The position numbers and the translations under genes are program-made. From NCBI GenBank assembly GCA_003615045.1, contig ML014218.1, positions 1 to 63,798 of the forward strand: a stretch of 63,798 bases of DNA, given 5' to 3'. Of the stretch, positions 1-63,798 are shown piece by piece. Numbering within the stretch: position 1 is the stretch's first letter; every line of letters starts with the position of its first letter. This stretch comes from Caulochytrium protostelioides (lineage: Eukaryota; Chytridiomycota; Caulochytriomycetes; Caulochytriales; Caulochytriaceae). The notes under the pieces were generated by a model. It saw only the letters and a list, made by a program, of their open reading frames with translations. It made no database searches and was not told where the DNA came from.

Positions 1-2
1 TG

Positions 3-128
3 TGGTATGAAGCCACCCACGGCAAGTTGGTGAACTTGAACCGCGACCTCAATGCCGCGTTGAACATCCGACGTTGTCTGGCCTTGCCCGTCAGACCCGC
101 GGCGCTGTGCCGCAATGGAGCAAACTAG
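3..128 (+). CDS. Fanzor/TnpB-like RNA-guided nuclease, C-terminal fragment cut by the window edge
   Basis: Reading from base 3 gives 41 residues before TAG at 126-128. The segment LNRDLNAALNIRR matches the RuvC-III motif (R-D-x-N-A-A-x-N-I) that closes the catalytic domain of TnpB and its eukaryotic relatives, the Fanzors. The Asp codon at 45-47 would be the third catalytic acidic residue. The downstream RPAALCR stretch resembles the R-P-x-x-L-x-R tail I associate with Fanzor1 proteins. The rest of the protein (REC, wedge, RuvC-I/II, zinc ribbon) lies left of the window, so whether the gene is intact cannot be told. Known members are RNA-guided DNA endonucleases carried by transposons. It is tail-to-tail with the kinesin gene: 148 bp separate the two stop codons. 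An ordinary bacterial TnpB contaminant is unlikely, because the flank runs directly into a eukaryotic kinesin gene. Confidence 0.72.
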   Translation, partial: WYEATHGKLVNLNRDLNAALNIRRCLALPVRPAALCRNGAN

Positions 129-236
129 GTTGCGGTCCGTGGTCGGCCAAGTCATCCGACACTGAACCAAAACGCTCGCTGCCTCAATGGGGGTACCCCA
201 GGGGTCTCCCACCGAGAGCATGGTGTGCGTGTCGAG
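103..236 (+). ncRNA. Candidate guide-RNA (fRNA/omega-RNA) scaffold overlapping the Fanzor 3' end
   Basis: Fanzor and TnpB guide RNAs are usually made from the 3' end of the nuclease gene and the bases just after it. Here that stretch holds several possible stems. Bases 109-115 pair with 130-136 and straddle the stop codon. GTCGG at 142-146 pairs with CCGAC at 156-160. Bases 190-199 form a perfect GGGGTACCCC palindrome. CACC at 210-213 pairs with GGTG at 222-225. The stems are seen in the sequence; their use as a guide scaffold is inferred from the gene context. The exact 5' and 3' ends are not defined. Confidence 0.4.
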
Positions 237-276
237 TCAGTATATCCGTCCGTAAATCTATATAATTATACGACAA
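237..276. other. AT-rich stretch, possible right end of the Fanzor-bearing element
   Basis: This stretch, including TATATAATTATA near 262-273, is strikingly AT-rich against very GC-rich surroundings. It lies between the candidate guide-RNA region and the kinesin stop codon. It could be the transposon right end, or simply the shared 3' UTR of two convergent genes. No terminal inverted repeat or target-site duplication can be recognised with the left end missing. Confidence 0.25.
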
Positions 277-2682
277 TCAGGAGGCATAGTAACTCTGAAG
301 CGTGGGCCGTCCGCCGTGTCCGGGGTGGCTACCCGGCGGCAGCGCGAGATGGCAGTCATAGATGTCCTCGTGGACGCCGCCGCCATTCTCCGGGTCCGGC
401 GGCAGACCGCTGAACGCAGAGCCGGGCGCCATGAGGCAGAAGACGCGCTCGCCGCCAAACACCGTGCGCGGTGGCAACTCGATTTGCTCGACCAGCAGGT
501 GGTCCGCACGGTACCGCCGCTGCTGCTGCGGATACTGCAGGGGCGGGCCCGTGGCGGTCGGCAGCCGCGAGCCGCCCTCGCCGAACGTGCGGGCGAACGT
601 GCACAGCGGCGCGCGGCGGTGGGGTTGCGTCGTGGGGCGGTCGAGCAGGGCGGCGGCCGTCTCAGCGGCGAGTGGCTCCATGCGCCAGTTGTTGAGCGCG
701 TCGTCATACACGGCCCGCTGCTCCACGCGACGCCGGGCCTCGTCGGGCACAAAATGGTCGAGAATGAGGGTCTTGAGATGCAGCTCTTTGCTCAGCTCGC
801 GGACATTCTCGAGCAAGTCTTCGCGCTCCAGGCGGAACTCGTCCTGCAGATCGGCGATCTCGGCCTTCACATTCTGGAGCTTGCTCCACAGCTTCTTGAG
901 CTTCTTAGACTTGACGTCGACTTCCTCCTGCAGGGAATTGTAGTTTTCCTCGATCTGCAGCGTGAGGCCTTGGCGCTCCTCCAGTTCGCGCTGCAACGCG
1001 GCTTCGCGCGCCATCTGAGCCTGCAGCTTCGTATCGCGGGCATCCAGCTCACGCTGCTGCGCCATCAGCTGCGCCTCCAAGTGGGGCGCATCGCCGCCCT
1101 TGAGAAGCTTGTTCTCGAGCATCCGCAGTTCGTTCGCCAGCCGCTCGCGCTCCACGCGCTCGGCCTCCAGCTCCTGCGCCCGCTGCTCCAGCTCGCGGGA
1201 CAGCCGCTGCTTCTCCTCGACCACGATGTCCTTCGACGCCAGCAGCATCCGCTTCTCGGCCTCGACCTCGCGCTGCAGCTGCGCGATCGTGGCGGGGTCC
1301 AGCGCCGCCAGCGTCGCGTGCGACACGCCCTCGCGGTCCGCGGCGTCCTCGCCGCCTTCGCTGTCGCTGCCGCTGTAGCCCGCCGACTCGTCGCCCGCCG
1401 ACTCGCCCGACTCGGAGGGGGCGCCATGCCCATGGCCATGCCCATGGCGGCCGTCGGGCCGATGCCGCGCCCCGGACCGCGTGGCGGCGGGCGCCGCGTC
1501 GGGCACGCCGCCCGTCTGCTGGCGCTGGATCATCGCGCGCAGGCGCTCGATCTCTTCCTGGAACTGCCGGAGCATCGCGTCCTTCGGGTCCTCGTTGATC
1601 TTGGGCTTGTTGCGGATCTTCTTGGCGCGGTTCGCATATCGCAGCGTCCCGACCGTCTCGTCGTAGTTGAACCCGGACGGCGAGAAGGTCGCGATCATGA
1701 GCGTCTTGGCGTTGCCGCCGAGCGAATCCTGCAGCAGCCGCGTCAGCTTCGAGTCGCGGTACGGGATGTGCGCGCTTTTGCCGTCCACGAGGGCGGAGAT
1801 GCAGTTGCCCAGCGCCGACAGGCTCAGGTTGATCTTGGTCGCTTCCTTCAACCGGTCGCCCGTGGCGCCTGTCTTGCCCTGCCGCTCACTGCCGGCGAGG
1901 TCGACCAGGTTGAGCTTGCCCTTGATGAACTTGACCTCGTCTGGCGTGATTTGTTGCGAGGACTCGACGGTGACGGTGAAGATGGAGTGCGAGCGCGAGC
2001 TCTGCTCATTCATCAACGTCGCGCCGACCGAGCGGTTCTTGTTGCCCAGCGTCATGAGCCGCTCCATCTCGTCCACGCTCTTCACGACCGTCGACGACAG
2101 GTCCTTGACATAGACGCCGGTCTCAGGATGCTCCTTCAGGGGCAGTCCCGTCTGCTTGCCCTTCACGTGCACCAGCAGATCGCGGATCTCCTCGTTGTAG
2201 ATCTCCAGAAACGAGACCGTCACCAGGAAATTCTTGTCGCTCGACTGTGCGATATGGTCGAAGAGATGGTTGAACGTGTTCGGGATGATTCCGCGCAGCG
2301 ACGGCGGCTCGGCGAGCCCCTGCATCGTGAACGTCTTGCCGGTGCCGGTCTGGCCATACGCGAGCACGGTGCCGTTGAAGCCCTCGAGCACCGACGCCAC
2401 GATCCCCCGCGCCGTCCGCTCATAGACGGCGTGCTGGTCCGAGTCGGGACCAAACGCCGCGTCGAACGTGAACGGCACCGGCTCGCCGCCGTTCGGCGGC
2501 GCGACACGGACGCTGCCGTCGGCTTCATTGACGTCGACGATCACCGCGTCGGCGCCTTCGGCTCGCTCGCGGTCATTGATGGGGCGGCACCGCACGACCA
2601 CTTGGATGTTCTCGGTCTTGGCCGGCGCCGCGGGCGCGGCGGCCGTCGCCGCGGGCGCGGCGGCCGTCGCCGCGGGGGCCAT
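277..2682 (-). CDS. Kinesin-2 motor subunit (KIF3/FLA10 type)
   Basis: An 801-residue plus-end-directed microtubule motor of the heterotrimeric kinesin-2 family, which drives anterograde intraflagellar transport. The motor domain has the P-loop GQTGTGKT (110-117), switch I NEQSSRSH (225-232), switch II DLAGSE (261-266) and YRDSKLTRLLQDSLGGN. The neck NKPKINEDPKDAMLRQFQEE is diagnostic of KIF3-type kinesins. A charged, His/Gly-rich hinge, a long coiled coil and a tail with RYRADHLLVEQIELPPRT, resembling the KIF3A tail, follow. The first ATG is at 2682; a GTG just upstream was not used. An Ala-rich leader of about 20 residues precedes the motor. The protein is somewhat longer than animal KIF3A. 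The final 60 residues match nothing I know and end beside the Fanzor flank, so the native C-terminus could be altered. Confidence 0.93.
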   Translation of the reverse strand: MAPAATAAAPAATAAAPAAPAKTENIQVVVRCRPINDRERAEGADAVIVDVNEADGSVRVAPPNGGEPVPFTFDAAFGPDSDQHAVYERTARGIVASVLEGFNGTVLAYGQTGTGKTFTMQGLAEPPSLRGIIPNTFNHLFDHIAQSSDKNFLVTVSFLEIYNEEIRDLLVHVKGKQTGLPLKEHPETGVYVKDLSSTVVKSVDEMERLMTLGNKNRSVGATLMNEQSSRSHSIFTVTVESSQQITPDEVKFIKGKLNLVDLAGSERQGKTGATGDRLKEATKINLSLSALGNCISALVDGKSAHIPYRDSKLTRLLQDSLGGNAKTLMIATFSPSGFNYDETVGTLRYANRAKKIRNKPKINEDPKDAMLRQFQEEIERLRAMIQRQQTGGVPDAAPAATRSGARHRPDGRHGHGHGHGAPSESGESAGDESAGYSGSDSEGGEDAADREGVSHATLAALDPATIAQLQREVEAEKRMLLASKDIVVEEKQRLSRELEQRAQELEAERVERERLANELRMLENKLLKGGDAPHLEAQLMAQQRELDARDTKLQAQMAREAALQRELEERQGLTLQIEENYNSLQEEVDVKSKKLKKLWSKLQNVKAEIADLQDEFRLEREDLLENVRELSKELHLKTLILDHFVPDEARRRVEQRAVYDDALNNWRMEPLAAETAAALLDRPTTQPHRRAPLCTFARTFGEGGSRLPTATGPPLQYPQQQRRYRADHLLVEQIELPPRTVFGGERVFCLMAPGSAFSGLPPDPENGGGVHEDIYDCHLALPPGSHPGHGGRPTLQSYYAS

Positions 2683-3970
2683 CACCGCGTGCGAGCGGGG
2701 GGCGAGGTTCGTCGTCCTCCGGCGGCTCGTGCACGAGCAATGCCGCGGCGCGGCGATTAACTAGAGGCGGCGAGCAGACAGCAGCGGCGCGGCGACCGTC
2801 GACGATGATGGGAAAGAAACGACGCAGGATCACGTGACCATGCAACAGAATCAATGCAGGAAAAACCGCCCGAGGTCATGAAGATGCAACGAAGTCGTGA
2901 AGGGGATGAATCAGCGGGAATTGGGTATCGACCGGGCTTCCGTTCAAGCCTTGCGACGAGCCTCGCGTCGGCTGTCGGCGTCGGCGCAACCACGCGGATC
3001 GAAGCGGCGTATCCTCGCGTCCGGGTATGATTTCCCGAGCAGCGGCCGTCGCTGCCATCCTTGTTCTGATGATCGTCCTGTACTCGTGGCGACGAGGCCG
3101 GGCCCATGGCGAATGCCGCAACCCCGCTTCTCCGCTCGAGCGCCGCGCGGCCGGGGGGCAGCGGAGAGGGGTTGGCATCATTCCGGAGATTCGATCTCCG
3201 CTAGGTCCGAAGACGCTCCGCCTCTCGGAATGGGGGTCGTTAGCCGCAACTAGCCGCCGCGGCCGACGCCGCAATCGACGCCGTTTCGCACGACCGCATG
3301 GGTGGAGGCGGGCGGCGGCGTATGCTTGGCGGCAGCACAGCACCACGGCAAACCGACGACGGGGTGGCCGCATGGCCATGGACGCGCCCATGGCCATGAC
3401 CATCAGCAGACAGACAACAGAGCAGCAGCGCCGCCAAGCCCACCGCGATGCATCATGAGGCGATGCCTTCATCGCATCCGTGGTGGCCGCTTGTGCATCC
3501 GCGTCGCATCGTATGCTTTATGGCTGTCGCGTCGGTTCATTGCGCCGACTTGCCCATCAACCGCAAGCCGAGCCTTCCCGTTCCTCGCTGTTCCCGCTCG
3601 ACTAACCGCACCCCGTGCCGTACGGACTCACGCCATAACGCCACACGGCGCCCCACCCCTCGGTCGATCTGCACGCTCTGCGCCACGGTGCCCCATCGGG
3701 TGCCCGCGTCCCCGCTGCCTCGTGGTCGCCACGTGCTCTGCCGCGCGTCGGCCCGACTCAGAGGCTCGCTGACACGTGGCTGGACCCCAGCCGACCTCCG
3801 CCTCTTCCGCGGGCGCGGCGGCTACTGACGAGGCGGCCGCCCTTCGCTGCGTGGCGTGCGTTGGCATTGGGCAGCGAGTAGTCTGGCCACTCCCGCAGCC
3901 TTCCGTGGTCTCGCGAATCGGACCTTGTTTAATAGATACGTCCGCGGATCGTACGGCGTCGCGGCGCATC
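2683..3970. other. Intergenic, divergent promoter region
   Basis: About 1.3 kb between the divergent kinesin and coiled-coil genes. It presumably holds both promoters. No TATA box, tRNA or convincing coding stretch is visible; open frames here are short and Arg-rich, as expected of GC-rich non-coding DNA. Confidence 0.5.
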
Positions 3971-6126
3971 ATGGCCGTCAGTCCCGATGTCGTTGACAAG
4001 TTGAAGCATTCGCTCGACTTGGCGGCGGTCCTGAAAGACGAGAACGAAGCCTACCGTGAGAACTTTGATCGCGTAAGTCTCGATGCGCAGCCAACGGTCG
4101 TGAAGACTCTCTCACGCCATGAGGTTCTCCGCGAGGACCAGGACATGATCATGATTCACGATGCCAAAACTCATCCTGGTTTTGTTTGATCCACGGATGG
4201 GGTATGACGGTGCGACGGGCACAGCTCCGCCGCGAGCACGAGCAGCTCAAAGAGCGGTATGAACACATCGACCGCGAACTCGAAGCCGCGAACGACGAAA
4301 AGGAGCAGATCGAGCGCCAGACGCGCGAAACGGTGCAAACGCTGCAGCACACGATCGAGCAGCGGCAGCAAGAGCTGCGCGAGGTCCGCGCACAGATCGT
4401 CCCGCCCGCCACAATCGCGCGAGAACGCCTCGATGCGCAGCAACAGCAGGACGAGGCTCATGCGGCCCGGCTGAGCGGGCTGGTGGAGACCGTCGCGGCG
4501 TGCCGCGCCGAGACCCAGGCCGCCCGGCGGACCGCCGCGCTGCTGCAGACGCAGCTGGACGAGGCTCACAAAGCCGCGGCACTCGCGAAGGAGGAGGCGC
4601 AGCATCAGCAGCAGATCGCGGTGCGGCGGCTCGAAGACCAGATCGCGGCGTTGCAGGTCCACGACCCGGACGAGCAGGAAGCCGCGGACGCCGAGGCGCT
4701 GCATCGCGCGCGGCGCACCGCGCGCGATGTCCAGATGCAGCATGCGGCCCTCCTGGACGAGAACAAGGAGATCCGCGCCCAGAAGGAGCAGCTGCGGGTG
4801 CAGCTCGAGCAGACGCTGCGCACGCACCAGCGACAGCTCACGGATGCCCATGCGCAGCACAAACTGGTGATTGCCGAGAAGGAGGGCATGGCCGCCAAAG
4901 TGCACGGCCTCGAGGAAGCAGGGATGGTCGCACAGCGTCGCCAGGAAGAGCTGCTGTACGAGATTGAGGATCTCAAGAACCACCTTGCTAAATCCACGCA
5001 CGGCGCCGAGGACGCGCAGCAGTCGCACCAGGCGGCGATGCAGAACTTGAAGCTGCAGCACGCGAAAGCATCGCAGGAGTATGAGCAGACGCTGCGCGAT
5101 CTGCGGGACAAGATTGCATCGTACAAGACTGCGGCGGCCACAGCGCAGGCCCAGATCCACGATCTGCAGACCCAGCTGGCCGGCAAGGAAGCCGAGCGCA
5201 TGGACGCGGTGCGGCTCGCGCGGGAGGACGAGCGCCAGACGACGGCCGCGCAGGAAGTCCAGATCAACAGCCTGCAGCAGCAGGTCGACGACGAGCGGCG
5301 CCTGCGGCTGGAGGCCGAGGAGGGCGCGCTTGCGCGCGCGAACGGAGCGCAGCACGAGCTGCACACCCTCAAGGAAGCGCACAGCCAGGTCCAGCACGCC
5401 CTTGAGCGCGCGCAGCAGGAGCTCCAGCAGCTGCGCGTCGCCCACCAGGAGCGCGGGATGCGGTGCGATGCGCACGAGGCCCAGCACGCGCAGACCGCGG
5501 CGGCGCTGCGCGAGGCGCGCGAGGCGCTGGCCGCGTGGCAGGCGCGCGAGGACGCGCTAACGTCGCAGAACGCGGCGCTTGTCGCGCAGCACGAGGCGAC
5601 GACGCGCGAGTGGGTGGCGCAGCACGCGCAGCTGCGGTCGGACGTCCAGGCGCTCGAGGCGCAGCTCGAGGCGGGCGCGGCGCGGCGCGCGCAAGACCGC
5701 GCGCAGCAGCAGCAGCACGTGCAGCAGCTCACGATGGAGAACACCCAGCGCTTGCAGCGCATCCGCGATCTCGAGAGCCAGTTCGAGAAGGCCGAGCACG
5801 CATGGCTGAGTAAAACGCGGGCGCAGGCGAGTGCCCTGGAAGCCTCGAACGCCCAGCTGGCCGCCCTGCAGGCGCAAGTGGCCGATGAGCAGAAGAAGGC
5901 CGACAAGGTAAGCTCCACCTCGACCACATATTCACCGTACGGTGAAGTCAACGAGATCATTCGGCCATTGAATCAGTGATTTGATAGGCGATCAGATAGG
6001 CAATGCTCACTCACAGATTGTTTTGTTTTGTCGTGTTTCACGGGTGCGTGATCCTCTTTTTAGCTGGCGGCCAAGCAACGCGGATTCTTGAAAACATTAC
6101 AGGCCGACGGCCTGCTGGCCATCTAG
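3971..6126 (+). CDS. Coiled-coil protein, three exons (3971-4072, 4225-5907, 6064-6126)
   Basis: Joining the exons gives a 615-residue protein, coiled coil almost throughout, rich in Gln, Glu, Ala and His. Exon 1 begins MAVSPDVVDKLKHSLDLAAV. Splicing at a perfect GTAAGT donor (4073) to CACAG (ending 4224) restores the heptads: ENFDR joins LRREHEQL. A second intron (GTAAGC at 5908, TTTTTAG ending 6063) replaces a non-helical read-through tail with LAAKQRGFLKTLQADGLLAI and a TAG. All junctions are phase 0. There is no signal peptide or membrane segment. I cannot name the family; in a flagellated organism a basal-body, axonemal or Golgin-like role is possible but unproven. It is divergent from kinesin-2 and convergent with ZC3HC1, with 131 bp between stops. 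Confidence 0.8.
4073..4224 (+). other. Spliceosomal intron 1 of the coiled-coil gene
   Basis: 152-nt, phase 0 intron with donor GTAAGT and acceptor CACAG. A T-rich stretch (near 4179-4187) precedes the acceptor. Read-through meets an in-frame stop. Confidence 0.75.
5908..6063 (+). other. Spliceosomal intron 2 of the coiled-coil gene
   Basis: 156-nt, phase 0 intron with donor GTAAGC. The acceptor TAG follows a CTCTTTTT pyrimidine tract. It is much more AT-rich than the flanking exons. Confidence 0.72.
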
Positions 6127-6257
6127 TGCTGTCTGTCGCCGGGCAAAGGAGGAAATGCCCACCGCTGGTCGGTGCGTCCCGGATGACGGCTGTTCTCGGC
6201 TTTGTCTCATTCCATCTCCTATCGGTTTGTTATGTACTGATACCGTATGAGGATCGA

Positions 6258-7723
6258 TTAGCGATGGAAATCAAGCAGTTGTTTGATGGCGCGATACTGG
6301 TGGCATCAGATACATTAAAGGCATGCAACAAAACAAAACATTGGGGTGGGACGTGAATAAGTTTAGCACGTATGGCTTCCGAAGTGAGTTTATGTCGATG
6401 CGTCGGATCGGGCCGAGAGGGTACCGACCTCGAGGGTCCACTTACGCGTTGCATTTGGGTGGCCTTATGGTCGGACTCGGTGGTGTCTGGCGGCAGCCGC
6501 TTCTCGGGCCGAGCCCCTTCAAGAAGCATCCGACCAAGCGTCTGCCAGCCTGTGGTCCCGACCAACGCGCCGGGCACCGCACCCACGTGGTCGTCGGGCG
6601 TGGAGGGTGCCGCGGCGGGGCCCGGCCCCGGTATTGAGGACGCGACCACGATCCATGGGCAGAACCAGCGATGGGCGTCCACCAGATCCAGCACGTCTTT
6701 GCCGTCCTCATTGTCTTGGACACCGGGGCCGTCTTCGTCGCCCTCAACGTCGGTGTCGGTGTCGTTGTCCGCCTCACCATTGTCGCAACGACCGGTCGGC
6801 CTGTCACTAGTCGTCGTAGCCGTCGCCGTCGCCAGCGGCGACAGCATCAGCCGACGCAGACAGAGACGGCACTCGAGCTGACCGACATCAGGCCCGCCCT
6901 GCCATCCACAGAGTGCAGCGAGCGCGGTCCCGGCGAGCTGCGCCACGGCGTCGGATTCCGGCGCGGCCGAGGGACTCCGGATGATCGCGACCAGCTGCGC
7001 GACCGTGGCGCGGGGCAGCCGCGGCCCCAGCCGCCGCGCGCGCCACCGCTGCGCGAGCCCGTCCGCCCGCCGGGGATCGCGACGGAGCCGCAGGGCGCGG
7101 GCGCGGTACGCATCGACCTGCGCGGCGCGCGACAGGCGCCACGGCCACGCGTAGCTCTGCGCGGGCAGATGCGTGCTGCGCCACGGACACGTGTCGGCGT
7201 GCGCCGTCGCGAGCTGCCGCGCGAACTGGGCCGCCAGCGCAGCGCGCGCGCGGTCCGCGAGATCGGCCTCGAGCGCGTCGTCGTCCAGCACGCAGGCGCC
7301 GGCGGGCGGGGGCGACGCCGCCGGCCCGTCAAGGGCCACGACGAGGCGCTTGCGGCACACGGAGCACTGGAGCGCGTCGGTCCCGATGCACTGCCAGCCG
7401 TGGCGCGCGGCGACGGGCGGCGCCAGCGCGGGCGGTTTGTCGAACCAGAAGAGCGGCGAGAAGGTCTGCAGCCGCTGCCGCAGGAGCCGGTCGCTGATCT
7501 CGAAGCTGCTCGCGGCGCCCGTCGACGCGGCGTCCTCGGCCGACGGCGCCGTTCTGGCGGACAGTGGTGACGGCGCGGCGGCCGACGGCGCGGCGGCCGA
7601 CGGCGCGGCGGACGATGGCACGGGCACGGCGCGATCCAGCTGCGCCAGCGCCTCGTCGCACCGCCGCTTGGTGAGCGCCAGCCGGCGCGCGGTCGGTGAC
7701 GGGGAGCTCGGAGCCGTCGACAT
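6258..7723 (-). CDS. ZC3HC1/NIPA-family C3HC zinc-finger protein, two exons (7723-6446, 6296-6258)
   Basis: A 438-residue protein of the zf-C3HC/Rsm1 family (NIPA/ZC3HC1 in animals, Rsm1/Pml39-like in yeasts), which acts at the nuclear envelope and pore basket and in RNA export. After a low-complexity Ala/Ser/Pro region come SPLFWFDKP, RHGWQCIGTDALQCSVCRKR and a downstream HADTCPWR, the first BIR-like zinc module. The second follows: CGWQGG, LECRLCLRRL, an acidic insert, then AHRWFCPWI and TTGWQTLGRML. The start is the ATG at 7723 (MSTAPSSPSPTARRLAL), which begins the family-like region; longer upstream frames are low complexity. A GTAAGT donor on this strand at 6445 and a CCACCAG acceptor (ending 6297) give the helical C-terminus YRAIKQLLDFHR and TAA. 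Without splicing, an unrelated 60-residue tail results. Confidence 0.85.
6297..6445 (-). other. Spliceosomal intron of the ZC3HC1-like gene
   Basis: 149-nt, phase 0 intron on the minus strand with donor GTAAGT and acceptor CCACCAG. It is AT-rich compared with the exons and has a possible branch site TGCTAAAC. Confidence 0.7.
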
Positions 7724-8322
7724 TATGGCTGTCGACGTCCACGGCGCAGGGGATGAATGGCGGCAGGGGAAACGGGGCGGCGATCGCACGCCGTCGCAGA
7801 AGGTCGCTAGGCATGCGCCGTCCGCCGCCACGAAGGGACGGCTTCGCATGGCTCCGCATGAGCAGACAGATGACCCATGACACGTCGCGATCGCGCCTTT
7901 CAGTGGCGCTTGTCGGGGGTGCTGTCGATCACGCGGCGTCTTGGACGGCGGCGGTATCTCCGACAACCTGCGGCACGTGGACGCGTCGCCATGGACGCCG
8001 GTCACGGGCTCGGGTGCGAAGGGCCGGGGGCGGCCCTCGGCGGGGCGGGCTAGAGCGGGGCCGGGGACCCCCCCGCGCCGGGGCCTTTTTCCTCGCCGTC
8101 GCCGCCTCGCCGACGAGGAGGGGTTCCTGCATCCAGACTCTCCGGCAACGGGCCGTCGCGACACGACGCTGATCCGTCGCGCAGGGTCCTCGTCCCTGGA
8201 CAATGGCAACGCTCCAACCATCGCGTCATGGACGCCATCGGCCAGCGAGAGCACTGAGAGAGTGGATACTTCTGGATACTTATGTTTTTTACATCGAAGT
8301 GGTTGACCCCCCGTGGAGCCCG
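7724..8322. other. Intergenic between two minus-strand genes
   Basis: About 0.6 kb holding the ZC3HC1 promoter and the 3' flank of the gene to its right. No further gene or RNA is seen. Confidence 0.45.
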
Positions 8323-9822
8323 CTAGGAGCGACGGAGACGAAGGCGGCGATGGTCCGACCCGTGGCCGTCGTGATGGTCGTGCGCATCGCCGCCATGGGC
8401 CTCCCCGTCGCCGTCGCCGTCGTGGTCGTGGTCGCGATCGTGGTCGTGGCCAGTCGCGTCTTGGCCGGACTTGCCCTTCGCGAGCGCAGGACGCATCGGC
8501 TGCTCCGCATACGGCACCACGCGGTCGGCCCACTTGACGAGGTCGGCGAGCTCGAGGAAATGCGTGTAGAGCGCGGTCTTCTTGGGACGCTGCAGCCAGT
8601 GCTCAAACTCCGACCCTGGCAGCAGCTTGCAGGTGATGGGCCGCGTCACCATCACGGCTGCGGGGCTGAGGTATCCGCGCAGGACGTCGAGGACGTCTGG
8701 CGGGTTGTGGAGCAGCCAGCCCATCGGGTTCTGGAGCGTCTCGCAGAAGCCCATCGTCGACATCGGCCCCACGGAGGCATTCACGAGCTTCGGCATCAGC
8801 TTGCTGAAGCGCTCCTTGTCGAAGGCGACCGTGCGACTGATCGCCTCCGGCGTCAGCTCGCGATTGTACCCGAACGCCTGCCAGAAAGGCTCGAGCTTGC
8901 CCGTCGTCGGCAGAAGCGCCTTGTGCACTCCGTACACCCGCTCCCACATGGTAAAGAAGTTCTGCTCCGACATCACGGCCATATCCTCCTCCGTATAGGT
9001 GTGGTGGAGCAGGATCATGGCCAAGTTGTGGAGGAACTGCTCGGCGGGGGGCTTCAGGGGGGTGTGCCCAAAGAACGCCAAGTAGGCCGCGGCCTTGGCG
9101 AGCGCGACCACGGGCAGCGTGGTTGGCGTGTGGGTCACGAGCTCGCGGGGCGTCAACGCCTGCTGGAACAGGTCTACGTCTGAGATCCCGACATGCGGGG
9201 TCCAGAAGTCCTTGCATGACACGTCCAACAGCTGCTCGGCCGCGCAGCCGGGCACGTGACTCGTGTCTTCCACATACCGCGCGGCATGGTTCGTGCTGGT
9301 ATAGGTGGTTTCGGCGCCGCCTTGCTTGTTGTCGCGGTTGCCCTGCTTGGAGGGGCCATTCTGATCGCCGCTCTGGCCCTGGTTCGGATCGGCGTTCTGG
9401 CCGGTTTCTTCATACGTTTCGGCCGCGTCATGCGTCTCCTGCAGGAGGTGATCGCCATACTTCGTCTGAGCGTCGGCGCCCTGGGCAGGGTCGTCGACGG
9501 CCGCGCTCCGTGCGAGTTCGCTGCCGCGGCGCAGCCGGCTCAGCAGCCGGCGCGTCGGTGCAGACGCGGGATACGCTGCCGCGGACCCCACCCCGGCGAG
9601 CAGCAGCCCGGCGAGCGCAGCGACCGTGATGCGGGCGACCCATCGGTGCCGGATGGGCCGCAATCTCGTCCCTGCCATGCCAAGCGTCTGGGCGGGAGCC
9701 ATGGCCGATGTCGCAGCGGCTGTCGCAGCGGCGTGGCGATCCGTGCGGTGCCGACTGCGATGCGCGTGGCGCCGCCGGCGCCCATGGCCGGAGGCGGCGA
9801 TCGCCGCCGCGGGTGGTAACAT
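8323..9822 (-). CDS. Orphan secreted or membrane-anchored protein with Asp/His-rich tail
   Basis: I do not recognise this protein. Three in-frame ATGs are possible: 9822 (499 aa), 9702 and 9678 (451 aa). From 9678 the N-terminus is a classical signal peptide: basic RLRPIRHRWVAR, then hydrophobic ITVAALAGLLLAGVGSAAA and a likely cleavage near AYPASA. From 9822 the same segment would be a signal anchor. A Gln/Asn/Gly-rich, disordered stretch follows. Then comes a well-ordered helical domain of roughly 250 residues, with three Cys (CAAEQ, SCKDFW, GFCETL) plus one in TCKLLPGSEF that might form disulfides. The end alternates Asp and His (GHDHDRDHDHDGDGDG) and could bind divalent metals. Composition and codon use look genuinely coding. 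Confidence 0.7.
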   Translation of the reverse strand: MLPPAAAIAASGHGRRRRHAHRSRHRTDRHAAATAAATSAMAPAQTLGMAGTRLRPIRHRWVARITVAALAGLLLAGVGSAAAYPASAPTRRLLSRLRRGSELARSAAVDDPAQGADAQTKYGDHLLQETHDAAETYEETGQNADPNQGQSGDQNGPSKQGNRDNKQGGAETTYTSTNHAARYVEDTSHVPGCAAEQLLDVSCKDFWTPHVGISDVDLFQQALTPRELVTHTPTTLPVVALAKAAAYLAFFGHTPLKPPAEQFLHNLAMILLHHTYTEEDMAVMSEQNFFTMWERVYGVHKALLPTTGKLEPFWQAFGYNRELTPEAISRTVAFDKERFSKLMPKLVNASVGPMSTMGFCETLQNPMGWLLHNPPDVLDVLRGYLSPAAVMVTRPITCKLLPGSEFEHWLQRPKKTALYTHFLELADLVKWADRVVPYAEQPMRPALAKGKSGQDATGHDHDRDHDHDGDGDGEAHGGDAHDHHDGHGSDHRRLRLRRS

Positions 9823-12662
9823 GGTGTCCGTCGCAGGAATGGTTTCTGGGGCGACGGACGGCACTTCGTGGTGTGTCGTGGGGCTGGCGTGGCGCGCGAG
9901 GCCGGCCGGACGCGGATCCGTGGTGACGCGGCGGGAGGTGTGGAGTCGAATGGAGTGCGTGGGGGGTCGCACGAGCCGCAAGCGCAGAAAGGGGCCCGGC
10001 GGGCGGGCTGGAAACGCGGCGCCCTCACGCTTGCTGGGCTTTGAAGGATGCGGATGGCGGGCGGTGACGCACCCTGAAACCTTCTTCGATGCAGGGGTAG
10101 AGAAAGCGATTCGGCCGACGCCGGGAGTGCACCGCCGATGAATTGTCGTGCATACCGCGGGGGTACACTGCCATCGGCAGCACCCGGGGAAGGGCCATCC
10201 TGATCCAGGTCATCCTGATCGGACCAGAAAGACCGGAAGCCGGCACCACCTGAACGGGGCAGCCACCGATGCCCTCGAGGCGGCCTCTCGCGCAGAGCCA
10301 GCGAGCGATGGTGGCGGCACAAGTCTTTTTTTACGATCGTCCGGGGCGTCCACGCCTTAACGCGAACCCTTCGACGCCATTACGTTGAAACCGTGCGGGC
10401 GCCCCTCAGGTTGTCTGGGTGGCGCCCGGTGCGCCGATAGGGTGGTTCATGGCTCGGGACGGCCTTTGGCTGCCACATTGGGCGTCGTCACCAGGCCCCC
10501 GTGCACAGCGAGCGATGAAACGTGTCGATGGCCGATGCACGGGCCATAGCCTGCTCGTGTTGAACGAGCGCGTGCGGACCGATTACTGTCCAATCCACGT
10601 CCGTAGCGGTACTCCTCACATATACAACATGGGTCGAGAGTCGAAAAGGTCAATCGCATCAGGTGGAATCTTTTTCAAAAACGGACGAGCACGCGTACAT
10701 GAACAGATGGGCGGATGAGCGTTGCCCAATGCGGGGGGGCCTCCTGCGTGGCAGGGTCATCGCAAATGACCATGAAAGCCCCGCAATCTTGTTGAGTTGA
10801 AGACGACCGATGCCATGTCACGATCGATGGGTGGGGTCTAGCAATGATGAGGACCTCGTCGCCGCGCACCTACCCAAGCTCGACAAGCTCGACTCCTGTC
10901 CATCTTGATGACATCATTCAATCGACACGGGGGTCCGGTGAGGCGACCCCGTGGATACCACGGGCCCCCCGGTTGTGCGCGCGGAGGACGGGACAAAAAG
11001 CGGTCCGAGCCCATCCCATGTGACGCCTCTGCCGGACGCATCAGCCAGCGACCCACATGGGATCGTTGACTCGTCTGGCATGAAGTGATCGGAGACTCGA
11101 CACGGTGTCGTGTTATGTGATGACGCGGTGAGTTGACATGGCTCGAGAAGGTGCCTGCCGTCCCTGCCGCTCGTCACGGCACCGGCGCTACCGCCGCTCC
11201 TGTGGTGGATGGGTCGCCGTCGATGGCATCACTGATGGCCCCCCTCAAACATCGGAGTTTATCGGACGGCATCGACCATGCGGTCGCGCATGCATCTAGG
11301 TGGCCCCCTGTCCTGGCCGCCGCCTGCGCGGCCGTCAGCGCCGCGGCGATGCGTCTCATATTTTTCAGGGTTCCAATTAATTTGTCCGAGCCGTGGCCGA
11401 TAGACGCACGCCGCGACCGCATCCGCCGCCGCCGCGGCCCGGGTATCGCGTCGGTGTTTCGGGTCGCGGTGGGTCGCGGTGGACCGCGCGGTGCTGATGC
11501 TGCCTGTGGGTGCTGCCGCGCTGGCAGCGGCGTCCCGGCAGCGGCGTCCCGGCAGCGGCGTCCCGGCAGCGGCGTCCCGGCGCTGGCGCGGCCTGACATG
11601 TGCCGATGCGCCGACGGCCGGTGAGGACAGCATACCGCGACCGCGCGGCTTAGCGGCTGCGGGACGCTGCGCAGATTTTCAGTGTTTCGGTTCTGCTCGG
11701 CGCGGCGTGCGGCCGAGTGGGTTCGGCCGCCACCGGGAAGGCCAGCGCGACGGACGCCAAGCACGGGCGCACCCCCCCGCGTGCCGTCGCCGCCGCCGTC
11801 GAAGCGGCGGCTGAGGGGAGGTGCGCCTCCGTGTCCGAGGCGCACGCGGGCACCGGCTCGCCAGCGGCGGCGGTCGGCGTCGGAGCCCGACGCAGGTGGA
11901 GCACGCGTGCCGGGCCAGGACCAGCACTACCCAGGTATGGAAGCGCCTGATGAAGGGACGGCGCGATTGGTCGATGGCCTGGGTCATCCAGGGGGCGTTA
12001 CGTCGGCCTGGCGCCCGAAATAAGCTTTGTCCCGGCGGCGTGAGCCAGCGTGACGTGCTCGGTGGTGCCCCCCTCATCCCCCGCTGCAGGGCTGTGCTTG
12101 GCCCTTTTCTCCTCCCAGTGCTTCCATGGGGCTGTGGTCCCATACCGACGTCTACCGAGCCCAGACCCCGAATCCTGATATCTCCCTGGGTCCTGGCACG
12201 CATCCACGCTGATCCCCTCGCGACTCGACGAGGTCACGCGGCGGCCTCCCGTACCATTGATAGGTCGCGACACGCAGGACATCTCTGCACTCACGGCGCT
12301 CATCGGACGACCCTCCCTGCGACAGCCCGCCTTCGCTCGACCGATCATCCCGCCCATTAGACCCCGTGGCCGACGCCGAGCGCCCGACGCCGCGCCCGAC
12401 TAGAATTCCGTCGCCCGAGGGCTGGACGGCTCCCTGTATGCAAGCGCCGACCAGACTCGCCGCCGCCGCCGCCGCCGCCGCCGTTGCCCTGACCGCGCTC
12501 GCCCCGCAGCGCCCGTGAACGGCGGCGCCGACGCCTCGTGCCGGCGTCGCCGACCCAGACCCCTGAACGACGAATCGAGCGATCGGCGGCGCCCTTCCGC
12601 CCTTCCGCTCCTCACCTCCGTGCGTTCGGCACGGCTCCCGCGGCCACGGACGCGCCGCGAGC
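9823..12662. other. Intergenic, 2.8 kb, divergent promoters and short repeats
   Basis: It separates the secreted-protein gene from the giant coiled-coil gene. It contains the 14-bp tandem repeat described separately and stretches of lower GC (10560-10900). No protein-like frame, tRNA or transposase is recognisable. Confidence 0.45.
11523..11578. repeat. Four perfect copies of a 14-bp tandem repeat
   Basis: The unit GGCAGCGGCGTCCC is repeated four times without mismatch. A partial fifth copy follows. Confidence 0.9.
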
Positions 12663-15600
12663 ATGCTCTCGTCCGCTGCGCCGGCGGCCGACGGCCCCGC
12701 TGCCGCCACGGACAGCGCCGCCCATGCCGCCGCCGCGGCGGCGTCGGCCGGCAGCACGAAGCCGCCGGCCGTGCCTTTCGTCGTGCCGCTCTCGACGGCC
12801 ACCACGACCACCACCACCACCAAGACCTCGAAGCGCGCGCTTCACACAACAACACACCGCACATCCAATGCGAGTGCCTCCGTGATGGGCGCCTTGAGCG
12901 ACCGCGACCATGACCGCGACCATGACCATGACCATGACCATGACCACGAAGCCGATCGCACGAGCGGCCGCGACACTGTGATCGAGGCGGCCGCCGCGGC
13001 CGCCGAGGCCGAGGTCGCCGAGGTCGATGCTCGAATTGATCGCGCGTTCGACGCGATGGACGAGACGATCGACGGTGCGGACGGCACCGCGATCGACGAC
13101 ACCACGTGGGCTAATGCCGACCCCGTCTCCGCGTCGTCGGCCTCGTCGGCCTCGTCGTTGCCGCCGTCCGTCGCGCCCGCATCGGCGTTGTCGTCGCCGT
13201 CGCCGCTACCGAGCGCGCTGCTGCCCGATGTGCCGAAGGCGCTGTCGGCGGCGGCGTGCCTGGCCAAGCTGGACGCCATCGCGCAGAACGCCCTGATTGC
13301 GCATCTCGACAAGACGCTCTGCGCCGAGATCCGCGCGTTCCTTGCGAAGCCGCTGGAGGTCGAGGCGCTCCACGCCGAGCGCCGCGCGACCCTCCAGGAG
13401 CGCATCCGCACCCTGCGGCGGCGCCTCATCGTGTCCGAGAACCGCGAGTCAGCGCTGCGCGCGTCCTGCGAGGCGCTATCGACGCGTGTCACGAGCGCCC
13501 ACGTGGCCAACGCCGCGCTGACCGACCGCGCCGCCGACCTCCAGACCCGCCTCGACGCCACGCAGTCCTCCTATACGGCCCTGCAGGCCGCGCACGGGCA
13601 AGCGCAGGCGGACCTCGCCGAAGCGATGGCGACGCGCCGGCGCATCCAGCAGCAGCTGGAGGCCACGATCGCCGAGCTCGAGGAAGCCCACGCCGTGATC
13701 GCGCAGCTCCGCGCCGCGCTGGCGGACCGGCCGGATCCCGACGTGCTGCGCGCCCTCAACGCCGAAAAGACGGTGCTTGCCGACCAAGTGGCGCAGCTCG
13801 CCGCGACGCTCGAGGAGAGCAAGGTCGAGATCGTGCGGCTCGCGGCGCATGCCGACACGCTGCGCGCGCTGCATGCGACCCAAACCTCGGAGCTCGAGCA
13901 CCAGTGCGCCGCGGCGCGGACGCGGCTCGCGGAGGCCGAAGCCAAGCTCGCCACGGTCGCGGTGACCCGTGACACGGCCCACTCGGCGACCCGCGACGGC
14001 GCCACGACGCATGCGAGCCACACGCTCACGGCCACGTCGCCGGGCAGCCCGCGGTCCCGCGCGGGGTCGCGCTCGCGCTCGCGCTCGCGCTCGCCCTGCC
14101 CACCGCTGACGCGCAAGCTCTCTGAGCGGACGGTCAGCATCGAGACGGTCACCAAGACGCACACCGAGACCAAGACGCTGCTCGCCGAGAAGGTCGCGGC
14201 GCTCACGGCGCAGGCCGCGATCGCCGCGGAGCTCGCCGCCGAGCGCGACGCCGTGGTCGCCGAGCGCGACGCCGCCGTCGCGCAGCACCAGCACCAGCAG
14301 CATGCGCACGACGAGCTCGCGCAGCAGCTGGCGGCGCTGCAGGCCGAGCACACCCGTGCGCAGGCCACGTGGCAGGCGGAGCGCGACCGTCTGGCCGCGA
14401 CCGCGGCCGAAGCCGCCGCCGCCCAAGCCGCTGCCGAGGCCGCCGCCGAGGCCGCCGCCGAGGCCGCCGCTCAAGCCGCCGCGTCGACGAAAGACGCCGA
14501 TCCCGCGGCCGCGGCGGACACGCCCATGACGGACCTGGCGCTGGCGTCGACGGCGGGGCTCGTACCGCACGAGTTCCGCGAGACGCGGACCGTGCACTCC
14601 GTGCACGAGACGACGCGCCGCGCGACGATGGAGCAGACCGTCGAGACGGTGATGGAACGCCACGTCGAGGACGTCCGCTCGGTGCGGCACGAGACGATGA
14701 CGGGTGAGGCCCCGCGGTCGATCGATCCCGCTGTGCTGGAGGCGCAGCAGGCCGAGCGCGAGGCCGCCGAGCGCCGCTGCGCCGAGCTGGAGGACGAGCT
14801 GACGGCGCTGCGCCAGACCGAGGCGCAGTCCGAGGCGCGCGTGGCGGCGCTGTCGCAGCAGCTGCAGACGGCCGAGGACGCCTTAGCGGCCGCGCGTGAC
14901 GCTCTCGCGCAGTCCGAAGCCCGTGCGGCCGCCCTGGCGCAGACTCTGGCCGAGACGGAGACGACGCTCGCCGATACTCAAGCCGCCCTGACCGAATTGC
15001 GGTCGGCGCTGGCCGAGTCGCAGTCGGCGCTGGCCGAGTCGCAGTCGGCGCTGCAGGCGTCCGAGTCGGCACTGAGCGAAACGCGCACGGCACTGACCGA
15101 ATCGCAGTCCACGTTACGTGAGACCCAGTCCACCCTGATCGAGACCCAGTCCTCCCTGGACGGGACCAAGGCCACCCTCGACGAGACCCAGTCCACGCTC
15201 AAGGACACGCAGCACGCGCTCTCCGAGTCGCAGTCGGCGTTTGCGGCCTCTCAGACGCAACTGAACGAGACGCAGACAGAACTGCGCGAGACGCAGACGC
15301 AGTTGAACGAGACGCGGTCTGAACTCTCGACGACCCAGACGACGCTGACGACGACGCTGACCGAACTCACGGAGACGCGGTCGACCCTCCAGGACACGCA
15401 CACGACGCGTGAGGCCACGACGGCGTCGCTCGAAGCCCAGGTCGCCGCGCTCGAGCAGTCGCTCCAAGACGCGCAAGCCGCTCAGCACGACGCGGCGCAG
15501 GCCGCAGCGGAGCATGCCGTCGCGCAGGCTGCCTTGCAGGCGCAGGCCTCGGAGCTCGAAGCGGCGCGCGATGCCGCGGTCGCCGCGGCCGCACAAGCCC

Positions 15601-18600
15601 AAGCGGCGCTCGCAGCCCAGACGGCGCGCGTGGCGCAGCTGGAGGCGGATGCCGAAGTGCAAACGGCACGCGTCGCGCAGCTCGAGGCGGACGCCGCGGC
15701 CGCGCAGCAGTCGCACGCGCAGCAGCACGCCGAGGCGCTCGCCGAGTGGGCCGCGTCGCGCGCGCACCTCGAGGGCGAGCTGGCGCGCGTCGCGCAAGCG
15801 CTCGCAGACCGCCAGGCGGAGCTGGAGGCCGTGCAGGCGCAAGCGCAGGACGACCACGAGACGCTCGAGTCGTCGCGCACGGCGTTCGAGGCCGATGCGG
15901 CCCGCTTTAACGAACGCGTCGCGGTGCTCGATGCGGCGACGCAGGTGGCGCAGCAGCGCGCCACAGCCGCCGAGGACGCGCTCGCGCAGCTGCGCACAGC
16001 GTCGGCCGCCGACGCGGCGCGCGCGACCGAGCGCCTCGACGCGCTGACGCAGCTCGTCGAGGCGGCGCAGGCGGCGACGACCGACACGCAGCTGCGCCTG
16101 ACGAGCGCGCTGGCGCGCGTAAGCGAGCTCGAAGGCGACGTCGCGCGGCAGCAGACGGCGCACGCGGCCGAGACGCGCGCGTCGCGCCGGCAGGTGGCGG
16201 AGCTCGAGGCGGCGCTGGCGCTGGCGCAGACGGCGGCCGCGGACGCGCAGACGGCGCTCGCGGCGGCGACGACGCGCGGCGACGCACTCGCGGACACGCT
16301 GGCCGAAGCCGAGACGACGCACGCCGAAGCGCTCGCGGCGGCTGCGTCGACGCGCGCGGCGCTGGAGGCGACCGTGGCGTCGCTGACGGCGCGCGTGGCG
16401 GAGCTCGAGGCGCAGCTGGCGGCCGCCGACGCGCGCAGCGCCGACGCCGACCGTGCGCTCGCGGCGGCCGCCGACGAGACGGAGCGCCGCGTCGCGGACC
16501 TCGAGGCGGAGCTCGCCACGGCGCTCGCGGACGCGGCAGATCTACAGCAGACGATCGACACGACACGCGAAATGACCGAACGCGACGCCGCGCGCTGGGC
16601 GGACCGCACGGCGGCGCTCGAGACGGCCGAGGCGCGCGTAACGCAGCTCGAGGCGGCGCTCGCGGCTGCGCTCGCGGCGCACAGCGAGACGGAGGCGGCG
16701 CTGACGGCCGAGCGCGACGCGGCGCGCGCGCGTGTGCGCGAGCTCGAGCACGAGCTGGCGGCGGTCGCGGCGCGCCTCGAGGAGACGCAGGCGGCGCTCG
16801 ACACAACGGCGGCCGATCGCGACGCGGCCGCGGCGCGCCTCGCGCGGGTCGCGGGCGAGCGCGACACGCTCGCCGCCCAGCTGGCCGCGGCCGAGACCGA
16901 CCGCGACGCGGCGCAGGTCCGTGTGCTCGCCGTCGAGGCTGAGCGCGACACGGCGCAGGCCCGCGTCACCGAGACCGAAACGGAGCGCGACGCGGCGCGA
17001 ATGCGCGTCACGGCGCTCGAGACCGAGCGCGACGCGGCGCTGACCCGTGCCAGCGACTTGGAAGCCGAACGCGACACGGCGCAGACCCATGTCACGGCCC
17101 TCGAGGCCGAGCGCGACGCGGCGCACGCTCGCGTCAGCGAGACCGAGGCCGAGCGCGACGCGGCGCAGACCCGTGTCACGGAGCTCGAGGCTGCGGTCGC
17201 CGACGCGCAGACGGCGCTGGACCGCGCGACGGCTGATGCCGCCGCGACGACCGCGGCCATGGCAGCCGAGCGCGACGCGGCGCTGGCCCGTGTGGCAGCG
17301 ATCGAGGCCGACCTGGCGTCGCTGACCGCGGCGCGCGATGCGGCGCTGGCGCGTGTCCAGGCGCTCGAGACCGAGCACGCCACGGCCCAGACCCGGGCCG
17401 TGGACGCGGACGCCGAGCGCGACGCGGCACAGATCCGTGTCACCGCGCTGGAAGCCGAGCTCGCGACGGCGCAGACCCATGTGAGTGCACTGGAAGCCGA
17501 GCGCGACCTGGCGCAGGCCCGGGTCACCGAGCTCGAGGCCGAGCGCGACGCGGCGCAGACCCGTGTCGCCGAGCTCGAGACGGAGCTCGCGACGGCGCAC
17601 ACGACGCTGACCGAGACGCGGACGACGCTCGAGACGACGACGCGATCGATCACGACCGACCGCGCGGCCGTTGAAGACCGCGTCGCGCAGCTCACGACCG
17701 AGCGCGACGCGGCCCTGGCGAGCGTGGCGCAGCTCGAGGCGCAGCGCCACGAGGCGCAGACGGCACTGACTGAAGCGCAGGCGGCGCTCACGGAAGCGCG
17801 GACGGCGCGCGACGCCGCCGAAGCCACACGGTGCGAGACCGAAACGCTTCTCAAGCTGACGCAGTCGACGCTAGCCGAGACCGAAGCCTCGCTGCAGACG
17901 GCCACGACGCAGCGCGCCGAGGACGCGGCGGCGCTCGCGGACCGCGTGGCGCAGGCCGAAGCGTCCCAAGCCGATGCCGAAGCGGCTCAGGCCGCCGCCG
18001 AAGCCCAGTATACGGCGGCTTGCGACGCCTGGGACGCCGCGCGCGTTCAGCTCGAGGCGGACCGCGCGGCCGCCCAAGACCGCGCGACGCAGCTCGAGGC
18101 CGAGCTCGCCGCCGCGGCCGACCGCGCGACGCAGCTCGAGACGGAGCTCACCGCGGCGACCGAGCATGCAACGCAGCTCGAGACGGAGCTGGCAGCAGCG
18201 ACGGCGCGGGCGGCGGAGGCCGGCGCGGCGCTGGACCAGACGCGGTCGGCGACCGAGGCCGACCAGTCGGCGCTCGCGGCCCGCGCAGCGGCGCTCGAGG
18301 CCGACCTGGCGGCCGCCCAGGCGCAGTGCGCGGCCCTCCAGGCCGACCTCGATGCCGCCCGCGCCGCGGCGGCGGCCGCCGCCACTGCGCTGGAGCAGCG
18401 CGAGTCCGAGTGGCAAGCGCAGCTCGCCGTAGCCCAGACGACGTCCTGCGAGCAGAGCGAACGCGCCGACACGGCCGAAGCCGAGTGCGCGTCGCTCGCG
18501 GCGCAGCTCGCGGCGGCGCAGGCGGACCTCGCAGCCAAGGAAGCCAATCTCGCCGCCACGGCCGCCGACCTCGCGCTCGCGCTGGAGGCGTCGGCCAAGG

Positions 18601-21152
18601 CGGAAGCGGCGCTCCAGCAAGCGTGCCGCGTCGACGACGCCGCCTCGGCGGTGCTGGAGGTCGTGCAGACCGACGGCGCGCGCGCGGCGCAGGCCGACTC
18701 CACCGACGGCGCCGTCGTCGTCGCCGCCGCCGCGCAGACGCATACCCACACGCACACGTCGGTGCTGCAGCAGCGCCTCGTGGCGATCCAGTCCATGACG
18801 GAGACAGTGCGATCGATCACGGTCGAACGTCACACCGTGCGGGCCGAGCGCGATGAGCAGGCCGCGTCGCGGGAGGCCGCCCTGCAGGCCCTCGAAGCCA
18901 CGCTCGCAACGGTCCGCGCCGAGGCCGCGGCGTATGAAGCGCGTGTCGCGGAGCTCGATGCCGCCCTGCTGAATGCCCGCGACGAGCTGGAAGACGCAAC
19001 GATGCACCGCGCCCGCGTCGAGACCGACAGCGCCGCCGAGCGCGCCCAGCTCGTGGCGGAGCTGGCGGCCGTCCGCGCGCAAGCGGAAGCCGACGTGGCC
19101 GCGGCGCGGGAGCAGATGCGCGCGGCCGAAGCCGCGCTCGAGACGCATCTGGCGCAGCACGCGGCGCTGGAGGACGAGGTGCGCCAGGCCGCGGCGCGCG
19201 AGGCCGAGCTCCAGGCTGCCGTGGCCTCGGCGGAGGCCGCGCTGCTCGATGCGACGGCGGTGCATGCGACGCGCGTGTCCGAGATCCAGCGCGACCTGAC
19301 GGCGCTCCAGGACGAGCTCGAGCAGCAGCGCCAAGCCGCGCTCGCGAGCGGGGACACGACGCTGCACGCCGAGCGCGAGGCCAGCGCGCTGGAAGCGAAG
19401 CTGGCCGCGCAGCACGCCGCGGCCGAGGTCGCGCGCCAGGCACTCGTGGACGCCCACGCCGCCGCGGTCGCCGAGCGCGAGCAAGCCGTCGCGGCGCTGA
19501 CGCGCGACCTCGACGCCGCGCAGGCCGAGCAGCACCGTCTGCAGGCTGCGTGCGACGCGAGCGAGGCCGCCCGGGACCGCGCCACGGCGCTCTCGATCGC
19601 CCAGATCGACCAGCTGACCGCGTCGCACGAGCAGCTCGTCAAGGAGATCGAGGCCGAGCTGAATGCGGCGCACGCCCAGGCGCTGGCCGCCAAGGAGCAG
19701 GCCCTCGTCGATCTCGGCGTCGCGCTGCACGACCGCGAGGCGCAGCTCCAGACCGCGCAGACCGAGCGGCAAGCCGCCGAGGCGCTGCGCGAAGCGGCCC
19801 AAGCCACGCTGGCGACGCTGCGCGGCGACCTGCGCGCGTCCGAGGAGCGCGTGACGCGCTGCCAGCAGCAGATCGGGGCGCTGGAGGTCGAGATCACGCA
19901 TCTGCGCCGCCAGCGCGAGCAGCTCGACCAGCGGCTCTCGGAGGCTCGCGAGCTCGCCGAGGCCCGCCGCCAGTCCGCCCTCGAGAGCAGCGCCATCGCC
20001 GAAGAAGCCGTCATGCGCGCCGAGCGCGCCGAGCAGCAGCTCACCGACGTCCGCGCCACGTCGCAGACGCGTCACCGCGCACGCAGTCAGACGCGCTCCG
20101 AGAACGGCGCCGTGACGGCCGCCGACGACCAGGACCGCACCCTCGTCCCGTCGGCCGAGTACTCGCTGAGCGTGCCCAGCCCGGGCGGCGGGACGGCGAC
20201 GACGACCGTCACGACGCGCAAATCGACGACCAAGCTCGTGGTCACGTCGTCGCACGCGATGCACCAGAACCACGCGCTGCTCTCGCCCTCCGGCCGCGTC
20301 CGCGGCAACAAGCGCGTCTCGCTCGAGCGCCGCAGCTCGACCGTCATTGACGGCGGCAAGCGGCTGTGCAACACGCCGCCTGAGACGATCGCTGCGGCCG
20401 GAGCGGCAGCGACGACGACGACGACAACGACGCAGTCGCAGTCGCGCGAGTCGCGCGAGGTGTACGACGAGAGCCTGACGATGGGCAGCGGCGGCGAAAG
20501 CATCACGCTGATGCACCCGCCGCGCTCGCCTGGCGGCCGCTCGCAGAGCCGCTCGCCGCGCGCGTCGTCGGCGACCGCCGCCGGCCCGTCAGGCACCTGC
20601 GTCGTGCTCCCGAACCCTGGCCGCGGCCGCGTGATCGCGTTCTCGGGCTTCAAAAACGGCACGCCATACCCGCTCGAGCTGAAGCAACGCATCATGGACG
20701 CCGTCACGTCGCTGCCGTGGGCCTCGCTGTCGACGGTCGGCACGGACGAGTACGACCCGCTCGCGACGCACGTGATCGCGCCGCCGACGTCGCGCACGCT
20801 CAAGACCTTCACGGCGAGCCTCGCCGGCATCTGGATCATCACCAACCCGGACTGGGTCCTCGACTCGCTGCAGGCCAAGCAGTGGCTGCCGGAGGCCGCC
20901 TACGGGTACCGCTTTAACGAGCGGCCCTTCGCGGGCAAGACGTTCGCGCTGACGCCGGCCTTCAAGCGCATCAACCCGACCGACCAGCACCGCCACCGGT
21001 ATGCCGTAACGCTGCTCTCGATGCACGGCAAGATCATTGACGACGTCAACCGCGCCGACTACCTCATCACCGCGGGCGAAAAGATCCAGGGCCGCAAGAC
21101 CTTGACGTTCACCTCGCTCATTCGCATGATCCCGCAGCCGCCGGGCGCATAG
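12663..21152 (+). CDS. Giant coiled-coil protein with C-terminal tandem BRCT domains
   Basis: A single 2829-residue open frame without introns. Residues 1-190 are disordered, with a DHDHDHDHDH run near 85-95. A short RS-rich patch (SRAGSRSRSRSRSP) lies near 465. From about 200 to 2480 the protein is nearly continuous Ala/Glu/Thr/Gln coiled coil. This includes heptads of the type ETQSTLx (15,000-15,400) and six 14-residue repeats (16941-17192). Two related Thr/Val/His-rich patches with TVHSVHETT and SITVERHTV interrupt it. The C-terminal 175 residues form a tandem BRCT-like module: VIAFSGFKNG, then HVIAPPTSRTLKTFTASLAG, IWIITNPDWVLDSL and a second repeat with FKRINPTD, ADYLITAGEKIQGRKT. BRCT pairs commonly bind phosphoproteins in DNA-damage or mitotic complexes. 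A spindle-pole or chromatin scaffold is plausible but inferred. It converges with the PDE gene, 136 bp between the two coding ends. Confidence 0.85.
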   Translation: MLSSAAPAADGPAAATDSAAHAAAAAASAGSTKPPAVPFVVPLSTATTTTTTTKTSKRALHTTTHRTSNASASVMGALSDRDHDRDHDHDHDHDHEADRTSGRDTVIEAAAAAAEAEVAEVDARIDRAFDAMDETIDGADGTAIDDTTWANADPVSASSASSASSLPPSVAPASALSSPSPLPSALLPDVPKALSAAACLAKLDAIAQNALIAHLDKTLCAEIRAFLAKPLEVEALHAERRATLQERIRTLRRRLIVSENRESALRASCEALSTRVTSAHVANAALTDRAADLQTRLDATQSSYTALQAAHGQAQADLAEAMATRRRIQQQLEATIAELEEAHAVIAQLRAALADRPDPDVLRALNAEKTVLADQVAQLAATLEESKVEIVRLAAHADTLRALHATQTSELEHQCAAARTRLAEAEAKLATVAVTRDTAHSATRDGATTHASHTLTATSPGSPRSRAGSRSRSRSRSPCPPLTRKLSERTVSIETVTKTHTETKTLLAEKVAALTAQAAIAAELAAERDAVVAERDAAVAQHQHQQHAHDELAQQLAALQAEHTRAQATWQAERDRLAATAAEAAAAQAAAEAAAEAAAEAAAQAAASTKDADPAAAADTPMTDLALASTAGLVPHEFRETRTVHSVHETTRRATMEQTVETVMERHVEDVRSVRHETMTGEAPRSIDPAVLEAQQAEREAAERRCAELEDELTALRQTEAQSEARVAALSQQLQTAEDALAAARDALAQSEARAAALAQTLAETETTLADTQAALTELRSALAESQSALAESQSALQASESALSETRTALTESQSTLRETQSTLIETQSSLDGTKATLDETQSTLKDTQHALSESQSAFAASQTQLNETQTELRETQTQLNETRSELSTTQTTLTTTLTELTETRSTLQDTHTTREATTASLEAQVAALEQSLQDAQAAQHDAAQAAAEHAVAQAALQAQASELEAARDAAVAAAAQAQAALAAQTARVAQLEADAEVQTARVAQLEADAAAAQQSHAQQHAEALAEWAASRAHLEGELARVAQALADRQAELEAVQAQAQDDHETLESSRTAFEADAARFNERVAVLDAATQVAQQRATAAEDALAQLRTASAADAARATERLDALTQLVEAAQAATTDTQLRLTSALARVSELEGDVARQQTAHAAETRASRRQVAELEAALALAQTAAADAQTALAAATTRGDALADTLAEAETTHAEALAAAASTRAALEATVASLTARVAELEAQLAAADARSADADRALAAAADETERRVADLEAELATALADAADLQQTIDTTREMTERDAARWADRTAALETAEARVTQLEAALAAALAAHSETEAALTAERDAARARVRELEHELAAVAARLEETQAALDTTAADRDAAAARLARVAGERDTLAAQLAAAETDRDAAQVRVLAVEAERDTAQARVTETETERDAARMRVTALETERDAALTRASDLEAERDTAQTHVTALEAERDAAHARVSETEAERDAAQTRVTELEAAVADAQTALDRATADAAATTAAMAAERDAALARVAAIEADLASLTAARDAALARVQALETEHATAQTRAVDADAERDAAQIRVTALEAELATAQTHVSALEAERDLAQARVTELEAERDAAQTRVAELETELATAHTTLTETRTTLETTTRSITTDRAAVEDRVAQLTTERDAALASVAQLEAQRHEAQTALTEAQAALTEARTARDAAEATRCETETLLKLTQSTLAETEASLQTATTQRAEDAAALADRVAQAEASQADAEAAQAAAEAQYTAACDAWDAARVQLEADRAAAQDRATQLEAELAAAADRATQLETELTAATEHATQLETELAAATARAAEAGAALDQTRSATEADQSALAARAAALEADLAAAQAQCAALQADLDAARAAAAAAATALEQRESEWQAQLAVAQTTSCEQSERADTAEAECASLAAQLAAAQADLAAKEANLAATAADLALALEASAKAEAALQQACRVDDAASAVLEVVQTDGARAAQADSTDGAVVVAAAAQTHTHTHTSVLQQRLVAIQSMTETVRSITVERHTVRAERDEQAASREAALQALEATLATVRAEAAAYEARVAELDAALLNARDELEDATMHRARVETDSAAERAQLVAELAAVRAQAEADVAAAREQMRAAEAALETHLAQHAALEDEVRQAAAREAELQAAVASAEAALLDATAVHATRVSEIQRDLTALQDELEQQRQAALASGDTTLHAEREASALEAKLAAQHAAAEVARQALVDAHAAAVAEREQAVAALTRDLDAAQAEQHRLQAACDASEAARDRATALSIAQIDQLTASHEQLVKEIEAELNAAHAQALAAKEQALVDLGVALHDREAQLQTAQTERQAAEALREAAQATLATLRGDLRASEERVTRCQQQIGALEVEITHLRRQREQLDQRLSEARELAEARRQSALESSAIAEEAVMRAERAEQQLTDVRATSQTRHRARSQTRSENGAVTAADDQDRTLVPSAEYSLSVPSPGGGTATTTVTTRKSTTKLVVTSSHAMHQNHALLSPSGRVRGNKRVSLERRSSTVIDGGKRLCNTPPETIAAAGAAATTTTTTTQSQSRESREVYDESLTMGSGGESITLMHPPRSPGGRSQSRSPRASSATAAGPSGTCVVLPNPGRGRVIAFSGFKNGTPYPLELKQRIMDAVTSLPWASLSTVGTDEYDPLATHVIAPPTSRTLKTFTASLAGIWIITNPDWVLDSLQAKQWLPEAAYGYRFNERPFAGKTFALTPAFKRINPTDQHRHRYAVTLLSMHGKIIDDVNRADYLITAGEKIQGRKTLTFTSLIRMIPQPPGA
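12904..12945. repeat. CATGAC hexamer microsatellite, in frame
   Basis: Repeats of GACCAT/CATGAC encode the Asp-His run near the N-terminus of the giant coiled-coil protein. The hexamer keeps the frame, so copy-number change would only alter run length. Confidence 0.8.
16941..17192 (+). repeat. Six tandem 42-bp repeats (14 residues) in the coiled coil
   Basis: Six consecutive 14-residue units of consensus ERDAAQTRVTALEA, i.e. two heptads each, vary by a few residues. The pattern indicates internal duplication within the coiled-coil rod. More diverged copies continue to about 17,600. Confidence 0.85.
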
Positions 21153-21194
21153 CCGCTCTCGCTACATCGGCGATCGGCTCCATCCATTCAGGGG

Positions 21195-21237
21195 TTGTTT
21201 CGTCACATAGAGATATAAAAAAAAAGTGACGACAAAC
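21195..21237. terminator. Stem-loop with A-run between convergent gene ends
   Basis: CGTCAC (21201-21206) pairs with GTGACG (21226-21231). The loop contains ATATAAAAAAAAA. It lies between the stops of the BRCT and PDE genes, where both transcripts should end. A role in 3'-end formation is inferred only from position. Confidence 0.25.
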
Positions 21238-21288
21238 GATCGCATCGACACCATCGGGGGGCGAGCCCCCAGGGCTCTCTGTTCTTCG

Positions 21289-24195
21289 CTACTTGACGAC
21301 GACCTTGCCGAGTTCGGTCGACTGCTGTCGCCAGTACTCGCGGTTGGCATTCAGGTTCTGGATGGCCTCAAACTGGCCCTGCGGGTCGATGTACATGCCC
21401 CAGGCCTCGAAGAGCGGCATCACAATGTAGTCGATGAAGGAGCTCTGGCACTTGGGCACCTGCGGCGCCTGCCGGTCCATGAACGTCGAGACGGGTAGGC
21501 CGCGCGCGCGCTCCTGGTCGCCCTGGTTGTAGAACTCCTCCATGATCAGGTGCGTCCACTTGAGACTGATCTCGCGGGGCTTGGCGGCGTTCGAGATGTC
21601 GCCGCACTTGATGGCCGTGTTGAGGATGAGCTGCCGGTCCTTCACGTCGGTGACGACCATGCCGCCGCCGGCCATCTTGCTCTTGAACTTGGTCATGCGC
21701 TCAAAGTGGCCCGCCATGTCGGTCGCCAGCACCATGCCCACGATGACGGCGCGGATCGCGGTGAAGCGCTCGCCGACGAACCCGGAGAGCGGGTTGTCGC
21801 GCGGGTCGCCGAACATGATGGCGAAGGCCTTCGCGCAGTGGTGGTTCTCCAGGACGGAGGTGTCGTTGTAGCGAATCGCGAGCTGGTGGTCGCTGTTGAT
21901 GAGGAACGCGTTGTTGACGCCGAGGTGGTCGACGTCGTGGACGGCGGCGGCAATGAAGGCCGCGAGGCACTCTTCGGTCGTGATGACCTGCGCGAGGCCC
22001 ATCTGCGAGACAAAGTAGTGCAGCGCGTGCATCACGTCGGCGGCGTGCGCGGAGTTGTGGTACGGCACCTTGCGGTACGACCCCTCGACGCGCCGCAGAA
22101 AGTTGCGCATCACGTCGGGGTCGATCCCGAGCGTCTGCTCGAAGTTGTGGTACTCGAAGATGGCCATGCCCAGGTAGTACAGGGGCTGGCCCTGCGTGAG
22201 CTCCTGGAGCGCGACGAGGTCGAAGCTCCACGCGTTCATGTCCCCGAGGAACGTCGCAATGCGCTCCTCGCTGATCGCGGACAGCGGCGCGGCGGGCGGG
22301 CTGAACGGCAGCGAGGGCGCGAGCGTGATGGGCACGAGCTGGTGGGCCGAGGCGGCCGGATGCGGGATCGCCGAGGAGGACGTGGCCTGGAGCAGGCCGA
22401 GCGGGCCGAGCGGGCCCGGGAAGGCACCGTTGCCCGTGCCGCCGCGCTGGATCTCGCGCGCGACGCTGAGGCTCAGATGCGGCGCGCTGCCGGCGTTCGA
22501 GTAGTGCGTGTGCATGACGCTGCCCGGGCGCGAGCCCTGGCTGGGCGCTTGGGTGTTCTGGTTCATGATCATGTTGGTGAGCCACTGGTTGACCTCGCCG
22601 TCCATCGCGTCCTTGTTGACGCGCAGCAAGTTCGGCAGGAACAGCTGGTTGGACGAGAGGACCTCGACGACAAAGTCGAGCTCCTCGCTCGCGTCGCTGT
22701 CGAGGCGGTTCGACGCCTGGATCTGGCGGATGCACGCAATGACTTTGGTGATGGGCGAGTCCAGGTCGAGCAGGGGCTCGGCGCGCGGCTGGATCTTGTT
22801 CAGCTGCAGCGTCAGATCCGCGTTCTGCTGCTTGAGCCGCTGCACGAGCAGCCCGCGCTCGACGCGGGCCAACGCATACTTGTTCACAAACACCTGCAAG
22901 CGGCCGAGCGAGAGCACGACGACGAGGATGCCCGCGAGGACCACGCCCTCGAGCGCCCAGTTGATCTTGAGGTCGATCTTGAGATCACACACGTAGGTGT
23001 CGTCGGCGGTCAGGACCGGAGCATACCCCTGCCAGCACTGGCACTGGATCTCCCCCGAGATGGGCCGCTGGCACGCGGTCGGCTTCGCCGCGAACGCAAA
23101 GGCGTTCGGCCAGCGGTAGGTCTGCAGCGGGCCTACGGCCATCAGGAGGCCGAGGGTGGTCACGTAGCACGCATAGAAGAGAAACGCGCCGAGCGCCAGC
23201 CGGCGCCGCAAGCGCCGCTCGCCGATCTGCAGGAAGATCAGCATACACGTCGTGAACCAGACGACGCCCAGGATTTCGTGCGCCTGGCGTGACATGAGCT
23301 GGAAGACAAAGAAGCCGGCGAAGGACCACGCCATGGGGAACACGGAGATGGCGCGGCGGTCGCTGAGCAGGCCGCCGGCGAGCTGGGCGAGCACGACGGC
23401 GCTGAGGTAGATGAGAAACCACCACCACGCGACCGGCATCCAGCCGAGCGCTGCCGCACAGAACAGCATCATGGCGCCCATCACGGCATGCATCTGGCTC
23501 AGCAGCGCGATCGGACCCGTCACGGGCTCCAGGCTCGCGCGCAGATCGGAGTGGCTCGTGCGGCTCAGCGAGGACCCGGTGCACAGCGACGCCGACGCGC
23601 GGCGCTGCCAGTCGCGCACGTCGGACCGCGAGCACCCGAGCGGCGGCAGCGGCGTCGACGGCGTCGTGCCCGGCTTGCCGTGGCGCGCGTGGCCGGCGAC
23701 GGCGCTCCCGCCGCGCGGGTCATGCACGCCGTGATGAGGCCGCGCTCCGTTAGCGCTCAGCGGGCCGCCGCCGCTGCTCGTGCCGGCCAAGCCGGCGGCG
23801 CTGCCGCTCCCGCCGCCGCCGGAGGGGTCAGGGACCATCCGCGAGAAATGGGTCGGCACGCCGATGTCGATGCTGGGCATCTTGATGATGTGCGGGTTGG
23901 CGACGAAGGAGACGGTGCTGCCGCGGCGGTCGCCGGGGTCGCCGCGTGGCACGTAGCCGGGATGCATCAGACTGGGGTTGAACGCGGAGCCCTGCCGTGT
24001 GAGTCCAGGCATGGTGCCGGACGCCTGGCCGCTGGAGGTGGCGCGGGATACCGGGACCGGGAGGTGCGGCGCGTCGTCGGCGGGCGCCGAGCTCGCAGTG
24101 CCCGGCAGCGGCGCCGGGGGCCACGGCGCGGCAGCGGTGGCAGTGGCAGCGGTGGCAGCGGGTGGATGCCCGCCCGGGAACGACGTGCTCGCCAT
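21289..24195 (-). CDS. Membrane-bound class I cyclic-nucleotide phosphodiesterase
   Basis: A 968-residue enzyme expected to hydrolyse cAMP and/or cGMP. Start ATG at 24195 (MASTSFPGG); further upstream the frame has only TTG. The first 230 residues are disordered. About six transmembrane segments follow (e.g. MHAVMGAMMLFCAAALGWM, WWWFLIYLSAVVLAQLAGGL, WSFAGFFVFQLM, LALGAFLFYACYVTTLGLLM), then a loop with four Cys (TACQRP, IQCQCW, YVCDL), a last helix and a coiled-coil linker. The catalytic domain has HNSAH (713-717), HDVDH (753-757) with the metal-binding His and Asp, and IKCGDISN with D866, the full class I HD signature. Cyclic-nucleotide preference cannot be read with confidence. The polytopic sensor-like N-terminus suggests a membrane-located or signal-responsive enzyme. 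Divergent from the CNB/F-box gene. Confidence 0.92.
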   Translation of the reverse strand: MASTSFPGGHPPAATAATATAAAPWPPAPLPGTASSAPADDAPHLPVPVSRATSSGQASGTMPGLTRQGSAFNPSLMHPGYVPRGDPGDRRGSTVSFVANPHIIKMPSIDIGVPTHFSRMVPDPSGGGGSGSAAGLAGTSSGGGPLSANGARPHHGVHDPRGGSAVAGHARHGKPGTTPSTPLPPLGCSRSDVRDWQRRASASLCTGSSLSRTSHSDLRASLEPVTGPIALLSQMHAVMGAMMLFCAAALGWMPVAWWWFLIYLSAVVLAQLAGGLLSDRRAISVFPMAWSFAGFFVFQLMSRQAHEILGVVWFTTCMLIFLQIGERRLRRRLALGAFLFYACYVTTLGLLMAVGPLQTYRWPNAFAFAAKPTACQRPISGEIQCQCWQGYAPVLTADDTYVCDLKIDLKINWALEGVVLAGILVVVLSLGRLQVFVNKYALARVERGLLVQRLKQQNADLTLQLNKIQPRAEPLLDLDSPITKVIACIRQIQASNRLDSDASEELDFVVEVLSSNQLFLPNLLRVNKDAMDGEVNQWLTNMIMNQNTQAPSQGSRPGSVMHTHYSNAGSAPHLSLSVAREIQRGGTGNGAFPGPLGPLGLLQATSSSAIPHPAASAHQLVPITLAPSLPFSPPAAPLSAISEERIATFLGDMNAWSFDLVALQELTQGQPLYYLGMAIFEYHNFEQTLGIDPDVMRNFLRRVEGSYRKVPYHNSAHAADVMHALHYFVSQMGLAQVITTEECLAAFIAAAVHDVDHLGVNNAFLINSDHQLAIRYNDTSVLENHHCAKAFAIMFGDPRDNPLSGFVGERFTAIRAVIVGMVLATDMAGHFERMTKFKSKMAGGGMVVTDVKDRQLILNTAIKCGDISNAAKPREISLKWTHLIMEEFYNQGDQERARGLPVSTFMDRQAPQVPKCQSSFIDYIVMPLFEAWGMYIDPQGQFEAIQNLNANREYWRQQSTELGKVVVK

Positions 24196-24312
24196 CCTCG
24201 CGGGCGCTCGCGCTCGCCCGAGGCGGCCTCGCGCCAATCACGCCGCTGCCCGCGCCCGAGTCAAGAGCAAACAAACGCACGCCTCGGACGACCCGGGAAT
24301 CGGGGTGGCCGG

Positions 24313-24398
24313 GGCGACGGCGGCAGCGACGGCGGCAGCGACGGCGGCAGCGACGGCGGCAGCAACGGCGGCAGCAACGGCGGCAGCGACGGCGACGC
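24313..24398. repeat. 12-bp tandem repeat (GGCGGCAGCGAC)n
   Basis: About seven copies with small variation (AGCGAC/AGCAAC), about 120 bp upstream of the PDE start codon on the divergent side. Confidence 0.8.
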
Positions 24399-26277
24399 GC
24401 CGTGAACGAAACGCGGACCGTCCGTCACTCGCTCTCAACCCAGCGTCCGACGACGCGCCCCCGCACGGCGCAGGCGGGCACAGCGACCGTCACGGCGCGG
24501 AGGCGCGTCGCGGAACGCGCTGCCGTCGGCGCTGCGCCGCCGTGCGCGCCGACCGCCGACCGCCGCCGACCGCGCCTCGCGCCGTGCGGCCGCCACGTGG
24601 CGTGCGAGACAACGCGCGCGCGCGCGCGCGATCGGCAACGCAGGGCGGGACGCCGGGGCGCCGTCGCCAAACACCGCGCGGGCGGAGCAGCACGCGAAGG
24701 CGCGGCGGCGAGGTGGCGCAGCCGGGCAGAAGGGGGAAAGCGGCGGGCGGCAGGCACCACGCACGTGGCGTCGGTCGGTCGGTCAATCAAGCGGTCGGTC
24801 GGACGGGTGTCCCGGGGCGGGTCCGGACAGGGCCGAGAGCGACGGCGCGCGGTCGCGCGGGTGGACGTCCTCGACCGAGGCGCGGAGTCAGGCGCCGCAC
24901 GGCGTCGACGTCGCCGCGGGGCAATGTCGAGGACTCGTGGTATCAAAAAAAAATGGTGTCGCGAACGATCGAGCAGGCGTCGGTGCTTCGGTCAGGCGCC
25001 GGGTCCACGAAGGTCCACCGAGCCGATCCGCCGCGAAGCAACCTGGCCAGGGGGCGATCTGACAATGCACGGCAGCGGCGGCGGCAAGGGCGAGCAGCAC
25101 GGCGGTGGCAGGCACGTGGTGGGCACGGTGGGCGGTGGGCGGTCCAACCGTCGCCTGGGTGGCACCACGTGGCGCCAGCAAGCGCATGTATACTCCGTGA
25201 CGACGTCGGGCGACGGCGTCCTGGCGCCGGTGTCGCGTCGGGAGCCGCGTCCGACGGCGTTTTCACGTGGCGGCCCGTGCTTCCCCTCCGTCCCCACGCG
25301 CATCCGCCACCCCATCCGGCGCTTGCCGGTCGGCGCCCGGCGCCTTCCTGCTAACGTGATCACGGGCACCCGCCTCGGGTTCCACCCTCGTCACTCCGAA
25401 ACCCGCGGTCCTGCGGGAGGGCCGTCACGGCCGTGGACGCGCTGGTCCGGTGGGTGGTGCGGGAGGCGGGAGGCGGGAGGCGGGATGGTCTAGCATGAGG
25501 CGGCATGAGGAGGAGCCCGTGGGCGCAGCCGGTGGGGAGTGCCGGCGGCCTGAAGGTCCGACCTGCCGCGGCGGGTCGGCGGCGGCGGCGGCGGCGGCGG
25601 CATCCACCTCCTCCTCCTCAGCATCAGCAGCCGCCGCCGCCGCCGCCGCTGCATCCATCGACGCCCACACAGAGATCCCTCCACCTCCCACCCGCCGGCC
25701 ACAGGGCTCAGCGCCTGGGCGCCTGCGAGGGCGCCCGCGCGGCAGCCGACGCCGACGTCGCACGAGGCGTCGGCGTCGGCCTTTGCGCAGCGCGTCCGGC
25801 GCGTCCGGCAGGGCCGGCGCTGAGGGCCAGGGACCGCCTGATCCCGCCGCTCGGTCGGTCGGCCGAGCAGTCGGTGGGTGGGTCGCTCGCCGCCGGGTCC
25901 GCCCGCCCGCCGCAGGACCGCGTGGACGGCGGCCGAGTGATGCGGGCAGCGATCGCCGCCGCCGCCGATCGATCGATCCGGGCGCCGCTTGGGTCCACCA
26001 TGGCCGCGACGCGTCGCGTCGCGTTGCATCGCGTCGTGTCGCGTCGCGTCGCGCGTCGCGCGGTCGGGCCGGCGGCCGGCGGCGGTGGAAACAAAGGCGC
26101 CGCGGGCCGCCGCGACCGTCCCCTCCGGCGACAAGGCACCACGCGTCGCGGGACGGCGCCGACGCCGCCGTCGGTGGCGCGGCGCCCCCGCGGCCGCCGC
26201 GAGGCCGCCGCCGAGAGGCCGTGCGTGGCCGACCCGCACGCGTCGGCGTGGCCGTGATCGCCGTCGCGTCCCCCCCC

Positions 26278-26309
<32 letters not shown>

Positions 26310-26565
26310 CGTCGCTTTTCCCCGAACGCGTGGTCGGTCCGCCGGCCGAGGTGGATCCCGGGAAATATCCCAGAGCACGAGCGGCCGCGCGGATCGCTAC
26401 GACGCCGGCCGCGCGTGCCCGCGGGCGCGCATCGCGCGACCCGAGCGAACTCGCCCAGGCCCCGTGCCCCAGCATCACATCGGTACCACCGAGGGCGCCA
26501 GCACCCGGCCCAGGGAACAGGGAACAGGGAACAGGACGCGCGACCCTGTCGCCGGCGTCGCCCCG

Positions 26566-26574
26566 ACAGCGACC

Positions 26575-26615
<41 letters not shown>

Positions 26616-26662
26616 GACGATGAGGACGATGATGAGGACGATGACAAGGACGGCCACGCAGG
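26566..26662. repeat. GACAGC hexamer array followed by GATGAG/GAC-rich tract
   Basis: Consecutive CGACAG hexamers pass into GACGATGAGGACGATGATGAGG. It is intergenic. Confidence 0.75.
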
Positions 26663-28751
26663 GGCGCGCGCCATGAACGGCGGGCTGTCGCCGGTCGTCA
26701 ACAACAACAACAAAAAAGGTATCACGCTTCCAGGAAAGGGCGGGATGCCCTGGGCAGTCCTCGGCCATCACCACAGGCATCGCGACAGGTGAGTTCCGCG
26801 ACCAGGCGACGCGCGCCGATCCTTGGCACCCTGCCAGATCCTGCGAGGCGCGCTGCTCGCATCCGACGGGCGGGACACGGTTAACACGGGCATCGGCATC
26901 GGCATCGGCATCGGCATCGGCCTCCGCCTCCGCCTGTCGCCACCCGGCGAGGGTCCTTCGCGGCGGCGGCGGACCGTGGATGTTTCATATCGCTCGCGGG
27001 TTCGATCCTGCGGGCTGGCAGGGACGGCGAACGCGGGGCCCGGGAAGGTCCGGACGGGACGGGTCCACCCAAACGGCCACGAACGCTCCTCCCGACGGAG
27101 GCATGGCTCCCGGAAGGCACGGCTCCCCGCGATCGCGGCAGGACCCGGTTTAGCGCTGGCGCCCACCCGAGCCAGGGCCATACCCGTCCCCTTGTCGGCA
27201 GGGACGGGACGTCCCCGAGACGGGGTGACTCAACATCACGCTCGAAGCGCGGAGACGGGGGTCCTGAGGCGGCGCCTGCGTGGGCGCGTTGGCCAGAGCG
27301 CTCTCGTCGTTCCCCCGCGGCCTGTGGCGGTCGATGCCGGGATGGACCGTCCTCCCGGTTGCGTGGCGGCTCGTCGTTCGGTCCCGCCGACGGCGCGGAT
27401 GCCGCTCCCGAGCCTCGGCATGCCGCGTCGGAGCCTCTCGCGACGCTCGGCCCATCCTCTCGTACGGCACGGAGATCCCGAGCACGGCCGCGTCGGTCTC
27501 GCCGTCGGCGGCCGCCGTCGACGCTCGTCGCCCTTCGCCCGTCGCACGAGACGTTCTGCGGCCTCCGGCACCGCCTGGATCAATGAGTCTCCATGAGCGA
27601 GTCTCCATGCGATGGATCAATGAGCGAGTCTCCATGATCGGCCTCGCGGGCCCCTCCGATGCCATTCCGGGTCACGACGGACGGGCGGGGTCGGATCATA
27701 CCTCGGATCATACCTCGGATCATACCTCGGATCGTCTTCGAACCCGGCGTCACCAGGACCCACGCCCACCGGTCCTCTCGCATCCGGGCCAAGTGCGCGC
27801 AACGGGACCGTTGGCCCCGACCGTCCCCCGTGTGGCCCCGAGGCCCCCGAGGCCCCCGAGGGGCGCGGGCGCTGGCGCGGGCGCAGGCGCGGGTCTGGCC
27901 CACGCGGTGTCCCAATGACGGATGACCCCCGTTGCTCTCGATGGATCGCCACCTTGAGTCCACCCATACCGGCGTCGCTTTCCGCGGGAGGAGGAGAGCC
28001 GCCGCCAAGTATGAAGGATCGCGAACGGTCTGGACACCGTCCAACGCGATGCCGACGCCAGAGCCGACGCGGACGCGTCGTCGCCAGGGATCCCGTGGCG
28101 CCTCGCGTCGTCTCGTCTCGTCTGGCTCATCTCGTCTCGTCAGGCTCGTCTCATCTCGTCTGGCTCGTCTCGTGCCATCCGTGCCCTGACGGCCGCCTCG
28201 CTCCCCCTCCCTCCCCCTCCGCCACCGGCTCGGCCGCCTCCGACCAGAGCGATCGATCGTCCTGATCCTTCCCCATCCCACCCGAAAGCGAGACGCCAGC
28301 CAGCGTCGTGACCCGCGCCCTCGGCCTCGCCGTCGCTGTCGCGGCCGCCCGACGTGGCCGATTCACGGGCACAGCCACCCACGTGGTCGCGGTATAGGCT
28401 TGGACGGGCCCTTGACCTCCCCCCATCCCCATCCCCATCCCCATCCCGCTTCCGGGGCCACGCGACGACCACCGACCGCCTCCTGCCTGGGCGGATGGGC
28501 GACCCTCGATCGTTCGTTCCCGTCCACGGCGACCTCCCATCAACCGCCCCGATTCCCGCGGTGAGCCGTGGGAGGGCCTGAAGCGACCGGCTCAGCCCTC
28601 GCAGATCGCCTCGCCTCGCCGACGGCGATCCCCTCCCCTCCTGATCTCCGTCGATGGTGCTGGAGACGCGCGCGAGAGCCTTGATTTTGGTTCGGGTGGC
28701 TTCCGGGTGACCATCGATCCGCGACGCGTGTGTGTCGCATTGACGACCTGC

Positions 28752-28852
28752 TGTCGCTGTTGCTGCTGCTGCTGCTACTGCTGTTACTGCTGCTGCTGCT
28801 GCTACGGCTACGGCTACGGCTACGGCTACTACTACTGCTGCTGCTGCGGCGG
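28752..28852. repeat. CTG triplet and CTACGG hexamer tract
   Basis: Interrupted CTG repeats, then four CTACGG hexamers, then CTA and CTG triplets, about 270 bp upstream of the CNB/F-box start codon. It may lie in that gene's promoter or 5' UTR. Confidence 0.75.
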
Positions 28853-29118
28853 CACGTTCCGGTCGCCACGGCCATCCGCTCCTGAAGTAGACCGCTGATC
28901 GGTGCGGGTGTGTCTCGGACCTGAAAAGGCGACGCCCCTCCCGCCCGTTCCGTCTTCGCCGCTGCGCCACCCGCCCGGCCGCCGCCCGCTCTCGCGCGCA
29001 GATCGCCGCGGCCGGACACCGCAGCGCGCCCTCAGTGAGTGTGGTTGGGCCGCCCGAGCCTCCGCCGCACGACCCCGGACGCCGTCGAGACCCGGCTGAC
29101 CTTCGGGCCGCGCTCGCG

Positions 29119-32100
29119 ATGGTCGGCGTGGTCGGCGCGAGCGCCGGCGGCAGCGCCGGCGGCGGCGTCGACGGCGCTCGCGCCGACGGCAGCGGCCCTG
29201 TGCCCGCCGTGCCGGCCGCGCCGCTCGGGATCAAGACGGCCCGGACCGCCGCCCGCTCCCCGCCGCAGACGCCGCCGAGCCCCCGGACCCCGGACGAGGC
29301 CGCCTCCCCCGGCCGCGGCGCCCCCATGCTGTCCTCGCCGAATCTCCACTGGAGCGCCGCCCTCGGCTCCGCGACGCTCCTCAACTATCTCTCCCACGAC
29401 GCCGAGCCGCCGGCGGCGGCCGCCGCCGCCGCCGCCGCCGCCGCGCCGTCGACATCCCCGGTGGGGGTGGCAGCGTCCTCAGTGGCGGGCGGCGGGCCGC
29501 CGGTCTCCGCGGGGGCCGGATCAGCCGCGTCGGCAGGCGCGGCGGGCGGCACGACGAGCGCGAGCGCCCCCGCTAGCGCCAACCCCGTCTCGGCGGGACC
29601 CCATGCCGTGCCGATGGAGGTCGTCAATACGCTCAAGACGCTGCCGCTCTTTGCGAACCACAACATCCCCGACGAGTTTCTCATCGACATCGCCCGCGTC
29701 ATGCATATCCGCACTTACCAGCCGGGCGACCAGATCATCACGCAGGGCGAGCAGTCGAAGGCCATGTTCTTTGTGTTCCGCGGCGTCGTCATCGTCACCA
29801 CCGGCGGCCACGAAGTCGTCGTCGCCGAGCTCGGCCACGGCAAGTTCTTTGGCGAGATCGGGATCCTCTTCGATGTCGCCCGCACCGCCACCGTGATCGC
29901 CAAAGTCAAGTGCATTCTCGGCGTCTTGACCGCCGAAGAGTTCAAGAACAAGGCCTTCCAGTATCCCGACGTGCTCTCGCACGTGCGCCAGGAAGCCCAG
30001 GGCCGTCTCGCGTATCTGCAAGCCGGCGCCGCAGGCGCCGCCGCGGCCGCCGCGGCCGCCGCGCACTCGACGCCCGGCGACTCGTCGAGCCCGCCGTTGC
30101 TGCGGCCCCGCTCGATAAGCGGCGGCCTCCCAAGTGTTCCCGGATCCGCGTCCCCGGCCATGTTCCCAGGCATCCCGGATCCCCAGGACATCCCGGACGA
30201 CCCCTTTGCCGCCCCCACGATGCTCCGCTCGCCTCACCACCCCATCAACGAGACCGACAGTCCCATCGCCGACGACGCAAGCGAAGCGTCGCCCTGCTTC
30301 CCGTTGGTCGGTGGCCACTCCGGCAGCTTCGGCGGGTCCGGCTCCGGACCGAGTTGGGGTGACGCCGCCGCTTCCGCCGCGGCGGCGGCTGCTGCGGCTG
30401 CCGCCGCCGCCGCCGCTGGCGGGTCTCGCAGCCCGCTGAGCCGTGCGGACCCGGGCCCCTTCGCGGCGCCGGTGAGCACGCGACGCCACCCCAGCACGGG
30501 CAGCAGCGGCACGAGCGCCGCGGGCGGCGCCACGGGCCTCGTCGGCTCGCAGCAGGGCGCTGCCGGCAGCGGCAACGGCGTCAGCGTCCATGTCGCGAAC
30601 GCGGGCACGGAAGAGCAGAGCATCGCCTTGCTCGTCGATCCCAGCTTCACGGCGCCGCGGTCGCCGACGAGCGGCGGCGGCTCGAAGCTGCCGTCAGGGT
30701 TCGAAAACATCACCACCTCCAGCCTGGGCCCCGCCGTGGGCCCGACGTCGGCGGGCAACAAGTGCGAGCCCGTGCTGCCGTTTATCGCGCAGTCGCTGAT
30801 GCCGCAAGGCCGACGCCGCGGCTCGATGGCCGTCTGGGCCGACGAGAAGCTGAGCGCGATGGCGCAGCAGGTCGAGGCCTCGCGCACCGCGTCGTCCGGC
30901 GGCGGCGCGTCCGGCGACGAGGTTGGCAAGGGCGGGCCCCGCCGCACCGGCACCGCCCTGAAGGGCAACCTCTCGCCCATCTCGACGCTGGGCCACCGCG
31001 TCGACCGCGTCCAGTCCTTTTCGTCGATGTCCTCGCGCGGCTCGCGGTCGTCGCTGTGGTCCGAGGACGAGAGCGGCATGAGCGCGAGCGACGACTTGGA
31101 CGGCGACTCCGACAATTCGCTCGATGAAACGATGTACCTGGATCCGTTTGCGCCGCCGCCCTCGACAACGGTGCCCATGCCGGGGGCGGCGCGAGCGTCG
31201 AACCCCAAGACGAAGCGCAGCCGCACCGGCGGCCATGGGATGCGCGACGGCGCCGCGGCGCGGGCGGCTCACGGCGTCGCGAAGGACAGCCCGCCGTATA
31301 CGCCACATGTCCACGGCGCCACGTGCCGCGCCGCCGACTTGGAGCACATGCGGACCTTGCGGGAGGAGCAGTCGCTGTACGGCGATCTGGGCAAACGCGC
31401 GCTGATTGCGGTGCTGCGCGCCTTGCCGCTGCGCGACCGCCTGCGGTGCCGGCGGCTCTCGAAGCCCGTGTCGCGCATCCTGCAGTCCTCGGCGTACGGC
31501 CTGTTCCAGGACGTGGATCTGTCGCCGTTCTGCAAGACCATTGATCGGGCCATGTTCGAGAGCATTGTCAAGTTCTGCCCGCGCGCGATCCATCGGCTCA
31601 ACCTGAAGAACTGCTGGGCCCTCGACAACGACGGCCTCACGCGGCTCCCCGACTGCGTGAATCTGCGCGAGCTGAATCTGGCGTCCGTGTGGGACATGAC
31701 GTTCGTCACGCTGGAGCGCCTCCGCGTGTGCGAAAAGCTGGAGCGCCTCGATCTGAGCAACTGCCGCAAATTGGACGACCACGCGATCATGACCGTGATC
31801 CAGTCGTGTCCGCACCTGCAGTCGATCGATCTCGGCTACTGCAAGAACCTCTCGGACCGCGCACTCGCCCTGCCGCAGTGGCGCCACCTTCGCTTCATCA
31901 ACTTCCAGCGCTGCACGAGTCTCTTTGACGGCGGCTTTGCCCATTGGCGCCACCTCGTGGAAGCCCCCTTGCTCTCGGCCTCGACCCAGCGCTCGCCGAC
32001 CCTCAGCGGCGAGAGCGCCGTGGGTAGCAGCGACGACGCCGTCGTCGATGCTTCCGACGCTCTGACGACGGACGCGTCCCATCGATCGCCGACGGGGAGC

Positions 32101-33147
32101 GATTCCCTAATGGTTGATAGCGCGGAGCTCGACATTGTCGCCTCGCCGACCGCGTTTGTTTCGCAGTCACGGCTCGACGGTGCTGATGCCGATGTCGGCG
32201 CTGATGCCGACGCCGCGTCCGATTCGAACGGGGGCCCCGCCGCTGCCCCGGCCTCCCTCACCACGGCGTCCCTTTCTGCGGCGGCGACGACGCCGAGTGA
32301 AGTGCTGGCGCGCAGTCCGATCGATACGGTGATGGAGGTCGAGCAGGCCGGAGAGAATGCCGTGACGACGACGCTCGACGGCGGCACGACGTTGCCCGCG
32401 CCACCGCCCACGTCCATGGACGTCGTCTCGGACGACGGCGCCTCCGACACGGCCTCCACCGTGGGCTCATCGGCTGCCGCTGCCGCTGCCGCTGCCGCTG
32501 CCGCCGCCGCCGCCGACGCCGCTGCCGCCGCCACCACGACCTCGGCGGCCGCTGCCGAGAGAGCGACTGCCGAGACGGCTGCCGCTGCCGCGGTCGCGCT
32601 GCCGCCGACGCCGAACGCCGACGCGGATCTGATGGACGCCGAGGACGCGGCGCCGCTCGCGGCGACGGCCATGACGATCCCGACGCTGCGCGTGCGGCCT
32701 CCGGTCGGATTCCAGCTTGAGGAGCTGATCCTGTCGGACTGTTCGTTCCTGACGGACGCGGCGATCGCGTCGATCGCGATGGTCGCGCACGGCTCGCTCA
32801 AAGCGCTCTCGCTGTCGTTCTGCTGCTCGCTGACAAGTGCCGTCGCCGCTTCGCTCTCGCAGCTGACGCAGCTGCACACGCTGGACATGAGTTTCTGCGG
32901 TAACGCCGTGGTCGACGACTTGCTGGACACGATCGCTACGCACAACCAGCAGCTCGTGCGGCTCAGTATCCGCGGGTGCATCCAGGTCACGCCCGCAGGC
33001 GTCGAGCACCTCAAGCGGCTCCCGCGGCTGCAGTACCTGAACGCGTCGCAGTGCCGCGAGGTCAATGTGGCGCAGCTGAAGGAGACGGGTTGGACCCTGC
33101 TGACGTGCCAGAACCTGATGGACATGGGCGCCCTCGCCGTGCGCTGA
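29119..33147 (+). CDS. Cyclic-nucleotide-binding / F-box / leucine-rich-repeat fusion protein
   Basis: A 1342-residue protein from the first ATG at 29119 (MVGVVGASAGG); the frame is open further upstream but without ATG. After an Ala/Gly/Pro-rich leader, residues about 166-300 form a cyclic-nucleotide-binding domain: LKTLPLFANHNIPDEFL, YQPGDQIITQGEQSKAMFFV and the phosphate-binding cassette FFGEIGILFDVARTATVIA, with E246 and R255 correctly spaced. A long disordered segment with poly-Ala follows. An F-box-like helix bundle (about 755-800: KRALIAVLRALPLRDRLRC) leads into F-box-type leucine-rich repeats (LNLKNCWALDNDGL, LDLSNCRKLDDHAI, IDLGYCKNLSDRAL). A 240-residue disordered insert splits these from a second LRR block ending near 1335. 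F-box/LRR proteins are substrate receptors of SCF ubiquitin ligases, so a ligase gated by cAMP or cGMP is inferred. Divergent from the phosphodiesterase gene. Confidence 0.87.
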   Translation: MVGVVGASAGGSAGGGVDGARADGSGPVPAVPAAPLGIKTARTAARSPPQTPPSPRTPDEAASPGRGAPMLSSPNLHWSAALGSATLLNYLSHDAEPPAAAAAAAAAAAPSTSPVGVAASSVAGGGPPVSAGAGSAASAGAAGGTTSASAPASANPVSAGPHAVPMEVVNTLKTLPLFANHNIPDEFLIDIARVMHIRTYQPGDQIITQGEQSKAMFFVFRGVVIVTTGGHEVVVAELGHGKFFGEIGILFDVARTATVIAKVKCILGVLTAEEFKNKAFQYPDVLSHVRQEAQGRLAYLQAGAAGAAAAAAAAAHSTPGDSSSPPLLRPRSISGGLPSVPGSASPAMFPGIPDPQDIPDDPFAAPTMLRSPHHPINETDSPIADDASEASPCFPLVGGHSGSFGGSGSGPSWGDAAASAAAAAAAAAAAAAAGGSRSPLSRADPGPFAAPVSTRRHPSTGSSGTSAAGGATGLVGSQQGAAGSGNGVSVHVANAGTEEQSIALLVDPSFTAPRSPTSGGGSKLPSGFENITTSSLGPAVGPTSAGNKCEPVLPFIAQSLMPQGRRRGSMAVWADEKLSAMAQQVEASRTASSGGGASGDEVGKGGPRRTGTALKGNLSPISTLGHRVDRVQSFSSMSSRGSRSSLWSEDESGMSASDDLDGDSDNSLDETMYLDPFAPPPSTTVPMPGAARASNPKTKRSRTGGHGMRDGAAARAAHGVAKDSPPYTPHVHGATCRAADLEHMRTLREEQSLYGDLGKRALIAVLRALPLRDRLRCRRLSKPVSRILQSSAYGLFQDVDLSPFCKTIDRAMFESIVKFCPRAIHRLNLKNCWALDNDGLTRLPDCVNLRELNLASVWDMTFVTLERLRVCEKLERLDLSNCRKLDDHAIMTVIQSCPHLQSIDLGYCKNLSDRALALPQWRHLRFINFQRCTSLFDGGFAHWRHLVEAPLLSASTQRSPTLSGESAVGSSDDAVVDASDALTTDASHRSPTGSDSLMVDSAELDIVASPTAFVSQSRLDGADADVGADADAASDSNGGPAAAPASLTTASLSAAATTPSEVLARSPIDTVMEVEQAGENAVTTTLDGGTTLPAPPPTSMDVVSDDGASDTASTVGSSAAAAAAAAAAAAAADAAAAATTTSAAAAERATAETAAAAAVALPPTPNADADLMDAEDAAPLAATAMTIPTLRVRPPVGFQLEELILSDCSFLTDAAIASIAMVAHGSLKALSLSFCCSLTSAVAASLSQLTQLHTLDMSFCGNAVVDDLLDTIATHNQQLVRLSIRGCIQVTPAGVEHLKRLPRLQYLNASQCREVNVAQLKETGWTLLTCQNLMDMGALAVR

Positions 33148-34109
33148 ACTCATGCGATGGGCCTCTCGCCCTTGCCTTGCCTGACGCGACGCGATGGCCT
33201 TATCGCCACCACGTGGCTGCCCGGTGATCGCGACCCATAGCCGCACGCGACGAAACACACGAATTTTTTTTTCGCTTTCTCGACTTGACTCATACCATGG
33301 TTTCTAATATTGTTACTCTGACCGATCGACCGATGGCGGATGCCTCTGCTCGTGCAGAACGCTGGCCACTCTCTGAAAGCTCTGCGGGAAGCAGAGATCC
33401 ACGGCTACAGCAGCATCGTGGTCGTGGCGGCGCGGGGCCGGCCGATCGTTTCCTTTTTTTTTTCTGGGGGCCGGGGGCGTCGGCTGTCTGCGGCGCGTGG
33501 TGGAGGTCGGCCCGAAGCCGACCCGCCGACGCAGCCGACCGAGCCGACGGCCTCTGCTGATCTGCCGAAGGGTCGGTCCCGCGCCATCATCACAAACGGC
33601 ATCTCGCGCTGGTGTGTGCCGGCCCTGTCGACAAAGATCGCTGGGAAGCGCGGGGAAGGAGAAGGTGCGGCGGCCGAGACGTTGGGATGCGCCGCCCACC
33701 CTCCGCGCACGGCACGCGGCACGCGGCCAGCGGTGCGGCCGATCCACGGCGTACCCCCGGCCGGTGGTCGGGCTTCCACGGCCCTCGACACGATGGGCCG
33801 TGCTGGGTGGTCGGTCTCGCGGTATGATGCTCGCGCGGCATTTCGGCGATCCGCGCAGTATGAAGTCGACGACGCGGCGTCGGCCAACCCATACCGGGGA
33901 AGCCCGATCCGGGTCGCTCGTCAATGCGGGTCGTGAGGACGGCCTCATGAGCGTAGGGCCGGATCGAGTGATCATGGGCATGGGCACCGACGCCGCTTCT
34001 GCATATCGCGCCACCCTCCGTTTCTCCGTTTTCCTGTGGTACCGGCGTGCGACTGTCACTTCTGTTCTGACCTGTTGGCTGCACCACTCCGATCCTCGCG
34101 TCGTAGACC
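33148..34109. other. Intergenic, upstream of CFAP52
   Basis: About 1 kb with T-runs near 33264 and 33452. No coding or RNA gene is recognised; it includes the CFAP52 promoter. Confidence 0.45.
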
Positions 34110-36143
34110 ATGGCTCCTCAGACGGCCGCCGCCGCCGCGGTGCCTGGCGTGGTGCCGCTCGCGCTGCAGAAGATCATCGGCTTCAACGGCGCGATCACGG
34201 ACGGTGCCGCGATCCATCCGGACGGGCAACACCTGGCCTGCGCAATGGGCACGACGGTGATGGTCACGACGAAGAAGGATACGCACCGCGCCCAGACGTT
34301 CCTGCAGGGGCATACTAACACCGTGACCTGCCTGGCCTTCTCGCCGTCCGGTCGCTACCTGGCGAGCGGCCAGCTGACCCACATGGGCTTCCAGGTAACG
34401 TAAGCGCACTCCGTCGACGACGAGCCGCCAGCGCGTACCAGAGTACCCCGTACGACGAACGCCATGGATCGAGCCGTAGACTGACTCATGGCTTCAATGG
34501 AATCTCTTGGTTTTTTTTTCCGGTTGTAGGCCGACATCATTGTCTGGGACTTTGCAAAGCGGCAGCTGCTGTACCGCTTGACGCTGCACAAGGTGCGCGT
34601 GCAGTCGCTGGCGTTCTCGGCGGACGAGAGCTGCCTGGCGTCGCTGGGCGGCGTGGACGACAACACACTCGTGATCTGGGACCTGGCGACTGGTAAGGCC
34701 ATCTGCGGCGTGGCCGCGTCGAAGGACGCCGCCGGCGAGAACTACCGCGTTGTCGGGATGAACCATGACGCGCAGACGTTCGTGACCGCGGGTAAGTTCA
34801 GCCTGCGCATCTGGCGGCTGAACCTCGCGTCGCGCACGCTGCAGCCGACGGACGTGCAGCTCGGCCAGATCAAGCGCGTGTTCCAGTCGCTCGCGATCGC
34901 GCCCGGCGACGACGCCATCTACGCCGGCACCACGACCGGCGACGTCCTGCACGTGGACCCCAAGACGGCGCTCTTCAAGCGCTCGGGCCCGCCGAAGGAA
35001 AAGGACAACCTGGGGATGGGCATCACGGCGGTATGCATGACGCGGGACGGCAAGTCGCTCGTCGTCGGCAGCGGCACGGGAACCGTGACGCTGTTCTCGA
35101 CGCAGACGCTCGCTATCCAGGGCGCCGTCAAGGTGAGCGGCGGCGTCACGGGCATCATGCGCGATGCCGACCAGACGCTCCTGGTGAGCACTGCCTTCTC
35201 GAACCTCTACAGCGTCGGCGTCGCCGCGCCGAAGCTGAGCGAGCCGCAGCTGCTGCTCTCGTGCCACAACGCGCGCGTGACGGACGTCGCGTTCCCGAAG
35301 GAAGCGTCGAACGTGTTTGCGACGGCGAGCGAGACCGACATCCGGATCTGGAATCTTGCGACGCTCGGCGAGCTGCTGCGCATCGTCGTGCCCAACGTGG
35401 CGTGCCAGTGCCTGATGTTCTCGAACGACGGCTCCTCGCTCATTACGGGCTGGAACGACGGCAAAATCCGCGCGTTCGGGCCGCAGAGCGGCCGCATCCA
35501 GTACACGATCAACGACGCGCACAAGGGCCACGTCACGGCGCTCGCGTCGACGCATCACGACCCGCGCGGCGGGTTCCGCATCGTCTCGGGCGGCGCCGAC
35601 GGCGTCGTGCGCGTGTGGCGCATCAACCCGCAGAGCCAGGTCCTCGAGTCCTCGCTGAAGGAGCACAAGCAGCCCGTGACCTGCGTCCAGGTCCGCGCCA
35701 ACGACGCCGAGTGCGTGACGGCGAGCGCTGACGGCTCCTGCATCGTCTGGGACCTCCAGCGCTACGTCCGCAACCAGATCCTCTTCGCGTCCAGCTTCTT
35801 CAAGGCCGTCGCGTACATCCCCGACGAGAGCCAGCTGCTGACCGTCGGTAGCGACGGCCGCGTCGCGTACTGGGAAGCCTTCGACGGGTCCACGATCCGC
35901 GAGCTCGACGTGAGCCCCGCCGGCATCAACACCCTGGCCATCGTCGCCGACGGCGCCAAGTTCGTCGTCGCCGGCGACGACAAAGTCATCCGCGTCTACT
36001 CCTACGAAGAGGGCGAGCTCGTCGCCGTCGGCCAGGGCCACTCCGACCCCGTCACCATGATCAAGGCCTCCCCCGACGGCAAGCACCTCGTCTCGGTCGC
36101 CGCCGATGGCGCCATCCTCATCTGGGACGGGGTCGCCGCCTAG
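34110..36143 (+). CDS. CFAP52: CFAP52/WDR16 axonemal WD40 protein, two exons (34110-34394, 34530-36143)
   Basis: The spliced product is 632 residues, close to the usual ~620 of CFAP52, a microtubule inner protein of motile cilia made of two WD40 propellers. Exon 1 ends THMGFQ and exon 2 resumes ADIIVWDFAKRQLLYRLTLHKV, a junction that matches the family through its second WD repeat. The donor is GTAACG, the acceptor TTGTAG after a nine-T tract, phase 0. Later repeats carry typical WD endings (NTLVIWDLATG, TDIRIWNLATLGEL, GSCIVWDLQRYVRNQIL), and the protein ends GAILIWDGVAA. Presence of this gene strongly implies that the organism builds a motile flagellum. Converges on the CaaX-box gene with 126 bp between coding ends. 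Confidence 0.95.
34395..34529 (+). other. Spliceosomal intron of CFAP52
   Basis: 135-nt, phase 0 intron. Donor GTAACG; the acceptor TAG is preceded by a long T tract. In-frame stops follow directly after the donor. Confidence 0.88.
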
Positions 36144-36269
36144 ACCGCCCACCCCGCACGCCGTCGCGGCCGCGGCGTGCCCCCCGCCGCTTCTCTCATG
36201 CTCTAATGTTTCTAATGGGATCCGATGCGCTCTCCGTCTCCAGGCGCATCTTGATGGATTGGCTGCTGG

Positions 36270-39200
36270 TTACATCAGCGAGCACTCGCCGTTCTTGGCG
36301 TTGGAGCTCATCAAGTCGTTGATGGGTTTCTCGCGACGGAACATGCCCTTCTTGCGGGCCACGGCGGCCGGCTTCGCCGGTGGCGCCGCCGCTGCCGTGG
36401 ATCCCCGCGGCATTCCGCGGCGCGTCGACGCCTCAGCGCCCGGAGCGGCCGCCGGCGCGCCGCCCAGTGGCGACGGGAGCGCGTACGTGTTACGATGCAG
36501 CGGCGAGACTTTGCCGATCAGCGGCGCTTCCTCGTCGTCGTCTTCGATTGCCGCCGTCGCCGACGGCTTAACTCTCTTGGTCACCGACGCCGTCTGGACC
36601 GCCTTGCTCTGTGTCGTCGCGGCGGCCGCCGTTGGTGACCGTGTCGTGGTCGCCGGCTGGCCGCGCTTGATCCAGCTCGTCGCCTGCGGCATCGGCGCTA
36701 CCGACGCCGCCGCGCCCGTGTCGTCCGGCAGGAAATCACTCTCGTCCGGACGCAGGTACTCCCGCGACGCAACCATGTCGAGCACCAGCGTCGCCGGGAT
36801 CGCGTCCGGGCCGTAGAAGGACAGGCGCGGGTTGAACGACGACCGCTTCTGGCTGAGCAGCGACGCCGTGGACCGCCGGTGGTGCGCCGTGTCTGCCAAC
36901 CCGCCGCCCGCGGCAAGGCCGGAAGCCCATCCGACCGCGCCGTACCCGGCCGCGGCCGCATTGATCGCGTCCCACAGCGACGAGTCCGGGTTCGCGCCGA
37001 ACATCTGCGACAAGCGCTGCGAGTGGCGCTGCGAGTACCGCTGCGACTGCCGCCCCGCCGAGACCTCCGCGGCGCTGCCATACGTCGAGTACCGCTGCGA
37101 GCGGCGCTTCGATGCGGCGCCACCTGCGGGGTCGGACGCGTCGCTGCCGGACGCGCCGTGCGGATGCGGCGCGGCGGGCGTCTGGAAGGAGACGCCGCGC
37201 GTCTCGGCGCTGCCGGCCATCCCGCCCGCCGTGTCGCGCGCGCCGCGGCTGGGAGGAGGCCCTCCGCTCTTGAGGCGGTCGAGCGGCGTCGAGGACCACG
37301 TGTGCACCGCCGAGAACTGGATCGAGCCGGCGCCGGGCGCCTCCGACGATAGGCGGTGCGTGCCCGGCCGCGCCGGCACGCGGTCGCGCCACGCCGGGGA
37401 CGGCACGTACGCCGCGGGGCCGTCGCCACCCGAGAGCATCGACCGCCGCTTGCCGGCTTTCGAGGGGTAGCGTCCGCCCTCATATGGTGACGGCAGCGAC
37501 GGCGACGATGCCGACGACGCTGACGATGCCGACGCGTTGACGCTCGCGTGGTCCTGACCGCCGCTGCCGCGGTCGAAGCCGTCCGGATGCACGGCGAGGT
37601 GTCCGCCCACTTGGTAGACGGCGCTCGGGGCGGGTGGCGGCGGGCCGCGCGACCGGCGGCGTGCGGCCGTGTCGCGCTCGGGTGAGGCGGGAAGCGCGAG
37701 CGACGCCGCCGCATCGTCGCGCGACATCCTGGGCAGGGCCGCCCCGCCGTCCGGGTCGTGGTCGGACGCCACGGGCATCGCGGGCGCTCGGGAAGCCATC
37801 TCAGCATGGAACGAGAGCGGTCTGTCGTCAGCGTCGTCGCCGTCGTCCACGTGGCTCGCGCGTGCAGGCGGCGGGGGCACCGGCGTCGCAGCCGGCGGGA
37901 GCGGCGTGGTCGGCGCCAGCGTGACGGTCCCGTCGGGCGCCGTGTGAAGCGACAGGTTGAGCGACGTGTCGTCGCGGTAGAACGTGTGAACGTCGTAGAC
38001 ATCGAAGCCGCTGACGCTCGGCGCGTCGGGTCCCGCGGCCGCCGAGACCGAGGGCTCGCCCGCAACGCGGGGCGCTGCCGACGCGGACGGCGTCCCATCA
38101 TCCGTCGGTGTCGCGACATCGTGCATGGCTGAAGGCGCCGTGCTCACGATGGGCGTGCCCATAGACGCCGTGGACCGGCGAAGGGCGGCCGCCGCGGCTT
38201 CTGAGGCCCCGCGCGCCGGACCGTCGACGTCCTCTGCATCCGACCCATCATCTCCGTCCGCGTCGCTATCGTCCTGCGGGGCACCCGCGTCGTCGGTGTG
38301 CCCCGGGACGCTCGCCCATGTGCCGCCCTGGTTGACAAAGTCGGCATAGGACGCGTTGAGGAACTGAAGGAAGTTCTGGAGGACGACGACGCGGTGGAGC
38401 CGGGGCTCACCTTGCCGCGGGGGCGGCGGGTGGCGCTCGAGATCGGTCTCTAGCGCCTCCTCGTCCGTCGGCGCGTCCTCACCGGCGGGCGCGCTGTGCC
38501 TGCCATCGAGGCCGTCGTCGATCGGGTCGGCGTCGCCGAACGTGTCGGTCATGGTAGCGTTGGCCGCCGCCTGCGCCGGGGGTTGCCCGACGGCTGGCTC
38601 AGCGGAAGGACGGCGACGGTGCCGCTCGCGGCGGACGCCGGGGATCTCATCGCGAGCCGCCATCCCCTCGTCGCGGTGGTCGTCGTCGTCATCGTCATCG
38701 CTCTCGTCCTCGCCATGGGAGTCCGTTCCACTTCGCGAGACGGGCAGCGCAATGGTCGACGACGAAATGCCCATAATTTCCGCATTCAGCTTGTCATTGC
38801 AGAGCGTCGCAAGATGGAGGGGCCCGTTGAGATGGGTGAAGTCCGACATCTGGTGGAGCTCGTCACCGACGAAGACGGGCAGCGTCGGGTGGAACGGCAC
38901 GACCGTCGCGTACGGCGCGTCCTGCGGCGCGTCGTACGTTGCGCTCGCGGCCGCGTCGCTCCCGCACGGCGACCCGGGTGACGTCCCAACCGGTGCGCGA
39001 TGGTCCTGCGTCTGCGGATCCTGCGGATACGGAGGCGGCGGCCCCGTCTCTGAGGCGCCAGCGCCGGGGGCGCTGCGGTCGTCGAACGGAGGCGGCGCCA
39101 CGTGGGTCTCGGCGGTCCGCATCGGTCCTTGGCCGGCGGGCTTCGTGTGCGCCGTCGGCGGCGCCGGCGCGCCGGCCAGCTCGTCCACCGCTGCGGCCAC

Positions 39201-40250
39201 CGCCGCTGCCTTCTCGCGCCGCGAGGACCTGCGCGCCGGAATCGTAATCTCGACGCTGCGGTCGGTCAGATCGGGGCTCGTGTCGCGGTGCTCAGCCATG
39301 GGCGACGCCGGCGCTGGCGCTGGTGCTGGCGCTGACGACGCCGACGGTGGCGGAGAAATGGCTCGCGGCTGCGACGCTGTCGGGGCGGTTTGCGGCGGCT
39401 GGTCCTGGCAGTGACGCTCACGCTCAAGCTCTCGCGCCGCCTCGCGATCCGCCGTGCGGTCGGCGCCATGGTCGCGCCGCACGCGCCGATCCTTGCTCGA
39501 ACTCCGCTTCGACCGTGGCCGTCCGGCGACGCGGTCCTTGGGCGGCGGCGACGTCGACGCCGACGCCGACGGCGCCTCGGCAACGGCCATGCCGGCCTCG
39601 CGGGCGCCGCTCACGTCGGCGCGCGCATGAGCGGTCGAACTCACGCTCACGCTCGGGCTCGCGGCCGGCGTCGGCAAGTCGGCAGCGCCGGGGCGCGCGA
39701 CCGCCGTCGGCGCGGGTGCCGCGGCAGCGGTCGGCGACGGCGACGGCGACGGCGTCGCGCCCGACGCGGCGTGCCGATCGGCGCCGTCACCGCTCTCAGC
39801 CCGCGGCCGGCGCTGCTGCCGGCGCCGCTCGTGCTCACGGTCCCGCCGCGCGGCGTCCTCCGGCCGGCTTTTCGATGGAGTCGCTGCCGGCGTCACGTCC
39901 GCCACGGCGGCCGCGGCTCGCTTCGCCGCCTGCAGGGCCTCGACATCCGCGCGCAGGTGCGCCTGCAGCGCGGCGACCTGCGCCTCCTCCGCGGCGCGGG
40001 CCTTCTGGCGCTCCTGCAGGTCGCGGAGGTAGAAGCGACGCTGCTCGGTCATGACGGGGTCCGCGGGGCCCGAGGGCGTCGTCGGCGTCGGGGGGAGCCC
40101 GACGCTCTGGAAGAAGGTGTCGATGTCGAGGCCGAGCGAGAGGTCGAGGGTCACGGGCGATGCGAAGGGGTGGCCCGCGTCACCGGCGGCGTCACCCGCC
40201 GCGGCCGCGGCCGTTGCTGGGGCCGCCATGGGCGCACCGTCCGTGGCCAT
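36270..40250 (-). CDS. Large disordered protein with C-terminal CaaX prenylation box
   Basis: A 1326-residue protein from ATG 40250 (MATDGAPMAAPATAAA); two ATGs further upstream would add little-conserved sequence. It is mostly Ala/Pro/Ser/Asp/Arg-rich and disordered. Islands that look folded or conserved are a short helix (TEQRRFYLRDLQERQKARAA), VEITIPARRSSRREK, HPTLPVFVGDELHQMSDF, VVVLQNFLQFLNASYADFV, FDVYDVHTFYRDDTSLNLSL and RLSFYGPDAIPATLVLDMV. The last residues are a basic patch (KKGMFRREK) followed by NAKNGECSLM and TAA. CSLM is a good farnesyltransferase CaaX motif, so membrane attachment through prenylation is predicted. I do not recognise the family; a membrane-tethered scaffold is an inference. 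Confidence 0.78.
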   Translation of the reverse strand: MATDGAPMAAPATAAAAAGDAAGDAGHPFASPVTLDLSLGLDIDTFFQSVGLPPTPTTPSGPADPVMTEQRRFYLRDLQERQKARAAEEAQVAALQAHLRADVEALQAAKRAAAAVADVTPAATPSKSRPEDAARRDREHERRRQQRRPRAESGDGADRHAASGATPSPSPSPTAAAAPAPTAVARPGAADLPTPAASPSVSVSSTAHARADVSGAREAGMAVAEAPSASASTSPPPKDRVAGRPRSKRSSSKDRRVRRDHGADRTADREAARELERERHCQDQPPQTAPTASQPRAISPPPSASSAPAPAPAPASPMAEHRDTSPDLTDRSVEITIPARRSSRREKAAAVAAAVDELAGAPAPPTAHTKPAGQGPMRTAETHVAPPPFDDRSAPGAGASETGPPPPYPQDPQTQDHRAPVGTSPGSPCGSDAAASATYDAPQDAPYATVVPFHPTLPVFVGDELHQMSDFTHLNGPLHLATLCNDKLNAEIMGISSSTIALPVSRSGTDSHGEDESDDDDDDDHRDEGMAARDEIPGVRRERHRRRPSAEPAVGQPPAQAAANATMTDTFGDADPIDDGLDGRHSAPAGEDAPTDEEALETDLERHPPPPRQGEPRLHRVVVLQNFLQFLNASYADFVNQGGTWASVPGHTDDAGAPQDDSDADGDDGSDAEDVDGPARGASEAAAAALRRSTASMGTPIVSTAPSAMHDVATPTDDGTPSASAAPRVAGEPSVSAAAGPDAPSVSGFDVYDVHTFYRDDTSLNLSLHTAPDGTVTLAPTTPLPPAATPVPPPPARASHVDDGDDADDRPLSFHAEMASRAPAMPVASDHDPDGGAALPRMSRDDAAASLALPASPERDTAARRRSRGPPPPAPSAVYQVGGHLAVHPDGFDRGSGGQDHASVNASASSASSASSPSLPSPYEGGRYPSKAGKRRSMLSGGDGPAAYVPSPAWRDRVPARPGTHRLSSEAPGAGSIQFSAVHTWSSTPLDRLKSGGPPPSRGARDTAGGMAGSAETRGVSFQTPAAPHPHGASGSDASDPAGGAASKRRSQRYSTYGSAAEVSAGRQSQRYSQRHSQRLSQMFGANPDSSLWDAINAAAAGYGAVGWASGLAAGGGLADTAHHRRSTASLLSQKRSSFNPRLSFYGPDAIPATLVLDMVASREYLRPDESDFLPDDTGAAASVAPMPQATSWIKRGQPATTTRSPTAAAATTQSKAVQTASVTKRVKPSATAAIEDDDEEAPLIGKVSPLHRNTYALPSPLGGAPAAAPGAEASTRRGMPRGSTAAAAPPAKPAAVARKKGMFRREKPINDLMSSNAKNGECSLM

Positions 40251-42130
40251 CGCCGGAGCCAATGGCCGAGAGCAAGAAGTCTTGCGGAAATCTGAACAGC
40301 GCCGAGTCGTAGAGCAAGGTAGCCCCCCCAGTCGGCGATAAGCGGAGTCACCGGTCGGCGTGGAACGTGACCCGGTGGAGACGAAAGCGGCCGCGCAAGT
40401 CCCGACAGAGAGACGCATGAACAGCATTCGATCGACGCTGAGGCGCTCCAAGTCAGCAGATGCGCAGCCGTTCGACGGAATCGCTGCCACGTTGCATCAC
40501 GCATGTATGGCCGCCTCGACTGGTTGGCCTCGAGTGGGCGCATCGTGGCGAGGCCAGTCATGGCGTGATCTGTATATGCCGACGGCACCCGATGGCCGTC
40601 GCGAGCGCGCGCGACGGGTGCCGGCCAATTTCAGCCGCATGAACCCGTTGGCATCGCTGGCATCGATGATGACGCCTGGTCGTGCGTGGGCATCGCGTCG
40701 CTGACAGGCCCAAATAGGGGTCTCACGCGGGCGATGCGCGCCAGGGCCAGGCTCGCCTCGGGCCCTCGTTGCCGCTACCGCTCACGCATGCTGCTCACAC
40801 GCCGACACGGCTCGCCGATTGCCGATTGCCAACCGGTGCTCTCGACGCGTCATGTCGCCGATTCCGGGCTTTGATCTCTTTTACCTTGTCTTTGGGTTGC
40901 CGGAACGGGTGGACGCGCGGCGTGGCCATCACCGCATCGCCGGGTCGCGCAAGGGCGCCCGCACCATCGGCGAGCAGAGTCGCCGAGGCAGCGGTCCTCG
41001 TGGCGGCGCCAGCCGCCTGGCCGGCCGGTGATGCAGCGACGCGGGGGTCGCGCGCACGCCGCTTCAGCGGTATGCGCGGCCATCCAAATCCCACACACGA
41101 TCGGTTGACGGCGTCGGACCCCGCGAGGCGGTCACTGCCCCAGGCGTGGGTGTCGGCGGTGTGAATGCCGGCGCAGGTTTGGCAGGGGCTCGTGGGAATG
41201 GGAACCCCCGCGCTTGCTCGATCCTCCACGAGCACGCCGCTGCGAAGCGCGTCCGTGGGTGGAAGACGGTTCAACGAATGGGCTCGATTGATCGATGAAT
41301 GGACCCATCCTCGCGTGCGAGTATCAGCGTTTTATCATTGGCACCGACGTCTGCCATGGGTCCTCGGCACGATCTCCTGATGGAAGGGCGCCGATAGCAT
41401 GCGGCATCGACCGCATGCGCATCGCTGCTGACTTGCTGGTCTCCTGATCTCCTGATCTGCTCATCCGCTGATCGGCAGATCGTTCCTTGCTTGGCACGAC
41501 TGGGTGGGTGCATGGCACGTGGTGGGTAACTCGATGGTCTCCATCCCATCACCGGCGGGGATCCCATGATTGACGATAACGGCTAACGCGGGCATCATGG
41601 CAACTCTCATGCAACGTGACTGCAGGCCGTCGACGGACGGCAGCATCGACGGTCCTTCAGGGCCTTTGGCCTCGGTGATGCTCGGCCCATCGCAAGCGCA
41701 TCGAGCCCCTCTACTCCACGGGTCCCTGGGACAGGCAGCCACGGCTCAGTGCCCGCGATCAGTCGGTCGGCTGACGGCTTCAGGAGGCGGCGGTGGCGGC
41801 GCGGACGGCACGGAGAATCGGTCCAGGCCATGGGGCAACCAGATCTCCGTGCCAAGCCTCGCAGCCCGACCCTTTCGCTGACGCTCCGTGCACCGTCGCG
41901 CCACCTGCGCCGCCAGCGCTGGCCTTCGCCCTCTCTTGCTTCCATCGCCACAGGCGACGCGCATGCCAATGCAACGGCCCAGGCCACTGCGGGCCAGCCA
42001 GCCGTCCGTCGCCGGCTTGGGAAGCCGTGCCGCTGATCCTTGGGGATTCATGGCCTGCTGGATCCATGGCGGTCCTGCTGAGGCGGCTTCGTGCCATGCT
42101 TCCAGCACGACCTGGCTTCGGGCCTGGCAG

Positions 42131-42180
42131 GACCTCGCCAGACCTCGCCAGACCTCGCCAGACCTCGCCAGACCTCGCAA
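42131..42180. repeat. 10-bp tandem repeat (CAGACCTCGC)5
   Basis: Five perfect direct copies of CAGACCTCGC, preceded by one copy with a single difference. There are no spacers. Confidence 0.9.
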
Positions 42181-42198
42181 GCCGAGTTGCCGGCTGCC

Positions 42199-42201
<3 letters not shown>

Positions 42202-42231
<30 letters not shown>
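42202..42231. repeat. (CTG)n microsatellite
   Basis: About ten uninterrupted CTG/TGC triplets in intergenic DNA. Confidence 0.85.
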
Positions 42232-42898
42232 GGCAAGGGATGCAGGAAGCGAGGCATGAGGGGTGACGGGGCCCGGGCCCGAGACCCCCGAGCGTGGTCG
42301 ACCAGGAGATGGGAACGACGAGGAGGTGACCCGTGTTTTCGCTTTGTCAAGTGGCGTGCTCACGGTCCAGGTGTGATGCGGTCAAGCCCCTCAAGCAAGA
42401 CGAGCAGAATGCGTGTGGTGTGGACTCGGCGAGGCGAGGCTCGTCGGCGCGGCGTGGTCGGCGTGGCCCGGACGGCGCCGGCGTGGGGGGTTGGGAGGGG
42501 GTGCTGAGCGATGCGATGGGACAGCGACGACGGTCGATGCCAGCGATGTCTACGCGTATAACGATGGACCACGCACGCTCTTCTAATGCGACCGAGGCTA
42601 TCGTCCATGTATCGAGCGCGAGCGCCAAGACGAAAGAGAGAGGATGCGGGCGACGCGTATGAAGCGGAGGACAACGTATCGACGAGGACGACGATTCTGG
42701 AGCTGTGAACCCTTATCTCCACCTCCCACCCCCTATCTCCACTCCACCCGCCGCGATATCGGCCCTCCCTGGGTTCTGTTGTGCACACCGCGTGCCCATT
42801 CAGTCGCGTCCCTGTGATTCTGCGCGACGCCCTGACGATTGATACCGCCCGCGTGCATCCTTCTTTCCCCCTCCTTCATCCCTGACCGTCACCTCATC

Positions 42899-44692
42899 AT
42901 GGTAGGTCGTCTGACGATGCTTCTGCCGATGCTTTTGCCGAGACATTGGCGATACACTCGCCGATATGTGACTGCCACGGGATGAGATCACGTCGCCGGT
43001 CGCATTCGGCGCATCGGATCATTGCCCCATGATCCATCCGCCGAAATGAATTCTCGGGCTGCTCACGCGTTTTTTTCTCTTGATGACTTGTTGCGATGAT
43101 AGGCTTCCCAACCGTCAAGCACCCAGATTCTGGGTGACAATGCGACGCAGGAGCGCGCCGAGCAGGCGCGTCTGTCGTCGTTCGTCGGCGCGATCGCTGT
43201 CGGCGACCTCGTCAAGTCGACGCTCGGCCCGAAGGGCATGGACAAGATCCTGCAGTCTTACTCGACCGGCAACATCATGGTGACGAACGACGGCGCCACG
43301 ATCCTCAAGTCGATTGCGCTCGACAACGCTGCCGCCAAGGTCCTCGTCAACATCTCGAAGGTCCAGGACGACGAGGTCGGCGACGGTACGACCTCTGTCT
43401 GCGTGCTGGCCGCCGAGCTGCTCCGCGAGGGCGAGCGTCTCGTCAACCAGAAAATCCACCCGCAGACCATTATTCAGGGCTACCGTCTCGCGAGCGCCGC
43501 CGCGTACAAGGCGCTCGAGGCCAGCGCCAAGGACCACTCGAGCGACGCCGCGCGCTTCCGCGCGGACCTCGTCAACATCGCCAAGACGACGCTGTCCTCC
43601 AAGGTGTTGTCGGGCGACAAGGACTACTTTGCCAACCTGGCCGTCGACGCTGTGCTGCGCCTCAAGGGCTCGACCAACCTCGACAACATCCAGATCATCA
43701 AGAAGGCCGGCGGGCGTCTCCTCGACTCATACCTCTCGGAGGGCTTCATCCTGCCCAAGAAGTTCGGCGTGAACCAGCCGAAGCGCATCGACAACGCCAA
43801 GATCATGATCGCCAACACCCCCATGGACACCGACAAGATCAAGATCTTTGGGGCGCGCGTGCGCGTCGACGCCACGGGCAAGCTCGCCGAGCTCGAGCGT
43901 GCCGAGCGCGACAAGATGAAGGACAAGGTCGCCCGCATCGCGGAGCACGGCATCAACTGCTTCGTCAACCGCCAGCTCATCTACAACTACCCGGAGTCGC
44001 TCTTCGCCGACGCCGGCATCGCCTCGATCGAGCACGCCGACTTTGACGGCATCGAGCGCCTCGCCCTCGTCACCGGCGGCGACATCACCTCGACCTTCGA
44101 CCACCCGGAGCTCGTGCGCCTCGGGGAGTGCGACCGCATCGAGGAGATCCTGATCGGCGAGGAGAAGCTCATCAAGTTCTCGGGCGTCAAGGCCGGCGAG
44201 GCGTGCACCGTCGTGCTGCGCGGCGCCAACACCCAGATCCTCGACGAGGCCGAGCGCTCGCTGCATGACGCGCTCTCCGTGCTCTCGCAGACGATCGCCG
44301 AGCCGCGGACCGTCCTCGGCGGCGGCTGCGCGGAGTCGCTGATGGCCCGCGCCGTCGACGCCCTCGCGGCCCAGACCCCAGGCAAGACGGCGATCGCCGT
44401 CGAGTCGTTCGCCAAGGCCCTGCGCCAGCTGCCGACCATCCTGGCCGACAACGCCGGGTTCGACAGCGCCGACCTCGTGTCGCGCCTCAAGGCCGCGCAC
44501 TACGCCGGCCACTCCCAGGCCGGCCTCGACATGGCGCAGGGCACCGTCGCCGAGGACATCGAGCTGCTCGGCATCACCGAGTCCTTCAAGCTGAAGCGCC
44601 AGGTCCTGCTCTCCGCCTCCGAGGCCGCCGAGCTCATCCTCCGCGTCGACGATATCATTCGCTGTGCCCCGCGTGAGCGCGAGCGCGAATAA
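42899..44692 (+). CDS. CCT2: Chaperonin CCT subunit beta (TCP-1 beta), two exons (42899-42901, 43103-44692)
   Basis: A 530-residue subunit of the cytosolic TRiC/CCT chaperonin that folds actin and tubulin. Exon 1 appears to hold only the ATG, followed at once by donor GTAGGT (42902). The acceptor GATAG ends at 43102 and the protein reads [20 protein letters not shown], in line with CCT2 N-termini. Group II chaperonin motifs include [26 protein letters not shown] and the ATPase GDGTTSV. Beta-type stretches include [54 protein letters not shown] and [18 protein letters not shown]. The end [19 protein letters not shown] is typical. An alternative acceptor CCCAG (ending 43126) would remove eight residues. 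Confidence 0.95.
42902..43102 (+). other. Spliceosomal intron of CCT2 directly after the start codon
   Basis: 201-nt, phase 0 intron. Donor GTAGGT; acceptor TAG downstream of a T-rich tract (GTTTTTTTCTCTTG near 43070). Confidence 0.75.
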
Positions 44693-45896
44693 GTCGCAAC
44701 CCCCGACATTTGCCGCTCCCTCCGCCTCCTTTCTTCCTCGTTCTTGCTGTAATTTCTTTGTCACTTGTGAACCCCTTCTACGTATACGACCCGAGGGAGC
44801 GAACCCTTCTCTCCAGGTGCGACCAGGGGGTGGCGACTCCCGGAGCCGTCTGCCGGGAGAGGCGATGCGTCATGAGAGGACCCGCGAGAGGGTCGCCGCC
44901 ATCCCGCCCTCAGAGGGGACCTCCACGGCCTCCGCTAGCGTCGCGGCTCGAGGAACCTCGTTTGCGTGGTGAACGTTTCTGGTCGATGAGCATGGCTATT
45001 GAGCAGGGCCATCGAGCATGACCATCGAGCATGGCCATTGAGCGCAGTCATCGAGCATCGCCATCATCGGCCCCCTGAATGAAAGCACGCGCGCTCCCTC
45101 GCGCCCACGTGGTGAAAAGAGCTGGGCCGACGGCACCTCCTCACGGCCCTGGGTGCCATCACCCGCGGCACGGCCGGCGGATGCGTGCCATCACGGCGCT
45201 TGAGGTCGGACCTTGTCGTCCGCGTATACCGGACCATCGAAGGAGGCGCGAGGCGGAGGGGACTTCACCCGTGCCACGCGCCGTTCACCCGGCGGCGCCC
45301 CTGCCGCGGCGGACGGGCGGCGGCCTGCCCACCGTGTGTCACCCGACAATGACGACGCGCCCGGCCCCCGCCCTCGATCCGCCCATGCCGTCGAGGCCGC
45401 CGCCACACCAGGCCGAGGCGACGCATGAAACAGCGGGGCCGCTCCGCACGTGACACGTCTTTCGCGTGTTGATGTTGATACGCTATGCGGACGCGCAGCA
45501 TGCGCTCAGCACGACTCATCCAGCGCGATCAATGAGGCGACAACGCACCCCCAGCGGTCGATGCATTCTGATCCTGCCTCGGACTCGGCACGTTGGCGAT
45601 CGTCCTGCTGCGCCGTCGGCGCCGACCGCTGTCTCTCTGCTGCCTCCACCGCCCGCCGCCATCCGTGCGCGCTGACCGTTCCTCGCGGTATACTCTATGC
45701 TCGCGGTCTCTGGTGCTGATCCCCGTCCTGTTCGATTGAACATCGCCGCCACCGGCGCGCATCCCATGAACCCGCTGATCGTGGCATCGTCCTCGCCCTC
45801 ATCATCCTCGTCGCCGTTGACGCGCCGAACGCGCGTCTTCTCCCTTCGTGTCGCTTTGCCCGCGCACGGCCGCCCCGCACGTCGACGGCGAGCGCC
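44693..45896. other. Intergenic between CCT2 and WASP genes
   Basis: 1.2 kb containing the CCT2 3' flank, an imperfect repeat at 44990-45062 and the WASP promoter. No other gene is visible. Confidence 0.45.
44990..45062. repeat. Imperfect ~15-bp tandem repeat (CATCGAGCATGGC-like)
   Basis: Five diverged copies of CATCGAGCATGACCATTGAG-like units. Confidence 0.6.
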
Positions 45897-47431
45897 ATGA
45901 GTCTGCTCGCGGACGAGCGGCGCCGCATCGAGGGGGCGCTCGCGAGCTCCGAAATCTTGGCCCTCGCCGTCGCCAAGCTCTATGTGGCGCACCCGAACCC
46001 GCGCGAGTGGTCGCTGGCAGGCCATGTCGGCGCCGTCGCTCTCACGCGCGCCGCGGCCGACGCCGGCACGCCCGCGCTGCCCGCCACCGGCGTCCGTCCG
46101 TTCCACGCGCGCACCGGCAAGACGTTCACCTTCACCCTGATGGACGTCGCTTCCGCCAGCGTCCTCTGGTCCCACGACTTGGCGCTGAGCCCGGGCGGCG
46201 ACTGCAAGTACAAGGCCGACACCCCGACCTTCCACTCGTTCGCCGGCGCCCACCAGATGACCGGCTTCTCCTTCGCCGACGAGGCCGACGCCACGGCGTT
46301 CCTGCGCGCCGTCCAGCAGAAGGAGACCGCCCGCAACATCTCCGCCGCATACGCGCCGCCGCCCGTCGCCATGGGCATGGTCATGCCGGGCGCCGGCGCC
46401 GCCGCCGGCGTCCACGCCGTCCCGGCCCCCGTGCCCACGGGCCTCATGGCCAAGCCGCCCGCGCCCTCGCGCCACGGCGCGAGCATGTCCGAGAGCGCCG
46501 CGCCGCGGCTCCATGCGCCCGCCGCCGGGGCCGCCGCCGCCGACCCGCGGCCCCGCAAGATCAGCAGCGCGTCCATCGCCACCGTGCCGCTCCCGTCAGC
46601 ATCAAGCACCAACAGTCCGAGCGGCGGTGGGCACATGGGCACGACGACCACCAAATCCTTCTTTGGGGCGCCGTCCTCCAGCAAGGGCTCCAAGAAGGGC
46701 AAGCCCAAGTTCGACAAAAGTATGATCGGCGCGCCGCAGAACTTCTCCCACGTCAGTCACGTCGGGTACAACCCGCAGACCGGCTTCAGCGCCCAGAACA
46801 TCCCGGCCGACTGGAAGATCATCTTTGCGAAGGCCGGCATCAGCGAGGAGCAGCTGAACGATAAGCGCACCGCCAAGATCGTCAGCCGCTTCATGAAGGA
46901 GCACGTCGGCGCCACCCCGGGCGCCGCGCCCGCCGGCGCCCGGGCCCCACCGTCCCGCATCGGCACCTCCCCGGCCACCGCGGGCTCGCCGGCCGGCTCG
47001 TTCGGCCTGTCGACCCCCACCGCGGCGCCCGCCATCCCGCCGAGCGGGACCCGGCGCGCGCCGCCGCCACCGCCGCCCTCCCGTGGTACCGCGCGCGGAC
47101 CGCCGCCCCCGCCGCCGCCCTCCCGCATGGCCACCGCCCCGGCAGCCAGCGCCGGCGCGGGCCCGCCGCCGCCGCAGCCGCAGCACGCGATGCCCGTGCC
47201 CATGCCGATGCCGATGCCAGCCGCCAGCCCCGTCGCGTACGCCGTGACGCCGCCGCCCGCGCTGCCCTCGCACCACGCGCCGCCCGTGCCGGCTGCCGCC
47301 GCCGCCGCCGCCCCCGCGCCGCCGCCGCCGCCCCCGATTCCCTCCCGCGACTACCCGGTGGCCTCGCCCCCGGCGCCGCCGAGCTATGGCGTGCCGGCGC
47401 CGCCGCCGATCCCCTCACGCGGGGCCGGAGG

Positions 47432-47462
<31 letters not shown>

Positions 47463-47807
47463 CCGGCGGCCGGCATGGGCATGGCCATGGGCATGGGCGG
47501 GCCGCCGCCGCCGCCCGCGCCGCCAATGGGCGCCGGGATGGGCGCGCCTGGCGCGCCGCCGCGCGGGATGCCGGCGGCGCCGATGGGCGACGGGCGCTCG
47601 ACGCTGCTGGACTCGATCCGCTCGGCGGGCGTCGGCTCGCTGCGCAAGGTCGAGCACGTCCCGCAGGCGTCGACGGCGTCCGACGACACGAGCGGCGACG
47701 GGTCGGATGCGATTGCGGCGGCGCTGAAGGCCGCCCTCGCGGGCCGCAAGAACGTGCTCGCCGACAGCGACAGCGACGACGAGGACGAGGACGAGGACGA
47801 CTGGTGA
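45897..47807 (+). CDS. WASP-family actin nucleation-promoting factor
   Basis: A 636-residue protein with complete WASP layout. An N-terminal WH1/EVH1 domain (about 1-145, including VRPFHARTGKTFTFTLMDV and GAHQMTGFSFADEADATAFL) is followed by a basic linker. The GTPase-binding CRIB/GBD lies from about 276 (MIGAPQNFSHVSHVGYN, ISEEQLNDKRTAKIVSRFM). A long poly-proline region with PPPPPPP runs for profilin and SH3 binding comes next. One WH2 motif starts near 565 (DGRSTLLDSIRSAG, LRKVE). The central and acidic parts end SDSDDEDEDEDDW, with the hallmark Trp. It should link Cdc42/Rac-type GTPases to Arp2/3-driven actin assembly. The ATG at 45897 begins the WH1 domain directly. No intron is needed. 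Confidence 0.94.
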
Positions 47808-49645
47808 ACGGGCCTGCCCCATCTCTGCACGTCTCCCCCCGTCACGTCGGCGACGCCATCGGGCCCCGCGGGGTCTGCCTCCCGTGGAGCGCGACGCGGT
47901 CGCGCTGTTTCACATTCCGTTTCGGAGACGCTGTGGTCGCGATCGCCGCCACCGGTCCCTTTATCGCTCTTCTTCGTATCCCAATTGGATCGCCGCGTGT
48001 ACGACTTTTATCTGTCATACCATACCCTACCCCGTGCCGCGGCCTCGGGGTTTCCCCGATGGGGTGGGCAAGACGGGCTGCGGGGAAGGATGAGCGCGGT
48101 TCGCGTGAGGGCCGTTGGCGCCGCCGTGGCCACCATCACCGATTCCGTCGCGCTCCCGTCGCATCCCGGCATCCTGCATCCGTCGGGAATGGCGGGCGTC
48201 GCGAGCACCGAGCTGGAGCTGGCCGTCGCTGCGGATGATGATGATGATGATGACCCGGCATTGGCCACGGACGGCGTCCCTCTGCCGCGACTCGGCCCGC
48301 GCCATTTGGCCGGCGTCGCGCCGCGTCGTGCCATCGATGTGCTGGCCTCGCGCTAACTGCGCTTCATGGTCCATCACCCATGCTCGCCATACGCCGGCCG
48401 CCGCCCGACTCACGGCGCGTCCGTGAGATGGCACATGGTCCAGGGCCTCCACGCCGACCAGGCTGCCGGGCGGGCTGTGGCGTCCGGAGCGATGGGGCAC
48501 CGCAGGGGCCGCGGGCCGGGGGCGTTTGCGAAGACCCCGGGCAAGGCGTTTCTATCTCTTTTTTTTTTTCGCTGGCTTGGCTGAACGCCGATCCCAGCGT
48601 GTTGGTATGAAACAAGAACGCTGGTCCAAATTCTCCCGAAAAAGCGACAACCGAGGCGAGCAGGGGAGGCCCAAGATCGGCGGCGAGCGAGCGAGCCAGC
48701 GAGCAAGCAAACGAGAAGGGCGAGCGGAGGAGAGTCGTCGCCATTTGTCGATTTGTCGATTGCCACTCGTCTCTTTGAGAGCGCCCATGAACACCGAAGG
48801 GCGGGTCGAAGCCATCACGGAGGGGTTCCGCGTCGCGGGCGGCGTGCCGACGCCATTGGCGAGACGGCGCTGGGCAGCAGAGCAACGCCATTCTGGACGA
48901 TCTCTGCGGCGGCTGGATCGCGGGCGAGACCCTCTCGAGCGACGACGGCGCTCGACGCCGGACCCTGACGGGCTTGATGGCATGACCTGGTCCATGATCA
49001 GGTGCTCCTCTTGGTGGCGAGCTGATTCATACTCGCTTGGTTCTGACCATGTCAGCAGGCAGGGTGCTGCATCGTTCATGATCAACACGGACTCGATCTT
49101 CATGCGGAGGTCTGACCCTGAATGCGGTGAGCCGCTCTAGTTCCCACCGTCGCTCTTGCTCATCACACCTGCGACCCCAAGAAGCATCGGGTCGCTCATC
49201 TGCTCCGAGCCACCACGCCGCCCTTTTTGTGACTGGCAGCATCGTCTCCCGTCGGCGTTCTCGGTCGATTCTGGCGTCTGCCGCGGCCCGCCCGGTTTCC
49301 ACCCTTTCCTTTGGTCGTCGGGTGCGCGACGATTCCGAAGACATCCCCGATTCTAATCTCACGGATACTAATACGAGAACGGCGCTTTCCTAGACTGCTG
49401 GGGTCATCACGATCACCACCCGACGGCACCAAAGGAATCGTGTTCTGCTTGCCTCGACTGCTCGCCGCTTCCCTGCTTGGCGCCCTTCGCCCTTCGTGAC
49501 AGTGTCGGCGCCCCTTCTGACTGCACGTGCTCGCTCTCGCCCTCGCCCGTGCCGCCGCCGCCGCCAACGCCGCCGCCAACGCTGACACGGCCGCGAACGC
49601 CCAAGGTCGCGCTCGTGCCTACGCGGGGGCCTGGACCTCGCCACG
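47808..49645. other. Intergenic, 1.8 kb
   Basis: 3' flank of WASP and promoter of the membrane-protein gene. It has a T-run at 48559-48570 and a GAT run near 48235-48252. No gene is recognised. An upstream exon of the next gene could lie here. Confidence 0.4.
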
Positions 49646-52600
49646 ATGCCCCCTCTCAGCGACATGCCGTCGGCAGGCGGCGGCGCCTCGCGGCGCCCCT
49701 GGCCGCTCGCCTCGGCATCGACGCCCGCGGAATCGCCCTTGCTCCGGCTCGTGAAGCGCGGACACCGGCAGCAGCTGCAGCAGCAGCATGCGCGCCGTCT
49801 TCGCCGCCGCAGCGCTGCCGCCGCCGCCGCTGCGGGCCGCGATGCGGTCAAGTCGGAGACGGGCGCCGGCCACCGCCGCCGCACGCAGCAGTATCGTCGC
49901 GGCATCGCGGATGAAAACAGCCGCCCTGGTCCGCAGGACGGTGCGATGAACTTTGGCCGCGGCTTGGATGAGGCAAACGCGAATGACTACGGCGCCGGCA
50001 TCCCGTCACGCACCGGTAGGCAACCCGCCCCGGGGGGCCATATGGGTTCCGGTTCGACGGCGGGGTACGGTAATTCGCAGGGCACCCCAGGCATGGCGCC
50101 TCCTACGATCATCATGCATAAACCACAGGAGCATAGCAATCCAACGAAGGGCCTGAAGCGAACGGCTGACGACGAGAATGATGGGATGGGATGGAATCAT
50201 CCATCCTCGGACCACAGAATCAAGGTTCCCAAGCTGTCGAGTAGCTCACTGCCTCCCGCCCGTGATGGACCTGGCGCAGCCCCCACGAATGATGACGATA
50301 GCGACAGCAGCGGTAATTCCGACATCCCTAATCGACCCTTCGCTCGCGCGGCGTCGGCAGAACCCCCGTCTCTCCGCCAGCCTGTCGCCCACACTGTTGG
50401 TGCAGGCATCCCTGCCGAACAACCGACTCGTGATGGGGAGCGCGGGGTACCAGCGGGGGTCGTGGCGTCGGGCGACACGCGTACGCGTGACTACCAACCG
50501 GGGACGGCAGCAAGCTCAGCGCTGAACTCTATGCAGGGCGCTCCACCGGGTGCGAGTGAAAGCGTTCCGTCGGACTACAACCCGAATCTTCTGTCCCCCG
50601 AGTGGAGATCACAAAGAGGCATGAAACCCCCGCAACAGCCTGCGGCACAGAATATCGGGGGACAGGCACCACGGATCAACGATCCTGCGTACGGGGATGA
50701 CCAAGTCAGTGGCGACGATGACGAGAGTGGCGAGAATTACGAAAATGACGATACAGCCGGTGCCGACAGTCCACGTGCCCCTACCCGAGCCGAGATCGGC
50801 GCCATGCCGCCCACGCGGGGCGGGCAGAGGGCTCCGACAGATCCGTCGCTCCCCGCGCGACAGAACACCTCCGCTCATTCGCAGACCGTGCCTTCACTGG
50901 AACCACTCGAGCCCGCGCCGTCGCCGCCGCCGTCGCCGCCGCCGTCGCCGCCGCCGCCACCGCCGCCGCCGCTAGGCCGATCGCGGCTCGACGCAACCAC
51001 GGACGGAGCGCTGGAGCCCCCGCGGGCCGGCCAGGCCGACGAGATGGACGCCCGCGCCGCGAGGACGCCCGCGGGGACGTCAGCCGTGGGCGCCGCCGCG
51101 AGCCCGTCGGCGGCCGGATCTCCGCCGCCCGTGTTCTCCAGCGCTGCGGCGGCCACGCGCGGACCCGGCGCGGCCTCCGATGCCCCGAGCGCCGCCCATC
51201 CCGCTGATACCGCCGCGCGCAAGGCGCCGCCGGACCCGCATGATCGGACGGACGCGCTGCCGACGCGGGCAGCGCCCAGCGCACCGGCCGACGGGCCGCC
51301 TGCAGCGCAGAGTCGCGCGTCCGGGACGCCGATGCCGACCGGTGGCCCGGGGGTCGCGGCGACGTCGGACGCGCCGGCAGCCGGGGCGCCGCCGGCCGGG
51401 GCGCCGCCGCCGTCCCCGTCGCCCGCGCGGCCTGCGCGGCGGATGCGGTTCCGCCGCAGTCTGACGGCCCAGCGGGTTAAGCGTCTCGCGCGCCGGCGAC
51501 TGCAGAACGCCGCGGCGGACGGCGGGCAGGAACCGCCGGCGCCGGCGACAGACGTCCCCCACGGCAACAGCCACGCCGCGACCGACGCGGCGCCGCCGGC
51601 CGACCGCATCTCGGAGGGCGCAGCGAGCGATCGCCGTGCCGAACCCGGCCCCGAGGGGATGGACCCCGTGCCCAATGACCTCGCTCATGATGCCGCTCAT
51701 GATGCCGCTTCAACAGCGCCCAACGACTCCCTCAAGAGTCCGAGGCGTGATCGCGCGAGTTATCATGGGAGCGGCCAAGGTGGCCATGGCAGCGAACCCG
51801 GCAGCGAACCCGGCAATGGCAGCCGTGGCCGCGGAAGCGACAGCGACGGCGGCAGCGAGAGCCGCGGCCGCCTCGGAGGCAGCGGCAGCAGCAGCCATTT
51901 CAGCGGCAGCCGAAGCGGCGTCGCGGCCGACCTCGACCAAGACATCCCGTCGCCCGCCATGATCCGCGCGGCGCGGCTGGGGCCAGCGCCTTCGGCGAGC
52001 GACCCGCCCGCCATGGCGTTCGCGTCGTCGACGTCCATGCCGCTGTCGGCGTCGCCATCGGCGGACGACGGCACCCACCTCATCGCGGGCCGCCGCCTCA
52101 CGAACGGCGCGATCGCCGGCATCGTGGTCGGCGTGCTGATGGCGCTCGTGCTGCTGGGGAGCCTGGCGTGCGGCCTGAAGCGTCGCCGCGCCGCGCGGCG
52201 TGCCGCGGCGGCGGCCGCCGCGAGCAGCGAGCTCGGCGAGGACGGCGACGTGGCGCCGGACCGCCGCAAGACGCAGCGCATGTCGACGTTCTCGACGCAC
52301 TCGCTCACGATCGTGCAGAAGACGGGGATGGCGCCCGCCGACGGCCTCGATGACCTGGCGATCCGCGTGCCCGACGAGGCGGCCGCGTACAACGCGCAGC
52401 CGTACTACTTTGGCGAGCACGACCCGCCGCAGGACGCGCACCGCTCGACGTTCAGCAGCGCGAGCACGATGTCGGGAACCGGCGACGACGACGACAAGGG
52501 CCGCGACAGCCTGCGGTCGGACGCGTCCTCCCAGTTCGGCGCGCGCTCCACGTCCCGCAACTTTGTGCCGCCGCGCAGCTCGGCGTCGCACTCCGAGGCT

Positions 52601-52753
52601 GGCTCGACCGCCTCCGGCGGCAAGCGCTACCAGGCCATCGTCAAGGGCATCAAGGGCAAAGGCCCGCTCCCGCAGCCCAAGACCACCGCAGGCGTCGCCA
52701 ACACCAACATGGCCATGCGCGACACGGTGATTGTTGAAAAGATGACCCGCTAA
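49646..52753 (+). CDS. Single-pass membrane protein with long disordered Pro/Ala/Ser ectodomain
   Basis: The open frame codes for 1035 residues. The N-terminal 800 are disordered: Gln/Arg-rich at first, then Asp/Ser/Asn-rich, then Ala/Pro-rich with a PPSPPPSPPPPPPPPLG stretch and Gly/Ser/Asp repeats. One clear transmembrane helix lies near 821-844 (GAIAGIVVGVLMALVLLG), followed by a KRRRAARR stop-transfer cluster. A Ser/Thr-rich cytosolic tail follows (MSTFSTHSLTIVQKTG, YQAIVKGIKGKGPLPQPKT). No signal peptide is obvious at the ATG, so a short upstream exon may be missing. The topology resembles fungal cell-surface sensors and adhesins of the WSC/Mid2 type, but no defining domain is present. 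I do not assign a function. Confidence 0.72.
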   Translation: MPPLSDMPSAGGGASRRPWPLASASTPAESPLLRLVKRGHRQQLQQQHARRLRRRSAAAAAAAGRDAVKSETGAGHRRRTQQYRRGIADENSRPGPQDGAMNFGRGLDEANANDYGAGIPSRTGRQPAPGGHMGSGSTAGYGNSQGTPGMAPPTIIMHKPQEHSNPTKGLKRTADDENDGMGWNHPSSDHRIKVPKLSSSSLPPARDGPGAAPTNDDDSDSSGNSDIPNRPFARAASAEPPSLRQPVAHTVGAGIPAEQPTRDGERGVPAGVVASGDTRTRDYQPGTAASSALNSMQGAPPGASESVPSDYNPNLLSPEWRSQRGMKPPQQPAAQNIGGQAPRINDPAYGDDQVSGDDDESGENYENDDTAGADSPRAPTRAEIGAMPPTRGGQRAPTDPSLPARQNTSAHSQTVPSLEPLEPAPSPPPSPPPSPPPPPPPPLGRSRLDATTDGALEPPRAGQADEMDARAARTPAGTSAVGAAASPSAAGSPPPVFSSAAAATRGPGAASDAPSAAHPADTAARKAPPDPHDRTDALPTRAAPSAPADGPPAAQSRASGTPMPTGGPGVAATSDAPAAGAPPAGAPPPSPSPARPARRMRFRRSLTAQRVKRLARRRLQNAAADGGQEPPAPATDVPHGNSHAATDAAPPADRISEGAASDRRAEPGPEGMDPVPNDLAHDAAHDAASTAPNDSLKSPRRDRASYHGSGQGGHGSEPGSEPGNGSRGRGSDSDGGSESRGRLGGSGSSSHFSGSRSGVAADLDQDIPSPAMIRAARLGPAPSASDPPAMAFASSTSMPLSASPSADDGTHLIAGRRLTNGAIAGIVVGVLMALVLLGSLACGLKRRRAARRAAAAAAASSELGEDGDVAPDRRKTQRMSTFSTHSLTIVQKTGMAPADGLDDLAIRVPDEAAAYNAQPYYFGEHDPPQDAHRSTFSSASTMSGTGDDDDKGRDSLRSDASSQFGARSTSRNFVPPRSSASHSEAGSTASGGKRYQAIVKGIKGKGPLPQPKTTAGVANTNMAMRDTVIVEKMTR
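50909..50973. repeat. CCGCCGTCG/CCGCCG tract encoding poly-proline
   Basis: In-frame CCG/TCG repeats give the Pro/Ser run in the membrane-protein ectodomain. Confidence 0.7.
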
Positions 52754-52960
52754 CCGCGCGCGGGGGAGCACGAAGGGGCGTCCCCCGGGAAACCCTTTCT
52801 CCCAGCCGCCTGAGCGATGCCGCTCGTACCCTTTCCTTTTTCACTTATCTCACATGACTGATATGTAAATATATACATCCATGGACCGCTTCTGCATAGT
52901 GAGGGTATACTTCACACACATGCTGACGACGAGATCGCCGGCGGCGGACAGGGAGGCGTG
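52754..52960. other. AT-rich shared 3' region of two convergent genes
   Basis: 207 bp between convergent stops. It includes an AT-rich core with inverted ATGTA/TACAT (ATGTAAATATATACAT near 52864-52879), probably a bidirectional 3'-end region. Confidence 0.35.
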
Positions 52961-53653
52961 TTAGGCACGACGCGCGGGGATGGCGGCGGCGGCGGTGTCG
53001 TGCTTGGCGGAGGATGGCTGCCGGCCCGTCAACCACGACGCTGCCCGGCCAGCACGCCGCCGCGGCCGCCGCAGCAGGGAGCGGTAGGTGGCGATAAGAT
53101 CGGCGACCGAGGCCTCGACGGAGAAGTGGTCGACCGCGAGCTGCCGGACGTGCGGACGGGGCACGGTGGCGACGACGCGGCGAACGGCGCCGACAAAGGC
53201 CGCGCGGTCCTCGGGCTCGAACATGCACGTCGCGACGGCCGTGTACACGTGGACGAAGGCGCCGGAGCGCGGGATGACGGGCGGCGCGCCGCACGCCATC
53301 GCCTCGGCCACCGTGAACCCGAACGTCTCGGACCGCGACGCCGTCGTAAACACGTCGCTGAGCGCGTAGTGCGCGGCCACGGCGCTTTCCTGCGCGATCA
53401 TGCCCGTGAAGAGCACGCGCGGCTTCGGGGCCACGGCCGCGGCATCGGGCACGTCATGCTGCCCCGTCCAGACGCGGCCGCGGCCGACCGTCTGCGCCGC
53501 GAGGCGCTCGAGCCGCGCGCGGTCGGGCCCGTCGCCGACGATCAGGAGCGTGCTCTCGGCCAGGTCCGGATGGTCCATCTGCCGGAGGAGGAACTCGACG
53601 TTCTTTTCGCGGCCGAGACGGCCGACGTAGATCATCAGCGGCGCAAACGCCGG

Positions 53654-53685
<32 letters not shown>

Positions 53686-54676
53686 GCGGCGGCGGGAGCG
53701 ATGGTGAGGGTGACGACGCGAACGCCGGGGGAGGCGCCGTGGCGGAGGCCGCGGCGAGAGCTGGGGCGCCTGCTGTGACCGCGGGTGCGACGGCGGCTGC
53801 GATGGCAGGCGGCGACGTGGCGGCATGGAGCTGATGCATGGGCCGGTAACCGCGCGCGAGCCAAGCGGCGACGAGGGGATGCAGCAGGTCCGGCTCACGC
53901 GCGCGCGCCGGCGTAAAGTTGGCCGTATCCATTCCCGACTTGAGGACATGCACGCGGCGCGAGTACTGGAAGACGTAGTAGTCGGCGACCCGGGACGGGA
54001 TGCCGACGCATGCGGCAAAGACGACGAGCGGGACGTAGTAGCCAAAGACGAACAGCATCGCGAGCAGGCGCCGGAAGGCGCGGTGGATGTAGGCGTGCTG
54101 GTAGTGCTCGAGGTAGACGTGGTACGACACGTAGATGGTGACGCCGCGCAGCCAGAGCAGCGGCAGCAGCGGTAGGATCCCGAGGCTGAGCGGCGCCACG
54201 ACGTGCGCAACCTGCCACGGCACGGGCCGCCAGAAGCACAGCAGCCGGCCCAGCAGCCGCCACGGCGGCAGGATGAATGCCTGCTGCGCCGGGTAGAACG
54301 GGTTCCGGATGGACGGCACGGTATACTCGCACGGTGTGCCGGGCACGGACGCCACCGTCACCGCATGGCCCGCCGCGCGCAGGCCGTGGATCCAGTTCTT
54401 GCACCGGTAAGCGATCCCGGAGACGTACGGCGGCAGGTACTCCGTCAGCATCAGCACGCGCAGGGGTGCTGTGCCGGCCTCGTCGCCGTCGTCAGCATCG
54501 CCGCCGTCGCTCAGAGCGCCACGAGCGGCGCGGACGCCGCCACGATCCTGAGGGGCATCGGCCGCCAGGAGGGGGCTGTCGCTGGCCGTCTCGTCGTCAG
54601 CACCGTCCTCGTAGGCGCCGCGGCCAGCGCGGCCGTCGAGGGTCGCCGCTGCCGCCGCCGCCACTGCCACTGCCAT
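52961..54676 (-). CDS. GT4 glycosyltransferase, SQD2 (sulfoquinovosyltransferase)-like
   Basis: A 571-residue GT-B-fold transferase from ATG 54676. The N-terminal half has VLMLTEYLPPYVSGIAYRCK, GHAVTVASVPGT and VSYHVYLEHYQHAYIHRAF, with hydrophobic stretches that could dip into a membrane. The C-terminal donor-binding half has MIYVGRLGREKNVEFLLRQM, LLIVGDGPDRARLE, FTGMIAQESAVAAHYALSDV and the E-x7-E motif in SRSETFGFTVAEAMACGAPP. This order closely follows plant and cyanobacterial SQD2, which attach sulfoquinovose to diacylglycerol, but the substrate cannot be fixed from sequence. Other GT4 lipid glycosyltransferases are possible. A low-complexity Ala/Pro/Ser insert of about 75 residues sits between the two halves. 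Converges with the membrane-protein gene. Confidence 0.85.
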
Positions 54677-55350
54677 TGCTGAAGCCGCGACGGGGATACC
54701 GCAGGAACGACGATCGCGACACGTGCCGCGTCGGGCGGACGGCGCGATCGCGTCAGTGGCCGGCCGTCGCGTCCACGATCCCACGAATCACGCGGAGGCG
54801 CTCGCGCTGCTCGGCCGAGCGGGGCCGCGTCACGTGGCGGCACGTGGCTCTGACTCAAGTAAGGAACGGCACCCCTGAAGTGCGGAAGCGGGACGCGAGG
54901 CCGATCGGAAGCAGGGCGAGGCGCAGAACACCGCCGGCGGCGCGTGCATGCGTCTCTGGTGCCTGTCCGCGCGTTTGGTCGGCAGGCGAACGCCGCATCT
55001 CGGGCGATGTTGCAAGGCGACGCGACGCGGTGCGACGCGACGCGACGCGACGCGCAAGACCCTGCCGCGGGATGCGCGGCCCCAGGGGCCGGCGCGCGCG
55101 GGGGGGCACAGAAGACATCGGGAACGCCGTTCGCCGCCGTTTGCCGCCGCCGCTGCTGTGCATGGCGCCGACGCTTAAGACCATAGACAGCCAAGCGACC
55201 CACACACCCGCCGTTTGACCTGCGCCGACGGCCTTCGCGTGGCTGGCTCCGACCCAAGAAAAGAGGAAGGCAGCGGCGCGCACTCGTCCCACGCGGCGGC
55301 GGCGCGGCGTCCGGCCGCCCCCACATGGACGGCCAGACAGACCGCCCCGA
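54677..55350. other. Intergenic with GCGAC pentamer repeats
   Basis: Promoter of the GT4 gene and 3' flank of the WD40 gene. GACGC pentamers run at about 55018-55055. No gene is seen. Confidence 0.45.
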
Positions 55351-55583
55351 CTACCGCGGCGCGAGCTGCTCATACGTCGACGCCACAAGATCCACCACGG
55401 CATACAGCGGCGTGGCGGGCGGCAGATCCGGACGCTGCCGACAGAACAGGCCAGACGCCGGCCCACGGCCGCCAGCGCCGCCCGCGGCGCTCCCGACGGC
55501 CGTCATCGTCAGGGCGCCCGAGGCCGCCACCGTAATGCCCGGCGGCGGCGTGACGCCGGCGCCGCCCGCAGTGGGGCCGGGAA

Positions 55584-55637
<54 letters not shown>

Positions 55638-58600
55638 TGCCGCTGCCGCTGCTGCTCGCAGCATTGGCGGCCGCGTCGAACCCGCGCGAAGGCGACGCGC
55701 CGCCCGTCAAGATCCCCGTGAGCGTTCCCGGCGCGGCGCCCGCGATGGGGAAGGTCCGCATGGCTTCCTTGAACGTCTCAAAGAGCGCGCGGCGCGGCGC
55801 GGACGGCGCGGCGCTCGCGCCGTTCAGCGAGGACTCGCTCGGGCGGCTCAGGTTCTTCTCGATGGCTTCGAGCATGCGCAGCGTCATGGACGCCGCCTTG
55901 ACCATCGCTGGCTGCAAGATGGCGAACGGCCGCAGGCGGTCGGCTTCCGCCATGTCCCGCGACAACGACGGCGACGACGACGACGGCGGTGGCTTGGTGG
56001 TGCCAGCGCCAGACGCATGGAGCGCCGTCGAGGCCGCATCGGTGCGTGGCAGACGGTACGCGTGCCACAGCGCCGCCGTGCTGCGGATCAGACTCGTCCA
56101 CACGGCGCGAAGCAATGCCGTGCCGTCCGCGAGCGCCTCCGGCGGCACCGACGCCAGCGGCCACGTCGCTTCCTCCCAGCACGCCGCGGCCGCCGCCAGC
56201 TGTTTCGCCACCCACGGCAAGTACGTGCTGAGGAGGCCGTCGTGCGGCGGTCCGGAGGCCATGGGTGAGCCGTGGGACGACGCATCGCCCGTGGCAGCGA
56301 CGGCCCCTCCGGACCCGCCGGAGCCTGCGCCCGGGGCAGCGGCCATCCCGGCGGTCGTCGCGAGCGCACCAACGAGGAACTCGGTCCGCAGGTAGTGCGT
56401 ATACGCCGTGGCGTCCGCATACTGCGCCACCAGATACGCCACGGTGCCGAAGCACTCGTCGAAGCGCTCGAGGGCCATCAGCGCCATCAGATAGGCCTGA
56501 TGGGCCCAGACGGAGAAGGTGCGCTCGGTGGGGACCACGAACCACAGGCCGAGAGCTTGCGTCGCGAGGAGGTGGGACGCGGCAGGCCGCGTGCTGGTGT
56601 CGCCCTGCATGTGCGCGACGATCTCCTTGGCCAGCTTCTGCCTCAGTGCGGGCGGCGTCGACCGCTGGGGCGACGGCGGCGACGTGGCCGACGCCACGGG
56701 CGCGGCCGCGGCGGCGGTAGCGGTAGCAGGGGTGCCCGCTGATGCCGCCGAGACGGGCGTCGCCGCCGCCGCCGTCGCATGACCACTCGCCGTCGCATCG
56801 GCCGTGAGCTGCGCCGCGGCGCGCTGCAGATGCCGCTCCAGGAAAAGCATCCCCATGGCCGAGTTCGAGTTGGAAAAGACGTGGCGGAAGACGGCGGCCT
56901 TGCGCGGAGACGGCGCCGCGCGGGCGGCATCGGCCGCCATCGACGCCGCCGCCGAGGCCGACGCCGCGGCTGCGCCGCTCGCCAGGCCGCGATCCCGGGC
57001 ACGCGGGTCGGGGTCCGCCTGGCCGCCCATCTCGGCGGCGGCGTCGAGGGCCGCGCCGCCGAGGAGCGAGAACCCGCGGGCGCGGCGGACGGCCGGCGGG
57101 CGGGCGGGTGCAGGGGCGCCCGGCGCCGTCGTCGAGGAAGGCGTGCCGGCGGCCGAGGTGGCGGCCGAGGTGGCGGCGAGTCCGAGCGGCGATACGGCCC
57201 TGTCGCCGGTGAGGACGCTGCGGCTGTCGACGCCCGCAGGCATCTCGCGGAGCTCGGCCAGCTTGGCGCCGTGGCTGAGGGGCGGGCGGCCCTCGTAGGC
57301 GCGCCGCAGCTCGAGATACCGCTCGAGCACGAGACTCCGCCGCCCGAGCGTCGTCCAGAAGGCCTCCTGGTGGACCGTCGGGTAGAAGAAGGGGTCGTCG
57401 TACAGCGTCGGGAACATCACCACGCTCGCGGCCGGCGCCAGCAGGTCGCCGATCCAATCGGGTGTCGGCGCTTGGCGGAACCCGGCACCTGCCGGGGCGT
57501 TCTTCGAGGCGCCGGCGCTCTTGGCGGCGCCGCCGCCCCCATACTGTGTGGAGGCGGTCGCCTCGCCGAGCAGCGTGCCGAGCCGGATCATGAAATCGAG
57601 CGCGTCGCCCGTATCGTTGAGCGCGATCGCTTCGGCCAGGATCTGGAGAATCGTGCCGTCCAGCCACCGCAGGTCATGCGCCATGCCCGCCGCGATGGCG
57701 TCCTCGGCCTCGACAATCGCGCGCCACTGGCCACGGGCCACGTGGACAAGCAGGCGGTGGCGCAGCACGAGCAAATCAAAGTCGGTCTGCAGCGCGGCAG
57801 GGACGTCGCGGCGCAACAGGGTCGGGTGCAGCTCGGCAAATCCGGGGGGGATCGCCGACTGCAGATCATTCAGCTCCACGTGGAGCTTCTCGAGAAACGC
57901 CTTGGACGCCATGGGCGCGACGCGGGCCCCGGCGCGGACGGGCCGCAGCCGCGCGGGATCGAGCGTCAGCGGCGGGGGCGGCGTGCACAGCGCAATGAGC
58001 GCGCCCTCGTGGGCGCTCGTGGTCTGCCCGGCCTGCACGGCGTGGCGCGCATGCGCCACCACGCCCCGATACGCGTCGGCGAACCGGCGCGCGCGGACCG
58101 CCCGCTCGACCTGGGCCTCGGGCGCCGTCGGCGACGCCACGCGGATACGGTGCCGCGTGAGGGCGCGCATCACGCGGCGCTGCAGCGCCAGCCGCACGAC
58201 CCGGCCATACTTGGACGCCACGTAGAACGCGTCGAGGCGCGCCGACACGGCGACCAGCGGCTTGAGGAGGGTGCGCTCGGCGGCGATGTGGGCGCCTGTC
58301 ACGGGAACGCTCAAGCCCAGACTCAGGCCCAGACCGGTCGCCGCGGCCGCCGTGGCCGCCGAGGCGAGGCCGCCCGTCATGGGCCGGAGAGAGACGCCGG
58401 CGGTGGCGGCGCTCCCATCGCCCGCGGCAGCGGCAGCGGCAGCGGCGGCAGCGGCCGCGGCCGCGGCGGCTTGAGGGGGCAGGGGGGTGCCCAGCCGGGC
58501 GAGGGCGACGATGGGCTCGTGGGGTGCGCCAAGCGCGCCAGGCGTGCCGCCCGCCATGGCCATGGCCATGGCGTGATCGGTGGTGGCCGCCGCGGCCTCT

Positions 58601-59772
58601 TCCGGCGCCGCGGCGGCGCCGAGATCCTCCGAGCTCCACAGCGCGGCCTGGTCGCTCGACCAGTTCCACAGCCGCCAGTAGCGGTCGTTGGCGACGGTCG
58701 CCATCATGTCGGCCTGCAAGGGGTGCCACGCGAGATCCGTCACGGCGGCGAAGTGGTCGCCGATGACGCCGACGGGGTGCCGGCCGAAGCGGAGGTCCCA
58801 CCAGTGGACGCGGCCGTCCTCGCCGCCGGACGCGAGCCAGTACGGCACGTAGGGGTTCCACCGGACGACGTTCGCGCCGCCCGCGTGGGTCCGGGCAAAG
58901 TCGAACACGCAGCTCGGGCGGCGGCCGCCGCCGCCGCCGCCGCGGTCTGAGGCGGCGCCGGTGGCCGGACTGCTCCGGAGAAGCCGCGCGTCGAGCACCT
59001 GGACGTCGCCGGACGTCGCGGCGAGCGCGATGAGCGGCGCGTGCATGGCGGTGGGCGGCGCCGCGGCGTCAGCGCCGCCGTCGGCCGCCGTGGCCTCGAA
59101 CGGGTGGCGGTTCCAGGCGACATGGGTGAGGGCGTCGTGGGCGGCGTCGTGGCGCTGCGCGATGGACTGCGCCACCATGTCGTACACGTAGAGCTGGTTG
59201 CTCTTGGCGGCGAGCAGGAGGTGGGGGTCGAGCGGGTCGAGGGCGACGGACCGGATGCGCGCCGTCGCGAGCATCTTGCCCGGCTGCGCGACCGGCAGGT
59301 TCTTGACCTTGCCCGAGCCGAGGGCCACTTCGAGCACGTGGTCGAGCAGGTCGGGCGCGACGGCGTCGCCGTGGACGAGCGAGCGGCGGTCGAGCCGGAA
59401 GATCTGGACGCACGCGTTGAGGCCGCCCGTCACGACGTGCGTGGCGGACGCATCCATCGTATAAATGGGCGCCGGCGTCGTGAACGCCGACGCGACGCGC
59501 AGCGTGGGCGCCGCCGCCGCCGTCGCCGCCGCCGTGCCCGCCCCGGCCGCCGGGGGGCCGTGCTCCGCGACGAGCACCAGATTCTGCATCTCGCAGGCCT
59601 TCGAGACCAGGGTATACGGCGTGCCCGGCAGGCACAGGACGCCCGTGGTGCGGGGCCCGTCCGCGGGCAGCTGGCAGTCCGAGGCCACGACGTTGGGCCG
59701 CTGCTGCTGGATCGCGGCGATGACGAGGTCGCTGCGCCATGCGGCCTCGCCGCCGGAACCGGACGCGGGCAT
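55351..59772 (-). CDS. Large WD40-repeat protein with helical C-terminal region
   Basis: 1473 residues from ATG 59772 (MPASGSGGEAAWRSDL); the frame continues upstream only to GTG. The first ~450 residues form a WD40 propeller (HVVTGGLNACVQIFRLDRR, LLLAAKSNQLYVYDM, VRWNPYVPYWLASGGEDGRV, HWWDLRFGRHPVGVI, DLAWHPLQADMMATVANDRY, WRLWNWSSD). An Ala-rich insert follows. The rest is largely helical, solenoid-like (FLEKLHVELNDLQSAIPPGF, LVLRHRLLVHVARGQWRAIV, DPFFYPTVHQEAFWTTL, ALGLWFVVPTERTFSVWAHQ, FDECFGTVAYLVAQYADATA), broken by disordered Ala/Ser loops. Near the C-terminus is a 17-Gly run. A propeller followed by an alpha-solenoid is typical of coat, nuclear-pore, IFT and SEA/GATOR subunits, but I cannot assign it to one. 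Confidence 0.82.
55586..55640. repeat. (CCG)n tract encoding poly-glycine on the minus strand
   Basis: About 17 uninterrupted triplets in the coding part of the WD40 gene give the poly-Gly run. Copy number is likely to vary between strains. Confidence 0.85.
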
Positions 59773-61209
59773 CGCTGCGACCCTGGACGTCGGCGTCCAC
59801 GCGCGGCGCGGCGCGACGGCGAGCAGCCTCAAGCCCCCGGAGACGCGGCACGTGGCACGTGGCACGTAGCGGCGGCGTCCGATCAGGCTTAGGGAGGGGA
59901 GGGAAATGCGACGGGATCGGGGACGGCGCGCGACAGGTGAGGCTGAGGCGCGGTCGAACGCGACGCGTCGGACGTCGGCCCGGGGGGGCTATCGTCGGGC
60001 TTTGTCGCCGCCGCCGCCCGTGGCCACGGACGACCCGGCACAGCGCGGTAGGGTGACCATCGCATCGCATCGCATCCTATCGCATCCCATCGCATCCCAA
60101 TGGGACCGCCTTGTGCTGCCGCGCGGGCATCGATTCCCTGCGGCTGCGACGCCGGCCGCGAGTCGCTCCCTCCCGGGTTCGCGGGGGGGCCGAGGGGGTC
60201 GGATCGATCGCTCGGGACGGCGGTCTGCCCGAGCCGAGCCCTGCTGCGCCACGCGGCGCCACGCGCCTGCGGGTTCCTCCTGCCGCCCACACGCGATCCC
60301 GCCGACGCGCGCGCACGCGGGCATCGACTGCGCCACACGCACGATCGCCCGTGTGGCGCAGCGCGCACGGGCGACGCCGACGCCGGCTGCGCCACACCGG
60401 CCGCGGCGCCTCCCCCCATCGACTGCGCCACACCGCCCCGGCGCCCCACGCGCCACCGGCAAAGGATCGGCGGTCCCGGGGGCCGGCCCGGCCGCGATCT
60501 CCGCCCATCGCGGCGCGATGCACGCACCGACGCACCGACCGCACCTGCGGGTTCCTCCTGGTCCGTCGTCGACCCTTCCCCCCCTTCCCCGGTCCGCCGC
60601 CCGTCCTCACAGCAGCGCATAGCGCCTGGTCGGCGCTCCAACGCCTCGGCCAGCCGCGGCCGATCCCAACGTCTCGCTCGCTCATCGATCAGAACCAATC
60701 GGGTAATGCAGAAAAGATGCAGAGAAAAGAAAACAGGGAGAGGGCGGCTACAGACGCCCGCCATCCAGCACGACCGACGGGACGGGCCACCCGGGCGCGA
60801 TGCGCGATGCGCGATGGCCGGGGTCGCTTGGCCATGCGACGCATGAAATGACGTCCTGGCTCGCAGGCGGGGTTGTGGCCGTCGTCGTCGTCGGCCGGTG
60901 AAAGCGCCGGTCAGGGGAGAACCCGAGCAACCAGCTGACCATGCGCAGGGTATGAGGAAAGAAAAAAGAAAACGCCGCTGGGGCTCCGACCCAGCGGCGC
61001 CAGAATGCCGCGAAGGCGCCTCGTCGCGGCGGGCCCATGGCCCGGGGGGAGAGCACGGAAGCGGCCCACCGATCGTCTCGGCAGGCGGTCAGGGAGGCCG
61101 CCAAAGCGGGGGGGCGGCGGCGCCACGGCCGGGGCCCGCTCGCACGCGGCATCCGCCGTCCCCCGGGCCACCACGCGCGGCGGCCACGGCCCCGAGCTCC
61201 GTCGGGTCG
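59773..61209. other. Intergenic, 1.4 kb
   Basis: WD40-gene promoter and 3' flank of the His/Ser-rich gene. It includes (ATCGC)n-like pentamers at 60058-60100. Frames open on both strands look like GC-driven artefacts. Confidence 0.45.
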
Positions 61210-61505
61210 TCACATGGCACACACGTCCAGGAGCGAGCTGCGGGCGCGCAGGCCGTCGTGCATCGAGCAGATGCGCATGCGGCGCTTGCTCTTCGCGTGG
61301 CCCGGGGACTGGGCGATCTTGTCGACCTTCTTGGCGAGCGTGCGCAGCAGGCGCAGGCGCTGCTTGTGGAGGTACTGGGAGGGCCGCGTCGCGCGGGAGG
61401 CCCGCGCCGCGAGGGACGCGTGGGACGCGTGGCCGTGCGCGTGGTAGTGCGCGAGCAGCGGCGCGTGGCGCCCGTGATGGGAATCATGCAGACGGCCGTG
61501 GGATC

Positions 61506-61555
<50 letters not shown>

Positions 61556-61887
61556 AACGACGCCACGGACGACGACGGGAACGACGAGAACGATGAGGCA
61601 GAGGGCGGCACGGGCGAGGCCGGCGAGGCAGCGAGCGCACACGACTCGGACGCCATCGTCTCCAGCGCCGAGTGCTGGTGGTGGTGGTGGTGGTGCGGGG
61701 AGGGATGGTGCGGATAGGCCTGGTAATGATGCGAGACGAACGGTGGGTGTGGTGTGTGGGCCTTGGTGGGAATCGAGGGGAGAAACGCGGCCGGCGACGG
61801 ATCTGAGAGGGGCGTCGTCATGTCCATGCTGACATGCAGGCGCTGCATAGTGGCCGTCGGCCGGTTGTGGTCCTGCGCGTCCAGCAT
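61210..61887 (-). CDS. Small His/Ser-rich protein of unknown function
   Basis: 225 residues from ATG 61887 (MLDAQDHNRPTATMQRLHV). It contains a His-rich segment (SPHHHHHHQHSALE), a Ser run of about 16, a second His-rich stretch, and a basic, helical C-terminus (YLHKQRLRLLRTLAKKVDK, KSKRRMRICSMHDGLRARS) that looks like the conserved part. The lower GC of 61,680-61,890 and the varied codons argue for real coding. The Ser run comes from a GAC/CGA triplet repeat at 61507-61553. No family is recognised. The 5' end is uncertain because the frame stays open upstream. Confidence 0.45.
61507..61553. repeat. (GAC)n microsatellite within the His/Ser-rich gene
   Basis: About 15 nearly perfect triplets, read as Ser (TCG) on the minus strand. 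Confidence 0.85.
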
Positions 61888-63583
61888 GGCGATGACTCGC
61901 AAAGAAAGGGCGGGCAAGCGGAGATGCCGAGGGACGAGGCGAAAGCAGGAAGCGGAGGAGAGAATCCAAGCCAAGACCCTGTTGCGCTCAATGAGGCCCG
62001 AGCCGATGCAGAGAGACGCAGCGCGCTGGATGCAGCGAGGGGGGGTGTCGGAGACAACAAAGGGATGAAGAAGGGTGCAGCAGGCCGCTCGGTGATCGAA
62101 GCGATCCGAGGCGGTGGGCGGTGGCGAACCAAGGGCGGGTTCGAGAGAAGCCAATGAGGCAAAGAATGAGGCGAGGAGCCGTGGAGAGGTTCAGGTCCTG
62201 AGAAAAAAGCGTATCGGAGGCTCGATGGCGCGGGGGATTTGGGAATTCGGGTTCAGCGCAACGAAACGAAACGAAACGAGGTGCGGTGTACGCCGGAAAA
62301 CCGGGGAACCGTGTCGTGGATGGGTATGCGGGGAGCCCGGAGAATGCGGGGGAAACCCGGCGGCGTGATGGGCATGCGATGGGCAAATGACGCCGGAGGG
62401 CGCCGAACCGCGGCCGGTCTCACCCTGTCGATCGACTCGTTGCGGGGAGGCGTGATCCGAGCGAACCGGAGCCGGCGCCGGAGCCGAGCGGCAGCGCCGT
62501 GGACGGGGCGGTGGAATGGAGCCGGAGCGCTCTGAGCGCGGAAGGGGGAGGCAGGCGAGACAAGCGCTACGACGGCGCGGCTGCCGCGTGGGTCGTGGTG
62601 GTGGTGGTAATGGTGATGGTGATGGTGACGGCGAACCGACACACACACACGCACACACACACACACACAGGCACAGGCACTGGGCGAAAGGGGGCTTGGA
62701 TGAGGCGGGGCGGCCGACGCCTGCGGGAGCACGAGGACCGCGAACGGACGGCGTCACGGCGCAGTATGCGCGGTTGAGCGGCGATCCGCGAGGCGCCGCG
62801 GCGGTCAGCCAGCGGTCAGCGGTCAGCAGGAAGGATCGTGGTGATCCCGAGCAAGGGGGAGCTGCAGCCGCAAGGGGGCTGCAGGCGGCGGCGGCGGGCG
62901 GTTGGCAGGGCCGGCGGCAGCGACAAGAAGGCGGTGGCGGGGAGGGCGGCCGACCGACCGAGCGGGGCCGTCCGCGAGGAGCCTCGTCGAGGTCACGAGC
63001 GGAGCGCGCGCGTCGGGGGCAGCGGGCGGTCGGAATCGCCACCGCGTCTCTCTCGAGCAACGGTCGTCTCCTCTCAAGCGATCAAGCGGGACCCGTCACC
63101 GTCGCCGTTGCCGTTGGCGTTTGTTGGCGTGGCCATCGGTGAGAGGACCGCACGCTCCACGTCAAATGGACCCCCCTCTCCCCCGTTCAACGATTAAAAG
63201 AGGGTGGTGGTGGCGATGCGCCACTTGTCGGTGAACCGCCGTCCGTTGGCCGCGGGCCTGTCATCACCCTCGTCATCGTCTCGCATCGTATCGTAGACTC
63301 TCGTCCTCTCGCGTGCCTGCCTGGCCCCCCCGGCGCCTCCGACCGCAGACGAGCCGACGTGCGGGAGCCGTGGCCGTGGCCGTGGCCGTGGCCGTGGCGC
63401 CGCCGTCTTGTTCGCGAGGTCCCGAGGTCCGGGAATGAGGCGAGCGGGTGCCGCCGCGCCATATCGGCGTCGTGGCGTGGGTGAAAGGGGGAGCTGGGTG
63501 GGCCACCTCCGGTCGGCGATTGCGATTGCGACGGCGCCGTCGCCGGCGCCGGCGACGGCGACGGCGACGGCGGCGGCCGTGGG
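61888..63583. other. Intergenic with dinucleotide and hexamer repeats
   Basis: Contains (CA)n at about 62640-62669, GTGGTG/GATGGT tracts at 62597-62630, a GTGGCC hexamer array at about 63368-63398, and GGCGAC repeats near 63550-63575. No convincing gene is seen. Confidence 0.4.
62640..62669. repeat. (CA)n dinucleotide microsatellite
   Basis: ACACACACAC with one G interruption, then about nine further CA units. Confidence 0.85.
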
Positions 63584-63744
63584 TCAGCCGGCGGCCGGCG
63601 GCCGTGGGCGGCGCCCGCGGGCGGCCGGTCGAGGCGCGTGTCCACGGGCGGCGGGCGCGTGGACCGTCACCGGGATGCGTTCGGCGAGGGCGGCGGCGGC
63701 GTCCGGCGCTCGTGCCGCGTACATGCGGAACGCCTTGGCGGGCG

Positions 63745-63798
<54 letters not shown>
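63584..63798 (-). CDS. Possible C-terminal end of a gene running off the right edge
   Basis: On the minus strand a frame open from the window edge reads through a run of codons into AKAFRMYAARAPDAAAALAE, then RIPVTVHAP, and stops at TGA (63584-63586). The central 30 residues look like real protein, but the rest is Arg/Pro/Ala-rich. It may be chance, and the adjoining repeat makes the join uncertain. Confidence 0.2.
63729..63798. repeat. (GGC)n tract reaching the right edge
   Basis: About 20 GGC triplets continue to the last base. An assembly break at this repeat is likely. Confidence 0.85.

Follow-up and report, generated by a model that had tools for sequence, protein, structure and literature searches.

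Published definitions of Fanzor proteins include a C4 zinc finger, either as the motif [TS][TS]xx followed by C4 (PMC3627910) or within a regular expression (PMC10711439); the available sections of the latter source attribute the zinc finger to 'many' Fanzors and call the combination of DPG with an alternative Glu a Fanzor fingerprint. The same sections record hundreds of copies of Fanzor-encoding transposons and suggest that the Fanzor nuclease aids the copy number of its element. Caulochytrium protostelioides is a mycoparasitic chytrid whose genome was obtained by single-cell genomics (PMC6784888), and its repeats are not discussed in the available parts of that paper. Here, we analyzed a stretch of 63,798 nucleotides from this genome (contig ML014218.1; hereafter the window), the left edge of which carries a short Fanzor-like open frame. 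With a probability of roughly 80%, we read positions 3 to 128 as the C-terminal end of a decayed copy of a multicopy C. protostelioides element that comprised a Fanzor1-descended protein followed by a hairpin of ~60 nt, and whose ancestral form would have encoded an RNA-guided nuclease.

The features of the window are collected in Table 1. A sequence-only reading had recognized a Fanzor-type remnant at this edge from RDLNAALNI and an RP-x-x-L-x-R tail in an open frame, and both motifs are present, as is the catalytic Asp of RuvC-III. The translation of the frame is 95% identical over 38 residues to that at C1:295104-295217 and 70–91% identical to those at the other listed places, with similarity to other copies extending to about position 160–266 depending on the copy compared. 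The first base of the window is also the first base of its contig (C108), which leaves the assembly without the upstream part of this copy. Near the C-terminus, the alignment reads two bases fewer than in most other copies, which places the last residues of the frame out of register with the usual family tail. The contig edge cuts this copy off and its reading frame shifts shortly before the end; the suggestion that the gene could be active is unsupported for the window copy, which is a dead, edge-cut, decayed fragment. On their own, the 41 residues had no match in the PDB or the protein database and stayed below threshold against PF07282 (E 0.11; 13.1 bits, cut-off 26.3). The neighboring kinesin-2 gene, whose nine best database matches are chytrid proteins (55–57% identity over 85–90% of the query), has its stop codon ~15 nt from the element end. 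Farther along, positions 4186–5979 hold an open frame of 597 residues that is Gln/Ala-rich, probably coiled-coil as judged by eye, and devoid of Pfam matches at E ≤ 0.01.

Table 1. Features of the window at and near its left edge, with their basis.
Feature	Position	Strand	Basis or remark
Fanzor1-like mobile element copy, 3' end	1..263	+	left limit is the contig start; right limit approximate
Fanzor1-like ORF, C-terminal 41 codons	3..128	+	open frame (frame 3), TAG stop at 126-128
WYEAT, second zinc knuckle position, no Cys	3..17	+	comparison of copies
RuvC-III motif RDLNAALNI	42..68	+	catalytic Asp codon at 45-47
RPAALCR tail motif	93..113	+	comparable tails in copies and database relatives
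3' hairpin, candidate omegaRNA scaffold or element end	172..230	+	fold, pairing, covariation
Kinesin-2 (KIF3B-like) gene	277..2685	-	Pfam Kinesin, E 1.4e-118

When the 41 residues were used as a query against the genome, all 150 scored places (from 570 candidates) matched at 70–100% identity with E ≤ 5e-10, and a 29-base pattern from the tail, allowing up to three mismatches, was found at 419 places (215 + 204) in 20.9 Mb, compared to none for the reversed-pattern control; the similarity of positions 3 to 128 is therefore not due to chance. With an N-terminal query, 58 matches were obtained (65 of 65 candidates scored), with a middle query 120 (146 of 146 scored), and with a query from RuvC to the C-terminus at least 191 (144 of 1111 scored). 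The 3' end of the element is clearly over-represented relative to the 5' end, with the qualification that the counts of 58, 120, and 419 come from different methods and that a single copy may give several matches. In pairwise comparisons, the 5' limits range widely, from about -140 to past -1500 relative to the conserved tail, and the 3' limit is common; by eye, many copies end near ...AATAT. The encoded protein is ~700 residues long, a length pieced together from fragments, and has no visible introns. The copies examined differ by 22–29% on average, with third codon positions accounting for 36–38% of the differences, an excess so slight that most changes look like decay; many matches in the genome carry stops, and the copies examined look degenerate.

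By eye, nine of the 150 tail matches listed are found less than 300 bases from a contig start, where ~0.7 would be expected for an even distribution across 337 contigs (for example, C19:10-114, C173:43-141, C174:78-188, C268:82-189, and C308:98-208); this excess suggests that the assembly breaks at these repeats, as it does at the left edge of the window. A search of the protein database with the family profile also identified P0179 (CXG81DRAFT_25443), annotated as a hypothetical protein of C. protostelioides, as a Fanzor copy (L014; C48:41047-41505) that lacks its middle, its N-terminal part continuing into the RuvC-III end; from residue 17 onward, its sequence is that of the frame in the C48 copy. 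The Caulochytrium genome preserves one Fanzor element in a large fossil record, open to study of both spread and decay.

The Fanzor relationship proposed from the window sequence is borne out by profile matches to three solved Fanzor1 proteins and by predicted folds. A profile built from family members and database relatives had as its best PDB matches the Fanzor1 proteins of Parasitella (4.2e-18), Spizellomyces (2e-8), and Guillardia (0.0018). Fold searches with two predicted structures ranked Fanzor1 top for both, with Fanzor1 chains above TnpB, and the RuvC/TNB half agrees with the Fanzor1 fold. A profile of the C. protostelioides copies alone had no match in the PDB, the single-protein PDB search with L045 returned only dihydrofolate reductase noise, and that with P0177 was uninformative (best Fanzor at E 0.45). 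Taken singly, three of nine copies matched guided_TnpB weakly (best E 0.042) and eight of nine matched PF07282 weakly (best 0.00061); PF07282 had zero matches at E ≤ 1e-3 in the genome search, in which 6 of 14 controls matched. Among 24 pattern matches in viral contigs, tblastn identified no relative.

The catalytic sites are largely retained in the family. The RuvC-I Asp is D at 16 of the 19 places that have the site among the copies examined, and of the zinc-less database relatives, 18 show DPG by regular expression, with DPL in P0127 and DPS in two short ones. The alternative RuvC-II Glu (in DEFRTT), which six residues separate from the former first Cys, is E at 43 of 50 places and in all 52 relatives where a regular expression found the site, and the Asp of the RuvC-III RD is D at 55 of 62 places examined. 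The sequence-only reading had named RuvC-I, RuvC-II, and a zinc ribbon as the elements whose joint absence would speak against it: as judged from other copies, RuvC-I and the alternative RuvC-II Glu are kept in most of those showing the sites, whereas the zinc ribbon is absent from the copies examined. The element protein is best classed as a Fanzor1-derived variant that has no zinc ribbon and that departs from the published motif at the zinc finger.

In the alignment of Caulochytrium sequences with SpuFz1 and PpFz1, the first CxxC corresponds to H..T and the second mostly to Y..T. At the first knuckle, the RTT of the [TS][TS]xx motif is kept and the C4 zinc finger after it is missing: Cys occurs at neither position 1 (0/52; H in 45) nor position 4 (0/52) in the copies examined. 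The second knuckle has Y at its position 1 in 33 and C in 15 of 62 places, and T at its position 4 in 55 and C in 1 of 63 (one gap each), counts that lean towards the residues of the window, since the copies examined are the best matches to the queries and the first query contains the second knuckle, the first knuckle lying outside it. The region between the former knuckles (L022, L013, L012, L027, and others) is Pro/Thr-rich and variable in length, with near-repeats (ARSTAPTRVNPPR and similar); this insertion has low predicted confidence in the L026 model.

Loss of the ribbon extends beyond the Caulochytrium genome, as among 61 database relatives the first knuckle site was located by regular expression in 52 and CxxC is missing in 49 of these. 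The three that bear CxxC (P0156, P0177, and P0181) are not within the best 35 matches, and four relatives (P0137, from a Tetrabaena socialis locus, P0149, P0168, and P0174) are open over 352–424 residues and contain DPG. A further step of ribbon loss is seen in P0152-P0155, P0157, P0159, P0161, P0164, P0168, P0169, P0174, and P0180, in which the whole second knuckle is reduced in length (RGVLWN...FVSRD, for example). In a tree of 44 rows, from which relatives shorter than 180 residues (including the zinc-bearing P0181), P0166, and P0178 were excluded, the two zinc-bearing rows are set apart by a branch of 1.53 (support 99/97), nine relatives that also lack the second knuckle form one group (99/98), and the Caulochytrium rows group with P0121-P0124 (97/98). 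The bootstrap was unsettled, and several rows have long branches; as both zinc-bearing rows are among these and deep forks are weak, a single loss of the zinc ribbon is likely at most.

We regard a zinc-ribbon-less Fanzor1 variant with a mostly kept catalytic triad as a moderate novelty; the passages of the Fanzor literature consulted contain no description of such a clade. Because the ribbon is part of the published motif and regular expression, searches built on these would overlook relatives without it. If full-length zinc-less members still cut DNA, eukaryotic RNA-guided nucleases could do without the ribbon, and nature would hold a simpler nuclease scaffold.

Directly 3' of the usual stop codon of the family is a GC-rich hairpin. 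The fold of window positions 129–262 has a z-score of -2.0, with 4 of 200 shuffles equally good. The tested structure came from one member, L051, and only the inner 16 pairs were kept once all pairs had been viewed, a choice that favors the hairpin in the statistics that follow: over 34 aligned copies (alignment A6; 34 of the 47 tails that passed filters among 64 located, the more degenerate ones excluded), these pairs are 85.3% paired compared to 45–53% in slid versions, and the covariation score is 0.120 compared to 0.085 ± 0.010 in shuffles (0/500 as high). Double changes are mainly at two pairs (columns 54/94 and 57/91); in all they affect 5 pairs (3.8 in shuffles), and further pair types number 18 (15.4 in shuffles), neither of which stands out. 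RNAalifold applied to the tails returned two pairs only and missed the hairpin, and two of four single-sequence folds were ordinary. We therefore take the hairpin as a candidate omegaRNA scaffold or element end, and nothing firmer.

In our reading, intact ancestral copies would have made an RNA-guided DNA nuclease whose guide RNA may have come from the hairpin at the 3' end together with the neighboring flank, and this nuclease would have helped the element to keep or raise its copy number, with the zinc-less former ribbon presumably still folding well enough to work.

Several observations bear on how the copies spread. A search of 41 copies for target-site duplications yielded no signal (shared words averaged 5.0, compared to 4.9 after shuffling; boundaries imprecise). 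Comparison of tails with the upstream regions of 30 loci gave 11 short matches, 10 of them on the opposite strand (6 in L031, 4 in L035/L045/L047); the opposite-strand matches were tentatively read as inverted neighboring tails rather than as general terminal inverted repeats. L035, L045, and L047 share upstream sequence with an inverted 25–47 nt match to the 3' tail, ~180–220 nt upstream of the N-terminal match, which is either an inverted neighbor or a terminal repeat of one subfamily. RVT_1 has 19 matches in the genome, and Fanzor pieces were found in at least 3 of 10 reverse transcriptase loci (L061, L063, and L065); no 3' end common to a reverse transcriptase partner and the Fanzor element was seen. 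In L063 (C144), a reverse transcriptase-bearing fragment at about 1407–2390, Ty3-like by eye, lies inside a Fanzor copy, and the Fanzor copy in L036 has a piece 90.6% identical to it on the upstream side. Helitron_like_N (PF14214) had no match in this genome or in any control genome in the same search.

Two routes of mobilization are possible, both tentatively and to a similar degree. The mRNA of the element may have been copied from its 3' end by the reverse transcriptase of a retroelement, as the over-abundance of 3' ends, their A/T-rich composition, and the RVT_1 matches would suggest; however, we saw no clear poly(A) tails by eye, the target-site duplication signal is missing, and the reverse transcriptase piece of L063 is Ty3-like rather than LINE-like. 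The element may instead have been Helitron-like, or another DNA element of recombinase type with initiation at the 3' end, which is consistent with the same 3' over-abundance, the hairpin near the 3' end, the missing duplication signal, and the 5'-truncated CRe-1 Fanzor1 Helitrons of Chlamydomonas (PMC3627910), and against which stands the lack of Helitron_like_N matches, to the extent that a search in which no control genome matched can speak.

Less likely than either, we think, is that the ribbon was lost by decay only, a dead master having been copied passively (for example, by retroelement or rolling-circle machinery), in which case the Caulochytrium family would be uninformative on zinc-less function. 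Stops in many matches, differences spread nearly evenly across codon positions, and the rarity of 5' parts relative to 3' ends all fit such a history, but it sits poorly with the database relatives, which mostly lack the first CxxC yet keep the Glu throughout, include four long open frames with DPG, and contain nine members without the second knuckle that form one group in the tree. Contamination by a bacterial TnpB, or a chance open frame, we regard as refuted: the motif is common to TnpB and a few copies match guided_TnpB weakly, but the tail recurs 419 times, the listed copies are spread across many contigs of a fungal genome, Fanzor1 chains rank above TnpB in fold searches, and a kinesin-2 gene adjoins. 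A decayed Fanzor1 element remains our preferred reading. An extension of it, to which we give little credence, is that a clade of Fanzor1 proteins from this chytrid, a volvocine alga, and metagenomes consists of RNA-guided nucleases without a zinc ribbon, and that the Caulochytrium element reached more than 400 copies 3' end first, with a nuclease cut that may have primed the copying of the 3' end.

Among described systems, the Caulochytrium protein shares with Fanzor1 (SpuFz1, PpFz1, and GtFz1; available parts of PMC3627910, PMC10432273, and PMC11423790) the DPG of RuvC-I, the alternative Glu, and the RD, and the folds agree by sequence profile and predicted structure; both are found in multicopy elements, and the Spizellomyces host is likewise a chytrid. 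It differs from them in that the C4 zinc ribbon is missing, a long Pro/Thr-rich insertion of low confidence separates the former knuckles, and the copies examined are degenerate. TnpB, Cas12f, and CasPhi have the RuvC fold and motif order in common with it and score below SpuFz in the fold searches. CMe-1A of Cyanidioschyzon merolae, as described in the available part of PMC3627910, has ~150 old copies ~80% identical to their consensus, no terminal inverted repeats, and no known class, and can be likened to the Caulochytrium element, which differs in its 419 tails and lost zinc ribbon. The CRe-1/2/3 Fanzor1 Helitrons of Chlamydomonas (PMC3627910) likewise are often truncated at the 5' end and intact at the 3' end; they have Helitron ends and insert after TTTT, neither of which is among the features seen in Caulochytrium. 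Given truncation of this type and the precedents for Fanzor elements in hundreds of copies, the Caulochytrium expansion, although large, is of a known kind.
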